A stretch of DNA of 64,000 nucleotides from Paeniglutamicibacter psychrophenolicus (GTDB lineage Bacteria; Actinomycetota; Actinomycetes; Actinomycetales; Micrococcaceae). Of this stretch, positions 1 through 64,000 are shown piece after piece. The DNA lies in NCBI RefSeq assembly GCF_030812255.1, contig NZ_JAUSSH010000011.1, positions 1 to 64,000 of the forward strand, in the 5' to 3' direction. Positions within the stretch are counted from its first letter, which is position 1, and each line of letters starts with the position of its first letter. A program made the position numbers and the translations under genes. Under the pieces are notes generated by a model that worked only from the letters and a program-made list of their open reading frames with translations, ran no database searches and was not told the DNA's origin.

Positions 1-96
1 GGGCTCCCCCACGTCCTGTTGCCCCGGCACCTGGATCCCGAGCAGATCCCCCGCCGCAACGCCTACTGGCCGCAAAACCAAACCACCCTCTTCTAG
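1..96 (+). CDS. C-terminal end of an unidentified protein (partial)
   Basis: The first 31 codons form an open frame that runs in from the left edge and stops with TAG at 94-96. The residues are consistent with the real end of a protein, but too little is present to name a family. The last five residues are QTTLF, which loosely resemble the QL(S/D)LF sliding-clamp binding pentapeptide found at the C-terminus of some DNA repair and polymerase proteins. That resemblance is only suggestive. The next gene follows on the same strand. Confidence 0.6.
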   Translation, partial: GLPHVLLPRHLDPEQIPRRNAYWPQNQTTLF

Positions 97-201
97 GAAA
101 ATGCCGCCCCGCAAGGCAGCCCCGTGCCCTCGATTCGGTGCCGCAGGCCACATCATGACGGGAAATTTTCCCACCCGCAGGTTGTGCGACATGCTGGATG
201 C

Positions 202-885
202 ATGACCAAGCCAGCCCCACGTGAACTTGCCCAGCTGACCCCGCTCGCGCAGTTGAGGGCCGGACGGCTTCCGCTGCGCTTGGTCCAGCTCTTAGTGGGT
301 CTCACCTTCTTTGGTGTGGCGATGGCCGGATTCGTCCGTTCCGGGCTCGGGCTGGCCCCGTGGGACGTGCTCCACTACGGCGTCACCCTGCACACCGGGC
401 TCAGCCTGGGAACCGTGGTGATCATCTTCGGGTTCATCGTGCTGCTGCTCTGGATCCCCTTGCGGCAGATGCCGGGCCTGGGCACCATCGCCAATGTCAT
501 CTGGATTGGCATTGCTGCCGACATCGGGTTGGCGATCATTCCCGAGGCCCACGGCCTGCCCGCACAGCTGGCCATGTTCATCGGCGCACTGCTGGTGAAC
601 GGACTCGGCGGCGGGCTATACATCGGCAGCCAGCTTGGCCCGGGCCCGCGCGACGGATTGATGACGGGGCTGCATGCGCGCACCGGAATCAGCCTGCGCG
701 TGGCGCGCACCGGCGTCGAGGTCTTTGTGCTGGCCATTGGCTGGCTGCTGGGCGGCATCGTCGGTTTCGGAACCGTCCTGTACGCCGTGGCCATCGGACC
801 GGTCACCCAGCTTTTCCTGCGCTTCTGCATCATCGAGCTCCGCACGCAGGCGCCCGCCGCGGAAGTCCCCACGGCCTCCCCGTAG
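202..885 (+). CDS. YczE/YitT-like integral membrane protein
   Basis: A 227-residue polytopic membrane protein of the YczE/YyaS type. Hydrophobic segments are separated by short loops, and the family-like stretch GLGLAPWDVLHYG follows the first membrane segment. A second conserved glycine-rich loop (GSQLGPGPRDGL) lies in the middle. The frame is open further upstream to a GTG at 124, but the intervening 26 residues are polar and unlike the family, so the ATG at 202 is preferred. The substrate is unknown. In other bacteria such proteins often sit beside regulators of the GntR/MocR type, and here a DNA-binding protein follows 88 bp downstream. Confidence 0.75.
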   Translation: MTKPAPRELAQLTPLAQLRAGRLPLRLVQLLVGLTFFGVAMAGFVRSGLGLAPWDVLHYGVTLHTGLSLGTVVIIFGFIVLLLWIPLRQMPGLGTIANVIWIGIAADIGLAIIPEAHGLPAQLAMFIGALLVNGLGGGLYIGSQLGPGPRDGLMTGLHARTGISLRVARTGVEVFVLAIGWLLGGIVGFGTVLYAVAIGPVTQLFLRFCIIELRTQAPAAEVPTASP

Positions 886-960
886 CACCGGAACCGCAGG
901 CGGCCACCTCGGGGCCGCCTGGAAACCCGCGTTCATCCAGACGAAGGCCGGATTTCGCTG

Positions 961-966
961 CATAAT
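961..966 (+). promoter_or_regulatory. -10 box of a probable leaderless promoter
   Basis: CATAAT lies seven bases before the GTG at 974, the spacing expected when transcription starts at the first base of the start codon. No ribosome binding site is present in between, which fits leaderless translation, a common mode in actinobacteria. Confidence 0.45.
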
Positions 967-973
967 TGGGAAT

Positions 974-1588
974 GTGTATGTCGTAACCCTGAAACAACGC
1001 GATCGACGCGCCGACGGCGACCTCGGCGATGAAATGCTGCGCACCCTGTCGCACGTCCCGACGCTTGCGCCGTTCCAGCGCTCCGGCCCCGCGGTGCTGG
1101 TCGGGGTCCCCGATCGAGCCGAGGACGCGGTTGACGCGGTGCTGAGGGCGCTGCGCAGCCACCACTGGCTGGTCGGCCTCGGCGTGGGCAGCCTGTACGA
1201 ACCGGTGCCCCGCGAGGTGCAATACCTCCAGGGCGCCGCGCTGGGCTATGCGCACACGGCCTTGGAGCGCTCCGAACACACCGGGGAGCGGATACCGCTG
1301 TGTGTCGTGGGCCCCGATACAACCATCGCCGGCGAAGCCGAGGCGGTGCTGCGCCTGCTCGGGCAGATTGTCAGCACCCGCAGCGTGGCCGAATGGGCCG
1401 TGCTCGACCTGCTCACCCCTGGGGTTCGCGGTCAGCAAAAACATGTCGCCGCCGAACTGGGCATCAGCGCCCAAGCAGTTTCCAAGGCCGTGGTCCGCTC
1501 GGCATGGGTCGAGGAATGGGCTGCGCGGCCCGCGGCCGCCCGGTTGCTGCACTGGAGCGAATCCCCCGATGCCCCGGCCGGTCCCTAG
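974..1588 (+). CDS. SatD-like protein with C-terminal winged-helix domain
   Basis: A protein of 204 residues if started at the GTG at 974. The N-terminal half (MYVVTLKQRDRR, then a segment with GPAVLVGVPDRAEDAVDAVL) resembles SatD-type proteins of actinobacteria. The C-terminal part contains a helix-turn-helix with GQQKHVAAELGISAQAVSKA around residues 150-170, which resembles MarR/sigma-like DNA-binding helices. It is probably a DNA-binding regulator, with unknown effector and targets. The start was chosen because the upstream residues are the translated tail of the previous gene in another frame, and because a -10-like hexamer sits exactly one leaderless spacing upstream. Confidence 0.7.
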   Translation: MYVVTLKQRDRRADGDLGDEMLRTLSHVPTLAPFQRSGPAVLVGVPDRAEDAVDAVLRALRSHHWLVGLGVGSLYEPVPREVQYLQGAALGYAHTALERSEHTGERIPLCVVGPDTTIAGEAEAVLRLLGQIVSTRSVAEWAVLDLLTPGVRGQQKHVAAELGISAQAVSKAVVRSAWVEEWAARPAAARLLHWSESPDAPAGP

Positions 1589-1710
1589 TCCGCCAGGAAT
1601 CCCCGGTTTCCTAGTCAACCAGTGGTTCTGACCGTAGTATCGGCGATATTGATGACCCGTACTCCGGGGACCGGTGACACGGCCCCGCATGATCGCAGGA
1701 GGAGCAAACG

Positions 1711-2127
1711 ATGGTTCCGGAAATTAATTGGATCGCCGTAATTGTGGCCACGATTTCGACCATGGTGGTCGGCAGCATCTGGTATACCCCGAAGGTGTTC
1801 GGCAACTATTGGATGCGCGTGGCCAAGGTGACCCCTGGCAGCGGCAAGAGCGCGGTCGTCCCGATCCTGGTGACCCTCGTCGTCAGCTTCATCAGCGCAT
1901 GGGTCCTGGCCGGCGCAACGTACCTGTCCTTTGACTTCTATGGCGGATCCTACCTCACCAATGCGTTGCTGACCGCACTGATCCTGTGGGGCGGGTTCAC
2001 CGCGGCACGCTTCATCACCCACGATGCCTTCGAGGGCCGGCCCGTGGGGCTCACCGCGTTGAACTGCCTCCACGAGCTGGTGACATTCCTGGTGATGGGT
2101 GTGGTGATCGGGCTCTTCGCCATCTGA
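1711..2127 (+). CDS. DUF1761 family membrane protein
   Basis: A 138-residue membrane protein with four hydrophobic segments. It opens with the DUF1761 signature: an N-terminal helix followed by GSIWYTPKVFGNYWM. A strong ribosome binding site (AGGAGGAG) lies about seven bases before the ATG. The function of the family is not established. It stands between the SatD-like gene and a convergent lipoprotein gene that ends only 24 bp away. Confidence 0.85.
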   Translation: MVPEINWIAVIVATISTMVVGSIWYTPKVFGNYWMRVAKVTPGSGKSAVVPILVTLVVSFISAWVLAGATYLSFDFYGGSYLTNALLTALILWGGFTAARFITHDAFEGRPVGLTALNCLHELVTFLVMGVVIGLFAI

Positions 2128-2151
2128 GATCGGCAGAGCCGGAAGGCAACG

Positions 2152-2583
2152 CTACTTCGTCGCGGACGGGGACGGCAGCGGGTCCTGCTCGAACTCGAGC
2201 CACCCGATCGTGTACTTCCCGCCGCGCTCGAACACGTCGAAGCGTTCCCCCTCCGGGTGGCTGGGCGTGCTCAGGGTCAGTTCGGACCACTGCCCCATGG
2301 TCGAATCCGGAACGGGTGTCACCGTGAAATCGGCCGCGACCCCCAGGTCCTTCAGCTGCGCCGACAGGCGATCGAATTGCTCCCCGACGGTGTCGGTCCC
2401 GCCCGTGGTGGTCACCCGGCAGACCTCGACCTGGTCCCCGGCCAGCGTCGAGGCCACCAGATGGTCCATGGCTTCCTCGATGCTCGGCTCCCCGGTGTTG
2501 CAGATGACGTCCGGGGAGGTGCACCCGGCCAGCAGTGCCGCGGCACCGAGCAGGGACAGGGCGAGGATTCCGGCGCGTTTCAT
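2152..2583 (-). CDS. Small secreted lipoprotein
   Basis: A 143-residue protein with a typical lipoprotein signal: MKRAG, a hydrophobic core, then the lipobox LLAGC that would be cleaved before the cysteine and lipid-anchored at the outer face of the membrane. The mature part is soluble and has no motif I can assign. An in-frame ATG four codons upstream (2595) is an alternative start. Reading farther upstream gives an arginine-rich tract unlike a signal peptide, so it was rejected. Confidence 0.75.
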   Translation of the reverse strand: MKRAGILALSLLGAAALLAGCTSPDVICNTGEPSIEEAMDHLVASTLAGDQVEVCRVTTTGGTDTVGEQFDRLSAQLKDLGVAADFTVTPVPDSTMGQWSELTLSTPSHPEGERFDVFERGGKYTIGWLEFEQDPLPSPSATK

Positions 2584-2984
2584 GGGTTTAAGCATAGCCA
2601 GTCGAATCGTCCGGGGCGGTCGGCGCCGTTTGTGCCGCGCGACGGGCGGGCATCCCGAGCGCACGAGAAGCGCGCCGGGCCGCCGAACGCAATGCCCGGG
2701 ACCCGCTCGGCAACAACACCGATTGGATAAAATATCTGCGGCTTCTTTCCCCAAAGAATTCCGCCTGCACCAAGGGGTCCTGGCGATTCGCGGTCGGCAA
2801 CCTGGCATTTCCTGCAGGAGGCCGGCGCGTCCACTGCATTGGTGCCATCGGCGGGGCATCCGGGTCGTGTTCCGCCGGCTCCGGCAGCTGCGGTGCCGTT
2901 AACGCGGCGAATCGCCGCTCGCAGGCGGGGAAGACTCCCCGGTGTGGGCGACGATCCGTCGGTGCAGCTGTTGGCCGGGCGTGC
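2584..2984. other. Noncoding gap between lipoprotein and HAD genes
   Basis: Four hundred bases without a convincing gene. Short frames on both strands have arginine/proline-rich, family-free translations. A small perfect hairpin (GCGGCG/CGCCGC, 2904-2918) lies downstream of the HAD gene and may weakly terminate it. An AT-rich patch at about 2725-2745 (TAAAAT on +, TATTTTAT on -) could be a promoter core for the lipoprotein gene. Confidence 0.4.
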
Positions 2985-3839
2985 TCAGGCGCGGAGAGCC
3001 TCGCCCAGGATCTCCTGCAGGACGGCGGCCAGCCCGTCGTCGTCCACATCCGCGGCAATCTCGTCTGCCACGGCCTTGACCTCGTCCGGGGCCTGGCCCA
3101 TGGCCACGCCGCGGCCGGCCCAGGCGAGCATCTCGATGTCGTTGCGGCCATCGCCCACGGCAATGGTTGCCCCGATGTCGAACCCGTGCTTCTCGCGCAG
3201 CACCTCAAGGCCGCTGGCCTTGGTGACGCCCTCGGCGGCGATGTCCAGCCAGGCTGTCCACCCCACGGAGTAGGTGACACCGGACAGGCCCATGGTGCCG
3301 ACTGCCTCGCCGAATTCCTCGGCGGTCGAGTCGGTGGAGAAGACCACCAGGCGCACCGCGGTGGCCGCGAGCATCTCATCGAGCGACACCGGGGTGGCGA
3401 CAACGCCGAAGCTGGCATCCTGGAAGCGTTCGGTGGAAAGGAATCGCCCCGCATCGTCTTCCAGCGCGTACTTGGCGGTGGGCATCGCCTTGACCAGCGC
3501 GCGCAGGGCGGGGGCCGGGTCGAAGGTCTTGCGTTCGACGACCTCGTAGCCGTCCTCCAGGGACAAATCGATGCGGGCGGTCACCCCGCCGTTGCAGCAC
3601 ACCGCGTAGCCGCTTTCGATGCCGAGCATCTGGATGACCGGCAGGGTCGCCCCGAGCGAACGGCCGGTGGAAATAACGACCTCGTGGCCCGCCGCGACGA
3701 TGGCGCGCGCCGCGTCCTTGACCGCTTGGCTCATTTTTCCGTCGTGGTTGACCAGGGTGCCGTCGACGTCAAGGCAGATCATGTAGGTTTCGGTTGCTTC
3801 TGACCGGTCTTCGATGCCGGTTCTTGTCATAACTGTCAT
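2985..3839 (-). CDS. Cof-type HAD-superfamily phosphatase
   Basis: A 284-residue HAD hydrolase of the Cof/type IIB group, which dephosphorylates sugar phosphates or nucleotide-like substrates in the cytosol. Motif I is DVDGTLV near residue 25, motif II is STGRS, and motif IV is GDGRNDIEML toward the end, with a cap domain between motifs II and III. Three in-frame ATGs (3839, 3830, 3782) are possible; the first was kept, but the conserved region begins only at the third. The substrate cannot be predicted. serS lies upstream on the same strand but is separated by a terminator. Confidence 0.85.
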   Translation of the reverse strand: MTVMTRTGIEDRSEATETYMICLDVDGTLVNHDGKMSQAVKDAARAIVAAGHEVVISTGRSLGATLPVIQMLGIESGYAVCCNGGVTARIDLSLEDGYEVVERKTFDPAPALRALVKAMPTAKYALEDDAGRFLSTERFQDASFGVVATPVSLDEMLAATAVRLVVFSTDSTAEEFGEAVGTMGLSGVTYSVGWTAWLDIAAEGVTKASGLEVLREKHGFDIGATIAVGDGRNDIEMLAWAGRGVAMGQAPDEVKAVADEIAADVDDDGLAAVLQEILGEALRA

Positions 3840-3959
3840 TCATCCAGTGAAGCATCAAATTCCGGTTCCCGACATGAGCCAACCCACAATGTGTCCTGAA
3901 CGATGGGTGAACCTCTCCCGAACCCGCGGTGTCTCCGGGGCGGGAACGCGCACCAAACG

Positions 3960-3997
3960 CCGAAGGGGGATGCGGCATCGGCCGCATCCCCCTTCGG
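3960..3997 (-). terminator. Rho-independent-type terminator after serS
   Basis: A perfect 16-bp stem (CCGAAGGGGGATGCGG and its complement) with a six-base loop lies 29 bases past the serS stop codon. On the minus strand it is followed by GCGTTTGG, so the T-run is short. Confidence 0.8.
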
Positions 3998-4025
3998 GTT
4001 CCTCCGGCGCACGTGGCGCGGTTTC

Positions 4026-5312
4026 CTACAGGAGGGGAAGCACTTCCAGGCCACCCAGGTACGGGCGCAGCGCAACCGGCACGTTCACGGTGCCGTCGGC
4101 GTTCTGGTGGTGCTCCAGGATCGCGACGATCCAGCGGGTGGTCGCCAGGGTGCCGTTGAGCGTTGCCACCGAGCGGGTCTTGCCCGGCTTGCCATCGGCG
4201 CCGGTTTCGCGTTCGCGGATGTTCAGGCGGCGGGCCTGGAAGGTGGTGCAGTTGGAGGTGGAAGTCAGCTCGCGGTACGCGTCCTGGGTCGGGACCCAGG
4301 CCTCGCAGTCGAACTTGCGCGCCGCGCTCATGCCCAGGTCCCCGGCCGCGGTGTCGATGACGCGGTAGGGCAGCTCGACCTTGGCGAGCATTTCCTCTTC
4401 CAGGGCCAGGAGCTTGGCGTGTTCGGCCTCGGATTCCTCCGGGGAGCAGTAGACGAACATCTCGAGCTTGTTGAACTGGTGCACGCGGATGATGCCGCGG
4501 GTGTCCTTGCCCGCGGAACCGGCCTCGCGGCGGTAGCAGGAGGACCAGCCGGCGTAGCGGGTCGGTCCGGCCGACAGGTCAAGGATCTCGTTGGCGTGGT
4601 AACCGGCCAGGGCCACCTCGGAGGTGCCCACCAGGTACAGGTCGTCGCGCTCGAGCTTGTAGATCTCGTCATCGTGCTCGACGTCGAAACCGGTGCCCTG
4701 CATGGTCTCGGGGCGGACCAGGGTCGGGGTGATCATCGGGATGAAGTCTTTTTGCAGGGCCAGGTCCAGGGCCATGTTCATGAGCGCGATTTCCAGGCGT
4801 GCGCCGACGCCCTTGAGGAAGTAGAAGCGCGAGCCCGAAACCTTGGCGCCGCGTTCCATGTCGATCGCACCGAGCAATTCGCCGAGCTCGAGGTGGTCGC
4901 GCGGTTCGAAGCCCTCGGCGGCGAAATCACGCGGGGTGCCCACGTGCTTGACGACGGTGAAGTCGTCCTCGCCGCCGGATGGCACGCCATCCATGATCAG
5001 GTTGGGGATGGAGCGCTGCAGCGCGCTGTAGGCCGCGGCTGCCTCGTCGGAGGCCGCCTGGGCGGCCTTCACGTTCTGCGAGAGCTCCTTGACCTCGGCG
5101 AGCAGGGCTTGCTTTTCCTCGCCCTTGGCCGCTCCGACCCTCTTGCTGAAGGCATTCTGTTGGGCACGCAGCGCCTCAAAGGATGCAATCGACTCGCGGC
5201 GCGCCGAATCGGCGGCCAAAATCGCATCAATCAGGGACTCATCCGCCCCGCGGGCGCGCTGCGAAGCGCGGAAGGTATCTGGATTTTCACTGAGTAGTTT
5301 TACGTCGATCAC
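4026..5312 (-). CDS. serS: Serine--tRNA ligase
   Basis: A cytosolic class II aminoacyl-tRNA synthetase of 428 residues, the usual length. It charges tRNA-Ser, and also tRNA-Sec where present, using ATP. The N-terminal part is a long antiparallel coiled-coil arm (about residues 30-110) that binds the tRNA long variable arm. The catalytic core shows class II motif 2 ([15 protein letters not shown]) and motif 3 with [20 protein letters not shown] near the C-terminus. The start is the GTG at 5312, giving [11 protein letters not shown], the typical SerRS N-terminus. It is divergent from the lipid kinase gene, with only 38 bp between the two starts. Confidence 0.97.
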
Positions 5313-5350
5313 GCCCTAAGCCTAGCAATGCCCGTTAGTCTGGGGAGACT

Positions 5351-6394
5351 ATGCAACGCAATCGACTCTTTGCCCTGATCAGCGCCGGTGCCGCGGGCAC
5401 GGCCGCAACGATTAGCTGGCTCTCCGTGCGCCGGCTTGTTGACCGCAACCGGCCGGCCTCCCTGGCGCCCGTCGTTGGTGTCGCCACCTCCGCGCGCAAG
5501 GTCGCGCTGGTGGTGAATCCTTCCAAGTCAGGCACCGATGAAGCAATTTCCGCCGTTCAGCACGTGTGTGCCGAGGCGGGCCTGGTGGAACCGTTGGTGC
5601 TGGAGTCCACCGTGGAGGATCCGGGCCAGGGGGCCGCACGCCAGGCGCTGGAGGCCGGATGCGATGTGGTCATCGCCGCGGGCGGGGACGGAACGGTCCG
5701 CGCCGTGGCGGAGGTCCTGCGGGACACCGAGGCAACCCTCGGGCTGATCCCGCTGGGCACCGGGAACCTGCTGGCCCGCAATGTCGAGGTGCCCCTCGAG
5801 GACGTCGGCACCGCCGCCTTCGGTGCCGTCCGCGGCCCGGTGCGCACCATCGACACCGGCTCTGTCACCCTGAACCACGTTGACGGGAGCAGCAGCGAAC
5901 ACGCGTTCCTGGTGATCGCCGGGATCGGCACGGATGCCGACGTCATGGACGACACCAACGAGGAGCTCAAGGCCAAAGTCGGCTGGCTGGCGTACTCGGA
6001 GGCCGGTTTCCGGCACCTGCCGGGCAAGCGCAAGAAGATCTCGATCGCGCTGGACGGCGGAAGTGAACAGACCCGTAGCGTGCGCTCGGTGCTCTTCGCC
6101 AACTGCGGGAAGCTGCAGGGCCTGGACCTGGTTCCGGAGGCCAAGATCGACGACGGCGTGCTGGACGTGGTGGTGCTCAGCCCGCGCAGCGCCGCCGGCT
6201 GGGGCTGGATCTTCCTCAAGACGGCCTTCAGGGCACGCGGAGCCATCCCGGTGATGGGCTTCTACCCCAGTGCCTCTTTGCAGTTGAGGTGCCACGAACC
6301 CATGAACACGCAGATCGACGGTGACGGCACCGGGCTCGTGAACGGATTGAGCGTTTCGGTGAAGCCCGCGTCGCTGAAGATCCGGCTGGCCTGA
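5351..6394 (+). CDS. Diacylglycerol/sphingosine-type lipid kinase family protein
   Basis: A 347-residue kinase with the DAGK catalytic fold. The glycine-rich nucleotide motif AAGGDGTVRAVAEVL is near residue 110 and is followed by LGTGNLLARN. NPSKSG near residue 56 is the usual first strand-loop of the family. The first 20 residues include a hydrophobic stretch that may anchor the protein to the membrane. It probably phosphorylates diacylglycerol or a related lipid, as in actinobacterial phospholipid recycling or phosphatidylinositol mannoside synthesis. TAGTCT (5336-5341) is a possible -10 box, and the 14 bases AGTCTGGGGAGACT form a small inverted repeat that includes the ribosome binding site. 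Confidence 0.85.
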   Translation: MQRNRLFALISAGAAGTAATISWLSVRRLVDRNRPASLAPVVGVATSARKVALVVNPSKSGTDEAISAVQHVCAEAGLVEPLVLESTVEDPGQGAARQALEAGCDVVIAAGGDGTVRAVAEVLRDTEATLGLIPLGTGNLLARNVEVPLEDVGTAAFGAVRGPVRTIDTGSVTLNHVDGSSSEHAFLVIAGIGTDADVMDDTNEELKAKVGWLAYSEAGFRHLPGKRKKISIALDGGSEQTRSVRSVLFANCGKLQGLDLVPEAKIDDGVLDVVVLSPRSAAGWGWIFLKTAFRARGAIPVMGFYPSASLQLRCHEPMNTQIDGDGTGLVNGLSVSVKPASLKIRLA

Positions 6395-6443
6395 CACCGC
6401 CGGAGATCTGGTCTCGCGGCGGTGCCCGGCCCGGTTCCCGCCG

Positions 6444-7373
6444 CTATTTTGCCAGGCGCGACTTGAGCCCGGAAACCCACTGCTGCGCCTTGGAGAACGC
6501 GTCGTCGGAGTTGTGCGCATCCACGGAAGAGGACAGGCCCTGGGCCGCCGGGTAGGACCCCAGGAAGCGCAGGTCGGGACAGACCCGGTGCAGGCCGGTC
6601 AGTGCGTCCGCCACGCGCTGCTGGGCCAGGTGCCCGTCGACGTCCACGGAGAAGAAGTACTTTCCCATTCCCTCGCCGGTGGGACGCGACTCGATGCGGC
6701 TGAGGTTCACCCCGCGCACCACGAACTGTTCCAGGATGTCCATCAGGGCGCCCGGGCGGTCCTCTGCCAGCGGCAGGATGACGGTGCTCTTGTCCACGCC
6801 GGTCGGTGCCGGGATCGGGCCCGGGCGGGCCACCAGCACGAAACGGGTGACGGCGCCGGCGTTGTCCTCGATGCCGGTGCGCAGGATCTTCAGCCCGCGT
6901 TCCTCGGCGACCAGCGGCGAGCAGATCGCCGCGTCGTGGGTGGTCTCGTCGTCCAGCAACCCCAGGGCGCCGGCGGCGGTCGAGGATGCCGGGACGAATT
7001 CCGCTTGCGGAATGTTTGATTCGGCCCAATTGCGGCATTGCGCCCAGGCGTGCCCGTGGGTGGACACGGAGCGGATCTGCTCGATGGAATCGATGTTCTG
7101 GCGCACGGCCAGCACAAAGGTGATGGTCACCAGGGCCTCGCGCATGATTTGCAGGGCCTCGCCGGTGGCGATGGCATCGAGCGTGGTGGTGACCCCGCCC
7201 TCGACCGAATTCTCGATCGGGACCATCGCCGCTTCGGCTTCCCCGGTACGGACCATCTCCAGGGCGGCATTCACGTTCGCTGCCGGGATGCGCTTGGAAT
7301 CCCTCGCGTCGGGAACCTGCAGCAGGGCGGCCTCGGTGAAGGTCCCCGCGGGACCCAAATAGGTATAGATCAT
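6444..7373 (-). CDS. pheA: Prephenate dehydratase
   Basis: A monofunctional prephenate dehydratase of 309 residues. It converts prephenate to phenylpyruvate in phenylalanine synthesis. The N-terminal catalytic domain begins MIYTYLGPAGTFTEAAL and contains the TRF catalytic motif in NAGAVTRFVLV. A C-terminal ACT domain with the ESRPTGEGMGKY segment (phenylalanine-sensing ESRP motif) implies feedback inhibition by phenylalanine. The ATG overlaps the rhodanese stop by four bases (ATGA), indicating translational coupling. The DAGK-family gene ends convergently 50 bp away. Confidence 0.95.
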   Translation of the reverse strand: MIYTYLGPAGTFTEAALLQVPDARDSKRIPAANVNAALEMVRTGEAEAAMVPIENSVEGGVTTTLDAIATGEALQIMREALVTITFVLAVRQNIDSIEQIRSVSTHGHAWAQCRNWAESNIPQAEFVPASSTAAGALGLLDDETTHDAAICSPLVAEERGLKILRTGIEDNAGAVTRFVLVARPGPIPAPTGVDKSTVILPLAEDRPGALMDILEQFVVRGVNLSRIESRPTGEGMGKYFFSVDVDGHLAQQRVADALTGLHRVCPDLRFLGSYPAAQGLSSSVDAHNSDDAFSKAQQWVSGLKSRLAK

Positions 7374-7696
7374 CGGACGTTGGGCTCCTGGCCGTTTTCG
7401 CTCTTGAGTGCCAACCCGGCTTCCAGCCAGGCCCCGGACCCGCCCGCGATGTTGAACGCGGTGTAGCCCAGCGAGACCAGCCACGCGGCGGCCTGCGCCG
7501 AGCGTCCGCCGGTGCGGCAAATGATGTAGGTGTCTTCGTCCGGGTCGAGTTCCTCGTAGCGGACCGGAAGCTCGCCCAGCGGAATGTGGATGGCCCCGGC
7601 GGCGTGCCCCTCGGACCATTCGTACTCTTCGCGAACATCCAGGATCAGTGCGCCGGCAGGCACCTGGTCTACCGAAACCGTTTCAAAATCACTCAT
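7370..7696 (-). CDS. Rhodanese-domain protein
   Basis: A single rhodanese domain of 108 residues, resembling GlpE-type sulfurtransferases. The active-site loop is CRTGGRS, with the persulfide-forming cysteine, and DVREEYEWSEGHAAGAIHIP is the CH2A/entry motif. It may carry sulfane sulfur or act in thiol chemistry; no partner is evident. It is the first gene of a two-gene unit with pheA. The start at 7696 gives MSDFETV. A GGAGAG ribosome site lies just upstream. Confidence 0.88.
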   Translation of the reverse strand: MSDFETVSVDQVPAGALILDVREEYEWSEGHAAGAIHIPLGELPVRYEELDPDEDTYIICRTGGRSAQAAAWLVSLGYTAFNIAGGSGAWLEAGLALKSENGQEPNVR

Positions 7697-7850
7697 GGCT
7701 CTCCTTTGGCTCGCCGGATTCCCTGTTGGCATCCAGCCTAGCGCCCGGGGGTGTTCGGCCACCGCCTCGGTGAAGCGGATGTTGCGCCCCCGGGCGGGAC
7801 GTTTCACCGGGGCAAACGGGCACAACGGGACCGCAACACCGAACCCGTAC

Positions 7851-7856
7851 TAGTCT
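7851..7856 (+). promoter_or_regulatory. Possible -10 box upstream of the amidase
   Basis: TAGTCT fits the TANNNT pattern, and the same hexamer occurs at candidate promoters at 5336 and 52341. It would give a leader of about 85 bases. No clear -35 box was seen. Confidence 0.3.
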
Positions 7857-7945
7857 CAAGTCAGGCCCAAGCCCGCTTCCCCCCCCACTGGCAATGCCCA
7901 GTGGCGGGCGCCACCGATGGCCACATGCTTGCAAAGGAGTCCATG

Positions 7946-9328
7946 ATGACCGAGATATCCGAGCTGACAGCGCTGGAACTTCGCAATGCGCTGCGGCGCG
8001 GGGAAGTGGGGGCCCGCGAGGCCGCCGCGCACTTCCTGGAACGCATCGAGGCGCTCAACCCCGCCCTGGGATCCTTCGTCACCGTCACCGCCGAGCGGGC
8101 CCTGGACGCCGCAGCGCGGGCCGACTCCGCCCTTGCCGCCGGGCACGCCCCGGGCATGCTCCACGGCATGCCGCTGGCCTACAAGGACCTGCTCGATGTG
8201 GCCGGGGTGGCCACCGGCTACGGGACCGCGGTCTTTGAACCTGTCATCGCGCAGAAGGATTCCCCGCTGGTGGCGACGTTGTCGCGGGCCGGCGCAATCT
8301 CGCTGGGCAAGACCCAAGTGCCGGAGTTCGGGCTGAGTTGCCACTCGGAAAACGACGTGGCCCCGCCCGCCCGCAACCCGTTGGACCCGACCCGCTCCGC
8401 CGGGGGTTCCAGCGGCGGGGAGGCCGCGGCCGTGGCCGCCGGCATGCTGCCCTTCGGCCCCGGCAACGACGGCGGCGGCTCGGTGCGCATCCCGGCCTCG
8501 GCCTGCGGGCTGATCGGGCTCAAGCCCGGACTCGGAACCATCCCCAGCGACATCCTCGATGGCACCGTCGACACCTTCGGCGCACCGCGGCTCACGGTTT
8601 CCGGGCCGCTGGCGCGCACCGCGCTGGACGCGGCCCTGCTCATGGACGCGATGGTCGACCCCGAAAGGGACACCTATCTGGAGTCGCTGGGCGAGGGAGC
8701 CGTGGATGCGCTGCGCGGGCTGCGCGTCGGGGTCAGCACCGCCAGCCCCTTCTCCTCGGCGTATGCGATCAAGCTCTCATCCGACGCCCATGGGGCGCTG
8801 GATGCGGGCATCAAGTTCCTGCGCGCCCGGGGCCACCACCTCGAGGAGGCGGAAATCTTCTACGACGGCGCCTACCCCGAAACCTTTGCCACGGTGTGGA
8901 CCAGCGGGCTCGCTGCCGCGCCGATCCCGCCGGGCAGCGAGGCGAAGCTGGGGACCCTGGCCCGGTCCTTCCGCGAACGCGCCACCGCGCGCGAGCACCG
9001 GGCCAGCGTGGAGGCCGCCGCCCGGCTGACGGAAATCGCCGCGGACTTCCGCACCCAGTGGGGCCGCTACGACGTGGTGCTCACCCCGGCGATGGCGTTC
9101 GCTCCCCCGGAAATCGGCTTCTACACCTCGCAGGACGCCGACACCGACTACATGCGCCAGTGCCAGTACACGCCCTACACCTCGATGGTGAATGTCTCCG
9201 GGCTTCCGGCCATCACCGTTCCGACGTTCACCACCGCCGCGGGGTTGTCGATGGGCGTGCAAATGATCGGTCGGGCGGGCTCCGAGGCCATGCTGCTGGC
9301 ACTGGCAGCCCAACTGACCAGAATGTGA
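7946..9328 (+). CDS. Amidase signature family enzyme
   Basis: A 460-residue amidase that hydrolyses carboxylic amides with a Ser-cisSer-Lys triad. The lysine is in MPLAYKDLLDV (about residue 78), the middle serine in AGGSSGGEAAAVAAG, and the nucleophile loop is GNDGGGSVRIPAS. The physiological substrate is unknown. AspS/GatA-like partners are absent, so it is unlikely to be GatA. The start at 7946 has AAAGGAG at a spacing of six; the adjacent ATG at 7943 would be too close. A longer frame upstream reads a proline/arginine-rich segment and was rejected. Confidence 0.9.
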   Translation: MTEISELTALELRNALRRGEVGAREAAAHFLERIEALNPALGSFVTVTAERALDAAARADSALAAGHAPGMLHGMPLAYKDLLDVAGVATGYGTAVFEPVIAQKDSPLVATLSRAGAISLGKTQVPEFGLSCHSENDVAPPARNPLDPTRSAGGSSGGEAAAVAAGMLPFGPGNDGGGSVRIPASACGLIGLKPGLGTIPSDILDGTVDTFGAPRLTVSGPLARTALDAALLMDAMVDPERDTYLESLGEGAVDALRGLRVGVSTASPFSSAYAIKLSSDAHGALDAGIKFLRARGHHLEEAEIFYDGAYPETFATVWTSGLAAAPIPPGSEAKLGTLARSFRERATAREHRASVEAAARLTEIAADFRTQWGRYDVVLTPAMAFAPPEIGFYTSQDADTDYMRQCQYTPYTSMVNVSGLPAITVPTFTTAAGLSMGVQMIGRAGSEAMLLALAAQLTRM

Positions 9329-9380
9329 GATTGGTCTACAAAGTAGGCATGGCGCACGTCACGGGCGAAAAATTGAATGC

Positions 9381-10838
9381 ATGTCTATATCCACCCCGCT
9401 GAAGGACCGATCCTCGACCGGATTCTTCGGCCACCCCAAAACGCTCTCGAACCTGTTCAGCATCGAGATGTGGGAACGCTTCTCCTTCTACGGGATGCAA
9501 GCGATCCTGGCGTACTACATGTACTTCTCCGTCGTCGACGGAGGCCTTGGCCTGTCCAAGGACCTCGCGCTCTCGCTGGTCGGTGCCTACGGCGGCGCCG
9601 TCTACCTGAGCACCATCCTCGGCGCCTGGCTCGCGGACCGCCTGCTCGGTTCCGAAAAGGTCCTGCTGTCCTCGGCGTTCATCATCATGGCCGGCCACAT
9701 CGCCCTGGCCGCGCTGCCCGGTGCCTTGGGACTGGCCATCGGCCTGGTCCTGGTTGCCGTGGGCTCCGGCGGGCTCAAGGCCAACGCCACGGCCCTGGTC
9801 GGTTCCCTGTACTCCAGGGAAGACACCCGCCGCGATGCAGGATTCTCGATCTTCTACATGGGCGTGAACATCGGCGGCCTGCTCGGCCCGCTGCTCACCG
9901 GCTTCCTGCACCAGCGCTGGGGCTTCCACATCGGCTTCGCCGCCGCCGCCGTGGGCATGGCCGTTGGCGTGGGCATCTACATGATGGGCCGCAAGGACCT
10001 TCCGGCGGCCGTCCACGTGGTGGCCAATCCGCTGCCGGCCGGCGCGCGCAAGAAGTATGCGCTGTACCTGGTGGCCTTCATCGTCGTGGTCGTGGCGCTC
10101 TTCGCGCTGAAGATCGTCACCCCGGCAACGCTGGCCAACGCCATCGCGCTGGCCGTCATCGCGGCCTCCATCATCTACTTCACCCTGATGCTGCGCTCCA
10201 AGCGCGTCACCACCGTGGAGCGCAAGCACGTGCTGGCCTTCATCCCGCTGTACATCGCCTCGGCCGCGTTCTGGGCCCTGTTCCAGCAGCAGTTCACGTT
10301 CATCGCCGTGTACTCGGAGGAACGCCTGGACCGCAGCATCTTCGGCTGGGAAATGCCAGCCTCCTGGGTCCAGTCGATCAACCCGGTGTTCATCATCGTG
10401 CTCGCCGGCGTCTTCGCCACCCTGTGGACCAAGCTCGGCACCCGCCAGCCGGGCACCGTGGCGAAGTTCTCCGCCTCGCTGATGATCGTCGGCATCGCGT
10501 TCCTGGTCTTCATCCCGCTGGAATCGCTGGAGAAGACCCCGCTGCTGGCCCTGGTCGGGATCCTGCTGCTGTGCACCCTGGCCGAGCTGCTGCTGAGCCC
10601 CATCGGCCAGTCGGTGACCACGAAGCTGGCCCCGGCCGCCTTCGGCACGCAGATGATCGCGCTGTTCTTCCTCTCGGTGTCCCTGGGCACCACGCTGGCC
10701 GGAATCCTGGCCGGCTTCTACACCGAAGGCAACGAGATCACCTACTTCCTGGCCCTCGGCGGCACCGCGATCGTGCTGGGCATTGCCCTGCTGTTGTCCG
10801 CACCGGCCCTGAAGAAGCTGATGGGCGAGGTCCGCTAG
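9381..10838 (+). CDS. POT/PTR family proton-coupled di/tripeptide transporter
   Basis: A 485-residue major-facilitator transporter with about 12-14 membrane helices. The first helix carries the POT-family proton-coupling motif, here EMWERFSFYG, followed by MQAILAYYMYF. The later GFSIFYMGVNIGG segment also matches the PTR2 signature. It probably imports di- and tripeptides with protons. No strong ribosome binding site precedes the ATG at 9381. It stands alone between the amidase and a bidirectional terminator. Confidence 0.92.
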   Translation: MSISTPLKDRSSTGFFGHPKTLSNLFSIEMWERFSFYGMQAILAYYMYFSVVDGGLGLSKDLALSLVGAYGGAVYLSTILGAWLADRLLGSEKVLLSSAFIIMAGHIALAALPGALGLAIGLVLVAVGSGGLKANATALVGSLYSREDTRRDAGFSIFYMGVNIGGLLGPLLTGFLHQRWGFHIGFAAAAVGMAVGVGIYMMGRKDLPAAVHVVANPLPAGARKKYALYLVAFIVVVVALFALKIVTPATLANAIALAVIAASIIYFTLMLRSKRVTTVERKHVLAFIPLYIASAAFWALFQQQFTFIAVYSEERLDRSIFGWEMPASWVQSINPVFIIVLAGVFATLWTKLGTRQPGTVAKFSASLMIVGIAFLVFIPLESLEKTPLLALVGILLLCTLAELLLSPIGQSVTTKLAPAAFGTQMIALFFLSVSLGTTLAGILAGFYTEGNEITYFLALGGTAIVLGIALLLSAPALKKLMGEVR

Positions 10839-10863
10839 GACCTTCCCGAGCACTTCCCGCAGG

Positions 10864-10912
10864 AAAACAGCGGCCGCACCCGGCATCCAAGCCCGGGTGC
10901 GGCCGCTGTTTT
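10864..10912. terminator. Bidirectional intrinsic terminator
   Basis: A near-perfect 19-bp stem (AAAACAGCGGCCGCACCCG and complement) has an A-tract on the left and a T-tract on the right, so it can terminate both the peptide transporter (+) and the convergent DUF4190 gene (-). Confidence 0.9.
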
Positions 10913-10936
10913 CACGTTTCCCCGAAGGGGTTCGCG

Positions 10937-11461
10937 CTACCAGGAACCCATCGAGGCGGAAAATACGGTGATGAGGAAGAGCGCCCCCAGCACGATGAAC
11001 CCCAGCATCAGGTAACCGGTCACCAGCCCGGCAATGGCGATTCCACGCATGTGCGGTTCCCGCTTCAACGCCAGGTGGCCGCAGATGACCGCCGCAATCT
11101 GGGGAAGAACCAGCATCCCGCCGGTGAGCACCGCGATGATTCCCGTCACCAGTGACACGATCGCCAACGCGCCCGCCGGCTGCTGGACCGGCATCGGGTA
11201 TCCGGGTTGGGGGTAGCCCCGTGTTGGGTACTGCTGCGGGTGGCCGGGCTGGGCGCCCGCCCGTTGGCCGGCGTGCTGCCCGGCGAATCCGTACCCGCGG
11301 CCGTTCGGGGCCCCGGCAACCGGTGGCGCGTCCAAGGGCATGTCCAGGTACGGGTTGCGCGGCGGTGCCGCGTGCGGGTTCTGCGACCAGCGCGGGTCGT
11401 TCGGATCGTCAAACGACGGCTCCGCCGCGGGCTCGTGCCTGCCGTCTTCGTCCTTGGCCAT
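10937..11461 (-). CDS. DUF4190 family membrane protein
   Basis: A 174-residue protein with a long proline/glycine-rich cytoplasmic N-terminus (about residues 1-95, including DPRWSQNPHAAPPRNPYLDM and tyrosine-rich repeats). Two membrane helices follow, bracketing the conserved loop ICGHLALKREPHMRG that marks DUF4190. The ATG at 11461 has a strong AAGGAA ribosome site; longer upstream frames were rejected. The role is unknown. A degraded copy of the same gene lies immediately upstream. Confidence 0.8.
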   Translation of the reverse strand: MAKDEDGRHEPAAEPSFDDPNDPRWSQNPHAAPPRNPYLDMPLDAPPVAGAPNGRGYGFAGQHAGQRAGAQPGHPQQYPTRGYPQPGYPMPVQQPAGALAIVSLVTGIIAVLTGGMLVLPQIAAVICGHLALKREPHMRGIAIAGLVTGYLMLGFIVLGALFLITVFSASMGSW

Positions 11462-11550
11462 GGGTTCCTTCCCCCTCCAGCGACCCGCCCCGCACTGAAT
11501 GGAGGTTCCTGCAGCCAGGCGCGGCTTCTGGCTCCCCAGCCTAGCGGCGA

Positions 11551-12061
11551 TCACTGACCACGCCCACCCCCTGTTCGGGACCCGCACGAAGCCCGCTGGG
11601 GCCAGGCACCGCGGGCGCAGCCATCGAGCCCGGGGACGCCTCCGGTGATCATGTGGCCGACGACCAGCCCGAACACGGCAAGGGGGCGGGCATGCGGCTC
11701 GCGCCGCAAGGGCAGGTGCCCGCAGGCGATCGCCGCGACCCGGGCAATGGGCAATATGCCAAGGGGAGGAATCCAATCACGGCCGCCTCCAGGGAAACCA
11801 CGGCAAGCTTCCGGCTCCGGCTGGCCTCCCGGACGGGGGTGACCGGGCAGCTGCCCGCCCCGCGACGGCCGGGCCCGGCTCCATGCCTCGTGCTGTCCCG
11901 GCCGGTTGCCCTGGCCGGCGAAACCGTACCCGCGGCCGTCCGGCCCCCCCGCCAACCGGTGGCGCATCCAACGGCATCTGCCCGCAGGGGTTGCGGGGAG
12001 GTGCCGCGTGCGGGTTCGGCGACCAGCGCGGATCCTTCGACGCGGCACCGGCCCGCCCCAA
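11551..12061 (-). pseudogene. Frameshifted relic of a DUF4190 gene
   Basis: Three reading frames on the minus strand, taken in turn, rebuild a second DUF4190 protein. One frame gives DPRWSPNPHAAPPRNP and MPLDAPPVGG, close to DPRWSQNPHAAPPRNP and MPLDAPPVAG of the intact gene. Another frame gives RGYGFAGQ. A third gives IACGHLPLRREPHARPLAV and GLVVGHMITG, matching the transmembrane loop of the intact gene. No single frame covers all of these, so frameshifts have broken the gene. The start is not clear; the N-terminus probably lay near 12061-12130. It looks like a decayed tandem duplicate. The segment 11462-11550 between the two copies shows only the promoter side of the intact gene. Confidence 0.75.
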
Positions 12062-12131
12062 GCTTGGCGTTCGCGCCCGGCCACAGCGCGCTCACAACGG
12101 CTGCTCAGGATCCGGTGGGAGAGTTGGCACC

Positions 12132-13337
12132 ATGGACAAGGAAACCCAGCCTCCAGCCGCAAAACCCCACCCCCGGCACCACGCGGTGCCACCGTACCTG
12201 CTGGTGTCGATGGCCGCCTGCGACGGGGCGTGGGAAGCCCCGGCGGCGATGCGCGACGTCATCGCGCTCCCGCCGGCCGAAGGCGACCGGGAGCTTCCGG
12301 GCGCACACGGCGAACCTGCGGGCCCGGGCCGCGAAACCCGCCGCCGCATCGCCACCCGCGCACGCCGGACGCTGCTGCTTGACCAGGCCCTGCTGCACGA
12401 GCGGGCCACCACGCACACCGACATCGCCCGCCTGCTGGACCCAGCCGGACGCCTGGTGCGGGTCATTTCCGACGCCCGGGGAGCCGAGACCACCCCCGGA
12501 ACCGCCGCGCGCACCGAGGGCCACGATCCGGGGCAGGATCCGGACGCAAACCGTGCCCACGACGGACTGGGCGAGGTCTACGGGTTCCTCGCGGACATGT
12601 TCAAGCGCTCCAGCCTCGACGGCGCCGGGCTGGTGCTGCGCGGCACCGTGCACTACGGGCAGCACTACGACAACGCGTTCTGGGACGGCACCCAAATGGT
12701 CATGGGCGACGGGGACGGGGAGGTCTTCAACTCCTTCACCTCCTCGCTGTCGGTAATCGCGCACGAACTGGGGCACGGGCTGCTGCAATACACCACCAAC
12801 CTGGACTACCGGGGCCAGTCCGGCGCGCTGAACGAGTCGATCGCCGATGTCTTCGGCGCCCTGGTGGAGCAGTTCGTGGCCGGCGACGACGCGGCGTCGG
12901 CCAGCTGGCTGATCGGCACCGGCCTGTTCACCGACGCCGTCCAGGGTGTGGCGCTGCGTTCCATGGCCGCCCCGGGCACCGCCTACGACGACCCGATCCT
13001 GGGCAAGGACCCGCAACCGGCAACCATGGCCGGCTACGTGGACACGGCCGAGGACAACGGCGGGGTGCACCTGAACTCCGGCATCCCCAACCACGCGTTC
13101 CACCTCTTCGCCACCGCGCTGGGCGGCTACGCCTGGGAAACCGCCGGATCGCTGTGGTTCAACGTGATTGCGACCCGTTCCCTGCCGCGGGACGCGGACT
13201 TCGGCACCTTCGCCGAACAGACCCTGCTCCAGGCCCGCCGCGACCACGGAGCCGGATCCTCCGTCGAGCGGGCCCTGGCCGAAGCCTGGGACGCCGTCGG
13301 GGTCGAACCCGTCGTCCGGGAGGCCGTCCATGGCTGA
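12132..13337 (+). CDS. Protealysin-like M4 metalloprotease
   Basis: A thermolysin-family zinc protease of 401 residues. The zinc motif HELGH is at 211-215, the third ligand is in NESIAD (E235), and the catalytic histidine lies in NSGIPNHAFH. There is no signal peptide. The N-terminus has HHAVPPYLL near residue 20, matching the short propeptide motif of protealysin-type precursors rather than the long thermolysin propeptide. Family knowledge therefore points to a precursor made without a Sec signal that matures by removing a short propeptide. The start at 12132 has a GGGAGAG ribosome site. The end overlaps the emfourin gene by eight bases. Confidence 0.9.
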   Translation: MDKETQPPAAKPHPRHHAVPPYLLVSMAACDGAWEAPAAMRDVIALPPAEGDRELPGAHGEPAGPGRETRRRIATRARRTLLLDQALLHERATTHTDIARLLDPAGRLVRVISDARGAETTPGTAARTEGHDPGQDPDANRAHDGLGEVYGFLADMFKRSSLDGAGLVLRGTVHYGQHYDNAFWDGTQMVMGDGDGEVFNSFTSSLSVIAHELGHGLLQYTTNLDYRGQSGALNESIADVFGALVEQFVAGDDAASASWLIGTGLFTDAVQGVALRSMAAPGTAYDDPILGKDPQPATMAGYVDTAEDNGGVHLNSGIPNHAFHLFATALGGYAWETAGSLWFNVIATRSLPRDADFGTFAEQTLLQARRDHGAGSSVERALAEAWDAVGVEPVVREAVHG

Positions 13338-13650
13338 GAACCGCGACGAAGTGCTGGTCATCCGCGTGGCCCGCTCCGGCGGGGTCGCCGGGATTTCCCG
13401 CACCGGGATCCTGGAACTCCACGCGCAGGACCCCGGAAACGAAAAGGAGGACTCCTGGATCCGCATGGCCCGCGACGCCCTGGATGGGCTGCGGGCGCTG
13501 GAGCAGGCCAAGGCACCGTCCCCGGTGCGCGATGCGTTCACCTGGTCGCTGAGCATCGACGGGGAAGAACATTTGGTGCCCGACACCCTGCTCACCGGCC
13601 CGGCCCGGACCCTGGCCGAACACGTCATTGCGCTCCCGCGCCGCCCCTGA
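13330..13650 (+). CDS. Emfourin-like inhibitor of the M4 protease
   Basis: A small acidic protein of 106 residues whose ATG lies inside the end of the protease gene. The N-terminal part VIRVARSGGVAGISR and its position match emfourin, the proteinaceous inhibitor encoded with protealysin in Serratia. It has no signal peptide. It would hold the protease inactive in the cytoplasm. The assignment rests on the gene pairing, the size and the recognisable RSGGVAG segment; activity against this protease is inferred. Confidence 0.75.
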   Translation: MAENRDEVLVIRVARSGGVAGISRTGILELHAQDPGNEKEDSWIRMARDALDGLRALEQAKAPSPVRDAFTWSLSIDGEEHLVPDTLLTGPARTLAEHVIALPRRP

Positions 13651-13710
13651 TTCCCCGGCACCCAACGACCGGGCGGGGCACCGCGGGGCAATCAATGAGA
13701 AACTGGTGCC

Positions 13711-15348
13711 ATGGCCCATCCTCGCGCCGGGACCCCGGCACTGCCCCAAGACCTGATCGACCTTTCAGCGGTGCGCGACGCGTACTTCGACATCCACCCG
13801 GATCCGTCCGACCCCGCCCAGCGCGTGGCCTTCGGCACCTCCGGACACCGCGGCACCTCGATGAACGGCTCCTTCAACGAGGACCACATCGCCGCCATCA
13901 CCCAGGGAATCGTCGAATACCGGCGCGCCGCGGGCATCACCGGCCCGCTGTTTGTCGGCAAGGACACCCACGCGCTCTCGGACCCCGCACAGGACACGGT
14001 GCTGGAGGTGCTGGCCGGCAACGACGTGTCGATCCTGGCCGACGCCCGCACCGGCTGGACCCCCACCCCGGCCCTGAGCCACGCCATCCTGGCGCACAAT
14101 GCCGATCCCTCCGCCCCGCGGGCCGACGGCATCATCATCACCCCCTCGCACAACCCGCCGGCCGACGGCGGGCTGAAGTACAATCCTCCGCACGGCGGAC
14201 CGGCCGACACCGACGCCACCTCCTGGATCGCAAACCGCGCCAACGAGCTGCTGGAGGCCAAGCTGGACGGTGTCAGGCGCACCTCGCTGGGCGCCGCGCG
14301 CCTGGGCGGCAGGATCGGTTCCTTCGACTTCCTCGCCGCCTACGTCGACGACCTGCCCTCGGTGCTGGACCTCGACGCGATCCGCGCCTCGGGGCTGCGC
14401 ATCGGCGCGGACCCGATGGGCGGTGCCGCGGTGGACTACTGGGGCGCGATCGCCGAGCGGCACAAGCTGGATTTGACCGTGGTGAACTCCGGGGTGGACC
14501 CGCGCTTTGCGTTCATGACGCTGGACACCGACGGGAAGATCCGCATGGATTGCTCCTCGGCCCACGCGATGGCCTCGCTGGTCGCCGCGCGCGATGCCTA
14601 TGACGTGTCCACGGGCAACGACGCGGACGCCGACCGCCATGGCATCGTCACCCCGGATGCCGGGCTGATGAACCCCAACCACTTCCTGGCCGTGGCCATC
14701 GAATACCTCTACACCCACCGCACCGGCTGGTCCACGGACGCCGGGATCGGCAAGACCCTGGTGTCCTCCTCGATGATCGACAGGGTGGCCGCGAAGCTTG
14801 GGCGCACCCTGGTGGAGGTTCCGGTGGGCTTCAAGTGGTTCGTGCCTGGCCTGCTGGACGGCACCGGCGCCTTCGGCGGCGAGGAATCGGCCGGCGCCTC
14901 GTTCCTGCGCCGCGACGGGCGCACCTGGACCACCGACAAGGACGGGATCCTGCTGGCGCTGCTGGCCAGCGAGATCACCGCGGTCACCGGCTCCTCCCCG
15001 TCGAAGCACTATGCGGCGCTGGCCGCCGAGCACGGTGCCCCCAGCTATGCGCGCCTGGACGCCGTCGCGGACCGGGACCAGAAGGCCCGCCTGGCGAACC
15101 TGTCCGCCACCGACGTCACCGCCGATTCGCTGGCCGGGGAAAAGATCACCGCGCGGCTGACCACAGCGCCGGGCAACGGGGCAAGGATCGGCGGGCTGAA
15201 GGTCACCACCCAAAACGCCTGGTTCGCCGCGCGCCCCTCGGGCACCGAGGACAAGTACAAGATCTACGCCGAGTCGTTCCTGGGCGACGGGCACCTGGCC
15301 CGGGTGCAGGACGAGGCCAGGACCATCGTCGACACCGTCCTGGGCTGA
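13711..15348 (+). CDS. pgm: Phosphoglucomutase (alpha-D-glucose phosphate-specific)
   Basis: A 545-residue alpha-D-phosphohexomutase that interconverts glucose-1-phosphate and glucose-6-phosphate, linking glycogen/trehalose and cell-wall precursors with glycolysis. The phosphoserine loop is TPSHNPPADGG (about residue 145). The magnesium loop is NDADADRHG near residue 305, the sugar-binding loop GEESAGAS near residue 390, and the C-terminal phosphate loop is RPSGTEDKYKIY. The length matches E. coli Pgm-type enzymes. The neighbours are the protease/inhibitor pair upstream and a convergent aldehyde dehydrogenase. Confidence 0.95.
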   Translation: MAHPRAGTPALPQDLIDLSAVRDAYFDIHPDPSDPAQRVAFGTSGHRGTSMNGSFNEDHIAAITQGIVEYRRAAGITGPLFVGKDTHALSDPAQDTVLEVLAGNDVSILADARTGWTPTPALSHAILAHNADPSAPRADGIIITPSHNPPADGGLKYNPPHGGPADTDATSWIANRANELLEAKLDGVRRTSLGAARLGGRIGSFDFLAAYVDDLPSVLDLDAIRASGLRIGADPMGGAAVDYWGAIAERHKLDLTVVNSGVDPRFAFMTLDTDGKIRMDCSSAHAMASLVAARDAYDVSTGNDADADRHGIVTPDAGLMNPNHFLAVAIEYLYTHRTGWSTDAGIGKTLVSSSMIDRVAAKLGRTLVEVPVGFKWFVPGLLDGTGAFGGEESAGASFLRRDGRTWTTDKDGILLALLASEITAVTGSSPSKHYAALAAEHGAPSYARLDAVADRDQKARLANLSATDVTADSLAGEKITARLTTAPGNGARIGGLKVTTQNAWFAARPSGTEDKYKIYAESFLGDGHLARVQDEARTIVDTVLG

Positions 15349-15432
15349 GGCAGGCACTGCGGGGCGGGCGCGGCCACACCGCACCCGTCCCGGAACAGCC
15401 AACCACCTATGGGTATGCGATCGCGGGCATGT

Positions 15433-16896
15433 CTACATCATGCGTTTGATGATCTTTGACTTGGCCCAGGTGTACGGCGGGTAGACGGCCTTGAGCGTGT
15501 CCACCACCGTGGTCTTGCCCATCACCGCGCGCATCTGCGAGAGCCGCTCGAACCCATGCCGTCCGTGGTAGGCACCCATGCCGGAGGCTCCCACGCCCCC
15601 GAACGGAAGCGAGGGGACGGCCAGGTGCAGGCCCGGCGCGTTGTGCACGATGGCCCCGGCGCGCACCTGGTCCCCGAAGGACGACTGCAGCCGCGGGTTC
15701 TCGGAAAACAGGTAGGCGACCAGCGGGGTGGGCCGGGCGTTGATGAAGCGCACTGCGGCATCGAAGCTGTCCACCGCGATGACCGGCAGGATCGGACCGA
15801 AGATCTCCTCGCGCAGCAGGGCCGAGTCCGGGTGCACGTTGGTGATCACCGTCGGTTCGATCTGCAGCGTGTCCTCGTCGTACCCGCCTCCGACGACCAC
15901 GTCCCCGTCGCCCAGCATGGACACCAGGCGCTGGAAGTGCGCCGTGTTCACGATCCGCCCGTAGTCGCGGCTGGCCAGCGGGTTCTTCCCGTAGAACGCC
16001 GTGATGGCCTTTGACAGCTGCTTTTGCAGGTTCCGCGCCGCGTCCCCCACCGCCAGCACGTAGTCCGGCGCCACGCAGGTCTGCCCGGCATTCATGAACT
16101 TCCCGAACGCCAGCCGGCGGGCGACCGCCGCCGAGGACCCGTCCATGACCACGGCCGGGGACTTGCCGCCGAGCTCCAGGGTCACCGGGGTCAGGTGCTC
16201 GGCCGCCGCGCGGGCCACAATCTTCCCCACGCGTTCCCCGCCGGTGTAGAAGATGTGGTCGAAGTGTTGTTCCAGCAGGACCTTGGAGGTCGACGCGCCG
16301 CCCTGGACCACGGCGCATGCCCGCCGGTCCATGAATTGCGGGACGAGCCGCCCGAGCAGCGCGCTGGTGGCCGGGGCCAGCTCCGAGGGCTTGAGCACCG
16401 TGACGTTTCCGGCGGCAATGGAGGCGACCAGCGGGGCGAGGATCAATTGCAGCGGGTAGTTCCAGGCGCCGATGACCAGCACCACGCCCAGTGGCTGCGG
16501 TTCGATCTTGGCTGCCGCCGGGTGCAGCGCGAGCGGGATCTTGACCGCCTTGGACTCCATCCATTCGGAGAGGTGCAGCTGCGCATGGTCGATCTCGGCG
16601 CGCACCATGTCGATCTCGGTCATCTTCGCCTCGACCCCGCTCTTGCCCAGGTCGTCGGCCAGCGCGTCGACGAAGTCCTGTTCGTGCGCCTCCAGCATCC
16701 GCTCCAGGGCCTTGAGCTGGGAGGCGCGGAAGCGCCGCGGGTGGGCCAGCCGGGTGGCGACCACGTCGTGCATCGAGGCGACGATCTCCACGATGTTTTC
16801 CGCTGATTCGGGCACCACCGGCGGGAGCTCGAGCTCGCTCAGCGCGCGCGACTCGCGCGGCGCGGTGGAAGGATGCGGATTTTCGGTGATGCCCAT
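15433..16896 (-). CDS. Aldehyde dehydrogenase (ALDH3-like)
   Basis: A 487-residue NAD(P)-dependent aldehyde dehydrogenase. The catalytic cysteine lies in NAGQTCVAPDYVLA, the general base in TLELGGKSP, and the cofactor loop is IGAWNYPLQL. The shorter length and the WNYP and C-terminal hydrophobic segment resemble class 3 (fatty/aromatic aldehyde) enzymes. The C-terminal basic tail (KSKIIKRMM) may touch the membrane. The substrate is not determined. Confidence 0.92.
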   Translation of the reverse strand: MGITENPHPSTAPRESRALSELELPPVVPESAENIVEIVASMHDVVATRLAHPRRFRASQLKALERMLEAHEQDFVDALADDLGKSGVEAKMTEIDMVRAEIDHAQLHLSEWMESKAVKIPLALHPAAAKIEPQPLGVVLVIGAWNYPLQLILAPLVASIAAGNVTVLKPSELAPATSALLGRLVPQFMDRRACAVVQGGASTSKVLLEQHFDHIFYTGGERVGKIVARAAAEHLTPVTLELGGKSPAVVMDGSSAAVARRLAFGKFMNAGQTCVAPDYVLAVGDAARNLQKQLSKAITAFYGKNPLASRDYGRIVNTAHFQRLVSMLGDGDVVVGGGYDEDTLQIEPTVITNVHPDSALLREEIFGPILPVIAVDSFDAAVRFINARPTPLVAYLFSENPRLQSSFGDQVRAGAIVHNAPGLHLAVPSLPFGGVGASGMGAYHGRHGFERLSQMRAVMGKTTVVDTLKAVYPPYTWAKSKIIKRMM

Positions 16897-16949
16897 GACC
16901 TAGAGCGTATACGGCGTGCGCCTGGGCCGCGACAGGCCGCGACGCGCAG

Positions 16950-16980
16950 TTGACGCCCCGCCCGTGCGGTGGGATAGGCT
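16950..16980 (+). promoter_or_regulatory. Probable promoter of the thi operon
   Basis: TTGACG (16950-16955) and TAGGCT (16975-16980) are separated by 19 bases. Transcription would begin around 16987, just where the TPP aptamer starts. The long spacer lowers confidence. Confidence 0.45.
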
Positions 16981-16989
16981 CGCGCCTAG

Positions 16990-17071
16990 TGACACGGGGT
17001 GTCGGCGCGCCAGCGATCCGACTGAGACAAGACCCGTAGAACCTGATCTAGTTCGTACTAGCGGAGGGATG
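16990..17071 (+). promoter_or_regulatory. TPP riboswitch (THI element)
   Basis: The region carries the aptamer core pieces in order: ACACGGGGTGTC, CTGAGA, GACCCGTAGAACCTGATC, then TAGCGGAGGGAT. These match the thi-box consensus, including the AACCTGATC pyrophosphate/pyrimidine sensing half. The 3' end of the aptamer contains GGAGGG, which is also the ribosome binding site of thiM, so TPP binding most likely blocks translation initiation. Confidence 0.95.
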
Positions 17072-17077
17072 TTGCTC

Positions 17078-17896
17078 ATGGGATCCATGGCGCCTTCAGT
17101 TGTCTTTTCACCCGGCGAGCTCGCCGATGCCCTGGGCGCGCTGCGCGCCTCCACCCCCCTGGTGCAGGTATTGACCAACACCGTGGTCACCAACTTCACC
17201 GCCAACGTGCTGCTGGCCGCCGGGGCCTCCCCCGCGATGGCCGACGTGCCCGGGGAGGCCGGCGGATTCGCGTCCGTGGCCTCCGCGGTGCTGGTGAACC
17301 TGGGCACCCCCAATTCCGAGCAGCGCGCCGCCATGGCCGAGGCAGTGGCCGCCGCCAACGCCGCGGAAACCGGCTGGGTGCTGGACCCGGTGGCCGTCGG
17401 GTCGCTGCGCGTGCGCACCGACTTCGCCCTGGGACTGCGCGACCTGACCCCGACGGTGATCCGCGGCAACGCCTCGGAGATCATGGTGCTCGCCGAGGCC
17501 GGGTCCGGCGGGCGCGGGGTGGAGGCCACCGACACCGTCGATTCCGCCGCCGCCGCGGCCCGCTCCCTGGCGCTGCGCAGCGGCGCCGTCGTGGCCGTCT
17601 CCGGGGAGGCGGACCTGGTGACCGACGGAACGCGCACCGTGCATGTGCATGGCGGAAGCAAGATGCTCACCCTGGTCACCGGCGGCGGGTGCGCACTGGG
17701 CGCGGTCTGCGCGGCATTCCTGCCGGTGGCCGGGGACCCGCTGCTGGCCACCGTCGCTGCCCACGCGTTCTACTCCGCCGCCGCCGAACGCGCCGCGGCG
17801 GCAAGTTCGGGGCCCGGAAGCTTCGCCGTGCATTTCCTTGACGCCCTGCACGCGCTGGCCCCGTCCGACCTCGCGGCCACGGCGGTGCTGTCCTGA
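17078..17896 (+). CDS. thiM: Hydroxyethylthiazole kinase
   Basis: A 272-residue kinase that phosphorylates 4-methyl-5-(2-hydroxyethyl)thiazole in thiamin salvage. The N-terminal [19 protein letters not shown] and DVPGEAGGF segments and the active-site loop GGGCALGA (catalytic cysteine) match the family. ATGs occur at 17069, 17078 and 17087. The one at 17078 has the best spacing (nine) from the GGAGGG inside the riboswitch. The stop overlaps the thiE start by one base (TGATG). This is the first gene of the TPP-controlled operon. Confidence 0.93.
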
Positions 17897-18552
17897 TGGC
17901 CTCCGGAATCTACCTGGTCCTCGACTCGAATTCCACCGCCGGACGCCCGCTGGAACACATTGTTGAAGCGGCGGTGGCCGGCGGGATCACCACGATCCAG
18001 CTGCGCTGCAAGGACATGCCCGCCGGGGAATTCGTTGACACCGTGGAAAGCTGCGCCAAGCACACCTCCGGGAGGGCCGCCCTGCTGGTCAACGACCGCA
18101 TCGACGTGTACCTGGCCGCACGGGCGCGCGGCGCCGACGTGCAGGGCGTGCACATCGGCCAATCCGACATCCCCGCGGACCTGGTCCGCACGCTCATCGG
18201 GCCGCACGCCGTGCTCGGGCTTTCGGCCTCCACCGCCGACGAGATCGATACGGCCAACGAGCTCAACGCGTTTGCCCCGGGCACCGTCGACTACCTGGGC
18301 GTCGGCGCCGTGCATGCGACCCCGACGAAGAAGGACCACCCGGAGCCGCTGGGATACGGGGGCCTGGCGGCCGCCGCGGCCCGAAGCACCGCACCCGTGG
18401 TGGCCATCGGCGGGCTCGACACCACCGACGTGCCGGCCATTCGGTCCGCCGGGGCCGCATCGATGGCGGTGGTGCGGGCGATCTGCGCCGCCGACGACCC
18501 GCGCACCGCAACCGCCCACCTGATCAGCCTCTGGGAAGGGGAAACGCCATGA
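17896..18552 (+). CDS. thiE: Thiamine phosphate synthase
   Basis: A 218-residue TIM-barrel enzyme that joins HMP pyrophosphate and thiazole phosphate to thiamin phosphate. The pyrophosphate-binding LVNDRIDVYLAARARGADVQ, GVHIGQSD and TPTKKDH segments match ThiE. IGGLDTTDVPAIRSAGA is the C-terminal phosphate loop. It is coupled to thiM at its start and to thiD at its end. Confidence 0.94.
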   Translation: MASGIYLVLDSNSTAGRPLEHIVEAAVAGGITTIQLRCKDMPAGEFVDTVESCAKHTSGRAALLVNDRIDVYLAARARGADVQGVHIGQSDIPADLVRTLIGPHAVLGLSASTADEIDTANELNAFAPGTVDYLGVGAVHATPTKKDHPEPLGYGGLAAAAARSTAPVVAIGGLDTTDVPAIRSAGAASMAVVRAICAADDPRTATAHLISLWEGETP

Positions 18553-20105
18553 ATACCATGAATTCCACGAAGAATATCCTGTCCATTGCCGGATCCGACC
18601 CCTCCGGGGGCGCCGGGATCCAGGCCGACCTGAAGTCCATCGCCGCCGGCGGCGGCTACGGGATGGCGGCGATCAGCGCGCTGACCGCCCAAAACACCCG
18701 CGGCGTGCGCGCCGTCCACGTGCCCCCGGCCGGATTCCTCACCGAGCAGCTGCGCGCGATCTCCGAGGACATCGCCATCGACGCGATCAAGATCGGGATG
18801 CTGGCCAACGCCCAGGTCATCGACGAGCTGGGAACCTGGCTGGCGCAGGTCCGCGGTGCCGCCGGCACGGCCGTGCCGGCGGTGGTCCTGGACCCGGTTA
18901 TGGTGGCCACCAGCGGGGATTCACTGCTGGATGCGGCCGCCGATGCGGCGCTGCGCCGGCTCTTTGTCCATGCCGACGTGATCACCCCCAACATCCCCGA
19001 GCTCGCGGTGCTGGCCCGCGGTCCCGAAGCCACAGACTGGGATTCCGCGGTGTCCCAGGCACGCATGCTCGCGGCGGAATACGACGTGCTGGTGCTGGCC
19101 AAGGGCGGGCACCTGGCCACCCAGCGCTGCCGCGACGCACTCATCGACGCCGGCGGGGTGCTGCTGGAGGTCGAATCCGAGCGCCACGCCACCGGCAACA
19201 CGCACGGCACCGGCTGCTCGCTCTCGGCCGCACTGGCCACGTATTACGCGCGCACCGGCAACTGGGGCACGGCGCTGCGCCGTGCCAAGGACTGGCTGTC
19301 CGATGCCATCTCCCGCGCGGACGAGCTGTCCGTCGGATCCGGGCACGGACCGGTCAATCACTTCGCCGCGCTCTGGGACGGGGTGCGCCCGGCACAGGCC
19401 GGGGACCCGCTGGCGCAGTGGTGGGAGCGGATCGCCCCGATCCGCGCGGGCATCGACGAACTGGGCTTCATCCGCGCCCTGAAGGACGGGTCGCTGGCCC
19501 GGGAGGACTTCGAGGACTACCTGGGCCAGGACGCCCTGTACCTGCGCACCTATGCGCGGGCCATGTCGCGGGCCGCGGAACTGGCCCCGGACACCGCCTC
19601 GCAGCGCTTCTGGGCGGCCAGCGCCAGCGGCTGCCTCGAGGAGGAGCTGAAGCTGCACCGCGGGCGGCTCGATGAGCGGGTCCCGGAGCCCTCGGCGACC
19701 ACCACCGCGTACCTGAACCACCTGCTGGCCGCCGGGGACGACTATGCGGTGCTCGCCGCAGCGTTGCTGCCCTGCTTCTGGATCTACCAGGACACCGGCA
19801 CCCGGTTGGCCGCGGCCAACCACGACCACCACCCGTACGCCGACTGGCTGGCCACCTATTCCTCCCCGGAGTTCGACGCCGCCACCGCCGCGGCCATCGA
19901 CCTGGTGGCCGGTGTGCACGCGGGCGCCGATGCCCGCACGCGGGCGGCGATGTGGCGTGCATTCGAGGACTCCAGCGTCCACGAGCTGGCGTTCTTCGCG
20001 CAGACCGCCGCCGATGCCCCGAAGGCGGCAGCGGGATTCCGGCGCGCGTCCGGGCATCGCGTCCCGGACGCCGCTGGGCACGGCGAACCGGTCGCAGCCC
20101 GCTAG
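18549..20105 (+). CDS. thiD: ThiD-TenA fusion: HMP/HMP-P kinase with thiaminase II domain
   Basis: A bifunctional protein of 518 residues. Residues about 8-265 are ThiD, with GSDPSGGAGIQADLKS and the catalytic-cysteine loop GTGCSLSAAL, which makes HMP pyrophosphate. Residues about 285-500 are a TenA/thiaminase II domain: LLPCFWIYQDTG holds the active cysteine at position 409, and HELAFF near the C-terminus holds the catalytic glutamate region. TenA domains recover HMP from degraded thiamin (amino-HMP), so one chain recycles the pyrimidine and activates it. The start overlaps the thiE stop by four bases. No thiC or thiG is present in the window, so this operon is for salvage. Confidence 0.93.
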   Translation: MNTMNSTKNILSIAGSDPSGGAGIQADLKSIAAGGGYGMAAISALTAQNTRGVRAVHVPPAGFLTEQLRAISEDIAIDAIKIGMLANAQVIDELGTWLAQVRGAAGTAVPAVVLDPVMVATSGDSLLDAAADAALRRLFVHADVITPNIPELAVLARGPEATDWDSAVSQARMLAAEYDVLVLAKGGHLATQRCRDALIDAGGVLLEVESERHATGNTHGTGCSLSAALATYYARTGNWGTALRRAKDWLSDAISRADELSVGSGHGPVNHFAALWDGVRPAQAGDPLAQWWERIAPIRAGIDELGFIRALKDGSLAREDFEDYLGQDALYLRTYARAMSRAAELAPDTASQRFWAASASGCLEEELKLHRGRLDERVPEPSATTTAYLNHLLAAGDDYAVLAAALLPCFWIYQDTGTRLAAANHDHHPYADWLATYSSPEFDAATAAAIDLVAGVHAGADARTRAAMWRAFEDSSVHELAFFAQTAADAPKAAAGFRRASGHRVPDAAGHGEPVAAR

Positions 20106-20131
20106 CCGCGCGGGGGGGCGGAACGTGCCCG

Positions 20132-20227
20132 GGGCGGCGGGCGGGTAAAATGCACGAGGGGGTTTTGCGCTGTGCACCACGCGCCCCCGCCGCCCGACTC
20201 CCGCCCCTTCCCGGAAGGCCCCACCCC
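20132..20227 (+). promoter_or_regulatory. Promoter and structured leader of the NCS2 permease
   Basis: TAAAAT at 20146-20151 is a possible -10 box. The region can form a GC stem (GGCGGCGGG around 20133-20142 with CCCGCCGCC around 20186-20195) enclosing a TGCAC/GTGCA pair. Just before the start codon CCTTCCCGGAAGG (20206-20218) can fold on itself and hide the GGAAGG ribosome site. The stem and the -10 box overlap, so either this is the promoter or the stem is formed by readthrough from thiD; the two readings cannot be separated by eye. Confidence 0.35.
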
Positions 20228-21553
20228 ATGAGCAACCGATTCGGCATCGGCTGGCGCCTGCACGGCGACGGCAAGTCCATCTCCCCCGGAACGGTGGTGG
20301 CCCCCGACGAGCGCCTCGCCTGGCCGCAGACCATCGGCGTCGGCGTCCAGCACGTCATGGCGATGTTCGGCGCCACGGTGCTGGTGCCGACCATCACCGG
20401 TTTCCCGGTCACCACCACGCTGCTGTTCACCGGCGTCGGTACCCTGCTGTTCCTGCTGCTCACCGCCGGACGGGTGCCCTCCTACCTGGGTTCCTCCTTT
20501 GCGTTCATCGCACCGGTCACCGGGGCCATGGCCACGCACGGGATGGGCGGTGCACTCGGCGGGATCGTGATGGCCGGCGCCTGCCTGTTCGTCGTGGGCC
20601 TGGTTGTGCAGAAGGCCGGAACCGGCTGGATCCACGCACTGATGCCGCCGGTGGTGATGGGCACCATCGTCGCGCTGATCGGGCTGAACCTGGCCACCAC
20701 CACCACGGACAAGATCACGCAGGTGCCGCTGACCACCTTCGCCACGGTGCTGGCCATCGTCATCACCACGGTGCTCTTCCGCGGCATGCTCGGGCGCCTG
20801 TCGATCCTGCTGGGCATCATCGTCGGCTACCTCGCCGCCTGGGCGCAGGGCCAGGTCGATTTCTCGGCCATCGGGCAGGCCGCCTGGTTCGGCCTGCCCG
20901 ACTTCGCCGCACCCACCTTCCACATCGAAACCCTGACGCTGTTCCTGCCGGTGGTGTTCGTGCTGATCGCCGAGAACGTGGGACACGTGAAGACCGTGGC
21001 GCTGATGACCGGGCGCGAGCTTGACGACGTGAACGGCCGGGCACTGATGGCCGACGGCACCGCCACCATGATCGCCGGGTTCGGCGGCGGCTCGGGCACC
21101 ACCACCTACGCGGAGAACATCGGGGTCATGGCCTCCTCGCGCGTCTACTCCACGGCCGCGTACTGGATCGCGGGCACCGTGGCCATCGCGCTGGCGTTCT
21201 TCCCGAAGTTCGGCGTGCTGATCAACACCATCCCGGCCGGCGTCGCGGGAGGTGCGGGCATCGTGCTCTACGGGATGATCGCGATCGTCGGCGCCCGCCT
21301 GTGGGTGCAGAACAAGGTCGATTTCTCCAACCCGATCAACCTGATGACCGCCGGCACCGGGCTGATCATCGCCATCGCGCTCTTCGGGGACAACGTCCTG
21401 TCGATCGGCACCATGGACTTCGGCGGCATCGCCCTGGGCACCGCAGCCACGCTGGTGGTCTTCCACCTGATGCGTTTCATCGCCAAGGTGCGCGGCACCG
21501 AGCCGACGGACGTCGAGGCCATCGGCGGGGCCACCCACTCCAAGCTCGGCTAG
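20228..21553 (+). CDS. NCS2 family nucleobase permease (uracil/xanthine type)
   Basis: A 441-residue transporter of the nucleobase-ascorbate (NCS2) family with about 14 membrane segments. QHVMAMFGATVLVP matches the first helices of UraA. The two acidic residues of the substrate site are visible in IAENVGHVKTV and TTTYAENIGVMA. It is most like UraA in these positions, so uracil is the default substrate. Its place just after a thiamin salvage operon raises the possibility of a pyrimidine related to HMP. The start ATG is at 20228. Confidence 0.9.
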   Translation: MSNRFGIGWRLHGDGKSISPGTVVAPDERLAWPQTIGVGVQHVMAMFGATVLVPTITGFPVTTTLLFTGVGTLLFLLLTAGRVPSYLGSSFAFIAPVTGAMATHGMGGALGGIVMAGACLFVVGLVVQKAGTGWIHALMPPVVMGTIVALIGLNLATTTTDKITQVPLTTFATVLAIVITTVLFRGMLGRLSILLGIIVGYLAAWAQGQVDFSAIGQAAWFGLPDFAAPTFHIETLTLFLPVVFVLIAENVGHVKTVALMTGRELDDVNGRALMADGTATMIAGFGGGSGTTTYAENIGVMASSRVYSTAAYWIAGTVAIALAFFPKFGVLINTIPAGVAGGAGIVLYGMIAIVGARLWVQNKVDFSNPINLMTAGTGLIIAIALFGDNVLSIGTMDFGGIALGTAATLVVFHLMRFIAKVRGTEPTDVEAIGGATHSKLG

Positions 21554-21578
21554 CGGGCGGCAACCCGCGCCGGCACGT

Positions 21579-21619
21579 ACCGGGCGGGACCCCCTCACGG
21601 GGGTCCCGCCCGGTTTTTC
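21579..21619 (+). terminator. Intrinsic terminator after the NCS2 permease
   Basis: A 15-bp stem (ACCGGGCGGGACCCC and complement) with a short loop is followed by five or more Ts. It lies between convergent genes, so it mainly ends the + strand transcript. Confidence 0.92.
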
Positions 21620-21641
21620 GTGCCGCGGCTGCGCCGGCAAG

Positions 21642-24600
21642 CTACCCGATGATGGTGATCGGCGGCTCGTTGGCCAGCTCCTCCTCCTGGGTCAGCTTCT
21701 TGATGCTGGAGGTCAGCGGGGACCCGTCGTCGCGCTGCAGTGCGAAGACCGCCTCGATGGACGGTTCGCCCTCGAGCACCGGGCCCTGCCCGTGCAGCTC
21801 GATGGTCACCACCGGGTGGGCCGGGGACACCGCATGCGCCGCGCCGCGCACCGAGAAGTGCACCTCGTCGTCCCCGGCCCGCAGCGAGGCGGTCAACGCG
21901 TCCGCGGTGAGGTGGAAGTGCACCGAGGAGTCGTTGCGGCGCAGGTTGAACTCCAGGCCCTCCCAGTCCTCGGGCAGCCGCGGGTCAAAGAGCCAGGCGC
22001 CGGTGTCGTCGCGCAGCCCGGCAAAGCCGTAGACCAGTGCCGCCCACACCCCGCCGGTGGAGGCCACGTGCACCCCGTCGGCGGTATTGCCGTGCAGGTT
22101 CAGCAGATCCACGTTCAGGGCGTGCTCGAAGTAGTCGTAGGCCAGGTCCCGGTAGCCGACCTCCGCGGCGAGGATCGCCTGCACGGTGGCCGAGAGCGTG
22201 GAGTCCCCGGTGGTCAGCGGGTCGTAGTAGTCGAAGTCGGCGCGTTTCTGCTGCGCGGTGAAGTCCGAGGAGCGCAGCCACAGCGCCAGCACCGTGTCGG
22301 CCTGCTTGAGCACCTGGAAGCGGTAGATCACCAGCGGGTGGAAGTGCAGCAGCAGCGGGCGGTACTCCGCGCCGGTGCCCGGCACGTCCCACACCTCGCG
22401 GTTCAGGAACCCGGCGTCCTGCGGGTGGATGCCGACGGTCTCGGAGAACGGGATGAACATCGCCAATGCGGCGTCGGACCAGTCGCGCACCTCGGCCTTG
22501 GAGATGCCCAGCTCCTCGACAATCCGCGCGTGGTCCTCGGGGAAGTCGCGTTTAAGGCGGTCCATCAGCTCGACCGCGTAGCTCAGGTTGAAGCGCGCCA
22601 TCACATTGGTGAAGGTGTTGTCGTTGACCACCGCGGTGTACTCGTCCGGGCCGGTCACCCCGTGGATGTGGAAGCTGCGGCCGGTCGTGGTCTCACGCCA
22701 GAAGCCCAGCGAGTTCCACAGCCGGGCGGTTTCCACCACGATTTCCGCCCCGCCGCCGAGCAGCAGCCCGGTGTCCCTGCTGGCCTGCACATAACGTGCC
22801 AGGGCATAGACCACATCCGCGTTGATGTGGTACTGCGCGGTCCCGGCCGGGTAGTAGGCACTGGCCTCCTCGCCGTTGATGGTGCGCCACGGGAAGAGGA
22901 TGCCGTGCTCGTTCAGCGTCGCGGCGCGGCGCCGGGCGGCCGGGATCTGGCTGACGCGCGCACGCAGCGCATTGCGCGCCCATTGCGGGTTGGTGTACGT
23001 GAGGAACGGCAGCACATAGATCTCGGTGTCCCAGAAGTAGTGCCCGGAGTACCCGTTTCCGGAGACCCCCTTGGCGGAGATCCCCAATCCGTCCGAGCGT
23101 GCCGAGGCCTGCGCAACGGCGAAGAGGTTCCAGCGGATGGCGCGCTGCAGCAGCGGGTGGGCATGGACCACCACGTCGGAGTGCCCCCAGAACTCGGTGA
23201 GGAACTCGCGCTGCGCCCAGAACAGCTCGTCGGCCCCGCGCGGGACCAGGTGGCTCAGGGCGCGCACGCAGCGGCTGGTCACCTCCGCGGTGTCGTGGCG
23301 CCGCGAGGCGTGGAAGGAGGCGAACTTGTCGATGTGCAGCGCCTCGTCCTTCTCCAGGTAGACGGAGACGGTGTGCTCGACGCGCTCGGGGGTGACGCTG
23401 GAGGTCTCGGTGAAATCCGTTGTCGCCCCGGCGACGCGGGTCACGTGCGAGATCGCTGCGGCCACCGACATCTGCGAACCGCGCACGTAGTAGCTCAGTG
23501 CGCAGATCCCGTCCTTTTCGTGCGTGCCGCCCGAGATCAGCGATTCCTCACCGCTGCGCTCGGACTTGCGCGGGTCGAAGGGCACCTCCCCTGCGTCGGA
23601 CTCCGCCGGGGTCGGCACCGGGCGGGCGTCGGACTGCCCGATCAGCGCCGACTGCACGAAGACGTGGGCGGGGGCGTCGAGCAGCCGCACGGTGACGCGG
23701 AACAGCGCCAGGTGGCGTTCGGAGAAGGAGACCATCGACCGGGTGCGCACCATCACCCGGTGGCCCTCGGCGGTGCGCCAGAGGGTGTCGGAGATCAGCG
23801 TGCCGTCCTTGAAGTCCAGCCGCAGCTCGTCCTTGAGGATCTCGGTGCGCCCGATCTCCAGGGCCTCGTCGTTGATGTAGACCCGCACGGTGCGCGCATC
23901 GGGGGCCGCAACCATGGTCTGCCCGGCCTCGGCGAGCCCGAACGCGGATTCGGCGTGGCGGATCTTCCAGGTCTCGTGCAACCCGTTGATGAACATCCCC
24001 TCGGTGCTTTCCCCGATGCCCAGCGAATCCCCGCGCATACCCAAAAACCCGTTTCCCAGGGAGAAGATCGTCTGCTCCACGCCCGGGTCGATGGGACGGG
24101 GATGCTCGCGGGTGTAGGACCAGGTGTCCTGCTCCCAGTCGTCGCGGGCCTGCTGGTTGACCAGTTCGTCCAGGTCGTCGAGCACCAGGTCGGCCCCGGC
24201 GTCGCGCAGGTCCCGGTGCGGCTGGTCCCTGCCCACTCCGATCACCATCCCGAAGCCGCCTGCCGCGGCCGCCTGGACCCCGGAGATCGCGTCCTCGATG
24301 ACCACGCACTCGTTGGGCGACCAGCCCAGGTCGCTGGCCGCGGCCAGGAAGGTGTCCGGGGCCGGCTTGCCGGCCAGGTTGCGCGCGGCGGCCTGCAGTC
24401 CCCCGATGACCACGGAAAAGTCGTCGCGCAGCCCCGCGGCCTCCAGCACCTCCTCGGCGTTGCGCGAGGAGGAAACCACGGCGACCTCGAGCCCCGCGGC
24501 CTGGATATGGCGCAGGTAGTCCAGCGACCCGGGGTACGGCTCGATGCCCGTCGAATGCAGGATCGCGCGGAACACCGTGTTTTTGCGGTTCCCCAGTGCG

Positions 24601-24896
24601 CAGATGCTCGTGCTGCCCGGCGCGTCGGTGTCGTGGCCCCAGGGAAGCTCGATCCCGCGATCCGCCAGCACCGCGGCGACCCCCTCGTAACGCGGGCGCC
24701 CGTCGACCAGCGCGAAGTAGTCGTCCTCGGTGTAGGGGCGGGTCACGCCGGCCTCGGCGAAAAAGCCGTTGAAAAGCTGCGCCCAGGCATCGCGATGGAC
24801 CTCGGCGGTAGGGGTCAGCACCCCGTCCAGGTCAAAGAGCACGGCCTTGAAGTCACGGCGACGGTAAGGGGCGCCGGTGGCGAGGGCTTCACGCAT
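21642..24896 (-). CDS. Fused beta-phosphoglucomutase (HAD) and GH65 disaccharide phosphorylase
   Basis: A two-domain enzyme of 1084 residues. Residues about 15-265 are a HAD domain with FDLDGVLT (D22, D24), SSSRNAEEVL, GKPAPDTF and EDAISGVQAAAAGG, as in beta-phosphoglucomutase. Residues about 280-1060 are a GH65 phosphorylase with the general-acid loop TGPDEYTAVV (E752). GH65 enzymes split trehalose, kojibiose, maltose or nigerose with phosphate to beta-glucose-1-phosphate, which the HAD domain would turn into glucose-6-phosphate. Which disaccharide is used cannot be read by eye. The ATG at 24896 was preferred because the 24 residues upstream are proline/arginine-rich. It is divergent from an ABC sugar importer. 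Confidence 0.88.
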   Translation of the reverse strand: MREALATGAPYRRRDFKAVLFDLDGVLTPTAEVHRDAWAQLFNGFFAEAGVTRPYTEDDYFALVDGRPRYEGVAAVLADRGIELPWGHDTDAPGSTSICALGNRKNTVFRAILHSTGIEPYPGSLDYLRHIQAAGLEVAVVSSSRNAEEVLEAAGLRDDFSVVIGGLQAAARNLAGKPAPDTFLAAASDLGWSPNECVVIEDAISGVQAAAAGGFGMVIGVGRDQPHRDLRDAGADLVLDDLDELVNQQARDDWEQDTWSYTREHPRPIDPGVEQTIFSLGNGFLGMRGDSLGIGESTEGMFINGLHETWKIRHAESAFGLAEAGQTMVAAPDARTVRVYINDEALEIGRTEILKDELRLDFKDGTLISDTLWRTAEGHRVMVRTRSMVSFSERHLALFRVTVRLLDAPAHVFVQSALIGQSDARPVPTPAESDAGEVPFDPRKSERSGEESLISGGTHEKDGICALSYYVRGSQMSVAAAISHVTRVAGATTDFTETSSVTPERVEHTVSVYLEKDEALHIDKFASFHASRRHDTAEVTSRCVRALSHLVPRGADELFWAQREFLTEFWGHSDVVVHAHPLLQRAIRWNLFAVAQASARSDGLGISAKGVSGNGYSGHYFWDTEIYVLPFLTYTNPQWARNALRARVSQIPAARRRAATLNEHGILFPWRTINGEEASAYYPAGTAQYHINADVVYALARYVQASRDTGLLLGGGAEIVVETARLWNSLGFWRETTTGRSFHIHGVTGPDEYTAVVNDNTFTNVMARFNLSYAVELMDRLKRDFPEDHARIVEELGISKAEVRDWSDAALAMFIPFSETVGIHPQDAGFLNREVWDVPGTGAEYRPLLLHFHPLVIYRFQVLKQADTVLALWLRSSDFTAQQKRADFDYYDPLTTGDSTLSATVQAILAAEVGYRDLAYDYFEHALNVDLLNLHGNTADGVHVASTGGVWAALVYGFAGLRDDTGAWLFDPRLPEDWEGLEFNLRRNDSSVHFHLTADALTASLRAGDDEVHFSVRGAAHAVSPAHPVVTIELHGQGPVLEGEPSIEAVFALQRDDGSPLTSSIKKLTQEEELANEPPITIIG

Positions 24897-25403
24897 GGTG
24901 TTGGATTCCCATCTCTCTGGCGGCGGCTTCGGCACCGCGTAGGGTTCCGGCGCAAGCATGCGCCGCATTGCTTCCGTTCCGGCAGGCCCGGCTTACTCCA
25001 GCCTAGCCACCGGTTCCCCCGCCCGTGAAGCGCCCCGGGGGTCCCGGCCGTGTCGCCCGCGGCCCGCACGGGGCGCCCGGCCGCCCCACGGCGCTTCGCT
25101 GGCCCCAAAAGATCAAGTCACTTCCCCATTGCCCAAACCGTCATGTTGCCCCAAACCCTTGAAAAACGGGTGCCGGCTCTACATGATGAGCAGTAGAAGA
25201 GCTTCGGTCCCCTGTGGGTCGCGGCCCTTCGCCTTCATGGGGGAACACCACGGTGGTCCAGACCGGGGAGGCCTCGTTCCCGCTGGGTCACGCCCCGTTG
25301 GATGCCTGGCACCCCCCTGCGGCGCTCGCGGCCGACGGCTCACCGCTTCCCCTTCCTATAACGAACCGGGTGGCCGCGGCCAGCCGGCCGAGCAGGAGGA
25401 ACG
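24897..25403. promoter_or_regulatory. Regulatory gap between GH65 fusion and sugar ABC genes
   Basis: Five hundred bases without a convincing gene, between divergent carbohydrate genes. A likely promoter for the ABC operon is TTGAAA (25159-25164), 17 bases, CATGAT (25182-25187), which would leave a leader of about 210 bases before the binding-protein gene. The strong ribosome site GGAGGAA sits just before 25404. I did not find a clear LacI-type palindrome, although such operators are usual for this kind of locus. Confidence 0.45.
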
Positions 25404-26741
25404 ATGAAAACATCACGACGGGGAAAGGCGTATGCCTCGCTGGCGGGCCTGGGGGTTGCAGCCATGGTGCTCACCAGTTGCGGCGGGGGACCGGGCGCCC
25501 CGGAAACCAGCGCCGCCAGCACCGAATCCGGCGCGGCGACGGGCAAGGCGGAGGTCACCTTGTACGGCACCATCGCCGACGCCGAGGCCAAGCTGCTGGA
25601 ACAGTCCTGGGCCGACTGGTCCAAGGAAAACAACATCAAGATCAAGTACGAGTCCTCCAAGGAATTCGAGACGCAGATCGCCGTCCGTGCCCAGGGCGGC
25701 AACGCCCCGGACCTGGCGATCTTCCCGCAGCCCGGGCTGCTGGGGGACCTGGCCACCCGCGGCTTCCTCAAGCCGGCGCCCGAGGGCGTCAAGGCCAATG
25801 TCGCCTCCGGCTGGTCCGAGGACTGGGCCAAGTACGGCACCGTGGACGGCACCCTGTACGGCGCCCCGCTGATGGCCAGCGTCAAGGGCTGGATCTGGTA
25901 CTCGCCGGCCGAGTTCAAGGACAAGGGCTACGAGGTCCCCACCACCTGGCAGGGGCTGCTTGACCTGACCGCGCAAATCGAGAAGGACAAGGGCAAGGCC
26001 CCCTGGTGTGCCGGCTTCGGCTCCGGGGACGCCACCGGCTGGCCGGGCACCGACTGGGTCGAGGACCTGGTGCTGCGCCAGTCCGGGAAAGACGTCTACG
26101 ACCAGTGGGTCGCCAACGAGGTGAAGTTCACCGACCCGCAGATCAAGTCCGCGCTCGATGAGGTCGGCAAGATCCTGAAGAACCCGAAGTACGTCAACGC
26201 CGGCTACGGCGACGTGGCCTCCATCAACGCCACCGAGTTCGGTGCGGTGGCCGATGTCCTGGTCAAGGGCGACTGCTCGCTGCACCACCAGGCGTCGTTC
26301 TTCAGCGGGTTCATCACCGAGGCCGGCGGCACCGTCGGCCCGGACGCCGACCTGTGGGGCTTCGTGACCCCGTCGATCGACGGGGCCGGCAACTCGGTCA
26401 CCGGCGGCGGCGAGATCGTCGGAGCCTTCAACGACGACCCGTCGGTGGTGAAGGTGCAGGAGTACCTCTCCAGCGCCGAGTGGGCCAACTCCCGGGTGAA
26501 GCTCGGCGGGGTGCTCTCGGCCAACAAGGGCCTGGACCCGGCCAACGCGTCCGACCCGCTGCTGCAGGAGGCCGTGAAGATCCTGCAGGACCCGGCGACG
26601 ACGTTCCGCTTCGACGCCTCCGACCTGATGCCCGGTTCCGTCGGGGCCGGCACCTTCTGGAAGGGCATGATCGACTGGATCAACGGCTCGGATTCCGAGA
26701 CGGTGCTCAAGGCGATCGAGGCCGGCTGGCCCTCGAAGTAG
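25404..26741 (+). CDS. ABC sugar-binding lipoprotein (alpha-glucoside type)
   Basis: A 445-residue extracellular solute-binding protein. A basic N-terminus and hydrophobic core end at the lipobox VLTSC (cysteine 26), followed by a Gly/Ser/Thr-rich linker. The mature part shows the family-1 binding-protein pattern VTLYGTIADAEAKLLEQSW, RAQGGNAPDLAIFPQPG and ending FWKGMIDWINGS. The sequence resembles AglE-type alpha-glucoside binders. It is anchored outside the membrane and would deliver sugar to the two permeases downstream. The divergent GH65 fusion supports an alpha-glucoside substrate. A 209-bp gap with hairpins separates it from the permease genes. Confidence 0.9.
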   Translation: MKTSRRGKAYASLAGLGVAAMVLTSCGGGPGAPETSAASTESGAATGKAEVTLYGTIADAEAKLLEQSWADWSKENNIKIKYESSKEFETQIAVRAQGGNAPDLAIFPQPGLLGDLATRGFLKPAPEGVKANVASGWSEDWAKYGTVDGTLYGAPLMASVKGWIWYSPAEFKDKGYEVPTTWQGLLDLTAQIEKDKGKAPWCAGFGSGDATGWPGTDWVEDLVLRQSGKDVYDQWVANEVKFTDPQIKSALDEVGKILKNPKYVNAGYGDVASINATEFGAVADVLVKGDCSLHHQASFFSGFITEAGGTVGPDADLWGFVTPSIDGAGNSVTGGGEIVGAFNDDPSVVKVQEYLSSAEWANSRVKLGGVLSANKGLDPANASDPLLQEAVKILQDPATTFRFDASDLMPGSVGAGTFWKGMIDWINGSDSETVLKAIEAGWPSK

Positions 26742-26760
26742 CGCCTCGCGGCACCCGCGT

Positions 26761-26852
26761 CCGGCGGGCCCGGAGCGGTCACCCCGACCGCCCGGACCCG
26801 CCGGCGCACCACCCCACCGGGTTTCCCGGGCCGGACATCGATGCCCGGCCCG
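26761..26852 (+). other. Two tandem hairpins between binding protein and permeases
   Basis: The first pairs CCGGCGGGCCCGGAGCGGT (26761-26779) with its imperfect complement (26787-26804). The second pairs CGGGCCGG (26827-26834) with CCGGCCCG (26845-26852). Neither is followed by a T-run, so they look like RNA stabilisers or partial attenuators that keep the binding protein more abundant than the permeases, as known from maltose-type operons. Confidence 0.5.
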
Positions 26853-26950
26853 CACGCCTCTTCCAGCATTGCCTCCGGATAGCGCGCAGGTGACCCCGCC
26901 ACCGCGGGGCACCGCGGGCAGCCACCTCGAAAGGCCGGCACCGACGCATC

Positions 26951-28084
26951 ATGACAAACTTCCTGCAATGGCTCAGCACGCTGCCCACCCTGGCGCAGAT
27001 CCCGATCATCATCGGGGTGTTCTGCGCCGTGGTGATCCTGTTGCTCTTCCTCATCGAGCTGGCCCCGCGGCGCGGGCGCAGGTTCACGATCATCCGCGCC
27101 GTCGCCTGCGTCCTGTTCCCGCTGCTGATGCTCGCAATCCTGGATTCCTACACCTGGGCCATCGTCGCCGCCGGCTTCCTGGGATTGCTGCTCTTCTGGC
27201 TCGACTACCGCTCGCGGCACGGGGCGGGGTACGTCTTCGCGCTGGTGGGTTTCCTGTCCCCCGCGCTGCTGCTGCTGGCGGCCGGGCTGGTCATCCCCAC
27301 GATCCAGACCACCGTGCAGTCCTTCATGAACTCCCGCGGCACCGAATTCGTGGGGCTGGAGAACTTCATCTGGATCTTCACCCAGCCCGCGGGCATCCGC
27401 ACGGTGCTGAACACCGTGCTGTGGGTGCTCATCGCCCCGGCGGTGTCCACGATTGCCGGGATGGCCTACGCGGTGTTCATCGACAAGTCCCGCGGGGAGA
27501 AGTTCTTCAAGATCCTGGTGTTCATGCCGATGGCGATCTCCTTCGTGGGCGCCTCGATCATCTGGCGCTTCGTCTACACCGCGCGGCCCGCGGACTCGGA
27601 GCAGATCGGCCTGCTGAACCAGGTGATCGTCTGGGCCGGCGGGGAACCGGTGCAGTTCCTGCAGGAATCCCCGTGGAACACCGTGGCGCTGATCGCGGTG
27701 CTGATCTGGGTGCAGACCGGGTTCGCGATGGTGATCCTCTCCGCGGCGATCAAGGCGGTGCCGCTCGAGCAGCTGGAGGCGGCCGAGCTTGACGGGGCCA
27801 ACGGCTGGCAGCGCTTCGCCAACGTGACGCTGCCGGGCATCCGCTCCTCGCTGGTCGTCGTGCTGACCACCATCTCGATCGCCTCGCTGAAGGTCTTTGA
27901 CATCGTGCGCACCATGACCGCCGGCGCCAACGACACCTCGGTGATCGCCAACGAGATGTACACCCAGTTCCGCAACTTCGAGGCCGGGCGCTCCGCGGCG
28001 TTCGCCGTGATCCTCTTCCTCATGGTGATGCCCATCGTCATCTACAACGCCCGGCAGATCAAGATGCAAAGGGAGATGCGCTGA
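26951..28084 (+). CDS. ABC sugar permease, first subunit
   Basis: A 377-residue inner-membrane permease of the MalF/AglF type. Several N-terminal helices precede the transport core. The cytoplasmic EAA loop is EQLEAAELDGANGWQRF, the contact for the ATPase. The extra N-terminal helices before residue 100 are typical of the F-type subunit. The ATPase itself is not in the window and is probably the shared MsiK-type protein encoded elsewhere. Its stop overlaps the next start by one base (TGATG). Confidence 0.9.
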   Translation: MTNFLQWLSTLPTLAQIPIIIGVFCAVVILLLFLIELAPRRGRRFTIIRAVACVLFPLLMLAILDSYTWAIVAAGFLGLLLFWLDYRSRHGAGYVFALVGFLSPALLLLAAGLVIPTIQTTVQSFMNSRGTEFVGLENFIWIFTQPAGIRTVLNTVLWVLIAPAVSTIAGMAYAVFIDKSRGEKFFKILVFMPMAISFVGASIIWRFVYTARPADSEQIGLLNQVIVWAGGEPVQFLQESPWNTVALIAVLIWVQTGFAMVILSAAIKAVPLEQLEAAELDGANGWQRFANVTLPGIRSSLVVVLTTISIASLKVFDIVRTMTAGANDTSVIANEMYTQFRNFEAGRSAAFAVILFLMVMPIVIYNARQIKMQREMR

Positions 28085-29037
28085 TGTCCACGCTCGCCAG
28101 AACCGAAGAAGCCCCCGCGGCACCCGATTCCAGGGTGCGGCGCGGCCGCCCGGCCGCCTCGCTGGCCAAGAACCGGCTGACCAACCGCTGGGCCACCGGC
28201 GCAGCACTGGTCATTGCCGCGCTGTGGACCGTCCCGACCATCGGGCTGCTGGTCTCCTCGTTCCGCCCGGCGCAGCAGGTGCGCACCACCGGCTGGTGGA
28301 CCCTTTTCCAAAACTGGGGTTTCACCACCGACAACTACTCCGCCGTGCTGCAGGCCGGAAACTCGCAGCTGACCATGGCCGGGTCGTTCATCAACTCGAT
28401 CGCGATCACCCTGCCGGCCACCGTGATCCCGCTGGTGCTGGCCACCCTGGCCGCCTACGCCTTCGCCTGGATGCGCTTCCCGGGCAAGGACCTGCTCTTC
28501 GTGCTGGTCTTCGCACTGCAGATCGTGCCCATCCAGATGGCGCTGGTGCCGCTGCTGCGGCTCTTTGCCGCCGGGGAGCTCTTCGGGGTCCCGGTCATCG
28601 GGGCGTTCGGGCAGGCCGGATACGCGCAGGTGTGGATCGCGCACACCATCTTCGCGCTGCCGCTGGCGATCTTCCTGCTGCACAACTTCATTGCCGAGAT
28701 CCCCAACGAAATCATCGAGGCGGCCCGGGTCGACGGGGCCAGCCATGGGCAGATCTTCTTCCGGATCGTGCTGCCGCTCACGGCCCCGGCGATCGCAGCC
28801 TTCTCGATCTTCCAGTTCCTCTGGGTGTGGAACGACCTTTTGGTCGCGTTGATCTTCGCCGACGGCGCGGTCGCCCCGATCACCAAGCTGCTGGCGGAGA
28901 TCACCGGAAGCCGCGGGCAGGACTGGCACCTGCTCACCGCCGGGGCGTTCGTGGCCATGATCGTGCCGCTGGCCGTGTTCTTCGCGCTGCAGCGCTACTT
29001 CGTGCGCGGGCTGATGGCCGGCTCCGCCAAGGGGTAG
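28084..29037 (+). CDS. ABC sugar permease, second subunit
   Basis: A 317-residue permease of the MalG/AglG type. After a basic cytoplasmic N-terminus, six membrane helices follow. The EAA loop is NEIIEAARVDGASHGQIF near residue 215. It pairs with the previous permease to form the transmembrane channel. It closes the ABC transcription unit; no terminator was recognised before the next gene. Confidence 0.9.
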   Translation: MSTLARTEEAPAAPDSRVRRGRPAASLAKNRLTNRWATGAALVIAALWTVPTIGLLVSSFRPAQQVRTTGWWTLFQNWGFTTDNYSAVLQAGNSQLTMAGSFINSIAITLPATVIPLVLATLAAYAFAWMRFPGKDLLFVLVFALQIVPIQMALVPLLRLFAAGELFGVPVIGAFGQAGYAQVWIAHTIFALPLAIFLLHNFIAEIPNEIIEAARVDGASHGQIFFRIVLPLTAPAIAAFSIFQFLWVWNDLLVALIFADGAVAPITKLLAEITGSRGQDWHLLTAGAFVAMIVPLAVFFALQRYFVRGLMAGSAKG

Positions 29038-29100
29038 GCGGGCCCCGCGCGACATGCGCCGGGGTCCTCTCACAGCAAAGCCGACGATTCACTGGTTACC

Positions 29101-30102
29101 ATGGAACACGTGGCTCAGTGGATTAAGACTTGGACGGAAGACGGCTGGCGCGCCGAGGCGCTCTCTTGGGTGGACATGGCCTGCGAGGCATATTCCATCA
29201 AGCGCATAGGCGCACTTCAAAGCGCATCTTCATCGATCCGCGCGACGCACTTGCGGGTGCCCACCGACGCCGGGATGCTGTTCTTCAAGGCCGTGGCGCC
29301 CGGGCAGCTGTTCGAGCCCCCGTTGACCGCCGCCGCCGCGTCCCTGGTCCCGGACCGGCTGGTCATGCCGCTGGCGATCGACCCGGACCGCGGCTGGATG
29401 CTGTCCCCCGACTACGGCGCAACCCTCGACGAGCTGGCCACGACCCCGGAGCTGTGGGCCCGTGCGCTCGGCGCACTCGGCGGGCTGCAGCGCGAGCTCG
29501 TGCCGAGCGAGGAGGCCCTGTTCGACGCCGGCCTGCAGATCCTGGATCCCGCATGGATTCCCGAGGAGTTCAACAACGCGCTCACGCTGCATGCCTCGCT
29601 GCCCGCCGAACACCCGCTGGGCATCCCGGCCCGCGACGCCGACCACGCCTTCGCCGCGCTGAAGGACATCGAGGAGGCTTGCGCGCAGCTGATCGCCGGC
29701 CCGATCCCGCTGAGCCTGGAGCACGGCTCCTTCGACCGCCGCCGGGTTTTTGCCCCCACCGACGAGACCGCCGCACCGCGGATCCTGAACCTCGGCGATG
29801 CGCACTGGGCACACCCCTTCGCCTCGCTGGCCCGTCCCATCGAACGGATGCGGATCGATTTCCGGGCACCGGCCAACGACCCGCGGATCATCGCCGCCAT
29901 CGGCGCGTACCTTGCCGCGTGGGACGACTACGGGTCCCCCGACGAGCTCTATGCCCTGGTGGCCCCGGCCCTGCGGATCTCCCCGCTGCACACCCACGAG
30001 ACCTGGCTGCAATTGCTGGCCGAGGCCGACGAGCCGGCCCTGCTGCGCTGGGCGCCGAAGGTGCTCGAACCGCTGGCCTCGCTGGCGGCCACCACGGCCT
30101 GA
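29101..30102 (+). CDS. Protein with degenerate aminoglycoside phosphotransferase-like fold
   Basis: A 333-residue soluble protein with a weak resemblance to APH/choline kinases. FFKAV (K63) is in place of the ATP lysine. LSLEHGSFDRRRVF (about 205-217) sits where the catalytic HGDxHxxN loop is expected, but aspartate and asparagine are not conserved. ILNLGDAHWAHPFASL (about 228-243) aligns with the DxD-type metal loop and the following GHPxxDL helix. It could be an inactive pseudokinase or a divergent kinase. The start at 29101 lacks a ribosome site; GTG at 29110 is an alternative. It follows the ABC genes but may be independent. Confidence 0.6.
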   Translation: MEHVAQWIKTWTEDGWRAEALSWVDMACEAYSIKRIGALQSASSSIRATHLRVPTDAGMLFFKAVAPGQLFEPPLTAAAASLVPDRLVMPLAIDPDRGWMLSPDYGATLDELATTPELWARALGALGGLQRELVPSEEALFDAGLQILDPAWIPEEFNNALTLHASLPAEHPLGIPARDADHAFAALKDIEEACAQLIAGPIPLSLEHGSFDRRRVFAPTDETAAPRILNLGDAHWAHPFASLARPIERMRIDFRAPANDPRIIAAIGAYLAAWDDYGSPDELYALVAPALRISPLHTHETWLQLLAEADEPALLRWAPKVLEPLASLAATTA

Positions 30103-30130
30103 GCCGCGCAAGTTGCCGGCGGGCCCGGTT

Positions 30131-30958
30131 TCAGCCGGCCGGGCGGTCCTGCGGCCAGATCCCGCGGATGGCCATGACCCGGGCCAGGACGTCGGCGTTG
30201 TCGCTCATGATCCCGTCCACGCCCATCTCCAACAGCCGGTGCATGTCCGCTTCCCCGTTGACCACCCACACGTGGACCTGCAGTCCGGCGGCGTGGGCAT
30301 GGCGAATGAAATTCGGGCCCACCACGCGGACGGCCCCCTGCCGCTCGGGGACCTGCAGGGCCGCGACGTTGCGGAACCAGGAACGCGGCAGCGGGGCGAG
30401 TGGACCCAGCAGCGCCGCCGCACCGACCCCCAGCACCCCGGGACTGGCAGCCACCGGTGCCCCGGAGGCGGCCAGCAGCCGCTGCACCATCCTGCGGCGC
30501 CGCCCGTTGAACGAGGCCACCAGCACCCGGTCTGCGGCCCCGTGCCGCCGGATCGCGCGGGCCAGCAGGGCCGCGGAGGCCGGATCCTTCACGTCGACGT
30601 TGAAGTGCGCGTGCCCGAATCCCTCCAGCACCTGCTCGAAGGTGGGAATCGGTTCCCCCGCCACGCGCAGCCGTGCCAGTTCGGCCGCGGTGCATTCGGA
30701 CACCCTGCGCGTCTCCCCGGTCAGCCGGCGCAGGTCCTCGTCGTGGAACACCATCAGCACCCCGTCCTTGCTGGCGCGCACGTCGGTCTCCAGGTAGCCG
30801 AAGCCCAGCTCCACGGCGGCACCGAAGGCCTTGAGGGTGTTTTCCTCGCCGTTCGGCGCGAACCCGCGGTGGGAGAACGCCAGCGCGGAACCGGCCAGCG
30901 GGGAGCCTGCGGTGTTGCGCAGGTACGGTGCGGTCCCGACCCGTGGTGCCTCGATCAT
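30131..30958 (-). CDS. Glycerophosphodiester phosphodiesterase
   Basis: A 275-residue GDPD with SHRGFAPNGEENTLKAF near residue 30, LETDVRASKDGVLMVFHDE (metal and acid-base residues) and the C-terminal VWVVNGEADMHRLLEMGVD segment. It hydrolyses glycerophosphodiesters to glycerol-3-phosphate and an alcohol. It has no signal peptide, so it probably acts in the cytosol. The start at 30958 has GGGGGAAG upstream. The HAD and PfkB genes follow upstream on the same strand, separated by short gaps. Confidence 0.9.
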   Translation of the reverse strand: MIEAPRVGTAPYLRNTAGSPLAGSALAFSHRGFAPNGEENTLKAFGAAVELGFGYLETDVRASKDGVLMVFHDEDLRRLTGETRRVSECTAAELARLRVAGEPIPTFEQVLEGFGHAHFNVDVKDPASAALLARAIRRHGAADRVLVASFNGRRRRMVQRLLAASGAPVAASPGVLGVGAAALLGPLAPLPRSWFRNVAALQVPERQGAVRVVGPNFIRHAHAAGLQVHVWVVNGEADMHRLLEMGVDGIMSDNADVLARVMAIRGIWPQDRPAG

Positions 30959-31011
30959 GGTTGCTTCCCCCGTTGGTTCGGCCCGCGGGAACGGGCCCGG
31001 TTGATGTGTGC

Positions 31012-31836
31012 CTAGCGTGTTTCCGGTGTGCGTCCGGCCAGGATGTCCTCCAGGATGCGGGCCACCCCGTCGTCCTCGACGCCCGGGGCCAGGTGGGCGG
31101 CGGCCAGGAGCGCGCTCGGGTGCCCGGAGGCCATGGCGTATCCGTGCCCGGCCCAGGAGAGCATCCGCAGGTCGTTGGGCATGTCCCCGAACGCGGCGAC
31201 TTCGCCGGCGCCGATCCCCAGCGCGGCCGCATGGGCTTCCAGCGCGACGGACTTGTCCACGTCCACGTGCGCCATTTCCAGCAGCGCGACATCGACCGCG
31301 GAATGCGTCACCGAGACCAGGTGCGCCAGGGGCCCGGCGACGGCGGCCATGAAGGCGTCTGGGTCCCGGGTGCGGGACTTGGCCAGGAACTTCACCACGC
31401 CCGCCTCCTGCAGGTCCGCCGAGCCCAGGTCCAGCGCCCGGATTTCCCCGAGGCGTTCGGTGTCGCCGGGTTCGGCGAATCCGGTGCCCAGGTGCAGTCC
31501 GCGGGTGGTTTCCGCCGCGAAGGTGGCCGTGGGCTCGGCGTGCAGGATGATGTCGCGGACCTCGAGCAGCGCCACGGGTTCGATGGTCGCCGCGGAGATC
31601 AGGGACTCGGATTCCAGGTCGTAGAGCACCGCGCCGTTGGAGCAGATCACGGTGCCCAGGTGGCCGAAGGCCCGGCGCACCGGGTCCAGCCAGCGCATCG
31701 GGCGGCCGGTGACGAAGACGATGTGCATCCCGGATTCGCGGGCGTGGCGGAACGCCTCGATGGTGCGGGCGGAAATGGTCCCGTCCGCGCGGATGATGGT
31801 TCCGTCCAGGTCGCTGGCGACCAGCCGCACATCCAT
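31012..31836 (-). CDS. Cof-type HAD phosphatase
   Basis: A 274-residue HAD hydrolase with DLDGTII at the N-terminus, TGRPMRW (motif II), KFLAKSRTRD, and GDMPNDLRML (motif IV). It is related in type to the HAD at the left of the window but clearly different in sequence. It probably acts on a sugar phosphate. It lies between GDPD and the PfkB kinase, both on the same strand; the gap to PfkB is 28 bp and the gap to GDPD is 53 bp, so the three genes may share a transcript. Confidence 0.88.
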   Translation of the reverse strand: MDVRLVASDLDGTIIRADGTISARTIEAFRHARESGMHIVFVTGRPMRWLDPVRRAFGHLGTVICSNGAVLYDLESESLISAATIEPVALLEVRDIILHAEPTATFAAETTRGLHLGTGFAEPGDTERLGEIRALDLGSADLQEAGVVKFLAKSRTRDPDAFMAAVAGPLAHLVSVTHSAVDVALLEMAHVDVDKSVALEAHAAALGIGAGEVAAFGDMPNDLRMLSWAGHGYAMASGHPSALLAAAHLAPGVEDDGVARILEDILAGRTPETR

Positions 31837-31864
31837 GTCCGTTTGCCCCCAAATGCCTTTGTGC

Positions 31865-32776
31865 TCAGGAAATCTCTTGCCGGGTCGGCGGGTTGGCGCC
31901 GGGCCGCGAGACGGTGATCGCCGCCGCGCGGGCGGCATAGTCCAGGATCTCGGTGAGCGTTCCGGTGTCCAGCGCGTGCAGTTGCCCGCGCCGTTCGCTG
32001 CCCAGCAGCCCGCGGGATTCCAGGGCGGAGATCATCGCGGAGATGAACGAGTCCCCGGCGCCCACGGTGTCCGCGACATCCACCACCGGTGCGGCGGTGC
32101 GCGCCGTGCCGGCCTTCACCAGCCCCCAGGGGCCGCCGGAACCGTAGGTCGCGATGACCATGGCCGGGCCCAGGGCCAGCCAGGCGGCGGCGGTGTCCTG
32201 AACGCTGCGGTGCGGGTAGAGCCATTCGAGGTCGGAGTCCGAGGCCCGGACCACGTCGGCCAGCGCGACGAAGCGTTCGACGTCGGCCACCGCCTTGGCA
32301 TGGTCGGTGACCAGCGAGGGACGGATGTTCGGATCGTAGGAGATGGTGGCGTGCGGGCGGGCGGCCTCGATGAGCTTGCGCACCTTGGAGGCGCCCGGTT
32401 CCACGAGCGTGGCCAGCGAACCGGTGTGCACGGCCCGGGCCTCGGCCAGCGCCGGGGTGTCGGCGGGCAGCTCGGGCAGGTCCCAGTGCATGTCGAAGGT
32501 GTAGCTGGCGGCGCCCACGGGGTCCAGGATGCCGCGCGCGGTGGAGGTCGGGGCGTCGTCGGGACCACAGATGTAGCGCACGTCGTTGGCGGCCAGCGCC
32601 TGCTGGATCATCACCCCGTACTCGTCCTTGCCCCAGCGTCCGATGAAGGTGGTGGGGTGCCCGAGCTTGGCCAGGCCGACGGCGACGTTCAGCGGGCTGC
32701 CGCCGACGAAGGAGCGCGGCGCGCTGATCCCGCCGGAAAGCACGTCGACCAGGGCCTCGCCTATGACCGTCAGCAC
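31865..32776 (-). CDS. PfkB family carbohydrate kinase (fructokinase-like)
   Basis: A 303-residue ribokinase-family sugar kinase. The anion-hole/catalytic motif is DTVGAGDSF near residue 235, and the N-terminal GGSPLNVAVGLAKLG is the first family signature. It most resembles fructokinases of actinobacteria. The start is a GTG at 32776 with GAGGAG at a good spacing; an ATG two bases upstream runs out of frame. With a HAD phosphatase next to it, the pair may balance a sugar phosphate. An operator-like palindrome lies in its promoter. Confidence 0.9.
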   Translation of the reverse strand: MLTVIGEALVDVLSGGISAPRSFVGGSPLNVAVGLAKLGHPTTFIGRWGKDEYGVMIQQALAANDVRYICGPDDAPTSTARGILDPVGAASYTFDMHWDLPELPADTPALAEARAVHTGSLATLVEPGASKVRKLIEAARPHATISYDPNIRPSLVTDHAKAVADVERFVALADVVRASDSDLEWLYPHRSVQDTAAAWLALGPAMVIATYGSGGPWGLVKAGTARTAAPVVDVADTVGAGDSFISAMISALESRGLLGSERRGQLHALDTGTLTEILDYAARAAAITVSRPGANPPTRQEIS

Positions 32777-32814
32777 ATCGGGCTCCTCATCCTTGGTTCT
32801 GGGGTGTCGACTTC

Positions 32815-32830
32815 AATATACCGGTCGGTA
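32815..32830 (-). promoter_or_regulatory. Promoter with TetR-like operator for the PfkB gene
   Basis: On the minus strand a -10-like TATATT (32815-32820) is preceded by TACCGACCGGTA (32819-32830), a near-perfect inverted repeat of the kind bound by TetR-family repressors. The operator overlaps the -10 box, so a bound repressor would block it. No TetR gene is in the window. Confidence 0.45.
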
Positions 32831-32879
32831 GCCAAGGGCGGCGCAGTGTGTGCCGCGGCTCTCCGTCCCGCCGGCCACC

Positions 32880-33683
32880 TCAGCGGTGTTGCGCGCGGTC
32901 CCCGCCGAGTTCCAGCAGGGCCGCCACGCTTGCTTCCCAGGCCGGGTCACCGGGGGTGATCAGCCCGTAGTGGTCCCCGGCCAGCTCCCGGTAGGACACC
33001 GGGGCAGCTGCGGCGCGCGCGCGGGCGGCGAAGGAACGGGCCAGGGCCACCGGCACGTCAATGTCCTGGCTCCCGTGCAGCATCACCAGCGGAACCGCGG
33101 GCAGGGCCCGGGCCGCGGGATCCGCGTTTTTCCAGGCTTCCGGTGCGGCTTCCGGGGTGGCACCCATCAATTCGGCGGCGGCGCCATGGCTCAGGTGCAG
33201 TTCGTGGGCCAGGTGCAGGTCCAGCACCCCGGCCTGCGAGACGACGCCCTGAAGGGTCCTGCCCTCCGGCGGGCACGCGCCAGGGGCGCCGGGGGGCAGC
33301 AGGTTTCGTCCCGCGGCCCACAACGCCAGGTGTCCTCCGGCCGAGTGCCCGATCCCGATCCGCGGCCCGTCCGGGATCCCGGCGGCGGCCAGCGCCGCAT
33401 CCAGGGCATCGAGTCCCGCCGCGACATCGTTGAAGGTCTCCGGGTAGCCCCCCTGGCCCCCGGCGGTGCGCCGGTATTCCAGGTTCCAGGACACGATGCC
33501 GCGCGCGGCCAGGTCGGCAGCCAGCGGGCGGCCCAGTTCCGCGCCGTAGGCCTGCCGCCAGAACCCGCCGTGGATGATCACGGCGATGACCCGGTGCAGG
33601 CGTGTTTCGGGGAGCCACAGCTCCGCGTACTGGCTGGGGTGCGGGCCGTAGGCGTGGTGCGCCGGAGGTGCCGTAAACGGCAC
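32880..33683 (-). CDS. Alpha/beta-hydrolase (esterase/formamidase-like)
   Basis: A 267-residue hydrolase with the oxyanion segment IHGGFWR, nucleophile elbow GHSAGGH, acid in HGSQDIDVPV and histidine in AGDHYGLITPGDPAW. The pattern resembles kynurenine formamidase-like and small-ester hydrolases. It has no signal peptide. The start is a GTG that overlaps the stop of the crotonase gene by one base, so the two are coupled. The substrate is unknown. Confidence 0.88.
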   Translation of the reverse strand: MPFTAPPAHHAYGPHPSQYAELWLPETRLHRVIAVIIHGGFWRQAYGAELGRPLAADLAARGIVSWNLEYRRTAGGQGGYPETFNDVAAGLDALDAALAAAGIPDGPRIGIGHSAGGHLALWAAGRNLLPPGAPGACPPEGRTLQGVVSQAGVLDLHLAHELHLSHGAAAELMGATPEAAPEAWKNADPAARALPAVPLVMLHGSQDIDVPVALARSFAARARAAAAPVSYRELAGDHYGLITPGDPAWEASVAALLELGGDRAQHR

Positions 33684-34492
33684 TAGCGGCCCGGGAACTC
33701 GGGGGCGGACTTGGCCACGAAGGCCGCGCGCCCCACCACGGAATCCTCGGTCGCAAAGGCCTTCATGAAGGAGCGGGCCTCGGCCTCCAGACCGGCGACG
33801 ACGTCCAGCCCGGCGATCTCGTTGATCGCGTGCTTCACGTTGGCCACCGCGGTTGGCGCCTTGGAGGCGATTTCGGCGATCGTGGCCAGGGCCGCTTCCA
33901 GCAGCGCCGCGTTGTCTTCCAGAACCCGGTTGACCAGCCCGATGCGCAGCGCCTCGGCGGATTTGATGCGCCGGCCGGTGTAGATCAGTTCGCGGGCCAT
34001 GCCGATGCCCACGCGCTGCTGCAGGCGCACCGAACCGCCGAAGCCTGGCACCAGGCCGAGGTTGACCTCGGGCTGGCCGAAGCTGGCGTTGGCAGAGGCA
34101 TAGAGGAAGTCGCAGGCCATGGCCAGTTCGCAGCCGCCGCCCAGGGCGAATCCGTTGACCGCGGCGATCACCGGGACCGGGAGGGCTTCGAGGCGCAGCG
34201 TGACGTCGTGCATGCGCTTGCCGTAGGCCAGCGCCTCGTGAGGGCCCATCGAGTTCATTTCCACGATGTTGGCCCCGGCGACGAAGGCCTTCTCCCCCGC
34301 CCCGGTGATGATGATCCCGCGCACCGGCCAGTTGGCATCGGTGCCGAGGTCGGCCAGCACGCCGGTGAGCGCGTGGAGGTCCTCGACCACGGCGGCGGCC
34401 AGCGCGTTCATCGACGCCGGCTGGTTGATGGTCACCAGCAGCGCCTCGTTGCGCTGTTCAACGAGCAAAGTCCGGTAGGTCCCGAAATCCAT
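33683..34492 (-). CDS. Enoyl-CoA hydratase/isomerase family protein
   Basis: A 269-residue crotonase. The oxyanion segment FVAGANIVEM, GFALGGGCELAMACD and FGQPEVNLGLVPGFGG hold the acyl-CoA site; both glutamates used by hydratases are present (GGGCE and QPE). It is probably an enoyl-CoA hydratase in fatty-acid or branched-acid breakdown. The ATG at 34492 was preferred to a GTG two codons upstream because GGGAG is better spaced. It is the first gene of a two-gene unit with the hydrolase. Confidence 0.9.
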   Translation of the reverse strand: MDFGTYRTLLVEQRNEALLVTINQPASMNALAAAVVEDLHALTGVLADLGTDANWPVRGIIITGAGEKAFVAGANIVEMNSMGPHEALAYGKRMHDVTLRLEALPVPVIAAVNGFALGGGCELAMACDFLYASANASFGQPEVNLGLVPGFGGSVRLQQRVGIGMARELIYTGRRIKSAEALRIGLVNRVLEDNAALLEAALATIAEIASKAPTAVANVKHAINEIAGLDVVAGLEAEARSFMKAFATEDSVVGRAAFVAKSAPEFPGR

Positions 34493-34600
34493 GTGCACTC
34501 CCTTGTGATTGGCTTTGCGACCAGCGTCTCATGTTTGCCGCATCACGGGCATGGTGACGCGCGGTGGTGAAAGCGGGCGGACGTCGCCGCCGAACACGAA

Positions 34601-34643
34601 GGCCCGTCCTGCTCCCCCTGCGGAAAGGGGAGCCGGACGGGCC
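34601..34643 (-). terminator. Intrinsic terminator after the LysR-effector-domain gene
   Basis: Nested stems GGCCCGTCC/GGACGGGCC and CTCCCC/GGGGAG with a nine-base loop are followed on the minus strand by TTCGTGTTCGG. It lies 23 bases past the stop at 34666. Confidence 0.85.
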
Positions 34644-34665
34644 TGGGCGGTGCGGAAAGAAGGGA

Positions 34666-35427
34666 TCAGCGCTTGCGGCCGCGGGAGGCGGGCTTTGCAC
34701 CGCGCTTGGCCCCGGGCCGGGACCCGGCGGCGGCTGCCTTCCTCTTGGTCTTGGCCTTCTTTGCGTCCTTGGCCGCCTCGGATTGGCTGCTCTGGCGCTG
34801 CTTGCGGGCCTCGACCGCCTGTTCCTGCTGGCGTTGGGCCACCGAGGCCTGCCGGGAGGAGTTCTCCCCGCGGCCGCGCACCACCCCGATGAATTCCTCG
34901 ATGACCGGGTCTGCGGGTTCGTCACCCACCGGCGCCAGCCAGGCGATTCCGACGCTGGTGCCCGGGACGCCTTCAAGCACCTTGTGCACCACGTCCTTGC
35001 GGTGGTGCAGGCGGGCAACACCCATCGGCAGCACCAGCAGGCCCGCACCCGAGGATGCGACCTCCATGGCCATCGCGGTCCCGCCCACGGAATCGGGGTA
35101 GTCGGCCAGGTCCAGGAAGTTCTCGCCGGAGAGATCCGCGTACGGGACCGTCTCCTCGTAGAGCTCGATGTCGTGGTCCTTGGCTGCGCAAACGACCTGG
35201 GACTCTTCATAGAGCGGAATCACGTGGATCGCGGGGGTCTTGGGCGAGGTACCGGTGGCAAAGCGGACAAAGACGACGTCCGACTCGCCGGTGTCCAGGC
35301 GCGCCAGGATCGCCTCCCCGTCGTAGCGCAGGGCCTGGAGCGGGTTCTGTGGATAACGTTCGTTCCACCTGGTCAGCCATTTGCCGGGCGTGACGCCCGG
35401 TACATAGGCGATTTTTAGTCCTGTCAC
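34666..35427 (-). CDS. LysR substrate-binding-domain protein without HTH, basic tail
   Basis: A 253-residue protein that begins directly with a LysR-type effector domain (LKIAYVPGVTPGKWL..., strands and helices to about residue 165). There is no N-terminal helix-turn-helix. The C-terminus (about 200-253) is very rich in Lys, Arg, Ala and Ser and ends SRGRKR, like AT-hook or histone-like tails. It may bind a small ligand and use the tail to contact nucleic acid. The GTG at 35427 lies six bases after a -10-like box inside a palindrome, so it is probably leaderless. It is divergent from the DUF5997 gene. Confidence 0.8.
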   Translation of the reverse strand: MTGLKIAYVPGVTPGKWLTRWNERYPQNPLQALRYDGEAILARLDTGESDVVFVRFATGTSPKTPAIHVIPLYEESQVVCAAKDHDIELYEETVPYADLSGENFLDLADYPDSVGGTAMAMEVASSGAGLLVLPMGVARLHHRKDVVHKVLEGVPGTSVGIAWLAPVGDEPADPVIEEFIGVVRGRGENSSRQASVAQRQQEQAVEARKQRQSSQSEAAKDAKKAKTKRKAAAAGSRPGAKRGAKPASRGRKR

Positions 35428-35433
35428 CACCCC

Positions 35434-35449
35434 AGCGTACCGGTACGCT
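35434..35449. promoter_or_regulatory. Perfect 16-bp palindrome carrying two divergent -10 boxes
   Basis: AGCGTACCGGTACGCT is self-complementary. Because of the symmetry, each strand carries TACGCT (TANNNT). On the plus strand it ends seven bases before the ATG at 35457. On the minus strand it ends six bases before the GTG at 35427. Both genes would thus be leaderless and driven from one symmetrical site. Confidence 0.6.
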
Positions 35450-35456
35450 AGAGCAC

Positions 35457-35843
35457 ATGAGCGAGAAAACCCCACAGAACATGAAGCCGGCGACTGCCGC
35501 AAAGAAATTGGGCATCTACCTGCCCGCAGCTCCGGCCGAGTTCCAGGAGGGTCCGGTCACCCGGGCCGGGCTCGACGATTTGCTGGCCAACCCGCCGGCG
35601 TGGCTCGAGGAATTGCGTGCCAACGGCCCGCATCCGCGACCCGTGGTGGCCCACAAGCTGAACGTTTCGATCGCTGGCCTGGCCCGCGCCGAAATCACCG
35701 AGGCGTTGACCACCGAACAGATCGAGGCCTTGCTGGCCGACCGTCCGGTGTGGCTGCAGGAAGAGCGCGCCTCGCTGGCCGCCGTCCGGGCAGAGGAAAA
35801 GCGTGTGCGTGACGCTGCGGCCGCCAAGGGCGACCGCAGCTAG
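35457..35843 (+). CDS. DUF5997 family protein
   Basis: A 128-residue soluble protein with the DUF5997 opening MKPATAAKKLGIYLPAAPAEFQ near residue 9. Two short segments follow (PPAWLEELRANGPHPRPVVAHKLNVS and the similar RPVWLQEERASLAAVRAEE) that look like an internal repeat with a WL(E/Q)E core. No enzymatic motif is seen. It is divergent from the LysR-effector-domain protein, with which it may share regulation. Confidence 0.8.
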   Translation: MSEKTPQNMKPATAAKKLGIYLPAAPAEFQEGPVTRAGLDDLLANPPAWLEELRANGPHPRPVVAHKLNVSIAGLARAEITEALTTEQIEALLADRPVWLQEERASLAAVRAEEKRVRDAAAAKGDRS

Positions 35844-35868
35844 CCACGGTTCAACAATGGTGCGGTGA

Positions 35869-36300
35869 CTACTTGACCGTCTTGACGATGTAGACATCGC
35901 ACGGGGCTGCATGTGCCACGGAGGTGGCCACGGAGCCGAGCACGCGGCCCAGGCCCTTCATGCCGACGTTTCCGACGACGATCAGGGTGGCGTTGAGGCG
36001 CTCGGCCTCGGCAACCAGGACTTCCTGCGGCTTGCCGTGGGCTGCCGTTGCGGTGATCTTGGCGGTCGGCTCGGTGATGCGCAGGCCTGCGGCGCACTGC
36101 TCGGCGACCTTTCCTGCCTGCTCGGCGTCGTCCAGGATCCAGGTGTCGGTGCCGATCCTCACGACTTCGGTGTTGTCCGAGGTGTGTGCGGTCACCACGA
36201 CCAGTTCGGCATCCATGTTGGAGGCGATGCGTGCCGCGCGTTCGGCGGCGCGCTGTGCTGTCTCGCTGCCGTCAACACCGACGATGATGGTTTCTGCCAT
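35869..36300 (-). CDS. Universal stress protein (UspA family)
   Basis: A 143-residue single-domain Usp. The N-terminal strand IIVGVDGSETAQRA and the nucleotide motif VGNVGMKGLGRVLGSVATSV (G-2x-G-9x-G-S) predict ATP binding. Such proteins act in stress and dormancy responses. It stands alone; the next gene on the same strand begins 65 bp upstream. Confidence 0.92.
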   Translation of the reverse strand: MAETIIVGVDGSETAQRAAERAARIASNMDAELVVVTAHTSDNTEVVRIGTDTWILDDAEQAGKVAEQCAAGLRITEPTAKITATAAHGKPQEVLVAEAERLNATLIVVGNVGMKGLGRVLGSVATSVAHAAPCDVYIVKTVK

Positions 36301-36364
36301 GTTCTGACGCTCCTTTTGCTGTGGCCACCCGTTCGGCGGCCGTTATTTGGGTGTAAAAAACTGG

Positions 36365-37063
36365 TTAGGAAATATTCTGCCGCAGGAAGTCCACTGCCCG
36401 GCCCCACGCCACAGCCGCGGCCTCGGGCCGGTAGTTTCCCGCCGGGTTCTCGTCGTTGTGGAAGGCGTGCGGGGCGTCGTAGTAGAAGAACGTCACCTCG
36501 GTGCCGGATTCGGCGCGGATCTGTTCTTCCTGGGCGCGTGCCTTGGCCACCGGGTAGGACGAATCCTCGTTGGCGTAATGCCCCTGGATCTTGGCGCGCA
36601 CGCCCGTGTAGCTTTCGGGTACGCCCTGGCCGACGCCGTAGAAGGGAACGGCCGCGGAAATCTTCTGTCCCTGCTGCGCCGCCAGGGCCAGCACGAAACC
36701 GCCGCCCATGCAGAATCCGATGGTACCCACGGTCGCGCTCGTCACCGCATCCAGGCCCAGGAGGTAGTCGACAGCCCCGGCCAGCAGCTTCGCGCCGACC
36801 TCCTCGGGCAGCTGGGACATCATCTTCGCTGCCTCGGCCCCGTCGTGGGCCACCGTGCCGCCAAAAAGATCCGGTGCCAGGGCGACGAAGCCCTCGGCCG
36901 CCAGCCGGTCGGCCACGTCGCGGATGTGGTCGGTCAGTCCCCACCATTCCTGGATGACAATGACGCCGGGACCATGCCCTCCCTCGGGCAACGCCAGGTA
37001 GCCGTGCGCTGCTTGCCCTTCGGATGGAAATGAAACGTTCTGGGCCGGTGTCTGGGACGCCAT
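36365..37063 (-). CDS. Dienelactone hydrolase family protein
   Basis: A 232-residue alpha/beta-hydrolase. The nucleophile elbow is GFCMGGG (cysteine), QEWWGL carries the glutamate that activates it, ANEDSSYP the aspartate and HAFHND the histidine of the triad. Dienelactone hydrolases open lactone rings in catechol breakdown; many homologues have other ester or lactone substrates. No aromatic pathway genes are nearby. Confidence 0.9.
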
Positions 37064-37321
37064 GATGCTGACTGCTCCTGTCCTACATGCTTCCTTGCCT
37101 ACGGAAAAGATCGAACGACTCCCAGTCTATGCATGGGGATGTGGGCTCCTGCCCCAAATCGCCGGTGTTTGCATCACATCCGCGGTGCCGGACGCCCTGC
37201 AAAGAGGCCGGTGACACCTTTTTATGGGTTACTCCCCCGTTCACGGGGTCAAATGCACCACAACCGTACTATCGTGGATCACCCAAAACAGTTCAGCGCT
37301 AGTGATCAGGAGCCACCCGAC

Positions 37322-38104
37322 ATGTCCCATCCTCAGACCATGACATCACGCCTGGCGGCCGAGTTCCTCGGCACCGGCGTCCTGGTATTCGGCGGCTGCG
37401 GAGCCGCAATCTTCTCCGCCAAGGTCATTTCCTCGAACACCGTCAACATGGGGATCGGGTTCCTCGGCGTTGCCCTGGCGTTCGGCCTGACCGTCCTGGT
37501 CATGGTGTACGCCGTCGGCCACATCTCCGGCGCCCACTTCAATCCCGCCGTCACCCTTGGTGCAGCATTGGCCGGGCGCATCGAGTGGAAGGCCGTTCCC
37601 GCCTACTGGATCACCCAGATCATCGGTGCCTCGGTCGCGGGCCTGGCACTCTTTGCCATTGCCACCGGAAAGCACGGCTTCGATCCGGTTGCCTCGGGCT
37701 TTGCCTCCAACGGCTATGCCGACCGCTCCCCCGACGGCTACTCGATGTTATCGGCGCTGCTCGCGGAGATCATCCTCACGGCGATCTTCCTGTACGTCAT
37801 CCTGGGATCCACGGACGGGCGGGCGCCCAAGGGCTTCGCAGGGATATCCATCGGGTTGTCCCTGACGCTGATCCACCTGGTTGCCATCCCGATCACCAAC
37901 ACGTCGGTGAACCCCGCCCGTTCGTTGGGCGTGGCCTGGTTTGCGGGCCCGGCGGCGCTCGGGCAGGTCTGGCTGTTCATCGTGGCGCCCTTGGTGGGGG
38001 CCGCGATCGCGGGGCTCACCTATCCGCTGTTTTTCCCGAACCCCGCGGTATCCATGGCCGTGGAGATGGATCGGGGGCCAGGGCCGACCAGCACCGACGA
38101 CTAG
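37322..38104 (+). CDS. aqpZ: Aquaporin Z-like water channel
   Basis: A 260-residue major intrinsic protein with six membrane helices and both NPA boxes ([12 protein letters not shown] near residue 65 and [11 protein letters not shown] near residue 195). The residues next to the boxes fit water-selective AqpZ rather than glycerol facilitators. The ATG at 37322 was chosen over longer upstream frames because the conserved protein begins there and TCAGGAG precedes it. AT-rich TACTAT at about 37268 is a possible -10. Confidence 0.9.
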
Positions 38105-38137
38105 GCGGGGCCCGGTTGAACCCTCGATAGCGTTAAC

Positions 38138-38173
38138 GAAAGAACCCCCGGTCCGAAGACCGGGGGTTCTTTC
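38138..38173. terminator. Bidirectional intrinsic terminator
   Basis: A perfect 16-bp stem (GAAAGAACCCCCGGTC and complement) with loop CGAA lies between aqpZ (+) and the tRNA-Leu gene (-). Both sides carry short A/T tracts. Confidence 0.92.
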
Positions 38174-38180
38174 TCATATG

Positions 38181-38264
<84 letters not shown>

Positions 38265-38547
38265 ATATTCACTGCTGTTTTCGTCATTGACTTCAACAGC
38301 GAGATCAATAATATACACAGATCGCCTCGAACAACTAATCGAGGGGAACTTTGTGATCAGAGCCACTCTTCAGCAACCTTTGGAGACGGCCATTCGTTCC
38401 TGATCAGAGGGCCGGTTTCACCACATTTAGCCCCACAGAAAATGCAAGACAAGTAGTATCGAACAATGCGCAGGGCAACCATGCCCTGCGACGCAATGCC
38501 ATTAACCGTGGAACCACACGCGTTAGAACCAGGAAGGGAGCGAAGCG

Positions 38548-39294
38548 ATGGGTCTCATTGACAATGTTGAACGCGGACTTGAAAAGCTTGTCACCAGCGT
38601 CTTCCGCGGCTCCGGCAGCTCCGAAGTCAAGCCCGTCGAAATCGCTTCGCGCTTGCGCAACCAAATGGACGCGAAGTCGCTGACCATCTCCCAGGCCCGC
38701 ACCCTCGCGCCGAACCACTTCATCATCCGCCTCGCGGACGAGGATTTCGCCCGGGCCCGGGAATGGGGCGCCCCCCTGGCCCGGGAGCTGTGCACCACGG
38801 CCCTGGAACACGCCAGGAGCCAGGGCTACACCCTGCAGGGCGCTGTCGAGGTTAATTTCCGCAAGGATCCCGAACTCAAGCCGGGAGGCTTCGAGATCGA
38901 TGCCACCACCTCGGATGCTTCCACCCCCGAGGTCCACAACACCCCCGCTGCACCACCGGCCCCGTCCGCTCCGCCCCGCGCTGCGGCCAGGATGCAGCCC
39001 GTGCTGGACATTTCCGGCCAACGCTACGCCCTGAACCACCCCAGCATCGTCCTGGGACGCTCGGCAGACACCGACATCCCCATCGAGGATCCGGGGGTCT
39101 CGCGCCGGCACTTGAAGATCGAGCAGCGTGGCCCCTCGACCTGGGCTGTTGACCTGGGATCCACCAACGGAAGCTTCGTCAACGGACGGAAGATCGTCGG
39201 CGAGACGGAGCTGCATGACGGTTCCAACATTGCCATGGGGCAGACGCGCATCATCTTCCGACTCGTCCCCCAATCGCAAGGAGACCGTGCGTGA
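38548..39294 (+). CDS. fhaA: FhaA-like protein: DUF3662 plus FHA domain
   Basis: A 248-residue cytosolic signalling protein. The N-terminal 120 residues are the DUF3662 domain (MGLIDNVERGLEKLV..., SRLRNQMDAKSL). A proline/alanine linker follows, then a C-terminal FHA domain with LGRSADTDIP, SRRHLKI and GSTNGSFVNG, which reads phosphothreonine. In mycobacteria the homologue binds phosphorylated MviN and regulates peptidoglycan synthesis. It has an AAGGGAG ribosome site and is the first gene of the seven-gene operon; TAGTAT at about 38453 is a possible -10. The stop overlaps fhaB by four bases. Confidence 0.93.
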   Translation: MGLIDNVERGLEKLVTSVFRGSGSSEVKPVEIASRLRNQMDAKSLTISQARTLAPNHFIIRLADEDFARAREWGAPLARELCTTALEHARSQGYTLQGAVEVNFRKDPELKPGGFEIDATTSDASTPEVHNTPAAPPAPSAPPRAAARMQPVLDISGQRYALNHPSIVLGRSADTDIPIEDPGVSRRHLKIEQRGPSTWAVDLGSTNGSFVNGRKIVGETELHDGSNIAMGQTRIIFRLVPQSQGDRA

Positions 39295-39773
39295 ACGACC
39301 TAGTGTTCACCGTGCTGCGGCTCGGATTTCTCATTTTGCTGTGGCTTTTGGTCCTAAGCATCGTCGGCGCACTTCGCCGCGACCTCGCCATCGGCAGCAA
39401 GGCCCGCGTGGGCGCACCGACCGCCCGGGAGATCCGCAAGGACCCTTCGCTGGCGCCTCCGCCCGAGGTCCCCGCCAAGCAGCAAGCCAAGACCCTGGCC
39501 ATCCTCGAAGGCCCGCTCACCGGCCTCGAGCACCAGCTCACCGCCAGCCCGATCCTGCTGGGTCGCGCCCAAGAGGCAACCATCGTGCTCGAGGACGACT
39601 ACGCCTCGGGACGCCACGCGCGCCTGTTCCCGCAGGGCACCCGTTGGTTCATCGAAGACCTCGGTTCCACCAACGGAACCTTCCTGGGCGAGGCGCAGCT
39701 CACCCGCGCCCAGCCCGTTGAACTCGGCCAGAAGATCCGGATCGGCAAGACCGTCATGGAGCTGAGGCCCTAG
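39291..39773 (+). CDS. fhaB: FhaB-like membrane-anchored FHA protein
   Basis: A 160-residue protein with one N-terminal membrane helix (about 5-27), a short linker and a C-terminal FHA domain (ILLGRAQEATIVL, SGRHARLF, GSTNGTFLG). In mycobacteria it is called FipA and links the kinases to FtsZ/FtsQ. The start is a GTG within the end of fhaA. Two bases separate its stop from the pstP start. Confidence 0.93.
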   Translation: MNDLVFTVLRLGFLILLWLLVLSIVGALRRDLAIGSKARVGAPTAREIRKDPSLAPPPEVPAKQQAKTLAILEGPLTGLEHQLTASPILLGRAQEATIVLEDDYASGRHARLFPQGTRWFIEDLGSTNGTFLGEAQLTRAQPVELGQKIRIGKTVMELRP

Positions 39774-39775
39774 AC

Positions 39776-41197
39776 ATGGCGTTGATGCTGAAGTTTGCGG
39801 CGCGGAGCGATGTTGGCAAGGTCCGCTCCAAGAATGACGACTCCGCCTATGTGGGACGCTACCTGGCCGTCGTGGCCGACGGCATGGGCGGACACGTCGG
39901 CGGGGACGTCGCCAGCGCCTCCACCGTGCTGGACCTCGTCCACCTGGACGTCCCTGAGACGCCCGACGCCGAAACGGTGCTGCCCGACGAGATCCAGGCC
40001 GCGAACCTGGTCCTGAACGACCTGGTGAGCGCCAACCCGAAGCTTTCGGGCATGGGAACCACCGTCACTGCCATGCTGCTCACCGGCGACGTGCTGCAAT
40101 TCGCCCACATTGGCGACTCGCGTGCCTACCGCCTGAAAAACGGCGTGTTCGAGCAGGTCAGCCACGACCACACCTTCGTCCAGCGGCTCGTCGACGAGGG
40201 CCGCCTGCGGCCCGAGGAAGCCGAACTGCATCCGCACAAGAACGTCCTGCTGCGCGTGCTCGGCGATTCGGATGCGAGCCCGGAACTCGACGTGAACCAG
40301 TACCCCGTCGAGGCGGGGGAGCGCTGGATGCTCTGCTCCGACGGGTTGAACGCCGTCGTTCCCGATTCCATCACCGAACGCATCATGCGCGGCACCGCCT
40401 CCCTGGAGGAAACCGTCGAGGACCTCGTCGAAACGACGCTGGCCCACGGCTCCCCGGACAACGTCACCATCGTCGTCTTCGAGGTCGTGGAGGACAACGG
40501 CGAGATCGTCCCGATGCCGACCGAGGAATTGGCTGCCGCCGACGAACCGGCCCCGGACACCGGGCAGCTGACGATCGCCGCCGAGGGCGACCTTGAGGCC
40601 AGTGCGGCGCTGATCCGCCACGAGATGTCCAAGCGGCCCCACCTCCTGGTCGGCGCGGCCGAGCTGGCGACCCAGTCGGGCAAGATCCCGATCGTCACCC
40701 AGCGCTCAGGCGAGAAGCGCGCCGCGGCAATACTCACGCACAAGACCCCGGCCGCCCAGGCGGCCGGGGAACAGGGCGACTACGATTCCGTCCCGCGGCG
40801 CCCGCGGCGCTGGCTGGTCCCGACGTTCCTGGCCTTGATGACCCTGATCCTTGCCGCAGTGTGCGGTTGGGGCTACCTGTGGACGCAGACCCAGTACTTC
40901 GTGGGCAACCAAGACGGCCACGTGGCCATCTTCAAGGGCGTCTCCCAGGACCTCGGACCGTTGAAGCTCTCGCATGTTGACACCGTGACCGACATTCCCC
41001 TGGACGCGCTCCCGCAATACACGCAGCAGCGCATTGATTCCGCTCTCCCGGCACGGGACCTGGCACACGCCCAGACCATGGTCGGGGAGTTGCTGGTGAC
41101 AGCCAAGCAACGCTGCCCCGTGGTCGTTCCGGAAAATCCGGGTGCGGCCGGGACCTTGCCGGCCCTGCCCTCGTACTGTCAGGAGATCAAACCGTGA
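39776..41197 (+). CDS. pstP: Ser/Thr protein phosphatase of PP2C type
   Basis: A 473-residue phosphatase with RSKNDDSAYV, VVADGMGGHVGGDVAS, HIGDSRAYRL, CSDGLNAVV and GSPDNVTIVVFEV, the metal-binding aspartates of PP2C enzymes. The catalytic domain spans about 1-240. A variable juxtamembrane region follows, then a single membrane helix (about 346-368) and a C-terminal extracytoplasmic domain of about 100 residues. It reverses phosphorylation by PknA and PknB. The extracellular domain is longer than a simple anchor and ends with two cysteines (one in RCPVVV, one in PSYCQE). It overlaps rodA by four bases. Confidence 0.95.
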   Translation: MALMLKFAARSDVGKVRSKNDDSAYVGRYLAVVADGMGGHVGGDVASASTVLDLVHLDVPETPDAETVLPDEIQAANLVLNDLVSANPKLSGMGTTVTAMLLTGDVLQFAHIGDSRAYRLKNGVFEQVSHDHTFVQRLVDEGRLRPEEAELHPHKNVLLRVLGDSDASPELDVNQYPVEAGERWMLCSDGLNAVVPDSITERIMRGTASLEETVEDLVETTLAHGSPDNVTIVVFEVVEDNGEIVPMPTEELAAADEPAPDTGQLTIAAEGDLEASAALIRHEMSKRPHLLVGAAELATQSGKIPIVTQRSGEKRAAAILTHKTPAAQAAGEQGDYDSVPRRPRRWLVPTFLALMTLILAAVCGWGYLWTQTQYFVGNQDGHVAIFKGVSQDLGPLKLSHVDTVTDIPLDALPQYTQQRIDSALPARDLAHAQTMVGELLVTAKQRCPVVVPENPGAAGTLPALPSYCQEIKP

Positions 41198-42600
41198 GCG
41201 AGTTGGAAACCGCGCCCGTCCCACGGCGCAACATGGAGTTGCTCCTGTTGCTGCTGGCCTTGGCAGTGGCCATGGGTGCCTACTACCTCGTGGGCATCAA
41301 CAGCGATGACGGATTGAGCGAGGAATTCATTTCCCAGGGCCTGATCCTGGTCGGGCTTGCCCTGGTCTTCCACGTCGTCCTGCGCATCTGGGCGAAATAT
41401 GCAGATCCGGTGATACTTCCGGTGACGGTTGCCCTCAACGGCATCGGCCTTGCCATGATCCACCGCATCGACCTGGCGAAGAGCGACGACACCGCCTTCC
41501 GCCAGATCATGTGGACCGGCGTTGCCATGGTTGTGGCCATGATCGTCCTGTGGACCATCCGCGACCACCGCGTCCTGCGCCGCTTCACCTACATCGCCCT
41601 GGCGGCCTCGGTGCTGTTGCTCCTGCTCCCGCTGATCAAGGGATTGGGCGTGGAGATCAACGGCGCACGGATCTGGGTGCGTTTCTTTGGGCTTTCCTTC
41701 CAGCCCGGCGAGCTGGCCAAGATCACCCTGGCCATATTCTTTGCCGGCTATCTATCCTCGAACCGCGAACTGATCCTGTTGGCCGGCCGGAAGGTGGGCC
41801 CGCTGCAGTTGCCCCGGTCCCGGGACCTCGGCCCGATGGTCGTGGCCTGGCTGGTCAGCATCGGCGTCCTGGTCGTCCAGCGCGACCTCGGTTCCTCCAT
41901 CCTCTTCTTCGGGCTGTTCATGGTGATGATTTACGTCGCCACCGCGCGCGTGAGCTGGATCGTCATCGGGACCCTGATGCTGGTCGGCGGCGGAACCTTC
42001 GCCTACCTGACCATGAGCCACGTGACCCGACGGATCGACGGCTGGCTCAACGCCTTCGACCCTGACATCTACCATGCAATCGGCGGCAGCCGGCAAATCG
42101 TCGAAGGGCTTTTCGGGCTCGCCAACGGCGGGCTGATGGGCACCGGGCTGGGCAACGGCAGTCCCTACATGGTTCCGTTGGCCAACAGCGACATGATTGT
42201 CGCCTCGCTGGGCGAGGAGCTTGGCCTCATTGGGATCTCCGCCATCGTGCTGTTGTATTTGATCCTTGTCAGCCGTGGCATGCGTGCCGCCCTCGGCTCG
42301 CGCGACACCTTCGGCAAGTTGCTGGCCACCGGGTTCTCCTTCACCCTGGCGCTGCAGTGCTTCGTCGTCATCGGCGGCGTGACCCGGTTGATCCCGCTGA
42401 CCGGCCTGACGACGCCCTTCATGGCCGCCGGTGGTTCCTCCCTGCTCTCGAACTGGATCATTGTCGCCTTGCTGCTGTTGATTTCCCATAATTCACGCCG
42501 TCCCATGTTGTCCGGGGTTTCGGCCACCGCGGAGGTCGCCACGAAGGCCCCCCGACGTTCCCCCGGTCTCCTTGAATCGATTAAGGAGCACAAGCGATGA
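41194..42600 (+). CDS. rodA: RodA/FtsW family glycosyltransferase
   Basis: A 468-residue SEDS protein with about 12 membrane helices. The conserved segments INGARIWVRFFGLSFQPGE and ADEIGL-like SLGEELGLIG are visible, as is GGSSLLSNWI near the end. It polymerises lipid II glycan strands together with the penicillin-binding protein encoded next. The GTG start overlaps pstP; the stop overlaps pbpA (ATGA). Confidence 0.94.
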   Translation: MSELETAPVPRRNMELLLLLLALAVAMGAYYLVGINSDDGLSEEFISQGLILVGLALVFHVVLRIWAKYADPVILPVTVALNGIGLAMIHRIDLAKSDDTAFRQIMWTGVAMVVAMIVLWTIRDHRVLRRFTYIALAASVLLLLLPLIKGLGVEINGARIWVRFFGLSFQPGELAKITLAIFFAGYLSSNRELILLAGRKVGPLQLPRSRDLGPMVVAWLVSIGVLVVQRDLGSSILFFGLFMVMIYVATARVSWIVIGTLMLVGGGTFAYLTMSHVTRRIDGWLNAFDPDIYHAIGGSRQIVEGLFGLANGGLMGTGLGNGSPYMVPLANSDMIVASLGEELGLIGISAIVLLYLILVSRGMRAALGSRDTFGKLLATGFSFTLALQCFVVIGGVTRLIPLTGLTTPFMAAGGSSLLSNWIIVALLLLISHNSRRPMLSGVSATAEVATKAPRRSPGLLESIKEHKR

Positions 42601-44060
42601 ACCAAGCCATCCGCAACACCTGGATCGCCGTCATGCTGCTCTTTGTACTGAGCCTGGGTGCGCTGAGCTACGTGCAGTTCTTTGCCGCGAAGGACCTCAA
42701 CGCAAATCCGTTGAACAACCGCCAGCTGTTCAAGGAATTCGACCTGCCCCGCGGTGCGATCCTGGTGGACGGCAAGCCCATTGCCGAATCGGTCGCCACC
42801 GACGGACAGTTCAAGTACCAGCGCGTCTACACCGACCCGGAACTCTACTCCCACCTGACCGGTTTCTACTCGCTGGCCAACGGATCCACGCAGCTCGAAT
42901 CGGTCATGAACGACGAATTGACCGGCCAGAGCCAGGACCAGTTCTTCGACAGGCTGGTCAACCTGTTCTCCGGCAAGGAGAACGAGGGTGCCTCGGTCGA
43001 GCTCACCATCGACGGCAAGCTGCAGAAATTCGTCTACGGCCTGATTCCGGAAGGTACCCGCGGAACCATCATCGTTTCGGAGCCCAAGACCGGAAACATC
43101 CTGGCCATGGCCTCCAAGCCGAGCTACGACACCAACCTCCTGGCCGTGCACAGCTCCAAGCAGGCCGCGGCGAACATGAAGAAGCTCTCCGACACCAAGG
43201 ACCTGAGCCCGTACCGGAACCCGGCCATCTACAACCTCATCGCCCCGGGCTCCACCTTCAAGATCTTCGACATGGTCGCTGCCCTGGAATCGGGCCAGTA
43301 CACCGCCGACACCGTGCTCAAGAACCCCTCGAGCGTCATACTGCCGGGAACCAAAACGCCGCTGAAAAACTTCTACGGCGGAAATTGTGCGGCCATCCCC
43401 GAGGCAAGCTTCGCGGAGATCGTGGCACAAAGCTGCAACACGCCGTTCGTGCAGATGAGCGAAAAGCTGGGCAAGGCCCCCTACGAGGATGTCACCGAAC
43501 GCTTCGGCTTCGGCCAGCAGGTGAAAATCCCGCTGCGGGTGGAGCCGAGCGTCTTCCCGCCCGATCTCAACCCCGCGCAGCTCGGCCAGTCGGTCATCGG
43601 CGAATTCAACGTGCGGGCCACGGCCATGCAGATGAACATGGCAGCAATGGGCATCGCGAACGACGGGGTGATCATGGAACCGAACCTGATCAAGCAGGTC
43701 ATCGCCCCTGACCTGCGGGTCCTCTCCGAGAACAAGCCCAAGGAATTCAGCACCGCGACCAGCAAGGACATCGCAGACCAGGTCACCGACCTGATGCGTG
43801 GTCCGGTCAAGCGCGGCACCGCGGTCCGGGCGCAGGTTCCGGGGCTGGACATCGCCGCGAAGACCGGAACCTCGGTGGTTCCTTGTACGACCGATCCTTG
43901 CGGCCCACCGCTGGTGAACTCCTGGATCACCGGGTTCGCCCCGGCGGACGACCCGCAGGTAGCTGTGACAATAGTTTTTGAAAAAATTGATTTCAAGACT
44001 GGTTCGTCGTTGACCAGTCCCAACCTGAAGAAGATTCTAGAGGCGGTGTTCAACCAGTGA
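42597..44060 (+). CDS. pbpA: Class B penicillin-binding protein (transpeptidase)
   Basis: A 487-residue transpeptidase with one N-terminal membrane helix (about 8-27). The active motifs are STFK (S219-K222), SCN (279-281) and KTGT (422-425). It cross-links peptidoglycan and works with RodA. The dimerisation domain lies before residue 150. No PASTA repeats are seen at the C-terminus. It is coupled to rodA before it and to the kinase gene after it by four-base overlaps. Confidence 0.95.
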
Positions 44061-45934
44061 GGCCAATTTCCGGTATCACCCTGGGCGGTCGATACAAGCT
44101 GACCGACCGTATTGCCATAGGTGGCATGGGTGAGGTGTGGAGGGCCAGGGACCAGGTCCTTGGCCGCCTGGTGGCAATCAAGATCCTCAAGGAGGAATAC
44201 ACCGGGGATCCCGGGTTCCTCCAGCGGTTCCGCGTCGAGGCGCGCCACACCGCACTGCTGAACCACAACGGCATCGCCAGCGTCTTCGACTACGGGGAAG
44301 AAGAAGGTTCCGCCTACCTGGTCATGGAACTGGTTCCCGGCCAGCCGCTGTCGACCATCATCGAACGCGAGCGCGTGCTTTCGCCCGACCGCACCCTGTC
44401 GATCATTTCGCAGACCGCCAAGGCGCTTGCCGCCGCCCACATCCAGGGTCTGGTGCACCGCGACGTTAAGCCGGGCAACCTGCTGATGCTCCCCGACGGA
44501 CGCGTGAAGATCACCGACTTCGGCATTGCCCGCATTGCCGACCAGGTCCCGCTGACGGCCACCGGCCAGGTCATGGGCACCGCCCAGTACCTCGCCCCGG
44601 AGCAGGCCACCGGCCAGCAGGCCACAGGTTCCTCCGACATCTATGCCCTGGGCGTGATCGGCTACGAATTGCTTGCCGGACGTCGCCCGTTCACCGGCGA
44701 ATCGCAGATCGCCATCGCCCTGGCCCAGGTCAACGACACCCCGCCGCCGCTGCCGGAAAACATTCCGGTGCCGGTGCGCTCGCTGGTGATGTCGATGTTG
44801 GCCAAGGATCCGGCCGACCGGCCGGCCGACGCCGAGTCCCTCGCGGTGGCGGCAGACGCCATCCGCGCCGGAAACCCGGAGACCGCGACGCTCGCCGTGC
44901 CCGGCATGTTGCTCTTCTCGGGCTCCGATGCCGCCACCCAGGCCATCAGCCAGACGCCGATCACGCAAGGCAACGCGACTGTTGCCATTCCCCCGGTCGA
45001 CCCGACGGTTGCCGGGCCGGCACCGGCCACCAATGCCCTGCCCCAGGTTCCCGCACCGCAGGCACAGGACGACGGGCAGAACTTCGATTCCTTCATGGGG
45101 GCTTCCCAGCAGTGGGAGGAAGAACCCGTTGGTGTCCACGAGCAGGAGGTCGCCGACCGGCGCACCCCGGTCAAGAAGGGCCGCAGCCCCTGGACCACAC
45201 CGCTGATCGCGCTGATCGCCTTGGTGATCCTCGCGATCCTCGGCGCTTGGCTGCTGCCCATGCTCACCGGAAACAAGACCCCGGAAAGCAGCCCGGGCAT
45301 CACGACCACGGCCCCGACCACGGAATCCTCCTCACCCAGCACCGAGCCGAGCGAAACCGAAACCACGCCGACCCAATCGAGCGCCCCAACCAGCACCGCC
45401 CCGTCCACCGTGACGGTGTCCCAGAACGAATTCCTGGGCAAGGACTACAAGGATGCCACCGCGACCCTGGAAGGCCTCGGCTTCAAGGTGGAGTCCGTGG
45501 GCAAGGAAAGCTCCGAGGCTGCCGACACCGTCATCAAGGTTTCCCCCGTCGGCAAGCTGCCCGTCGGTTCCACCGTCACGCTGACCTATGCCGTCCCGGC
45601 AAAGGTCTCGGTGCCCGATTTGTACGGCAAGGACGGCGAGCAGGCTGCCGCGGCGCTGACAGCGCTGGGCCTGGTGCCCAACGAAGGGGAGGCCCAGGAA
45701 AGCCAGCTGGCCAAGGGAACCGTAATCGGCCAAAGCGTAAATGGCGGCACCAAGGTCGAGCCCGGCTCCACGGTCACCTACATCCTGTCCCTGGGCCCGT
45801 CGGAGCCCACCCAGACCTCGACCGAGCCTTCGGAGTCGACCGCTGAGACCTCGGCACCGGCCACCGAGACCTCTGCCCCTGCCGCGCAGGCCCCCGGCAA
45901 GGGCAAGGGCAACCCCACGGCCCCTGGCCAGTAG
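44057..45934 (+). CDS. pknA: Ser/Thr protein kinase (PknA position) with two PASTA repeats
   Basis: A 625-residue receptor kinase. The kinase domain (about 12-270) has [26 protein letters not shown] and [10 protein letters not shown] Pro/Gln-rich juxtamembrane linker is followed by a membrane helix (about 382-403), a Ser/Thr/Pro-rich stalk, two PASTA repeats starting near residues 452 and 517, and a Pro/Ser/Thr tail. The position is that of mycobacterial PknA, which lacks PASTA repeats; here both kinases have them. PASTA domains sense peptidoglycan fragments. The start is a GTG overlapping pbpA. A 29-bp gap leads to pknB. Confidence 0.93.
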
Positions 45935-45963
45935 ACGGATTAGACGATGACGGTGTTTTCACA

Positions 45964-47892
45964 GTGACCGAGGAACGGATTCTCAACGGCCGCTACGTCG
46001 TGAAGGAGCTCATTGGGCGCGGCGGCATGGCCGACGTGCACCTGGGCATCGACCAGGTGCTGGGGCGCAAGGTCGCCATCAAGCTCCTGCGCGCCGAAAT
46101 GGCGCGCGACCCCATGGTGCAGGCGCGCTTCCGGCGCGAGGCCAAGGCCGTGGCCGGGCTGAACCACCCCAACATCGTGTCTGTCTTCGACACCGGCGAA
46201 GAGGAACAGGTGGTTTCCGGTTCGACCGTGGAGCTGCCCTTCATCGTGATGGAGTACGTCCGCGGGCAAACCCTGCGCGACCTCATCAAGTCCGGGGAAA
46301 TGACCCACGAGCAGGCCATCAAGTATGTCCTGGGGGTGCTGGAGGCGTTGGAGCATTCCCATTCCATGGGGATCGTGCACCGAGACATCAAGCCGGCCAA
46401 CATCATGGTCACCGAACGCGGCAACCTCAAGGTCATGGACTTCGGCATTGCCCGCGCCATGGCCGATTCCGCCAGCACCATGACCCAGACGCAGACCGTC
46501 GTCGGAACCGCCCAGTACCTTTCCCCGGAACAGGCCCGCGGCGAGGCCGTGGACGCCCGCACCGACTTGTACTCCACCGGCTGCCTGCTCTACGAACTGT
46601 TCACCGGACGGCCTCCCTTCACCGGGGATTCGCCGGTCTCGGTTGCCTACCAGCACGTGGGCGAGCACGCCCCGGCCCCAAGCACGCTGGTGCCCGCGCT
46701 GGACCCGATCTTCGACGACGTGGTGCTCAAGGCCCTGGCCAAGGACCGCGAGGACCGCTACGACGACGCCGCCGCGTTTGCCACGGCCTTGTCCAATGCC
46801 CGCGAGGGGATCGCCCTGGCCCCGGAGGAACTCACCGCGCCGATGCCCCAGTCCCAGGCCCAGGCCGAGGAGCAGGCGACGGTTGCCGCGCTGGCCGCCC
46901 CGGGATTCCCCTCGCCGGGGTCCCCGGCCACCGGCCCCCAGGCACCACTGACCCACACCGGATACCTTGAACCGGTGCCCGGGGACGAGCACTGGGACGC
47001 CCCGCCCATGTGGGAACAGAACCTGCGGCGCGAGCGCGACGAGCAACGGTCGAAATCCAGGCGCACCTGGACCATTGCGATTTCGCTGGTCCTGGCCCTC
47101 GCCCTGGTGGTTTCCGGCCTCTTCTTCTACAACTGGATGCGTGCGGAGGCGGAACGCAACGCTCCCGTCACCATCCCCAACCTGGTTGAGGTGACGCAGG
47201 CCAAGGCCGAGGCGTCACTGACCGCGCTGCAGCTGGTGTCCAAGGTCGAGACGGTCTTCGACGACGACGTCAAGAGCGGGCTCGTCGTGGAAACCGATCC
47301 CGCCGCCACCATGGATGTCCGCAAGGGTTCCACGGTGCGCCTGATGGTTTCCAAGGGGCCCGAGTCGCGGGTCCTGCCCGCGGGGCTCGCCGGCCAATCC
47401 GAGGCCGGGGCCCGCCAGGCGTTGCAGGACCTGGGCTTTGAGATCGGTTCGGTCTCCCGCGTCAACGATCCCTCGATCCCCACCGACTGGCTGGTGAACA
47501 CCGAGCCGAAGCTGGGCAAGACCGTCAAGGTCGGCACCACGATCGATCTGGTCCTTTCCACCGGGCTGGTGGAGGTTCCGCGGCTCATCGACATGACGGT
47601 TCCCGAAGCCACCGAGGCGCTGGAGGATCCCAAGGTCGGCCTGCGCATCGAAGTCCTCGAAGAGGAGAACGCGGTGGTGAAACCCGGGACGATCATCGCG
47701 CAGAAGTCCTCCACGGGGGATGTCAGCACCTCCCCGCAGGGCGGCACCATCACGGTCACGGTTGCCGTGAAGCCGGCCGAGCCCGAACCGACGGACACCT
47801 CCTCCGAGGCGCCAGAGACCTCGGGGCCGCCACCGGAAACCACGCCCACGCCAAGCGGCGAGGGCACGCCGGGCCCCACCCCGACCCCGTAG
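45964..47892 (+). CDS. pknB: PASTA-domain Ser/Thr protein kinase PknB
   Basis: A 642-residue receptor kinase. The kinase domain (about 10-275) has IGRGGMADVHLG, VAIKLL, GIVHRDIKPANIM and MDFGIARAM. A membrane helix lies at about 370-391. Three PASTA repeats cover about 402-605, followed by a Pro/Thr-rich tail. It phosphorylates cell-division and envelope proteins in response to muropeptides or lipid II. Mycobacterial PknB has four PASTA repeats. The GTG at 45964 is the first start in frame after the previous stop. A strong terminator follows, closing the operon. Confidence 0.96.
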   Translation: MTEERILNGRYVVKELIGRGGMADVHLGIDQVLGRKVAIKLLRAEMARDPMVQARFRREAKAVAGLNHPNIVSVFDTGEEEQVVSGSTVELPFIVMEYVRGQTLRDLIKSGEMTHEQAIKYVLGVLEALEHSHSMGIVHRDIKPANIMVTERGNLKVMDFGIARAMADSASTMTQTQTVVGTAQYLSPEQARGEAVDARTDLYSTGCLLYELFTGRPPFTGDSPVSVAYQHVGEHAPAPSTLVPALDPIFDDVVLKALAKDREDRYDDAAAFATALSNAREGIALAPEELTAPMPQSQAQAEEQATVAALAAPGFPSPGSPATGPQAPLTHTGYLEPVPGDEHWDAPPMWEQNLRRERDEQRSKSRRTWTIAISLVLALALVVSGLFFYNWMRAEAERNAPVTIPNLVEVTQAKAEASLTALQLVSKVETVFDDDVKSGLVVETDPAATMDVRKGSTVRLMVSKGPESRVLPAGLAGQSEAGARQALQDLGFEIGSVSRVNDPSIPTDWLVNTEPKLGKTVKVGTTIDLVLSTGLVEVPRLIDMTVPEATEALEDPKVGLRIEVLEEENAVVKPGTIIAQKSSTGDVSTSPQGGTITVTVAVKPAEPEPTDTSSEAPETSGPPPETTPTPSGEGTPGPTPTP

Positions 47893-47921
47893 CGGGGGCG
47901 GGCGCGAGGCCCGGTTCCAGC

Positions 47922-47970
47922 AAGAAGGGTCCCTGCCCGTGAATCATCTTCACGGGCAGGGACCCTTCTT
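47922..47970. terminator. Bidirectional intrinsic terminator
   Basis: A perfect 22-bp stem (beginning AAGAAGGGTCCC) with a five-base loop lies between pknB (+) and the convergent pabA/trpG gene (-). T-rich sequence follows on the plus strand (TTCTTCTTC). Confidence 0.95.
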
Positions 47971-47991
47971 CTTCTGGCTGCGGGGCTTGTC

Positions 47992-48642
47992 TCAGGCCCC
48001 GGAATCCCGGATCAGCGGGCTGAGCGTTGACGCATGCGCGGCCGCCCCGGCCAGGCCCAGGGATTCGAGCCAGTTGCCCAGCATCTGGTAGCCGCCCTCG
48101 GTGAGCACCGACTCGGGGTGGAACTGCACGCCCCACAGGGGCGCGTCGCGGTGGGCCAGTCCCATGATGACACCGTTCTCGGTCTCGGCGGTGATTTCCA
48201 GGATCTCCGGGATGCTCGATCGCACGGCAGCCAGCGAGTGGTACCGGGTGGCCGTGAACGGGCTGGGGATGTGCGCGAAGACCGGGTGCCCGTGGTGGAA
48301 GACCGGGGAGGTCTTGCCATGCATCAGTTCCTCGGCATGCGTGACAACCCCGCCGTACGCCTCGGCGAGGGCCTGGTGGCCCAGGCAGACCCCGAGCATC
48401 GGCTTGCGCTGCTGCCCGCACCACTTGATCACCTCGATGCAGACCCCGGTCTCGGCCGGGGTGCCGGGCCCGGGGGAGACCAGGACCCCGTCGCGGGCCT
48501 GCGCCAGTTCAATGACCTCGGCCAGGGACAGGTCGTCGTTGCGGATCACGGTGGTCTCGGCGCCCAGCTCCTGCAGGTACCCCACCAGGGTGTAGACAAA
48601 GCTGTCGTAGTTGTCGATCACCAGGATCTTGGGGGCGTTCAC
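47992..48642 (-). CDS. Glutamine amidotransferase, anthranilate/aminodeoxychorismate synthase component II
   Basis: A 216-residue class I amidotransferase. The nucleophile loop is GVCLGHQALAEAYGG, the His-Glu pair is in FHPES, and the N-terminus has LVIDNYDSFVYTL. It supplies ammonia to chorismate for folate (PabA) or tryptophan (TrpG); such proteins often serve both and sequence alone does not separate them. The location beside pknB and crgA matches the mycobacterial trpG/pabA of this region. The GTG start overlaps the stop of the small membrane protein by four bases. Confidence 0.93.
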   Translation of the reverse strand: MNAPKILVIDNYDSFVYTLVGYLQELGAETTVIRNDDLSLAEVIELAQARDGVLVSPGPGTPAETGVCIEVIKWCGQQRKPMLGVCLGHQALAEAYGGVVTHAEELMHGKTSPVFHHGHPVFAHIPSPFTATRYHSLAAVRSSIPEILEITAETENGVIMGLAHRDAPLWGVQFHPESVLTEGGYQMLGNWLESLGLAGAAAHASTLSPLIRDSGA

Positions 48643-48806
48643 AGCAGCATCAGGCCAATCGTTGATTCGGTCCAGGGGCTGTACTGGCTCAGCCACGGGA
48701 AGACATAGTTCATCAGCAATAGTACGACGCCGGCGACCAGCGCCAGTGCCACAATGATGCGGAACCACAGGGGACCGGGCAGGGTCCTGAAAATCCATGC
48801 GTACAT
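48639..48806 (-). CDS. Small membrane protein between sortase and PabA
   Basis: A 55-residue protein: MYAWIFRTLPGPLWFRI, then one membrane helix (about 16-33), then a short hydrophilic and amphipathic end. It starts 12 bp after the sortase stop and overlaps the pabA start by four bases, so it is the middle gene of a three-gene unit. The composition and the coupling support a real gene. A role is unknown; it could assist the sortase. Confidence 0.75.
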   Translation of the reverse strand: MYAWIFRTLPGPLWFRIIVALALVAGVVLLLMNYVFPWLSQYSPWTESTIGLMLL

Positions 48807-48817
48807 GTGTCGGCGTC

Positions 48818-49570
48818 CTACTTTTCCATCGTCTTTTTCACCAGGTCGGCGATTTCCGCCGGGGGACCGGCATCGGCCGGACGCCAGGATTCCAGCTCCG
48901 CGTACGCGATGATGCGCATGCGGGTGGTGAATGGCGGGTGGCAACTGGTCATCGTCAGCGTCGAGGTCGTGGGCTTGGCACCCGGGTCGTGCGGCACCGG
49001 CAGCAGCACCTCGCCCTGCGAGGGGTGCACGATCTCGGTGTCGCGCCATTCATAGGCGTAGAAGCCCTTGCGGGTCTGCAGGTAGATCTTGTCCCCGGCC
49101 TGGAACTTGTCGATGTTCCAGAACACCTGGCCGTGCGTCTGGCGGTGCGCCGCCACGGCAAAGTTCCCCAGTTCGCCGGGCTCCTGGGTCTCGGGGTAGT
49201 GGCCGATGCCGACGTTGTTGAGCACGTCCATGCCCACGCCGTTGGTCACCGGGTGCGCGAAGTTGCTGCCGAAACGCGGGATGTAGAAGACACCGAAGGT
49301 TTCCCCGTCGGGGATCTCGGTGATGGGGGCCGGGCCAAAATCCCTTTCCGGAACGCTGGTTCCGTCTCCCGGACCAACCTGGAGGCCCTGGACGAATTCC
49401 GAGGTGACTTGCGTCTGCGCACGGTCCGCGTCGATGTTGGTCCACCACAATTCCCAGCCGACAAAGAGCAGCAGGATGATGCCAAGGGTGATGAGGATTT
49501 CACCGAACCCGCCCAGCAGGCGTTGGCCCACCGTTGGCCTGGTCCGCGCCCGCACCGCGGATCGAGTCAT
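48818..49570 (-). CDS. Class E sortase
   Basis: A 250-residue membrane-anchored transpeptidase. One membrane helix (about 25-45) follows a basic N-terminus. The catalytic histidine is in VAAHRQTHG, the cysteine in TLTMTSCHPPF and the arginine just after it (TTRMRII). Class E sortases recognise LAxTG-type signals and anchor pilin or surface proteins. No substrate with such a motif is seen in the window. The ATG at 49570 has GAGGGAA at good spacing; GTGs upstream were not used. It is divergent from crgA. Confidence 0.92.
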   Translation of the reverse strand: MTRSAVRARTRPTVGQRLLGGFGEILITLGIILLLFVGWELWWTNIDADRAQTQVTSEFVQGLQVGPGDGTSVPERDFGPAPITEIPDGETFGVFYIPRFGSNFAHPVTNGVGMDVLNNVGIGHYPETQEPGELGNFAVAAHRQTHGQVFWNIDKFQAGDKIYLQTRKGFYAYEWRDTEIVHPSQGEVLLPVPHDPGAKPTTSTLTMTSCHPPFTTRMRIIAYAELESWRPADAGPPAEIADLVKKTMEK

Positions 49571-49753
49571 GCGAAGTTCCCTCACTGCCACGTGGGACTC
49601 CGCGATACCCGGCGGCGTCCAGTTTGAGCGGATAGTATTGGATCAAAGCGTGACGTTGGGAAGCAGTTCCCTGACGACACACACTTACCTAGCCTACCGT
49701 TTGGACACGTGCCCGTTGGATCGTGTCGGCGGCAGAAGACCCAAGGAGCAGCA

Positions 49754-50005
49754 GTGCCTGAATCCAAGACCCGTCGGAAGAACCGCAAGCCACAGGGCGG
49801 CAGCAACACGGCGGCCTACGACAAGCCGATGCCCAAGTGGTACAAGCCGGTCATGTTCGGCCTGATGATCCTGGGACTCATCTGGATCATGGTCTACTAC
49901 CTTGCCCAGACCGCATTTCCGATCCCCGGCATCGGCGGTTGGAACATCGTGATCGGGTTCGGCATTGCCATGGTTGGTTTCTTCATGACCACGGGGTGGC
50001 GCTAG
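49754..50005 (+). CDS. crgA: Cell-division protein CrgA
   Basis: An 83-residue membrane protein with two helices. A basic N-terminus (PESKTRRKNRKPQG) and KPMPKWYKPVMFGLM precede the first helix; the periplasmic loop PIPGIGGWN and the second helix follow. CrgA recruits PBPs and FtsQ/FtsI to the division site in actinobacteria. The GTG at 49754 has AAGGAG upstream. The same gene lies close to pknB in mycobacteria. Confidence 0.95.
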   Translation: MPESKTRRKNRKPQGGSNTAAYDKPMPKWYKPVMFGLMILGLIWIMVYYLAQTAFPIPGIGGWNIVIGFGIAMVGFFMTTGWR

Positions 50006-50239
50006 CACCCGGCCTTCGGGCCCGCAAAGCATCCCACCACCCGACCACCGGCCGGTTCTAGAAGACACCGATGGTCTGTCCGCCCCGGGCCCTGCCGCAG
50101 GCGACCGCGCTCCCTGTCCCGGGTTCCCTATCCAGGGAACGCCGGCGGCTCCCGCGGGAATTTCCTTCCAAGGCCCGGCAACTTCGCCCCGCCGCGTGCG
50201 CCGTTCACGCCAACTTCCAGAAAGGCACGCCAAATACCC

Positions 50240-50746
50240 ATGGTTCGCCCCGATCTTGCCGGTACCCCCTCGGCCACTGCCACTTCCAAGCTCTCCCCGA
50301 AGCGCCTGTACGGCTTCCTGGCCGCCGCAGAAATGGTCACCTGGGCGTTGCTGATCATCGCCATGGTCATCAAGTACGGCGTGGGACCGGAGATCTATGT
50401 CCGCATCTTCGGCATGTTCCATGGCGTGGTGTTCATTGCCTACGGCCTGGTGACCATCTTCGTCTGGGCCAATGAGCGCTGGAGTGCCGGACGCGGCATT
50501 CTTGGCCTGGCCTCCGCGGTCGTTCCCTTCGCCACCCTCCCCTTTGAGCGCGCGATGTTGCGACGCGGGTTGCTCAGCAACACGTGGCGCCTGGCCCCGG
50601 GCGGGGACACCCCGCAGGGCCCCATCGAGAAGATCCAGGCCCTGGCCCTGCGCAGTCCCTGGCTGGCGGCGGTGGCAGGCATCGTCCTGGTGGCCGCCAT
50701 CACCGCGGTGTTGCTGTTCATCGGCCCTCCCGGCGGAGGAAACTAA
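50240..50746 (+). CDS. DUF3817 family membrane protein
   Basis: A 168-residue protein with a cytoplasmic N-terminus and three to four membrane helices. The DUF3817 signature (LYGFLAAAEMVTWALLI, then RIFGMFHGVVFIAYGL) is visible. The C-terminal helix (AAVAGIVLVAAITAVLLFI) is preceded by a soluble loop. Function unknown. The 234 bp after crgA hold no other gene. Confidence 0.88.
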   Translation: MVRPDLAGTPSATATSKLSPKRLYGFLAAAEMVTWALLIIAMVIKYGVGPEIYVRIFGMFHGVVFIAYGLVTIFVWANERWSAGRGILGLASAVVPFATLPFERAMLRRGLLSNTWRLAPGGDTPQGPIEKIQALALRSPWLAAVAGIVLVAAITAVLLFIGPPGGGN

Positions 50747-50775
50747 CAGCACTTCGATGGTGCACCGGGTACTGC

Positions 50776-51318
50776 TCAAGCGGTCTCCGGCCCCAGGTGC
50801 TTGGCACGTACATAGACTTCCTTGCGCACCGTCGCCACGATCCCGCCCGATTCGTCGAGGATGTCGACGGCGAACCACTTCGTGGCCTTCCCGTCCCGGG
50901 CCACCGCATCCTTGAGCTGTTCCAACTGGGCCTGGCCCAGCTCAAAACGGCATGCCAGGGTCCCGCTTCCGGGCTTTCGGAAATCGATCTCGCCGCTCTT
51001 GTCCCACACGATGTGTCCGGGACCGACGTTGTGCAGGATCATCATCATCCAAAACGGATCGGTCATGGCGAACAGTGATCCACCGAAGTGGGTTCCGACG
51101 TAGTTCATGTTCCAGGGGCGTTGGCGCAAGACCACCGTCGCACTGCGCCAGTCGGCGGAGATGTGCTTGACCTTGATGCCGGCACCCCAGAACGGCGGCC
51201 AGAGGGACATCCCGTGCCGCACCACCCGGGGGTTTCCCGCGATCCTTGGCACGGCCGTTCGCAGGCCGTTGAGGATCGAGGCCGCGGTCCTGGGCCTGGC
51301 GGTGTTCCCGTTGCTCAT
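50776..51318 (-). CDS. DUF4442 hotdog-fold thioesterase-like protein
   Basis: A 180-residue protein with the DUF4442 pattern: NMNYVGTHFGGSLFAMTDPF is the central hotdog helix region, and SGEIDFRKPGSG the following strand. It probably acts on acyl thioesters. It is convergent with DUF3817, 29 bp away. Confidence 0.82.
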   Translation of the reverse strand: MSNGNTARPRTAASILNGLRTAVPRIAGNPRVVRHGMSLWPPFWGAGIKVKHISADWRSATVVLRQRPWNMNYVGTHFGGSLFAMTDPFWMMMILHNVGPGHIVWDKSGEIDFRKPGSGTLACRFELGQAQLEQLKDAVARDGKATKWFAVDILDESGGIVATVRKEVYVRAKHLGPETA

Positions 51319-51371
51319 GGACCCAGCCTAGCCGCGGCGGTTACCTGGCAGTAGCTTCGTTTCCCTCGGCC

Positions 51372-52280
51372 TCATGGCTCCCGGTCCAGCCCTGCGTCCC
51401 GCGCCGCTTCCAGGACCAGCGCCGTGAGCAGGTCCAGGGCCTGGGAGGGGACCTTCCACCGTTGCCAGTAGAGCCGCACCTCGCTGGTCCATGACGCATG
51501 GAGGCTGACCAGCGACCCGTCGTCGGGTACCTGGATCTCGGGAATCATGCCCCAGCCCAGCGAGGCCGCCACCGAGGCAACATAGACGCGTGAGTCCGGG
51601 ACAAAGTGCTCCACCGGCGCGACCGCGCGGGTGGAGCCAACGATCTTTCGGCGCAGCCCCCGTTGCAGGCCATCGGTGCGGTCGAAACTCACCATGGGCG
51701 CGGCCGCAAGTTCGGCACGGGGGTCGTTCCCCGGCAGCCAGCGGTCCCGGAATCCGGGGGTGGCCATCGCCCGGTAGCGCATGGCTCCCAGGTGCACCGA
51801 GGAGCATCCCTGGACCGGGGTGCTCTTGGTGGTCACCACACCCATGACCTGGCCCGAACGAAGCAGCTCCGTGGAATGTGCCTCGTCGTGCCGCAGGATC
51901 TCGCAGGTCATCAGTTCCTGGTCCGCCAATCCCCGGAGCACCGGCACGAACCAGCTGGCCAGGGAATCGGCGTTCACGGCAATGCTGAGCTCGGTGCGGC
52001 GGGGAGCATGGCCGTCGGCGGATTCCAGCCCGAGCGCCCGGTGTGCCTCGGTGGAAAGCATGTGGATCTCGCGCGCCAACCGGAGCAGGACGTCCCCGCT
52101 GCCGGTGGTGCGGATCGGTCGCGAGCGAATGAACAGCACGCTTCCGGCCTGCCTTTCCAGGGCCTTGAGCCGTTGGCTCACCGCGGAGGCCGTGATGTTC
52201 AGCTCCCGTGCCGCACGTTCCAGGGTTCCTGCTTCGATGACGGCCTTGAAGGTCTGCAGTTGTTCCGCGGGGAAGTCCAT
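51372..52280 (-). CDS. lysG: LysR-family regulator of the exporter gene (LysG/ArgP type)
   Basis: A 302-residue LysR regulator. The N-terminal helix-turn-helix (ERAARELNITASAVSQRLKA) is followed by the linker and a two-lobed effector domain. It is divergent from lysE, the standard arrangement in corynebacteria, where LysG activates lysE in response to lysine, arginine, histidine or citrulline. TAGGAT on the minus strand lies eight bases before the ATG, suggesting a leaderless transcript. Confidence 0.92.
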   Translation of the reverse strand: MDFPAEQLQTFKAVIEAGTLERAARELNITASAVSQRLKALERQAGSVLFIRSRPIRTTGSGDVLLRLAREIHMLSTEAHRALGLESADGHAPRRTELSIAVNADSLASWFVPVLRGLADQELMTCEILRHDEAHSTELLRSGQVMGVVTTKSTPVQGCSSVHLGAMRYRAMATPGFRDRWLPGNDPRAELAAAPMVSFDRTDGLQRGLRRKIVGSTRAVAPVEHFVPDSRVYVASVAASLGWGMIPEIQVPDDGSLVSLHASWTSEVRLYWQRWKVPSQALDLLTALVLEAARDAGLDREP

Positions 52281-52352
52281 AGTTAGAGATCCTAATGGAC
52301 ACTAAGATTCTTTAGCTCGACACGTCTTTGGCGGAACGCCTAGTCTCGGTTG
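52281..52352. promoter_or_regulatory. LysG operator region between lysG and lysE
   Basis: Two inverted repeats of the form TTAG-N5-CTAA (52283-52295) and CTAA-N6-TTAG (52302-52315) lie between the starts. They fit LysR-type recognition and activation boxes. -10 candidates are TAGGAT (minus, 52289-52294) for lysG and TAGTCT (plus, 52341-52346) for lysE; the latter ends seven bases before GTG 52353. Confidence 0.55.
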
Positions 52353-52970
52353 GTGATGTTCTTCCCCTTTATATCCGGCCTGGCCACGGGCCTGTCGCTG
52401 ATTGTTGCCATTGGCGCCCAGAACGCGTTTGTCTTGCGCCAGGGCATCCGACGTGAACATGTTCGCACGACGGTGTTGATTTGCCTGGTGTCCGATGCCC
52501 TGCTGATATTCGCCGGAATTGCCGGGCTTGGCGCCCTGCTGGCGGTGGCCCCGTGGTTCATTTCCGTCGCCCGGGCCGGCGGGGCTGCGTTCCTGCTTGC
52601 CTACGCCTACTTTGCGGCCCGCCGGGCCTTCAGCCCGCTGGGGCTGGAAGCCAGCACCGCGGCGACGCCGACCCCGCGCCGCACCGTCGCCCTCACCGCC
52701 CTTGCCCTGACGTGGCTCAATCCCCATGTGTACCTGGATACCGTGATCCTGCTCGGTTCCATCGCCTCGGCCCAGGGCGAGACCGGGCGCTGGGTCTTCG
52801 GCACCGGCGCGGCATTGGCCAGCGTGCTGTGGTTCACCGGACTGGGCTTCGGCGCGCGCTACCTGCGGGGGTTCTTCGCCAACCCGAGGTCCTGGCGGGT
52901 TCTCGATGCCGTCATCGCCACCCTGATGGCCGTGCTGGCCGTGTCGCTGCTGCTGCCGCTTCTGGGCTGA
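52353..52970 (+). CDS. lysE: LysE/ArgO-type basic amino-acid exporter
   Basis: A 205-residue exporter with six hydrophobic segments. The N-terminal LSLIVAIGAQNAFVLRQGIR is the LysE/ArgO signature with the conserved Asn and Gln. It exports lysine or arginine when the cytosolic pool is high. The start is the GTG at 52353, fitting leaderless expression; ATG at 52356 gives almost the same protein. Confidence 0.93.
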   Translation: MMFFPFISGLATGLSLIVAIGAQNAFVLRQGIRREHVRTTVLICLVSDALLIFAGIAGLGALLAVAPWFISVARAGGAAFLLAYAYFAARRAFSPLGLEASTAATPTPRRTVALTALALTWLNPHVYLDTVILLGSIASAQGETGRWVFGTGAALASVLWFTGLGFGARYLRGFFANPRSWRVLDAVIATLMAVLAVSLLLPLLG

Positions 52971-53010
52971 TGGCCCGCAGGGCTCTGCCTTCCGCGGTGT
53001 CCGTGGTGTC

Positions 53011-53976
53011 TCAGCGCGCCGCGACTGTCTTCCGGTAGACCGTCCCACGGCGGACCACCTTGAAACCCAGCCGTTCGTAGAGCCCCAGTGCCCCAGTGGG
53101 GCTCTGGGCATCCACCGACAGGTCCACCTTGGTGAATCCGTCGCCGAAGGCCGCAGCGACCACCGTGGAGAGCGTCCATGCCGCATACCCGAGGCCCCGC
53201 GCGGCCCGCGCGGTGCCCACGCGGGAAATGTACAGCTCCTTGTCAACCCATTCGGCGCCCAGCACGTGGCTGAGCGCGCGTGCCGGCCGGTCCTCTCCGT
53301 GTCCCTCGAGCAGGACCCGGGAATAGATGGTCCTGAAAGAACGCGCACCGGTCATGGCCATCCACTCATCCGTGCTTTTGGGGGCCGAGCCCCAATGGTC
53401 GGCAAACGCCTCGTTGTCCAGTAGCCTGACGGCCTCGGCAATGCCGGGGGAGTATGGAACCAGCGCGGTGTCCTCCGGAACGCTGGCCGGGCGTCGATGG
53501 GCCCGGAAATCGCCCGGCGCCAGGGTCATGTCCTGGAAAAAGCGCGCCGGCTCATAACCGCGTGCCACCGCCATTGCCCCGGCACTGTGCCCCGGGGCGT
53601 TTCCCCACACGTCAATGGTGTATTCGACGCCCGGGTGTCGTTGGGCCATTTTTTCCCCGGCCCTGGCCTCAAGGACGTCCATGACCAAGGTTCCATGGCC
53701 TTGGCGCCGGTATTCGGGGGCGATTCCACCGCCAATGGAAACGCGTCCGCGTCCGTCGCGCAGCTGCTCCCCGAGCCGGAGCTGCCCGTACCCCACCATG
53801 GTGTCGTTGTCCCACAAACCGAGGGTGTCTCGTGCCGGATCGACGCCGGGTTCGTTGAGCTCCTCCAACAGGTCTTCGGCTTCGTAGAATTCCTCGGTAT
53901 CGTCGACTGCCGCCAGCTTGTTGGTCAGTTCGGTCCACGCGCCGACGTGCTCGAGGTGGATCCAGTCCTGGTGCAT
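53011..53976 (-). CDS. Tandem GNAT acetyltransferase
   Basis: A 321-residue protein with two GNAT-fold halves. The first contains IAPEYRRQGHGTLVMDVLEA (acetyl-CoA loop RRQGHG), the second TARAARGLGYAAWTLS and VDAQSPTGALGLYERLGFK. The double structure resembles mycothiol synthase MshD, but the segments around the acceptor site are not recognisably MshD. The substrate is unknown. The start at 53976 has GGGAGAA. It ends convergently 40 bp from lysE. Confidence 0.82.
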   Translation of the reverse strand: MHQDWIHLEHVGAWTELTNKLAAVDDTEEFYEAEDLLEELNEPGVDPARDTLGLWDNDTMVGYGQLRLGEQLRDGRGRVSIGGGIAPEYRRQGHGTLVMDVLEARAGEKMAQRHPGVEYTIDVWGNAPGHSAGAMAVARGYEPARFFQDMTLAPGDFRAHRRPASVPEDTALVPYSPGIAEAVRLLDNEAFADHWGSAPKSTDEWMAMTGARSFRTIYSRVLLEGHGEDRPARALSHVLGAEWVDKELYISRVGTARAARGLGYAAWTLSTVVAAAFGDGFTKVDLSVDAQSPTGALGLYERLGFKVVRRGTVYRKTVAAR

Positions 53977-54059
53977 CGAAGTTCTCCCGTGGTGTTGTGG
54001 ATTGGCCCGGCCGCGTCGGCACGCCCGCTGAATTCCAGCTTTCCAGTTTTCCGCCGTGC

Positions 54060-54531
54060 TGCACAGGTGGAGGCGGCCACGGAACCGGTCGAAACTTAGG
54101 AACATGCTGTGCACGAAGGTTATCCACAGGTGGGGATAAGGCTGTGGGTTTCGCCTCGTTTGCACCTAGATCATCGCCCTGGCGCGGTTTCGGCCATTGT
54201 GAATTACATGTGCGTAAGTTATTAACACTGTGGATAAGGAGTGTGGACAACGCGCCCGGGCGGGGCCGCGAACCCTCCGGCTTCCGCGGATTCACGCGGA
54301 TTAGTTCATACTTTCGAAGAGTACTCCCGGCTGATATTCGAACGGCGAAAAACGGCCCTGCACAGGTTGTGCACTAAGTTATCCACAGGTGTGGATGAAA
54401 TTGTGTATATTCGTTGAAAACTATCCCAAGCCAGAGCGGACCGGCGTCAGCGCGGGCGCTGGAGCCGGTCCGTTGCAGGTGAATTACATGGTTGTGAGTT
54501 ATTAACAGTGTGGATAACCCATGTGGACAAC
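54060..54531. promoter_or_regulatory. Cluster of DnaA boxes
   Basis: Six sites match the actinobacterial DnaA consensus. TTATCCACA occurs on + at 54120-54128 and 54379-54387, and on - (TGTGGATAA) at 54229-54237 and 54509-54517. TTGTCCACA occurs on - (TGTGGACAA) at 54242-54250 and 54522-54530. Two near matches are TGGGGATAA (54131-54139) and TGTGGATGA (54390-54398). The density, orientation and AT-rich patches resemble an oriC or a DnaA-titration site. dnaA and dnaN are not adjacent. Confidence 0.7.
54060..54531 (+). repeat. Duplicated block, two modules in order 1-2-1-2
   Basis: Module 1 (TGCACAGGT, TGTGCAC, GTTATCCACAGGTG) occurs at 54060-54137 and 54359-54396. Module 2 is 53 bp long, starts GTGAATTACATG, contains AGTTATTAACA, TGTGGATAA and TGTGGACAAC, and occurs at 54199-54251 and 54479-54531. 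The two copies of module 2 agree at 44 of 53 positions by my count and lie exactly 280 bp apart. Confidence 0.8.
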
Positions 54532-54556
54532 TTTTGTCCCGCTCGTGCCGATCCGG

Positions 54557-55420
54557 CTATCCAACTCGAACGTTGACGGCCCCGTACAAAGTCAAGGCCA
54601 CCAGCAACAACACCAGCAAGGTGGTGCCTGCCCATTGCATCGCGGCCTGCCTGGGGCCCTTGGGCGAATAGGCCATGACGGCCGCCACTGCCGCGCCCAA
54701 GACCATCCCACCGACATGGGCTTCCCAAGCGATTCCCGGGAAAATGAAGCCGATGGCCAGGTTGATGACGATCAGGATGACGATCTGCATCGACTGGACG
54801 CCGCGCGAACGCAAGAGCACGAACATCGCCGCGAACAGCCCAAAGACCGCACCCGAAGCGCCCAGGACCGGGACACGTGGATCGGTGATCAGCAGCACCG
54901 CAACGGATCCGCCCAGCCCGGCCACCAGGTACAGGGCAAGGAAACGCAGTCGTCCCAGCATCGGTTCGAGCACGCGTCCGCAGATGTACAGCGCGTACAT
55001 GTTGAAGGCGATGTGCCCGATGAAGGAGGTGGAGTGGGCAAAGATCGAAGTGATCATGCGCCACGGCTCGGGCTCGAAGTATCCGCTGGTGTACAGGCCC
55101 GCATAAACCAGGTGGTTGGTGAAGCTCGGGATCGTCATCTGCAGCGCGAAGACCACGGCATTGATGGCGATCAGCACGTAGGTGACGATGGGCCGGCCGT
55201 CAGTGGCCTTGCCGCCGAAGACTGTCCGCGTGCCGGGGATCTGTTTGTTGGCTTCGCGCACGCAATCCACGCATTGGGTTCCGACCGCGGCAGTCACCTG
55301 GCATTCCGGACAGGCCGGGCGGGAGCACCGCTGGCAGGTGACGTAGGAGATCCGGTCGGGATGCCTGGGGCAGACCGGGGCCTGTGCGGCCTGGTTCGGG
55401 TTGGACAGTCCATAAGACAT
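54557..55420 (-). CDS. Rhomboid intramembrane serine protease with zinc-ribbon-like N-terminus
   Basis: A 287-residue membrane protease with about six helices. The catalytic serine is in LGASGAVFG and the histidine in WEAHVGG. The first 65 residues are soluble and contain pairs of cysteines (CPRH, CQRC, CPEC, CVDC) spaced like a zinc-binding B-box. The ATG at 55420 gives MSYGLSNPNQAAQAP; AGGAG lies ten bases upstream. The substrate is unknown. It is between ppiA and the DnaA-box cluster. Confidence 0.92.
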   Translation of the reverse strand: MSYGLSNPNQAAQAPVCPRHPDRISYVTCQRCSRPACPECQVTAAVGTQCVDCVREANKQIPGTRTVFGGKATDGRPIVTYVLIAINAVVFALQMTIPSFTNHLVYAGLYTSGYFEPEPWRMITSIFAHSTSFIGHIAFNMYALYICGRVLEPMLGRLRFLALYLVAGLGGSVAVLLITDPRVPVLGASGAVFGLFAAMFVLLRSRGVQSMQIVILIVINLAIGFIFPGIAWEAHVGGMVLGAAVAAVMAYSPKGPRQAAMQWAGTTLLVLLLVALTLYGAVNVRVG

Positions 55421-55682
55421 GGAAATGACGCTCCTGTGTAAGTACATTCATGGCCCCGCTGGCACGGGGCCGGTCTTTGGTTCCCTTGGCTCGCACCCTG
55501 CGGGCGGGCCCGGACGCCTGGCCGGTTGCGGACTTCGCCTGCCCAAGGATGCAAAACGGCCCCATCCACCCACGCCGCCCACGTCATTCACTTTGCGACC
55601 GCGAGGTGAACAACAAGCGAGCGGGGCGGTCAATGGGGCCGTCCACGATCAGCGGCGCACGAGGTGCGCCGGAACCACGTGC

Positions 55683-56228
55683 CTAGACTGCAGCGACGTC
55701 GATGCTGCTGATGACGACGTCTTCCAGCGGCTTGTCGCGGCCGTCGGTCGGAACGACGTTCAGTGCGTCAACCAGCTTGCGCGAGGCCTCGTCGGTGACA
55801 TCGCCGAAGATGGTGTGCTTGCCCTGCAGCCAGGTGGTCGGGATCGAGGTGATGAAGAACTGGGACCCGTTGGTGCCCTGGCCCATCTGGATGCCGGCGT
55901 TGGCCATGGCCAGCTTGTAGGGTTCGCGGAAATCAAGCTCGGGGTTGATCTCGTCGTCGAAGCGGTAGCCCGGACCGCCGGTGCCCTGGCCCAGCGGGTC
56001 GCCGCCCTGGATCATGAAATCGGAGATGATGCGGTGGAAGATCGTGCCGTTGTACAACGGGGTGCTGACCTTTTCCTCGCCGCTGCGCGGGTCGGTCCAG
56101 GTCTGTTCGCCGGTGGCCAGGCCAACGAAGTTCTTCACGGTCTTGGGGGCGTGGTTGCCGAAAAGGTTGACGACGATGTCGCCCAAGTTGGTGTGGATGG
56201 TGGCTGTGTGCGTTGGGATTGCAGTCAT
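55683..56228 (-). CDS. ppiA: Peptidyl-prolyl cis-trans isomerase, cyclophilin type
   Basis: A 181-residue cyclophilin with FHRIISDFMIQGGDP (catalytic arginine), GSQFFITSIPTTWLQGKHTIFG and no signal peptide, so it is cytosolic. It helps fold proteins at proline bonds. The same gene lies near gyrA in mycobacteria. Confidence 0.95.
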   Translation of the reverse strand: MTAIPTHTATIHTNLGDIVVNLFGNHAPKTVKNFVGLATGEQTWTDPRSGEEKVSTPLYNGTIFHRIISDFMIQGGDPLGQGTGGPGYRFDDEINPELDFREPYKLAMANAGIQMGQGTNGSQFFITSIPTTWLQGKHTIFGDVTDEASRKLVDALNVVPTDGRDKPLEDVVISSIDVAAV

Positions 56229-56389
56229 GCAGTCATTCTTCCATGAGCGCTTGAACCGCCGCTGCGAATGGCTACGCGTTCAGTGAACACGACTACACGT
56301 TTGTATATATGCCGGGCAGGTAATGGCCGCAAGCCAAGTGGAGGTCGTAGGCTGGGACGAAGCATCCGAAACGATCAAAGGGGTTCACT

Positions 56390-57391
56390 GTGAAGTCAGA
56401 ACGTATCGCTCGAGACTTTGGCGAAAGTGTTGCCACCGGCGCCGAACAGGCACTGGATTGGGCAGCGCCAAAGGTGGACACGGCAGTGAAGTGGGCCGTT
56501 CCGCGCATTGAAAAAGGCATCGAGACCGCAACCCCGAAGATCCAAGAGGGATTGAACTGGGCTGCCCACGAGCTGTCTGAGACCGTTGCCAAGGTCAGCC
56601 CCCTGCTTCAGGAATCCCTTGAAAAGGTGGGCCCGCGGCTCTCCGCAGCCATTGACGAGGCCACCCCGAGGGTCCAGAAGGCCGTTGACCGTGCCACCCC
56701 GGCATTGAATGAGGCCATCGAGAAGGCAGCGCCCGCACTCAGCCACGCCCGCGATGTCGTGCTGAACGAATACCTGCCGACCGCCAACGAAAAGATCGGC
56801 CAGGCGGCCGAATTCACCACGCGCAAGCTGGAACAGGCCAAGTCCTCCGAGGCGCTGCACCAGGTCGCCAACAAGCTCACGCCCAGTGCCGAAACGGTCC
56901 AGCGTCTCCAGGACACGGCAAGTGCCGCCGCCCAGACCGTCAGCAAGGAGATTGAAAAGGTGCAGAAGCCCGCGAAGAAGAAAAAGGGCTGGCTCGTCGT
57001 TGCCGTCATTGCCGCGGCCGGTGCCGCCGCCGTAGCCGCCTGGCGCGCGTCCAAGCCCATCGACGACCCGTGGAAGACCCCGGCACCGGTGGAACCGACC
57101 ACCGTCCGTGCCAGCGGACCGGTGGATGTCCCGGCAAGCGTCGAGGAGGTCCGCGAGGAAGTCGCAGCGTCGGCAGCGCAGGCCAAGGCCAATGTCGCCG
57201 AGGCAACCGAGGCCGCCGAGGCCGCCGAGGCCGCCGAGGATACGGTGGCCGAGGCCAAGGAGAAGCTCTCCGAGAAGGCCGAGGAACTGTCCGAGGCTGC
57301 CACCACCGCCAAGCACAAGGCCGAGGCCGCCGCCGACGAGGCAACCAACGGGGATTCCTCGCCCAAGCCGGGACCGCGCGCCAAGAAGTAA
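56390..57391 (+). CDS. Membrane protein with nine 11-residue amphipathic repeats
   Basis: A 333-residue protein of unknown function. Residues 25-123 are nine consecutive 11-residue repeats with the pattern x-x-P-(K/R)-hydrophobic-x-x-(A/G)-hydrophobic-x-x (for example ATPKIQEGLNW, VGPRLSAAIDE, ATPRVQKAVDR), a form known from amphipathic surface-binding helices. A further helical region leads to a basic stretch (KKKKGWL) and one membrane helix (about 200-218). The outer or cytosolic C-terminal half is acidic, alanine/glutamate-rich and coiled-coil-like (EAAEAAEAAED). The start is the GTG at 56390. It stands alone on the + strand. Confidence 0.75.
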   Translation: MKSERIARDFGESVATGAEQALDWAAPKVDTAVKWAVPRIEKGIETATPKIQEGLNWAAHELSETVAKVSPLLQESLEKVGPRLSAAIDEATPRVQKAVDRATPALNEAIEKAAPALSHARDVVLNEYLPTANEKIGQAAEFTTRKLEQAKSSEALHQVANKLTPSAETVQRLQDTASAAAQTVSKEIEKVQKPAKKKKGWLVVAVIAAAGAAAVAAWRASKPIDDPWKTPAPVEPTTVRASGPVDVPASVEEVREEVAASAAQAKANVAEATEAAEAAEAAEDTVAEAKEKLSEKAEELSEAATTAKHKAEAAADEATNGDSSPKPGPRAKK

Positions 57392-57494
57392 GCCGTCTTC
57401 GTGGGATCGGACGCCGATGCCACGGGAACAAGAACCAACCACAGGGCAGCACGTGCCCCGTGAGCAGCTTCCGGGAACCCGGGGGAGCCTCGGG

Positions 57495-58406
57495 TCAGGT
57501 GTTGCCCTGTTCCTTTGCCAGCGGAGCGGTGCGGGCCGCGGCACGGGCCTGGGCGTGGCCCTGCCCCCGCACCACGAAGAACAACCCCGCAAGAATGGCG
57601 ACCAGCCCCGCGACGGTGCCCGCCGGCAGGACCTGTCCCAGGAACAATGCCGCCAGCAGCGCGGCACCGGGGATCTCCAACAGGATCAAGGTTGACACCG
57701 TCAGCGGCCCGAGCGAAGTCAGCAAGTGGTTCAGGGCCGTGTGCCCCAGGACCTGGGAGCACAACGCCAACGCCAGGATGCCGATCCATCCATTCAGGCC
57801 GAATCCCCATATTGGGGCGCCCGTCAGCAGGCACATCACCAGCAGCAGCACCGAGGTCATTCCGTAGCAGATGGTCGTGTAGGAACTGGTGCTCATCGTG
57901 GCACGGGCCTTGGACCCGGAAAGCGTGTAGGAGGCGGCCAGGATCCCGCCGATGAGCGCCAGGCCGTCGCCGATCAGCGCCTCGGTCCCCGACCCGATGT
58001 CGAACCCGGTGATCACCACGACCCCGGCGAAGGCCAGCAGCACGCCCACACCCACGCGCCAGCCGTACTTGGTTCCGCGCAGCGACTGGAAGATGGCGAT
58101 CCATGCGGCCTGCAGGCAAACCAGCGCCGTGGACGCAGCCACCGTGGTCATGCGGATCGAGGTCATGAAAAAGGCGAAGTGCAGGGCCAGCGAGAGTGCC
58201 GCCAGGGCGCTCCAGCCCCATTCCTGGCGCCGCAGCCGGCCAAAGGTGCGGCGCTCGTTCACCAGCGCCGGAACGGCCATGACGGCCGTGCCCACGGCAT
58301 TGCGCCACAGGGCCATTGAAAGCGCAGGGACGGCGGGAAACGCGGCTATGAGCGGCCCCGACGCGGCAACACCCAGGACGCCCACGAGGGCCAGAAGAAA
58401 GGTCAC
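57495..58406 (-). CDS. EamA/DMT family transporter
   Basis: A 303-residue transporter with ten hydrophobic segments in two EamA halves. The first half has LSMALWRNAVGTAVMAVPAL and TSIRMTTVAASTALVCLQ, and the second half has LTSLGPLTVSTLILLEIPGAAL. It probably exports an amino acid or metabolite. The basic C-terminus is cytosolic. It is convergent with the repeat protein and separated by 103 bp. Confidence 0.88.
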   Translation of the reverse strand: MTFLLALVGVLGVAASGPLIAAFPAVPALSMALWRNAVGTAVMAVPALVNERRTFGRLRRQEWGWSALAALSLALHFAFFMTSIRMTTVAASTALVCLQAAWIAIFQSLRGTKYGWRVGVGVLLAFAGVVVITGFDIGSGTEALIGDGLALIGGILAASYTLSGSKARATMSTSSYTTICYGMTSVLLLVMCLLTGAPIWGFGLNGWIGILALALCSQVLGHTALNHLLTSLGPLTVSTLILLEIPGAALLAALFLGQVLPAGTVAGLVAILAGLFFVVRGQGHAQARAAARTAPLAKEQGNT

Positions 58407-58493
58407 CCAACCACTCTATGGGGTTTGGCGATCCCGCCTTGAAAGAGAGGTGGGACGGCAGCCCCAAAAGAGAGGGAGGACAGAACTTAAAGC

Positions 58494-58527
58494 GAAAAGG
58501 CCCGGAACTTTCGTTCCGGACCTTTTC
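58494..58527 (-). terminator. Terminator after tRNA-Ala
   Basis: The stem GAAAAGGcCCGGAAC with GTTCCGGaCCTTTTC (one mismatch) and a four-base loop lies seven bases past the tRNA-Ala 3' end. On the minus strand it is followed by sequence TCGCTTTAAG. Confidence 0.85.
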
Positions 58528-58533
58528 CTTCGG

Positions 58534-58606
58534 TGGAGACTAGGGGGGTCGAACCCCTGACCTGAAGCTTGCAAAGCTACCGCTCTACCAACTGAGCTAA
58601 GTCCCC
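58534..58606 (-). tRNA. tRNA-Ala (TGC)
   Basis: The minus strand folds as a 73-base tRNA: acceptor GGGGACT/AGTCTCC, D arm with AGCTCAGTTGGTAGAGC, anticodon loop TTTGCAA, T arm GGGGTTCGACCCC. CCA is not encoded. It is in the conserved tRNA pair downstream of gyrA. Confidence 0.97.
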
Positions 58607-58614
58607 GTATGAAT

Positions 58615-58731
58615 TCAGTTTACCTTATCGGTACCCTGACTCCAGGTGGCCTTTTCGGCCGAAGATTCCTTGTATTTCCGATAACCAATAACGCCTGCGG
58701 CTACTGCCACCAACACCAGAAATTTCCGCAT
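58615..58731 (-). CDS. DLW-39 family small membrane peptide
   Basis: A 38-residue peptide between tRNA-Ala and tRNA-Ile: MRKFLVLVAVAAGVIGYRKY, then a charged tail ending SQGTDKVN with one tryptophan. A helix of about 15 residues spans the membrane. GAAAGGAA lies seven bases upstream of the ATG. Actinobacteria have a peptide of this size and design at this exact position (DLW-39 family). The tail here has TW rather than the family's DLW. Its function is unknown. Automatic gene callers often miss it. Confidence 0.8.
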   Translation of the reverse strand: MRKFLVLVAVAAGVIGYRKYKESSAEKATWSQGTDKVN

Positions 58732-58772
58732 GGGATTTTTCCTTTCACCTACCGGTCGGACGAGGGAATCCG

Positions 58773-58846
58773 TGGGCGTACCTGGACTTGAACCAGGGAC
58801 CTCTTCGTTATCAGCGAAGCGCTCTAACCGCCTGAGCTATACGCCC
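58773..58846 (-). tRNA. tRNA-Ile (GAT)
   Basis: The minus strand folds as a 74-base tRNA: acceptor GGGCGTA/TACGCCC, anticodon loop CTGATAA with anticodon GAT, T arm TGGTTCAAGTCCA. CCA is not encoded. It follows DUF3566 as in other actinobacteria. Confidence 0.97.
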
Positions 58847-58904
58847 TCTTTGTTCCCGCCGGGAACGAGATAAAACTTTACCCGAGAAATGGCCAAAGAA
58901 ACAA

Positions 58905-58948
58905 ATCGGCCCTCGAGGCACCCTTCACAAGGGGCCCCGAGAACCGAT
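58905..58948 (-). terminator. Terminator after the gyrBA-DUF3566 unit
   Basis: An imperfect stem pairs ATCGG...CTCG...GGC...CCTT with AAGG...GCC...CGAG...CCGAT; on the minus strand it is followed by TTGTTTC. It lies 21 bases past the DUF3566 stop. Confidence 0.75.
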
Positions 58949-58968
58949 TCTTGGCGTGTTTCCGCGAA

Positions 58969-59540
58969 TTAATCGTCGGTCAGGGTCACACCGATGCCGC
59001 CAACCAGGGTCGAAGAGAGGTTGTAGAGCACCGCGGCGAGCATCGAGAGCGCCGTGAGCAATACCACATTCACCACGGCGATGATGGTGGCGAACGAGGC
59101 AACCTGTCCGAGGGACGCGATCTTCATCAGGTCGAAGCCGCCTTCGGTGCCGACGATCTCGCCGACCAGGCCGTTGATCGACGCGAAGATCCCGGTCAAA
59201 TCGAGCACCGACCAGAAGACCACGGAGGCGACGACGGTCACGATGCCCAGGGCCACCGACAGCAGGAACGCCATCTTCAGCACCGACCAGGGGTCGACCT
59301 TGGAAATGAGCAGGCGGGCCTTGCGGACCTTGGCCTTGGGGGCCGGGCGAACCAGCTGCTGTGGGCGCGGGGCCCCGGGGCGGGGAGTGCCCGCGGGGCG
59401 CTGCTGCGCACCTGCGGGGCGCGGGGCGGTACCCGGTCGCGGCGCTCCTGCGGGACGCTGGGCGCCTACGGGTGCCTGCCGTGGCGGTGCCGGACGGGTA
59501 CCACCAGTGCCGCCCGCCGGGCGGGGCGTATTCGGGGTGC

Positions 59541-59544
<4 letters not shown>
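58969..59544 (-). CDS. DUF3566 family membrane protein
   Basis: A 191-residue protein. The first 70 residues are a Pro/Arg/Ala/Gly-rich cytosolic tail. The DUF3566 domain follows: [21 protein letters not shown], a first membrane helix, an extracytoplasmic loop, and a second helix in [19 protein letters not shown]. The family is located beside gyrA in most actinobacteria. The GTG start overlaps the gyrA stop by four bases. Confidence 0.94.
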
Positions 59545-62231
<2,687 letters not shown>

Positions 62232-62291
62232 CGATTTCTTCCTCTAGTCAAAAAGTCTGTGTCTGAAACGCGTGTTGGCGGCGGGGCTGGA

Positions 62292-64000
<1,709 letters not shown>

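What the first reader, a model, noticed from the sequence alone, without database searches (positions are those of the whole stretch)
54060..54531. Oriented cluster of DnaA boxes outside the expected oriC
Six consensus DnaA boxes and two near matches lie within about 410 bp of noncoding, locally AT-rich DNA. They are arranged in a regular pattern (forward box, near box, two reverse boxes, repeated). Gene order puts oriC to the right of gyrB, more than 10 kb away. This segment may be a DnaA titration or regulatory site like datA/DARS, an auxiliary origin, or the relic of a duplicated origin. The boxes and orientation are read from the sequence; the role is inference.
Basis: partly seen in the sequence, partly recalled or inferred. 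Interest (0 to 1): 0.82.

Follow-up and report, generated by a model that had tools for sequence, protein, structure and literature searches.

The report
DnaA control site beside replication origin
A non-coding stretch about 14 kb from the replication origin carries a repeated, very well conserved set of landing sites for the replication starter protein DnaA; related elements sit in a similar place in many actinobacteria, and one of them appears to be a tuberculosis-bacterium site described in 2020 as having no obvious counterpart elsewhere.

Summary
Confirmed: six exact and two one-mismatch DnaA boxes in 411 bp, the densest exact-box cluster in this 4.57-Mb genome (48 exact sites), 14 kb from the dnaA-dnaN oriC. 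It is two copies of a composite module: two tandem boxes, an inverted near-box and a non-DnaA palindrome (TNACACNNGTGTNA, drifted in this genus), followed by an inverted box pair. In the genus 83 of 90 box columns are invariant against 74 of 461 others. A model of the module hits 205 of 296 genomes of the class. In 58 of 58 named loci where module and crgA were both found, the module lies between the rhomboid gene and a convergent crgA; in two mycobacteria-like genomes, between crgA and an Rv0010c-like gene. That is the place of the M. tuberculosis Rv0010c-Rv0011c DnaA site. Best reading: a DnaA control element, ancient in the class, that binds DnaA just after the fork leaves oriC, probably with a second dimeric DNA-binding protein. 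It is unlikely to be a promoter or an origin. DnaA-box clusters are a known kind; the two-motif syntax and deep conservation look new. DnaA binding in this organism, and the mechanism, are inferred.

The parts
53977..54556 (.). Non-coding gap (580 bp) holding the element, between the rhomboid gene and the GNAT acetyltransferase gene
   Evidence: GNAT start taken as the ATG at 53976 with an upstream GGGAGAA (my reading; the same frame is open up to a GTG at 54165)
54481..54530 (-). Module copy 1 (51.7 bits): two tandem DnaA boxes (4-bp spacer), inverted near-box TGTTAATAA, palindrome TCACAACCATGTAATTC
54201..54250 (-). Module copy 2 (49.8 bits), same layout, palindrome TTACGCACATGTAATTC
54522..54530 (-). 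DnaA box TTGTCCACA, module copy 1 box 1
54509..54517 (-). DnaA box TTATCCACA, module copy 1 box 2
54499..54507 (+). Near-box TTATTAACA, module copy 1; its 9 columns invariant in the genus alignment
54481..54497 (-). Partner palindrome of module copy 1 (3 mismatches to TTACACNNGTGTAATTC)
54379..54398 (+). Inverted box pair TTATCCACAGGTGTGGATGA, 130 bp from box 2 of module copy 1
   Evidence: spacing from coordinates
54242..54250 (-). DnaA box TTGTCCACA, module copy 2 box 1
54229..54237 (-). DnaA box TTATCCACA, module copy 2 box 2
54219..54227 (+). Near-box TTATTAACA, module copy 2; its 9 columns invariant in the genus alignment
54201..54217 (-). Partner palindrome of module copy 2 (2 mismatches to TTACACNNGTGTAATTC)
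54120..54139 (+). Inverted box pair TTATCCACAGGTGGGGATAA, 109 bp from box 2 of module copy 2
   Evidence: spacing from coordinates
54557..55447 (-). Rhomboid-family gene, conserved neighbour of the element
   Evidence: PF01694
53011..53976 (-). GNAT acetyltransferase gene; found after the element only in a subset of relatives
   Evidence: PF00583
49754..50005 (+). crgA, conserved convergent neighbour (next to the element in many relatives, 4 kb away here)
   Evidence: PF06781
55683..56228 (-). Cyclophilin-type peptidyl-prolyl isomerase gene (ppiA-like), conserved synteny
   Evidence: PF00160

Best explanation
The cluster is an extra-oriC DnaA-binding control element, conserved in much of the class; in most complete genomes measured it lies 9-56 kb downstream of dnaA (the dnaN-gyrB side). 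SHOWN: the boxes, their number and spacing, the duplicated module, the second palindrome in relatives, the constraint, and the place between a ppiA/rhomboid block and crgA. INFERRED: DnaA binds it strongly (it has more consensus boxes than oriC). Because it is copied within about 14 kb of initiation, the cell's high-affinity DnaA sinks double at once, which lowers free DnaA at the new origins and couples initiation to the rest of the cycle. A second, probably homodimeric, DNA-binding protein is inferred to sit on TNACACNNGTGTNA and to help the tandem triple and the distal inverted pair form one looped complex, a role like that of IHF at E. coli datA and DARS2. Whether the complex only stores DnaA or also changes its nucleotide state is open.
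For: Density unique in the genome for exact boxes. 4-6 exact boxes in all 14 same-genus loci. Genus alignment (15 rows): 65 of 72 box columns and 18 of 18 near-box columns invariant against 74 of 461 others (Fisher p 1.6e-45). 80 named loci: 211 exact boxes in the 0.9 kb after the rhomboid against 47 in the rest, 92-fold per base. Palindrome (>=9 of 10 letters) in 54 of 80 gaps against 6 of 987 control 1-kb pieces, most 20 bp from a box. Model R1: 205 of 296 class genomes, 81 of 106 genera. Module between rhomboid and convergent crgA in 58 of 58 loci with both found, crgA within 1.2 kb in 32. dnaA-to-module distance 9.0-55.8 kb downstream in 31 of 34 measured genomes. Streptomyces (9 of 9 chaplin-bearing genomes): 3-4 exact boxes in the rhomboid-crgA gap. 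Two mycobacteria-like genomes: module between crgA and a PH-domain gene, next to ppiA. PMC7738170: DnaA bound Rv0010c-Rv0011c in vitro and, in M. smegmatis, in vivo; four of its five DnaA regions (oriC, this, dnaB-upstream, rpmH-dnaA) match box clusters here.
Against: No DnaA binding data for this organism. PMC7738170's discussion reports longer cells with unchanged initiation rate for dnaA and site mutants, which does not fit simple titration by this site alone; PMC5295017 says that the B. subtilis effect was strong only with all six clusters removed and plays down their role. 91 of 296 class genomes had no R1 match. Of 70 class regions (62 genomes) after a rhomboid, 24 have no box within 700 bp, among them all four f34 genomes fetched as regions. 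In 14 of 80 named loci no module above 30 bits lies in the gap. In this genus the palindrome has drifted. Distance exceptions: G108, G243, G046 and G015, 108 kb from dnaA. In Streptomyces G073 and G150 the R1 hit is not at the gap. No partner protein identified.
Confidence: 0.7

Rival explanations
1. An operator: DnaA bound here regulates transcription of a neighbouring gene (GNAT acetyltransferase here, Rv0010c in mycobacteria, crgA or rhomboid elsewhere).
For: Here and in two mycobacteria-like genomes the element lies upstream of a gene. DnaA is a transcription factor elsewhere (PMC8203912, abstract start and passages). HigA2 recognises ATCAC(N)4-7GTGAT and is reported to bind the same M. 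tuberculosis site, with Rv0010c up in its mutant (PMC11205783, passages).
Against: The downstream gene changes while the element stays: GNAT is found in only a subset of the 80 named loci. In 58 of 58 loci crgA is convergent, and in 32 within 1.2 kb, a tail-to-tail gap without an evident promoter; likewise in 9 of 9 Streptomyces. Neither Rv0010c nor Rv0011c expression changes in M. tuberculosis dnaA mutants (PMC7738170 discussion).
Confidence: 0.1
2. A second, auxiliary or relic replication origin.
For: Box-rich and AT-rich (lowest 60-bp G+C 0.37 against 0.38 in oriC); shares TTATTAACA and inverted box pairs with oriC; raw cumulative GC skew has its local minimum at the cluster and not at oriC, here and in the complete genome G003.
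Against: Genes between oriC and the cluster are mostly co-oriented (one conserved exception), and strand-corrected four-fold-site skew cannot tell the two sites apart (2.7 and 0.9 log-likelihood units below the best point). No TAGTAG motif in the cluster, one in oriC. Constraint on the boxes is not relic-like. oriC with dnaA and dnaN is 14 kb away; no dnaA or dnaN in the 80 named loci.
Confidence: 0.06
3. A structural or segregation element: DnaA and/or a second protein here organise the origin domain or block convergent transcription, and DnaA sequestration is incidental.
For: Tail-to-tail gap, a second conserved palindrome, distances between box groups in steps close to helical turns (43, 96, 107-111, 129-130, 142, 186-188 bp; best period 11.1, p about 0.015, post hoc, 6 classes).
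Against: The most conserved positions are DnaA boxes and near-boxes, and the mycobacterial copy is among the five most enriched DnaA regions (PMC7738170). parS-like signatures were not sought; the only hairpin noted is at 54437-54472.
Confidence: 0.12

Closest known systems
M. tuberculosis / M. smegmatis DnaA site Rv0010c-Rv0011c (PMC7738170; abstract, sections 9, 10, 12 and passages read)
   Same: DnaA-box-like cluster between Rv0010c and Rv0011c (that Rv0011c is crgA and that ppiA is next to Rv0010c is recalled). R1 finds the module between crgA and a PH-domain gene, next to a ppiA-like gene, in L203 and L222. Their palindrome is 65 bp upstream of the Rv0010c start; TCACANNNNTGTGA at 1503-1516 in both loci lies 69 bp before the likely start at 1585.
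   Different: Here duplicated, with consensus boxes, next to a rhomboid. The paper saw no obvious correspondence in other species. I saw neither its figure nor the M. tuberculosis letters, so identity of the palindromes is inferred.
Streptomyces coelicolor DnaA-box clusters (Smulczyk-Krawczyszyn 2006; paper not held; mentioned in passages of PMC5742627 and PMC10950094; cluster names H69, H24, D78 recalled)
   Same: Clusters said to be analogous to datA and to repress untimely initiation. The Streptomyces rhomboid-crgA gap holds 3-4 exact boxes; by cosmid name H69 may be this gap (recalled, unconfirmed).
   Different: Streptomyces scores poorly on R1; a conserved GTCACACCGGCGTCAAC-like sequence stands where the palindrome would be.
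E. coli datA and DARS1/DARS2
   Same: Non-coding DnaA sites outside oriC that control DnaA, with a second protein (IHF) at datA and DARS2 (PMC5742627 passages).
   Different: Different gene context; no evidence here of a nucleotide switch; IHF site not scanned.
Bacillus subtilis DnaA-box clusters (DBCs; PMC5295017 passages)
   Same: Clusters outside the origin whose joint removal gives early initiation.
   Different: Six sites, strong effect only when all are removed; the review also says no cluster with a significant regulatory role has been identified. Syntax not compared.
E. coli near-origin accumulation of DnaA boxes (PMC12371093; abstract and passages)
   Same: Origin-proximal density, said to favour titration.
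   Different: A regional accumulation of boxes; here one compact element.

Membership tests
Extra-oriC DnaA-box cluster (DBC / titration locus) | Cluster of DnaA boxes in non-coding DNA outside oriC, beyond chance | tested here: met
Extra-oriC DnaA-box cluster (DBC / titration locus) | DnaA bound there | not testable with these tools
   Only by literature for the mycobacterial positional equivalent
Extra-oriC DnaA-box cluster (DBC / titration locus) | Removal raises, extra copies lower, initiation | not testable with these tools
   Needs deletion and copy-number strains
Actinobacterial crgA-gap DnaA element incl. Rv0010c-Rv0011c site | Lies between the ppiA/rhomboid (or Rv0010c) block and crgA | tested here: met
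   58 of 58 named loci with both found; own crgA at 49754-50005; mycobacteria-like L203, L222
Actinobacterial crgA-gap DnaA element incl. Rv0010c-Rv0011c site | Module: tandem boxes, inverted near-box, TNACACNNGTGTNA | tested here: met
   R1 hits of 51.7 and 49.8 bits, but both copies were in the training set and their palindromes have 2-3 mismatches to the 17-mer
datA | IHF-type site among the boxes and stimulation of DnaA-ATP hydrolysis | not testable with these tools
   IHF site not scanned; biochemistry needed
DARS | Promotes ADP release from DnaA | not testable with these tools
   Biochemistry needed
oriC | Adjacent to dnaA/dnaN | tested here: not met
   dnaN-dnaA gap is 14 kb away; no dnaA or dnaN in 80 named loci
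oriC | Unwinding element with DnaA-trio-like repeats | tested here: inconclusive
   TAGTAG at 68440 in oriC, none in the cluster, but AT-richness is similar; only letter patterns were tried

The most novel reading that the evidence does not exclude
Most actinobacteria share one ancient two-protein switch for DnaA: a composite DNA element near crgA, where an unidentified dimeric regulator on TNACACNNGTGTNA and DnaA on phased boxes form a looped complex that sets free or active DnaA after each initiation and ties replication to division. The cryptic M. tuberculosis DnaA site, one of the Streptomyces clusters and this Paeniglutamicibacter repeat would be the same element.
Probability: 0.4. Interest if true: 0.9.

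Novelty: new variant of a known kind. Interest (0 to 1): 0.74.

Why it matters
How actinobacteria keep initiation to once per cycle is less well known than in E. coli (my judgement). A conserved, compact, two-motif element gives a deletable target in harmless soil bacteria and Streptomyces. It offers an evolutionary context for a DnaA site under recurrent mutation in clinical M. tuberculosis that was described as without obvious counterpart, and it says that a second DNA-binding protein should be looked for.

Tried and rejected
Rejected: chance; a promoter for GNAT (not found after the element in many loci) or for crgA (convergent); dependence on the rhomboid gene itself (in f22 genomes G060, G098, G125 and G112, all genus g49, the module is not at the rhomboid, while in G166, G083, G156 and G146 of the same family it is); a plain oriC duplicate (matrix scores in oriC at most 3.1 against 72 at the modules).

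Led nowhere or weak: GC skew. The exact palindrome in 39 relatives gave 3 hits, two at the rhomboid gap and one upstream of a glutaredoxin-family, NrdH-like gene, so no clue to the partner. BldD half-sites (TNACNC, recalled) resemble the palindrome but with a 1-bp centre; BldD not claimed. Phylum search: outside the class 29 of 181 genomes matched at E<=0.01 (198 searched less 17 listed as own, family, order or class), only two above 30 bits, so I claim the class only. Helical phasing rests on six distance classes chosen after looking (p 0.015; subsets 0.008 and 0.032).

Rows dropped or limits: modules were taken only from 1.1 kb after the rhomboid; one search repeated it over whole loci (68 of 80 with a module above 30 bits, 66 in the 1.1 kb, 58 with crgA, all between). 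Of 44 genomes with dnaA mapped, 10 were not measured (G120, G216, G181, G258, G162, G078: hit at the far end of a contig whose length was printed only rounded, five of them probably on the other side of dnaA; G095: different contigs; G073, G150: weak hits; G015: no R1 place). Class rhomboid survey: 70 regions from 62 of 114 genomes with a match: 41 of 70 have two or more boxes of at most one mismatch within 700 bp, 24 none. Genus alignment rows L020 and L046 look like one species and L041 is nearly the window, so rows are not independent. Boxes with one mismatch were scanned in the own genome only on C11:1-78000 and eight small loci.

Full report
What is there. The window is contig C11:1-64000 of a 4.57-Mb, 35-contig genome. 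By its rhomboid, the nearest named records are Arthrobacter sp. C2 and Paeniglutamicibacter. Six exact TTRTCCACA sites and two one-mismatch sites lie in 54120-54530. No other place among the genome's 48 exact sites is as dense; next is three at C2:39198-39355. The gap runs from the end of a rhomboid gene (54557-55447, minus) to a GNAT gene whose start I take at 53976. oriC is the dnaN-dnaA gap at C11:67695-68683 and has two exact boxes.

Anatomy. Read on the minus strand (rhomboid sense), the gap holds two copies of one unit. Each starts with two tandem boxes 13 bp apart, then an inverted near-box TGTTAATAA (where several relatives have TGTGGATAA-like letters), then a palindrome related to TTACACNNGTGTAATTC. 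After a spacer of nearly constant length but variable sequence comes an inverted box pair around TGTGGATAA. From box 2 to the reverse box of that pair is 130 bp in unit 1 and 109 bp in unit 2; in the nine same-genus named loci it is 129-130 and 108-109 where found. In 15 genus rows, 65 of 72 box columns and 18 of 18 near-box columns are invariant, against 74 of 461 other columns (p 1.6e-45).

Conservation by name. One scan of the genome-contig collection with the rhomboid protein kept the best 80 of 437 loci, actinobacterial by title except one titled Sporosarcina. The 0.9 kb after the rhomboid holds 211 exact boxes, the rest of the loci 47: 2.87 against 0.031 per kb. A 50-bp weight matrix refined on these gaps scores above 30 bits in 68 of 80 loci, in 66 of them within 1.1 kb after the rhomboid, and has no hit above 10 bits upstream of any rhomboid. 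Because the matrix was trained on the gaps, only its absence elsewhere is independent. Six loci have copies 1.2-3.4 kb downstream at above 30 bits (L074, L087, L093, L096, L104, L106). Nine loci have no hit above 5 bits in the gap (L087, L090, L104, L105, L107, L112, L117, L118, L119). The palindrome alone, at 9 of 10 fixed letters or better, is in 54 of 80 gaps and in 6 of 987 control kilobases; in this genus it mostly falls below that cut.

Conservation across the class. A sequence-only model (R1, 31 sequences) hits 205 of 296 class genomes at E<=0.01, in 81 of 106 genera, mostly once. In this genome it finds exactly the two units. Outside the class 29 of 181 phylum genomes match, mostly weakly. 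Of 70 regions after class rhomboids (62 genomes), 41 have two or more boxes within 700 bp and 24 have none, among them all four f34 genomes fetched as regions. Nine Streptomyces genomes (chaplin genes in 9 of 9 and in none of 3 others) have 3-4 exact boxes in the rhomboid-crgA gap, while the one second rhomboid copy fetched has none. R1 scores Streptomyces poorly, and in G073 and G150 its hit is elsewhere, 86-97 kb on the other side of dnaA, so for Streptomyces the link rests on position, boxes and a palindrome-like variant.

Position, not host gene. In the 58 of 80 named loci with both crgA and a module above 30 bits, all modules are between the rhomboid and crgA, and crgA is convergent in 58 of 58, within 1.2 kb in 32. 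The GNAT gene that follows here was found in only part of the loci. In f22 genomes of genus g49 the module has stayed next to crgA in the two loci I read, L203 and L222, while the best rhomboid match is elsewhere; CrgA of L222 is 88 of 93 identical to M. tuberculosis CrgA (2mmu, my count; that 2mmu is the M. tuberculosis protein is recalled). In 31 of 34 measured genomes the module is 9.0-55.8 kb downstream of dnaA, including eight genomes of 1.2-1.6 Mb at 9.0-9.3 kb. Exceptions are G108 (31 kb, other side), G243 (84 kb, other side) and G046 (178 kb); ten further genomes were not measured, five of them probably on the other side. G015 keeps the cluster at its rhomboid but 108 kb from dnaA.

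The published counterpart. Hicks et al. 2020 (PMC7738170; abstract, sections 9, 10 and 12 and passages read) mapped M. tuberculosis DnaA in vitro and M. [quoted passage not shown] They wrote that Rv0010c-Rv0011c has no obvious correspondence in other species, that clinical isolates carry recurrent mutations in a palindrome 65 bp upstream of Rv0010c, that site mutants have longer cells, and that neither flanking gene changes in dnaA mutants. Four of the five match box clusters here: oriC, this gap, rpmH-dnaA (70185-70343; rpmH read) and dnaB-upstream (C2:39101-39355; DnaB by Pfam). I did not scan the whole genome for one-mismatch boxes, so other clusters may exist. In L203 and L222 the palindrome ends 69 bp before the likely start of the Rv0010c-like gene. 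I did not see the paper's figure, so identity of the two palindromes is inferred. PMC11205783 (passages) reports that HigA2 recognises ATCAC(N)4-7GTGAT and binds this same site; the letters of L203 fit that form. I did not test how widely HigA2 occurs, so it is not claimed as the general partner.

How it most likely works. Shown: sites, syntax, constraint, place. From literature: DnaA binds the mycobacterial equivalent; datA-like clusters in S. coelicolor and B. subtilis repress untimely initiation (PMC5742627, passages), though another review finds the B. subtilis effect strong only when all six are removed and plays down their role (PMC5295017, passages); origin-proximal density is called advantageous for titration in E. 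coli (PMC12371093, abstract and passages). Inferred: DnaA is taken up here as the element doubles just after initiation, and a second dimeric protein on the palindrome helps the tandem triple and the distal pair meet. Box-group distances in Micrococcaceae fit steps near 11 bp (p about 0.015, post hoc). Against a pure titration role: the discussion of PMC7738170 states unchanged initiation rate with longer cells, so a coordination role, or redundancy with other clusters, is as likely.

Origin rival. Raw cumulative skew has its local minimum at the cluster here and in G003. Genes from dnaN to the rhomboid are mostly co-oriented, and with gene strand in the model the change point cannot be placed. 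The cluster has no TAGTAG motif, oriC has one. I keep the origin reading at low probability.

Novelty. The kind (DnaA-box clusters outside oriC) is known, and one such site or set was described in mycobacteria and in Streptomyces. In the held library no paper has both 'DnaA boxes' and 'crgA', and the six papers with Rv0010c and DnaA concern M. tuberculosis by title; I read two of them in part. Subscription papers are not held. With that limit, the class-wide element, its two-motif syntax and its link to the mycobacterial site appear new.

Noticed in passing
G000:C2:39101-39355 (L005:1404-1658): Second DnaA-box cluster (3 exact, 4 one-mismatch) upstream of a dnaB gene; the same three-box spacing recurs in G003, G013 and G014, matching the mycobacterial Rv0057 DnaA region.
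   Followed up: partly
L005:1842-3008 (+): The dnaB reading frame matches only the first 33 positions of the DnaB_C profile and then runs into intein-like sequence (by eye).
   Followed up: no
window about 54000; G003:C1 about 3111000: Raw cumulative GC skew reaches its local minimum at the cluster and not at oriC; not resolvable after strand correction.
   Followed up: partly
L063: A record titled Sporosarcina beigongshangi carries Arthrobacter-type gene order and element; possibly a mislabelled or contaminated genome.
   Followed up: no
L074, L087, L093, L096, L104, L106: Extra module copies 1.2-3.4 kb downstream of the rhomboid at above 30 bits, with weaker ones up to 3.8 kb; up to three copies in Sinomonas loci.
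   Followed up: no
L194:1501-1517: The exact palindrome occurs upstream of a glutaredoxin-family, NrdH-like gene in G043, beside other inverted repeats.
   Followed up: partly
window 54437-54472: A 17-nt inverted repeat with a 2-nt loop inside unit 1's spacer, much of it kept in near relatives; possible terminator or structural hairpin.
   Followed up: no
contig C11:70185-70343 (L009:10185-10343): Five one-mismatch DnaA boxes between dnaA and rpmH, consistent with dnaA autoregulation.
   Followed up: no
G216, G181, G258, G162, G078, G108: In several genomes of 1.2-1.4 Mb the listed R1 hit is on, or probably on, the other side of dnaA; may be a different DnaA site or a moved element.
   Followed up: no
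G073:C1:4406352, G150:C1:4028435: Streptomyces R1 hits 86-97 kb from dnaA on the side away from the rhomboid gap; may be another DnaA cluster, perhaps near dnaB.
   Followed up: no
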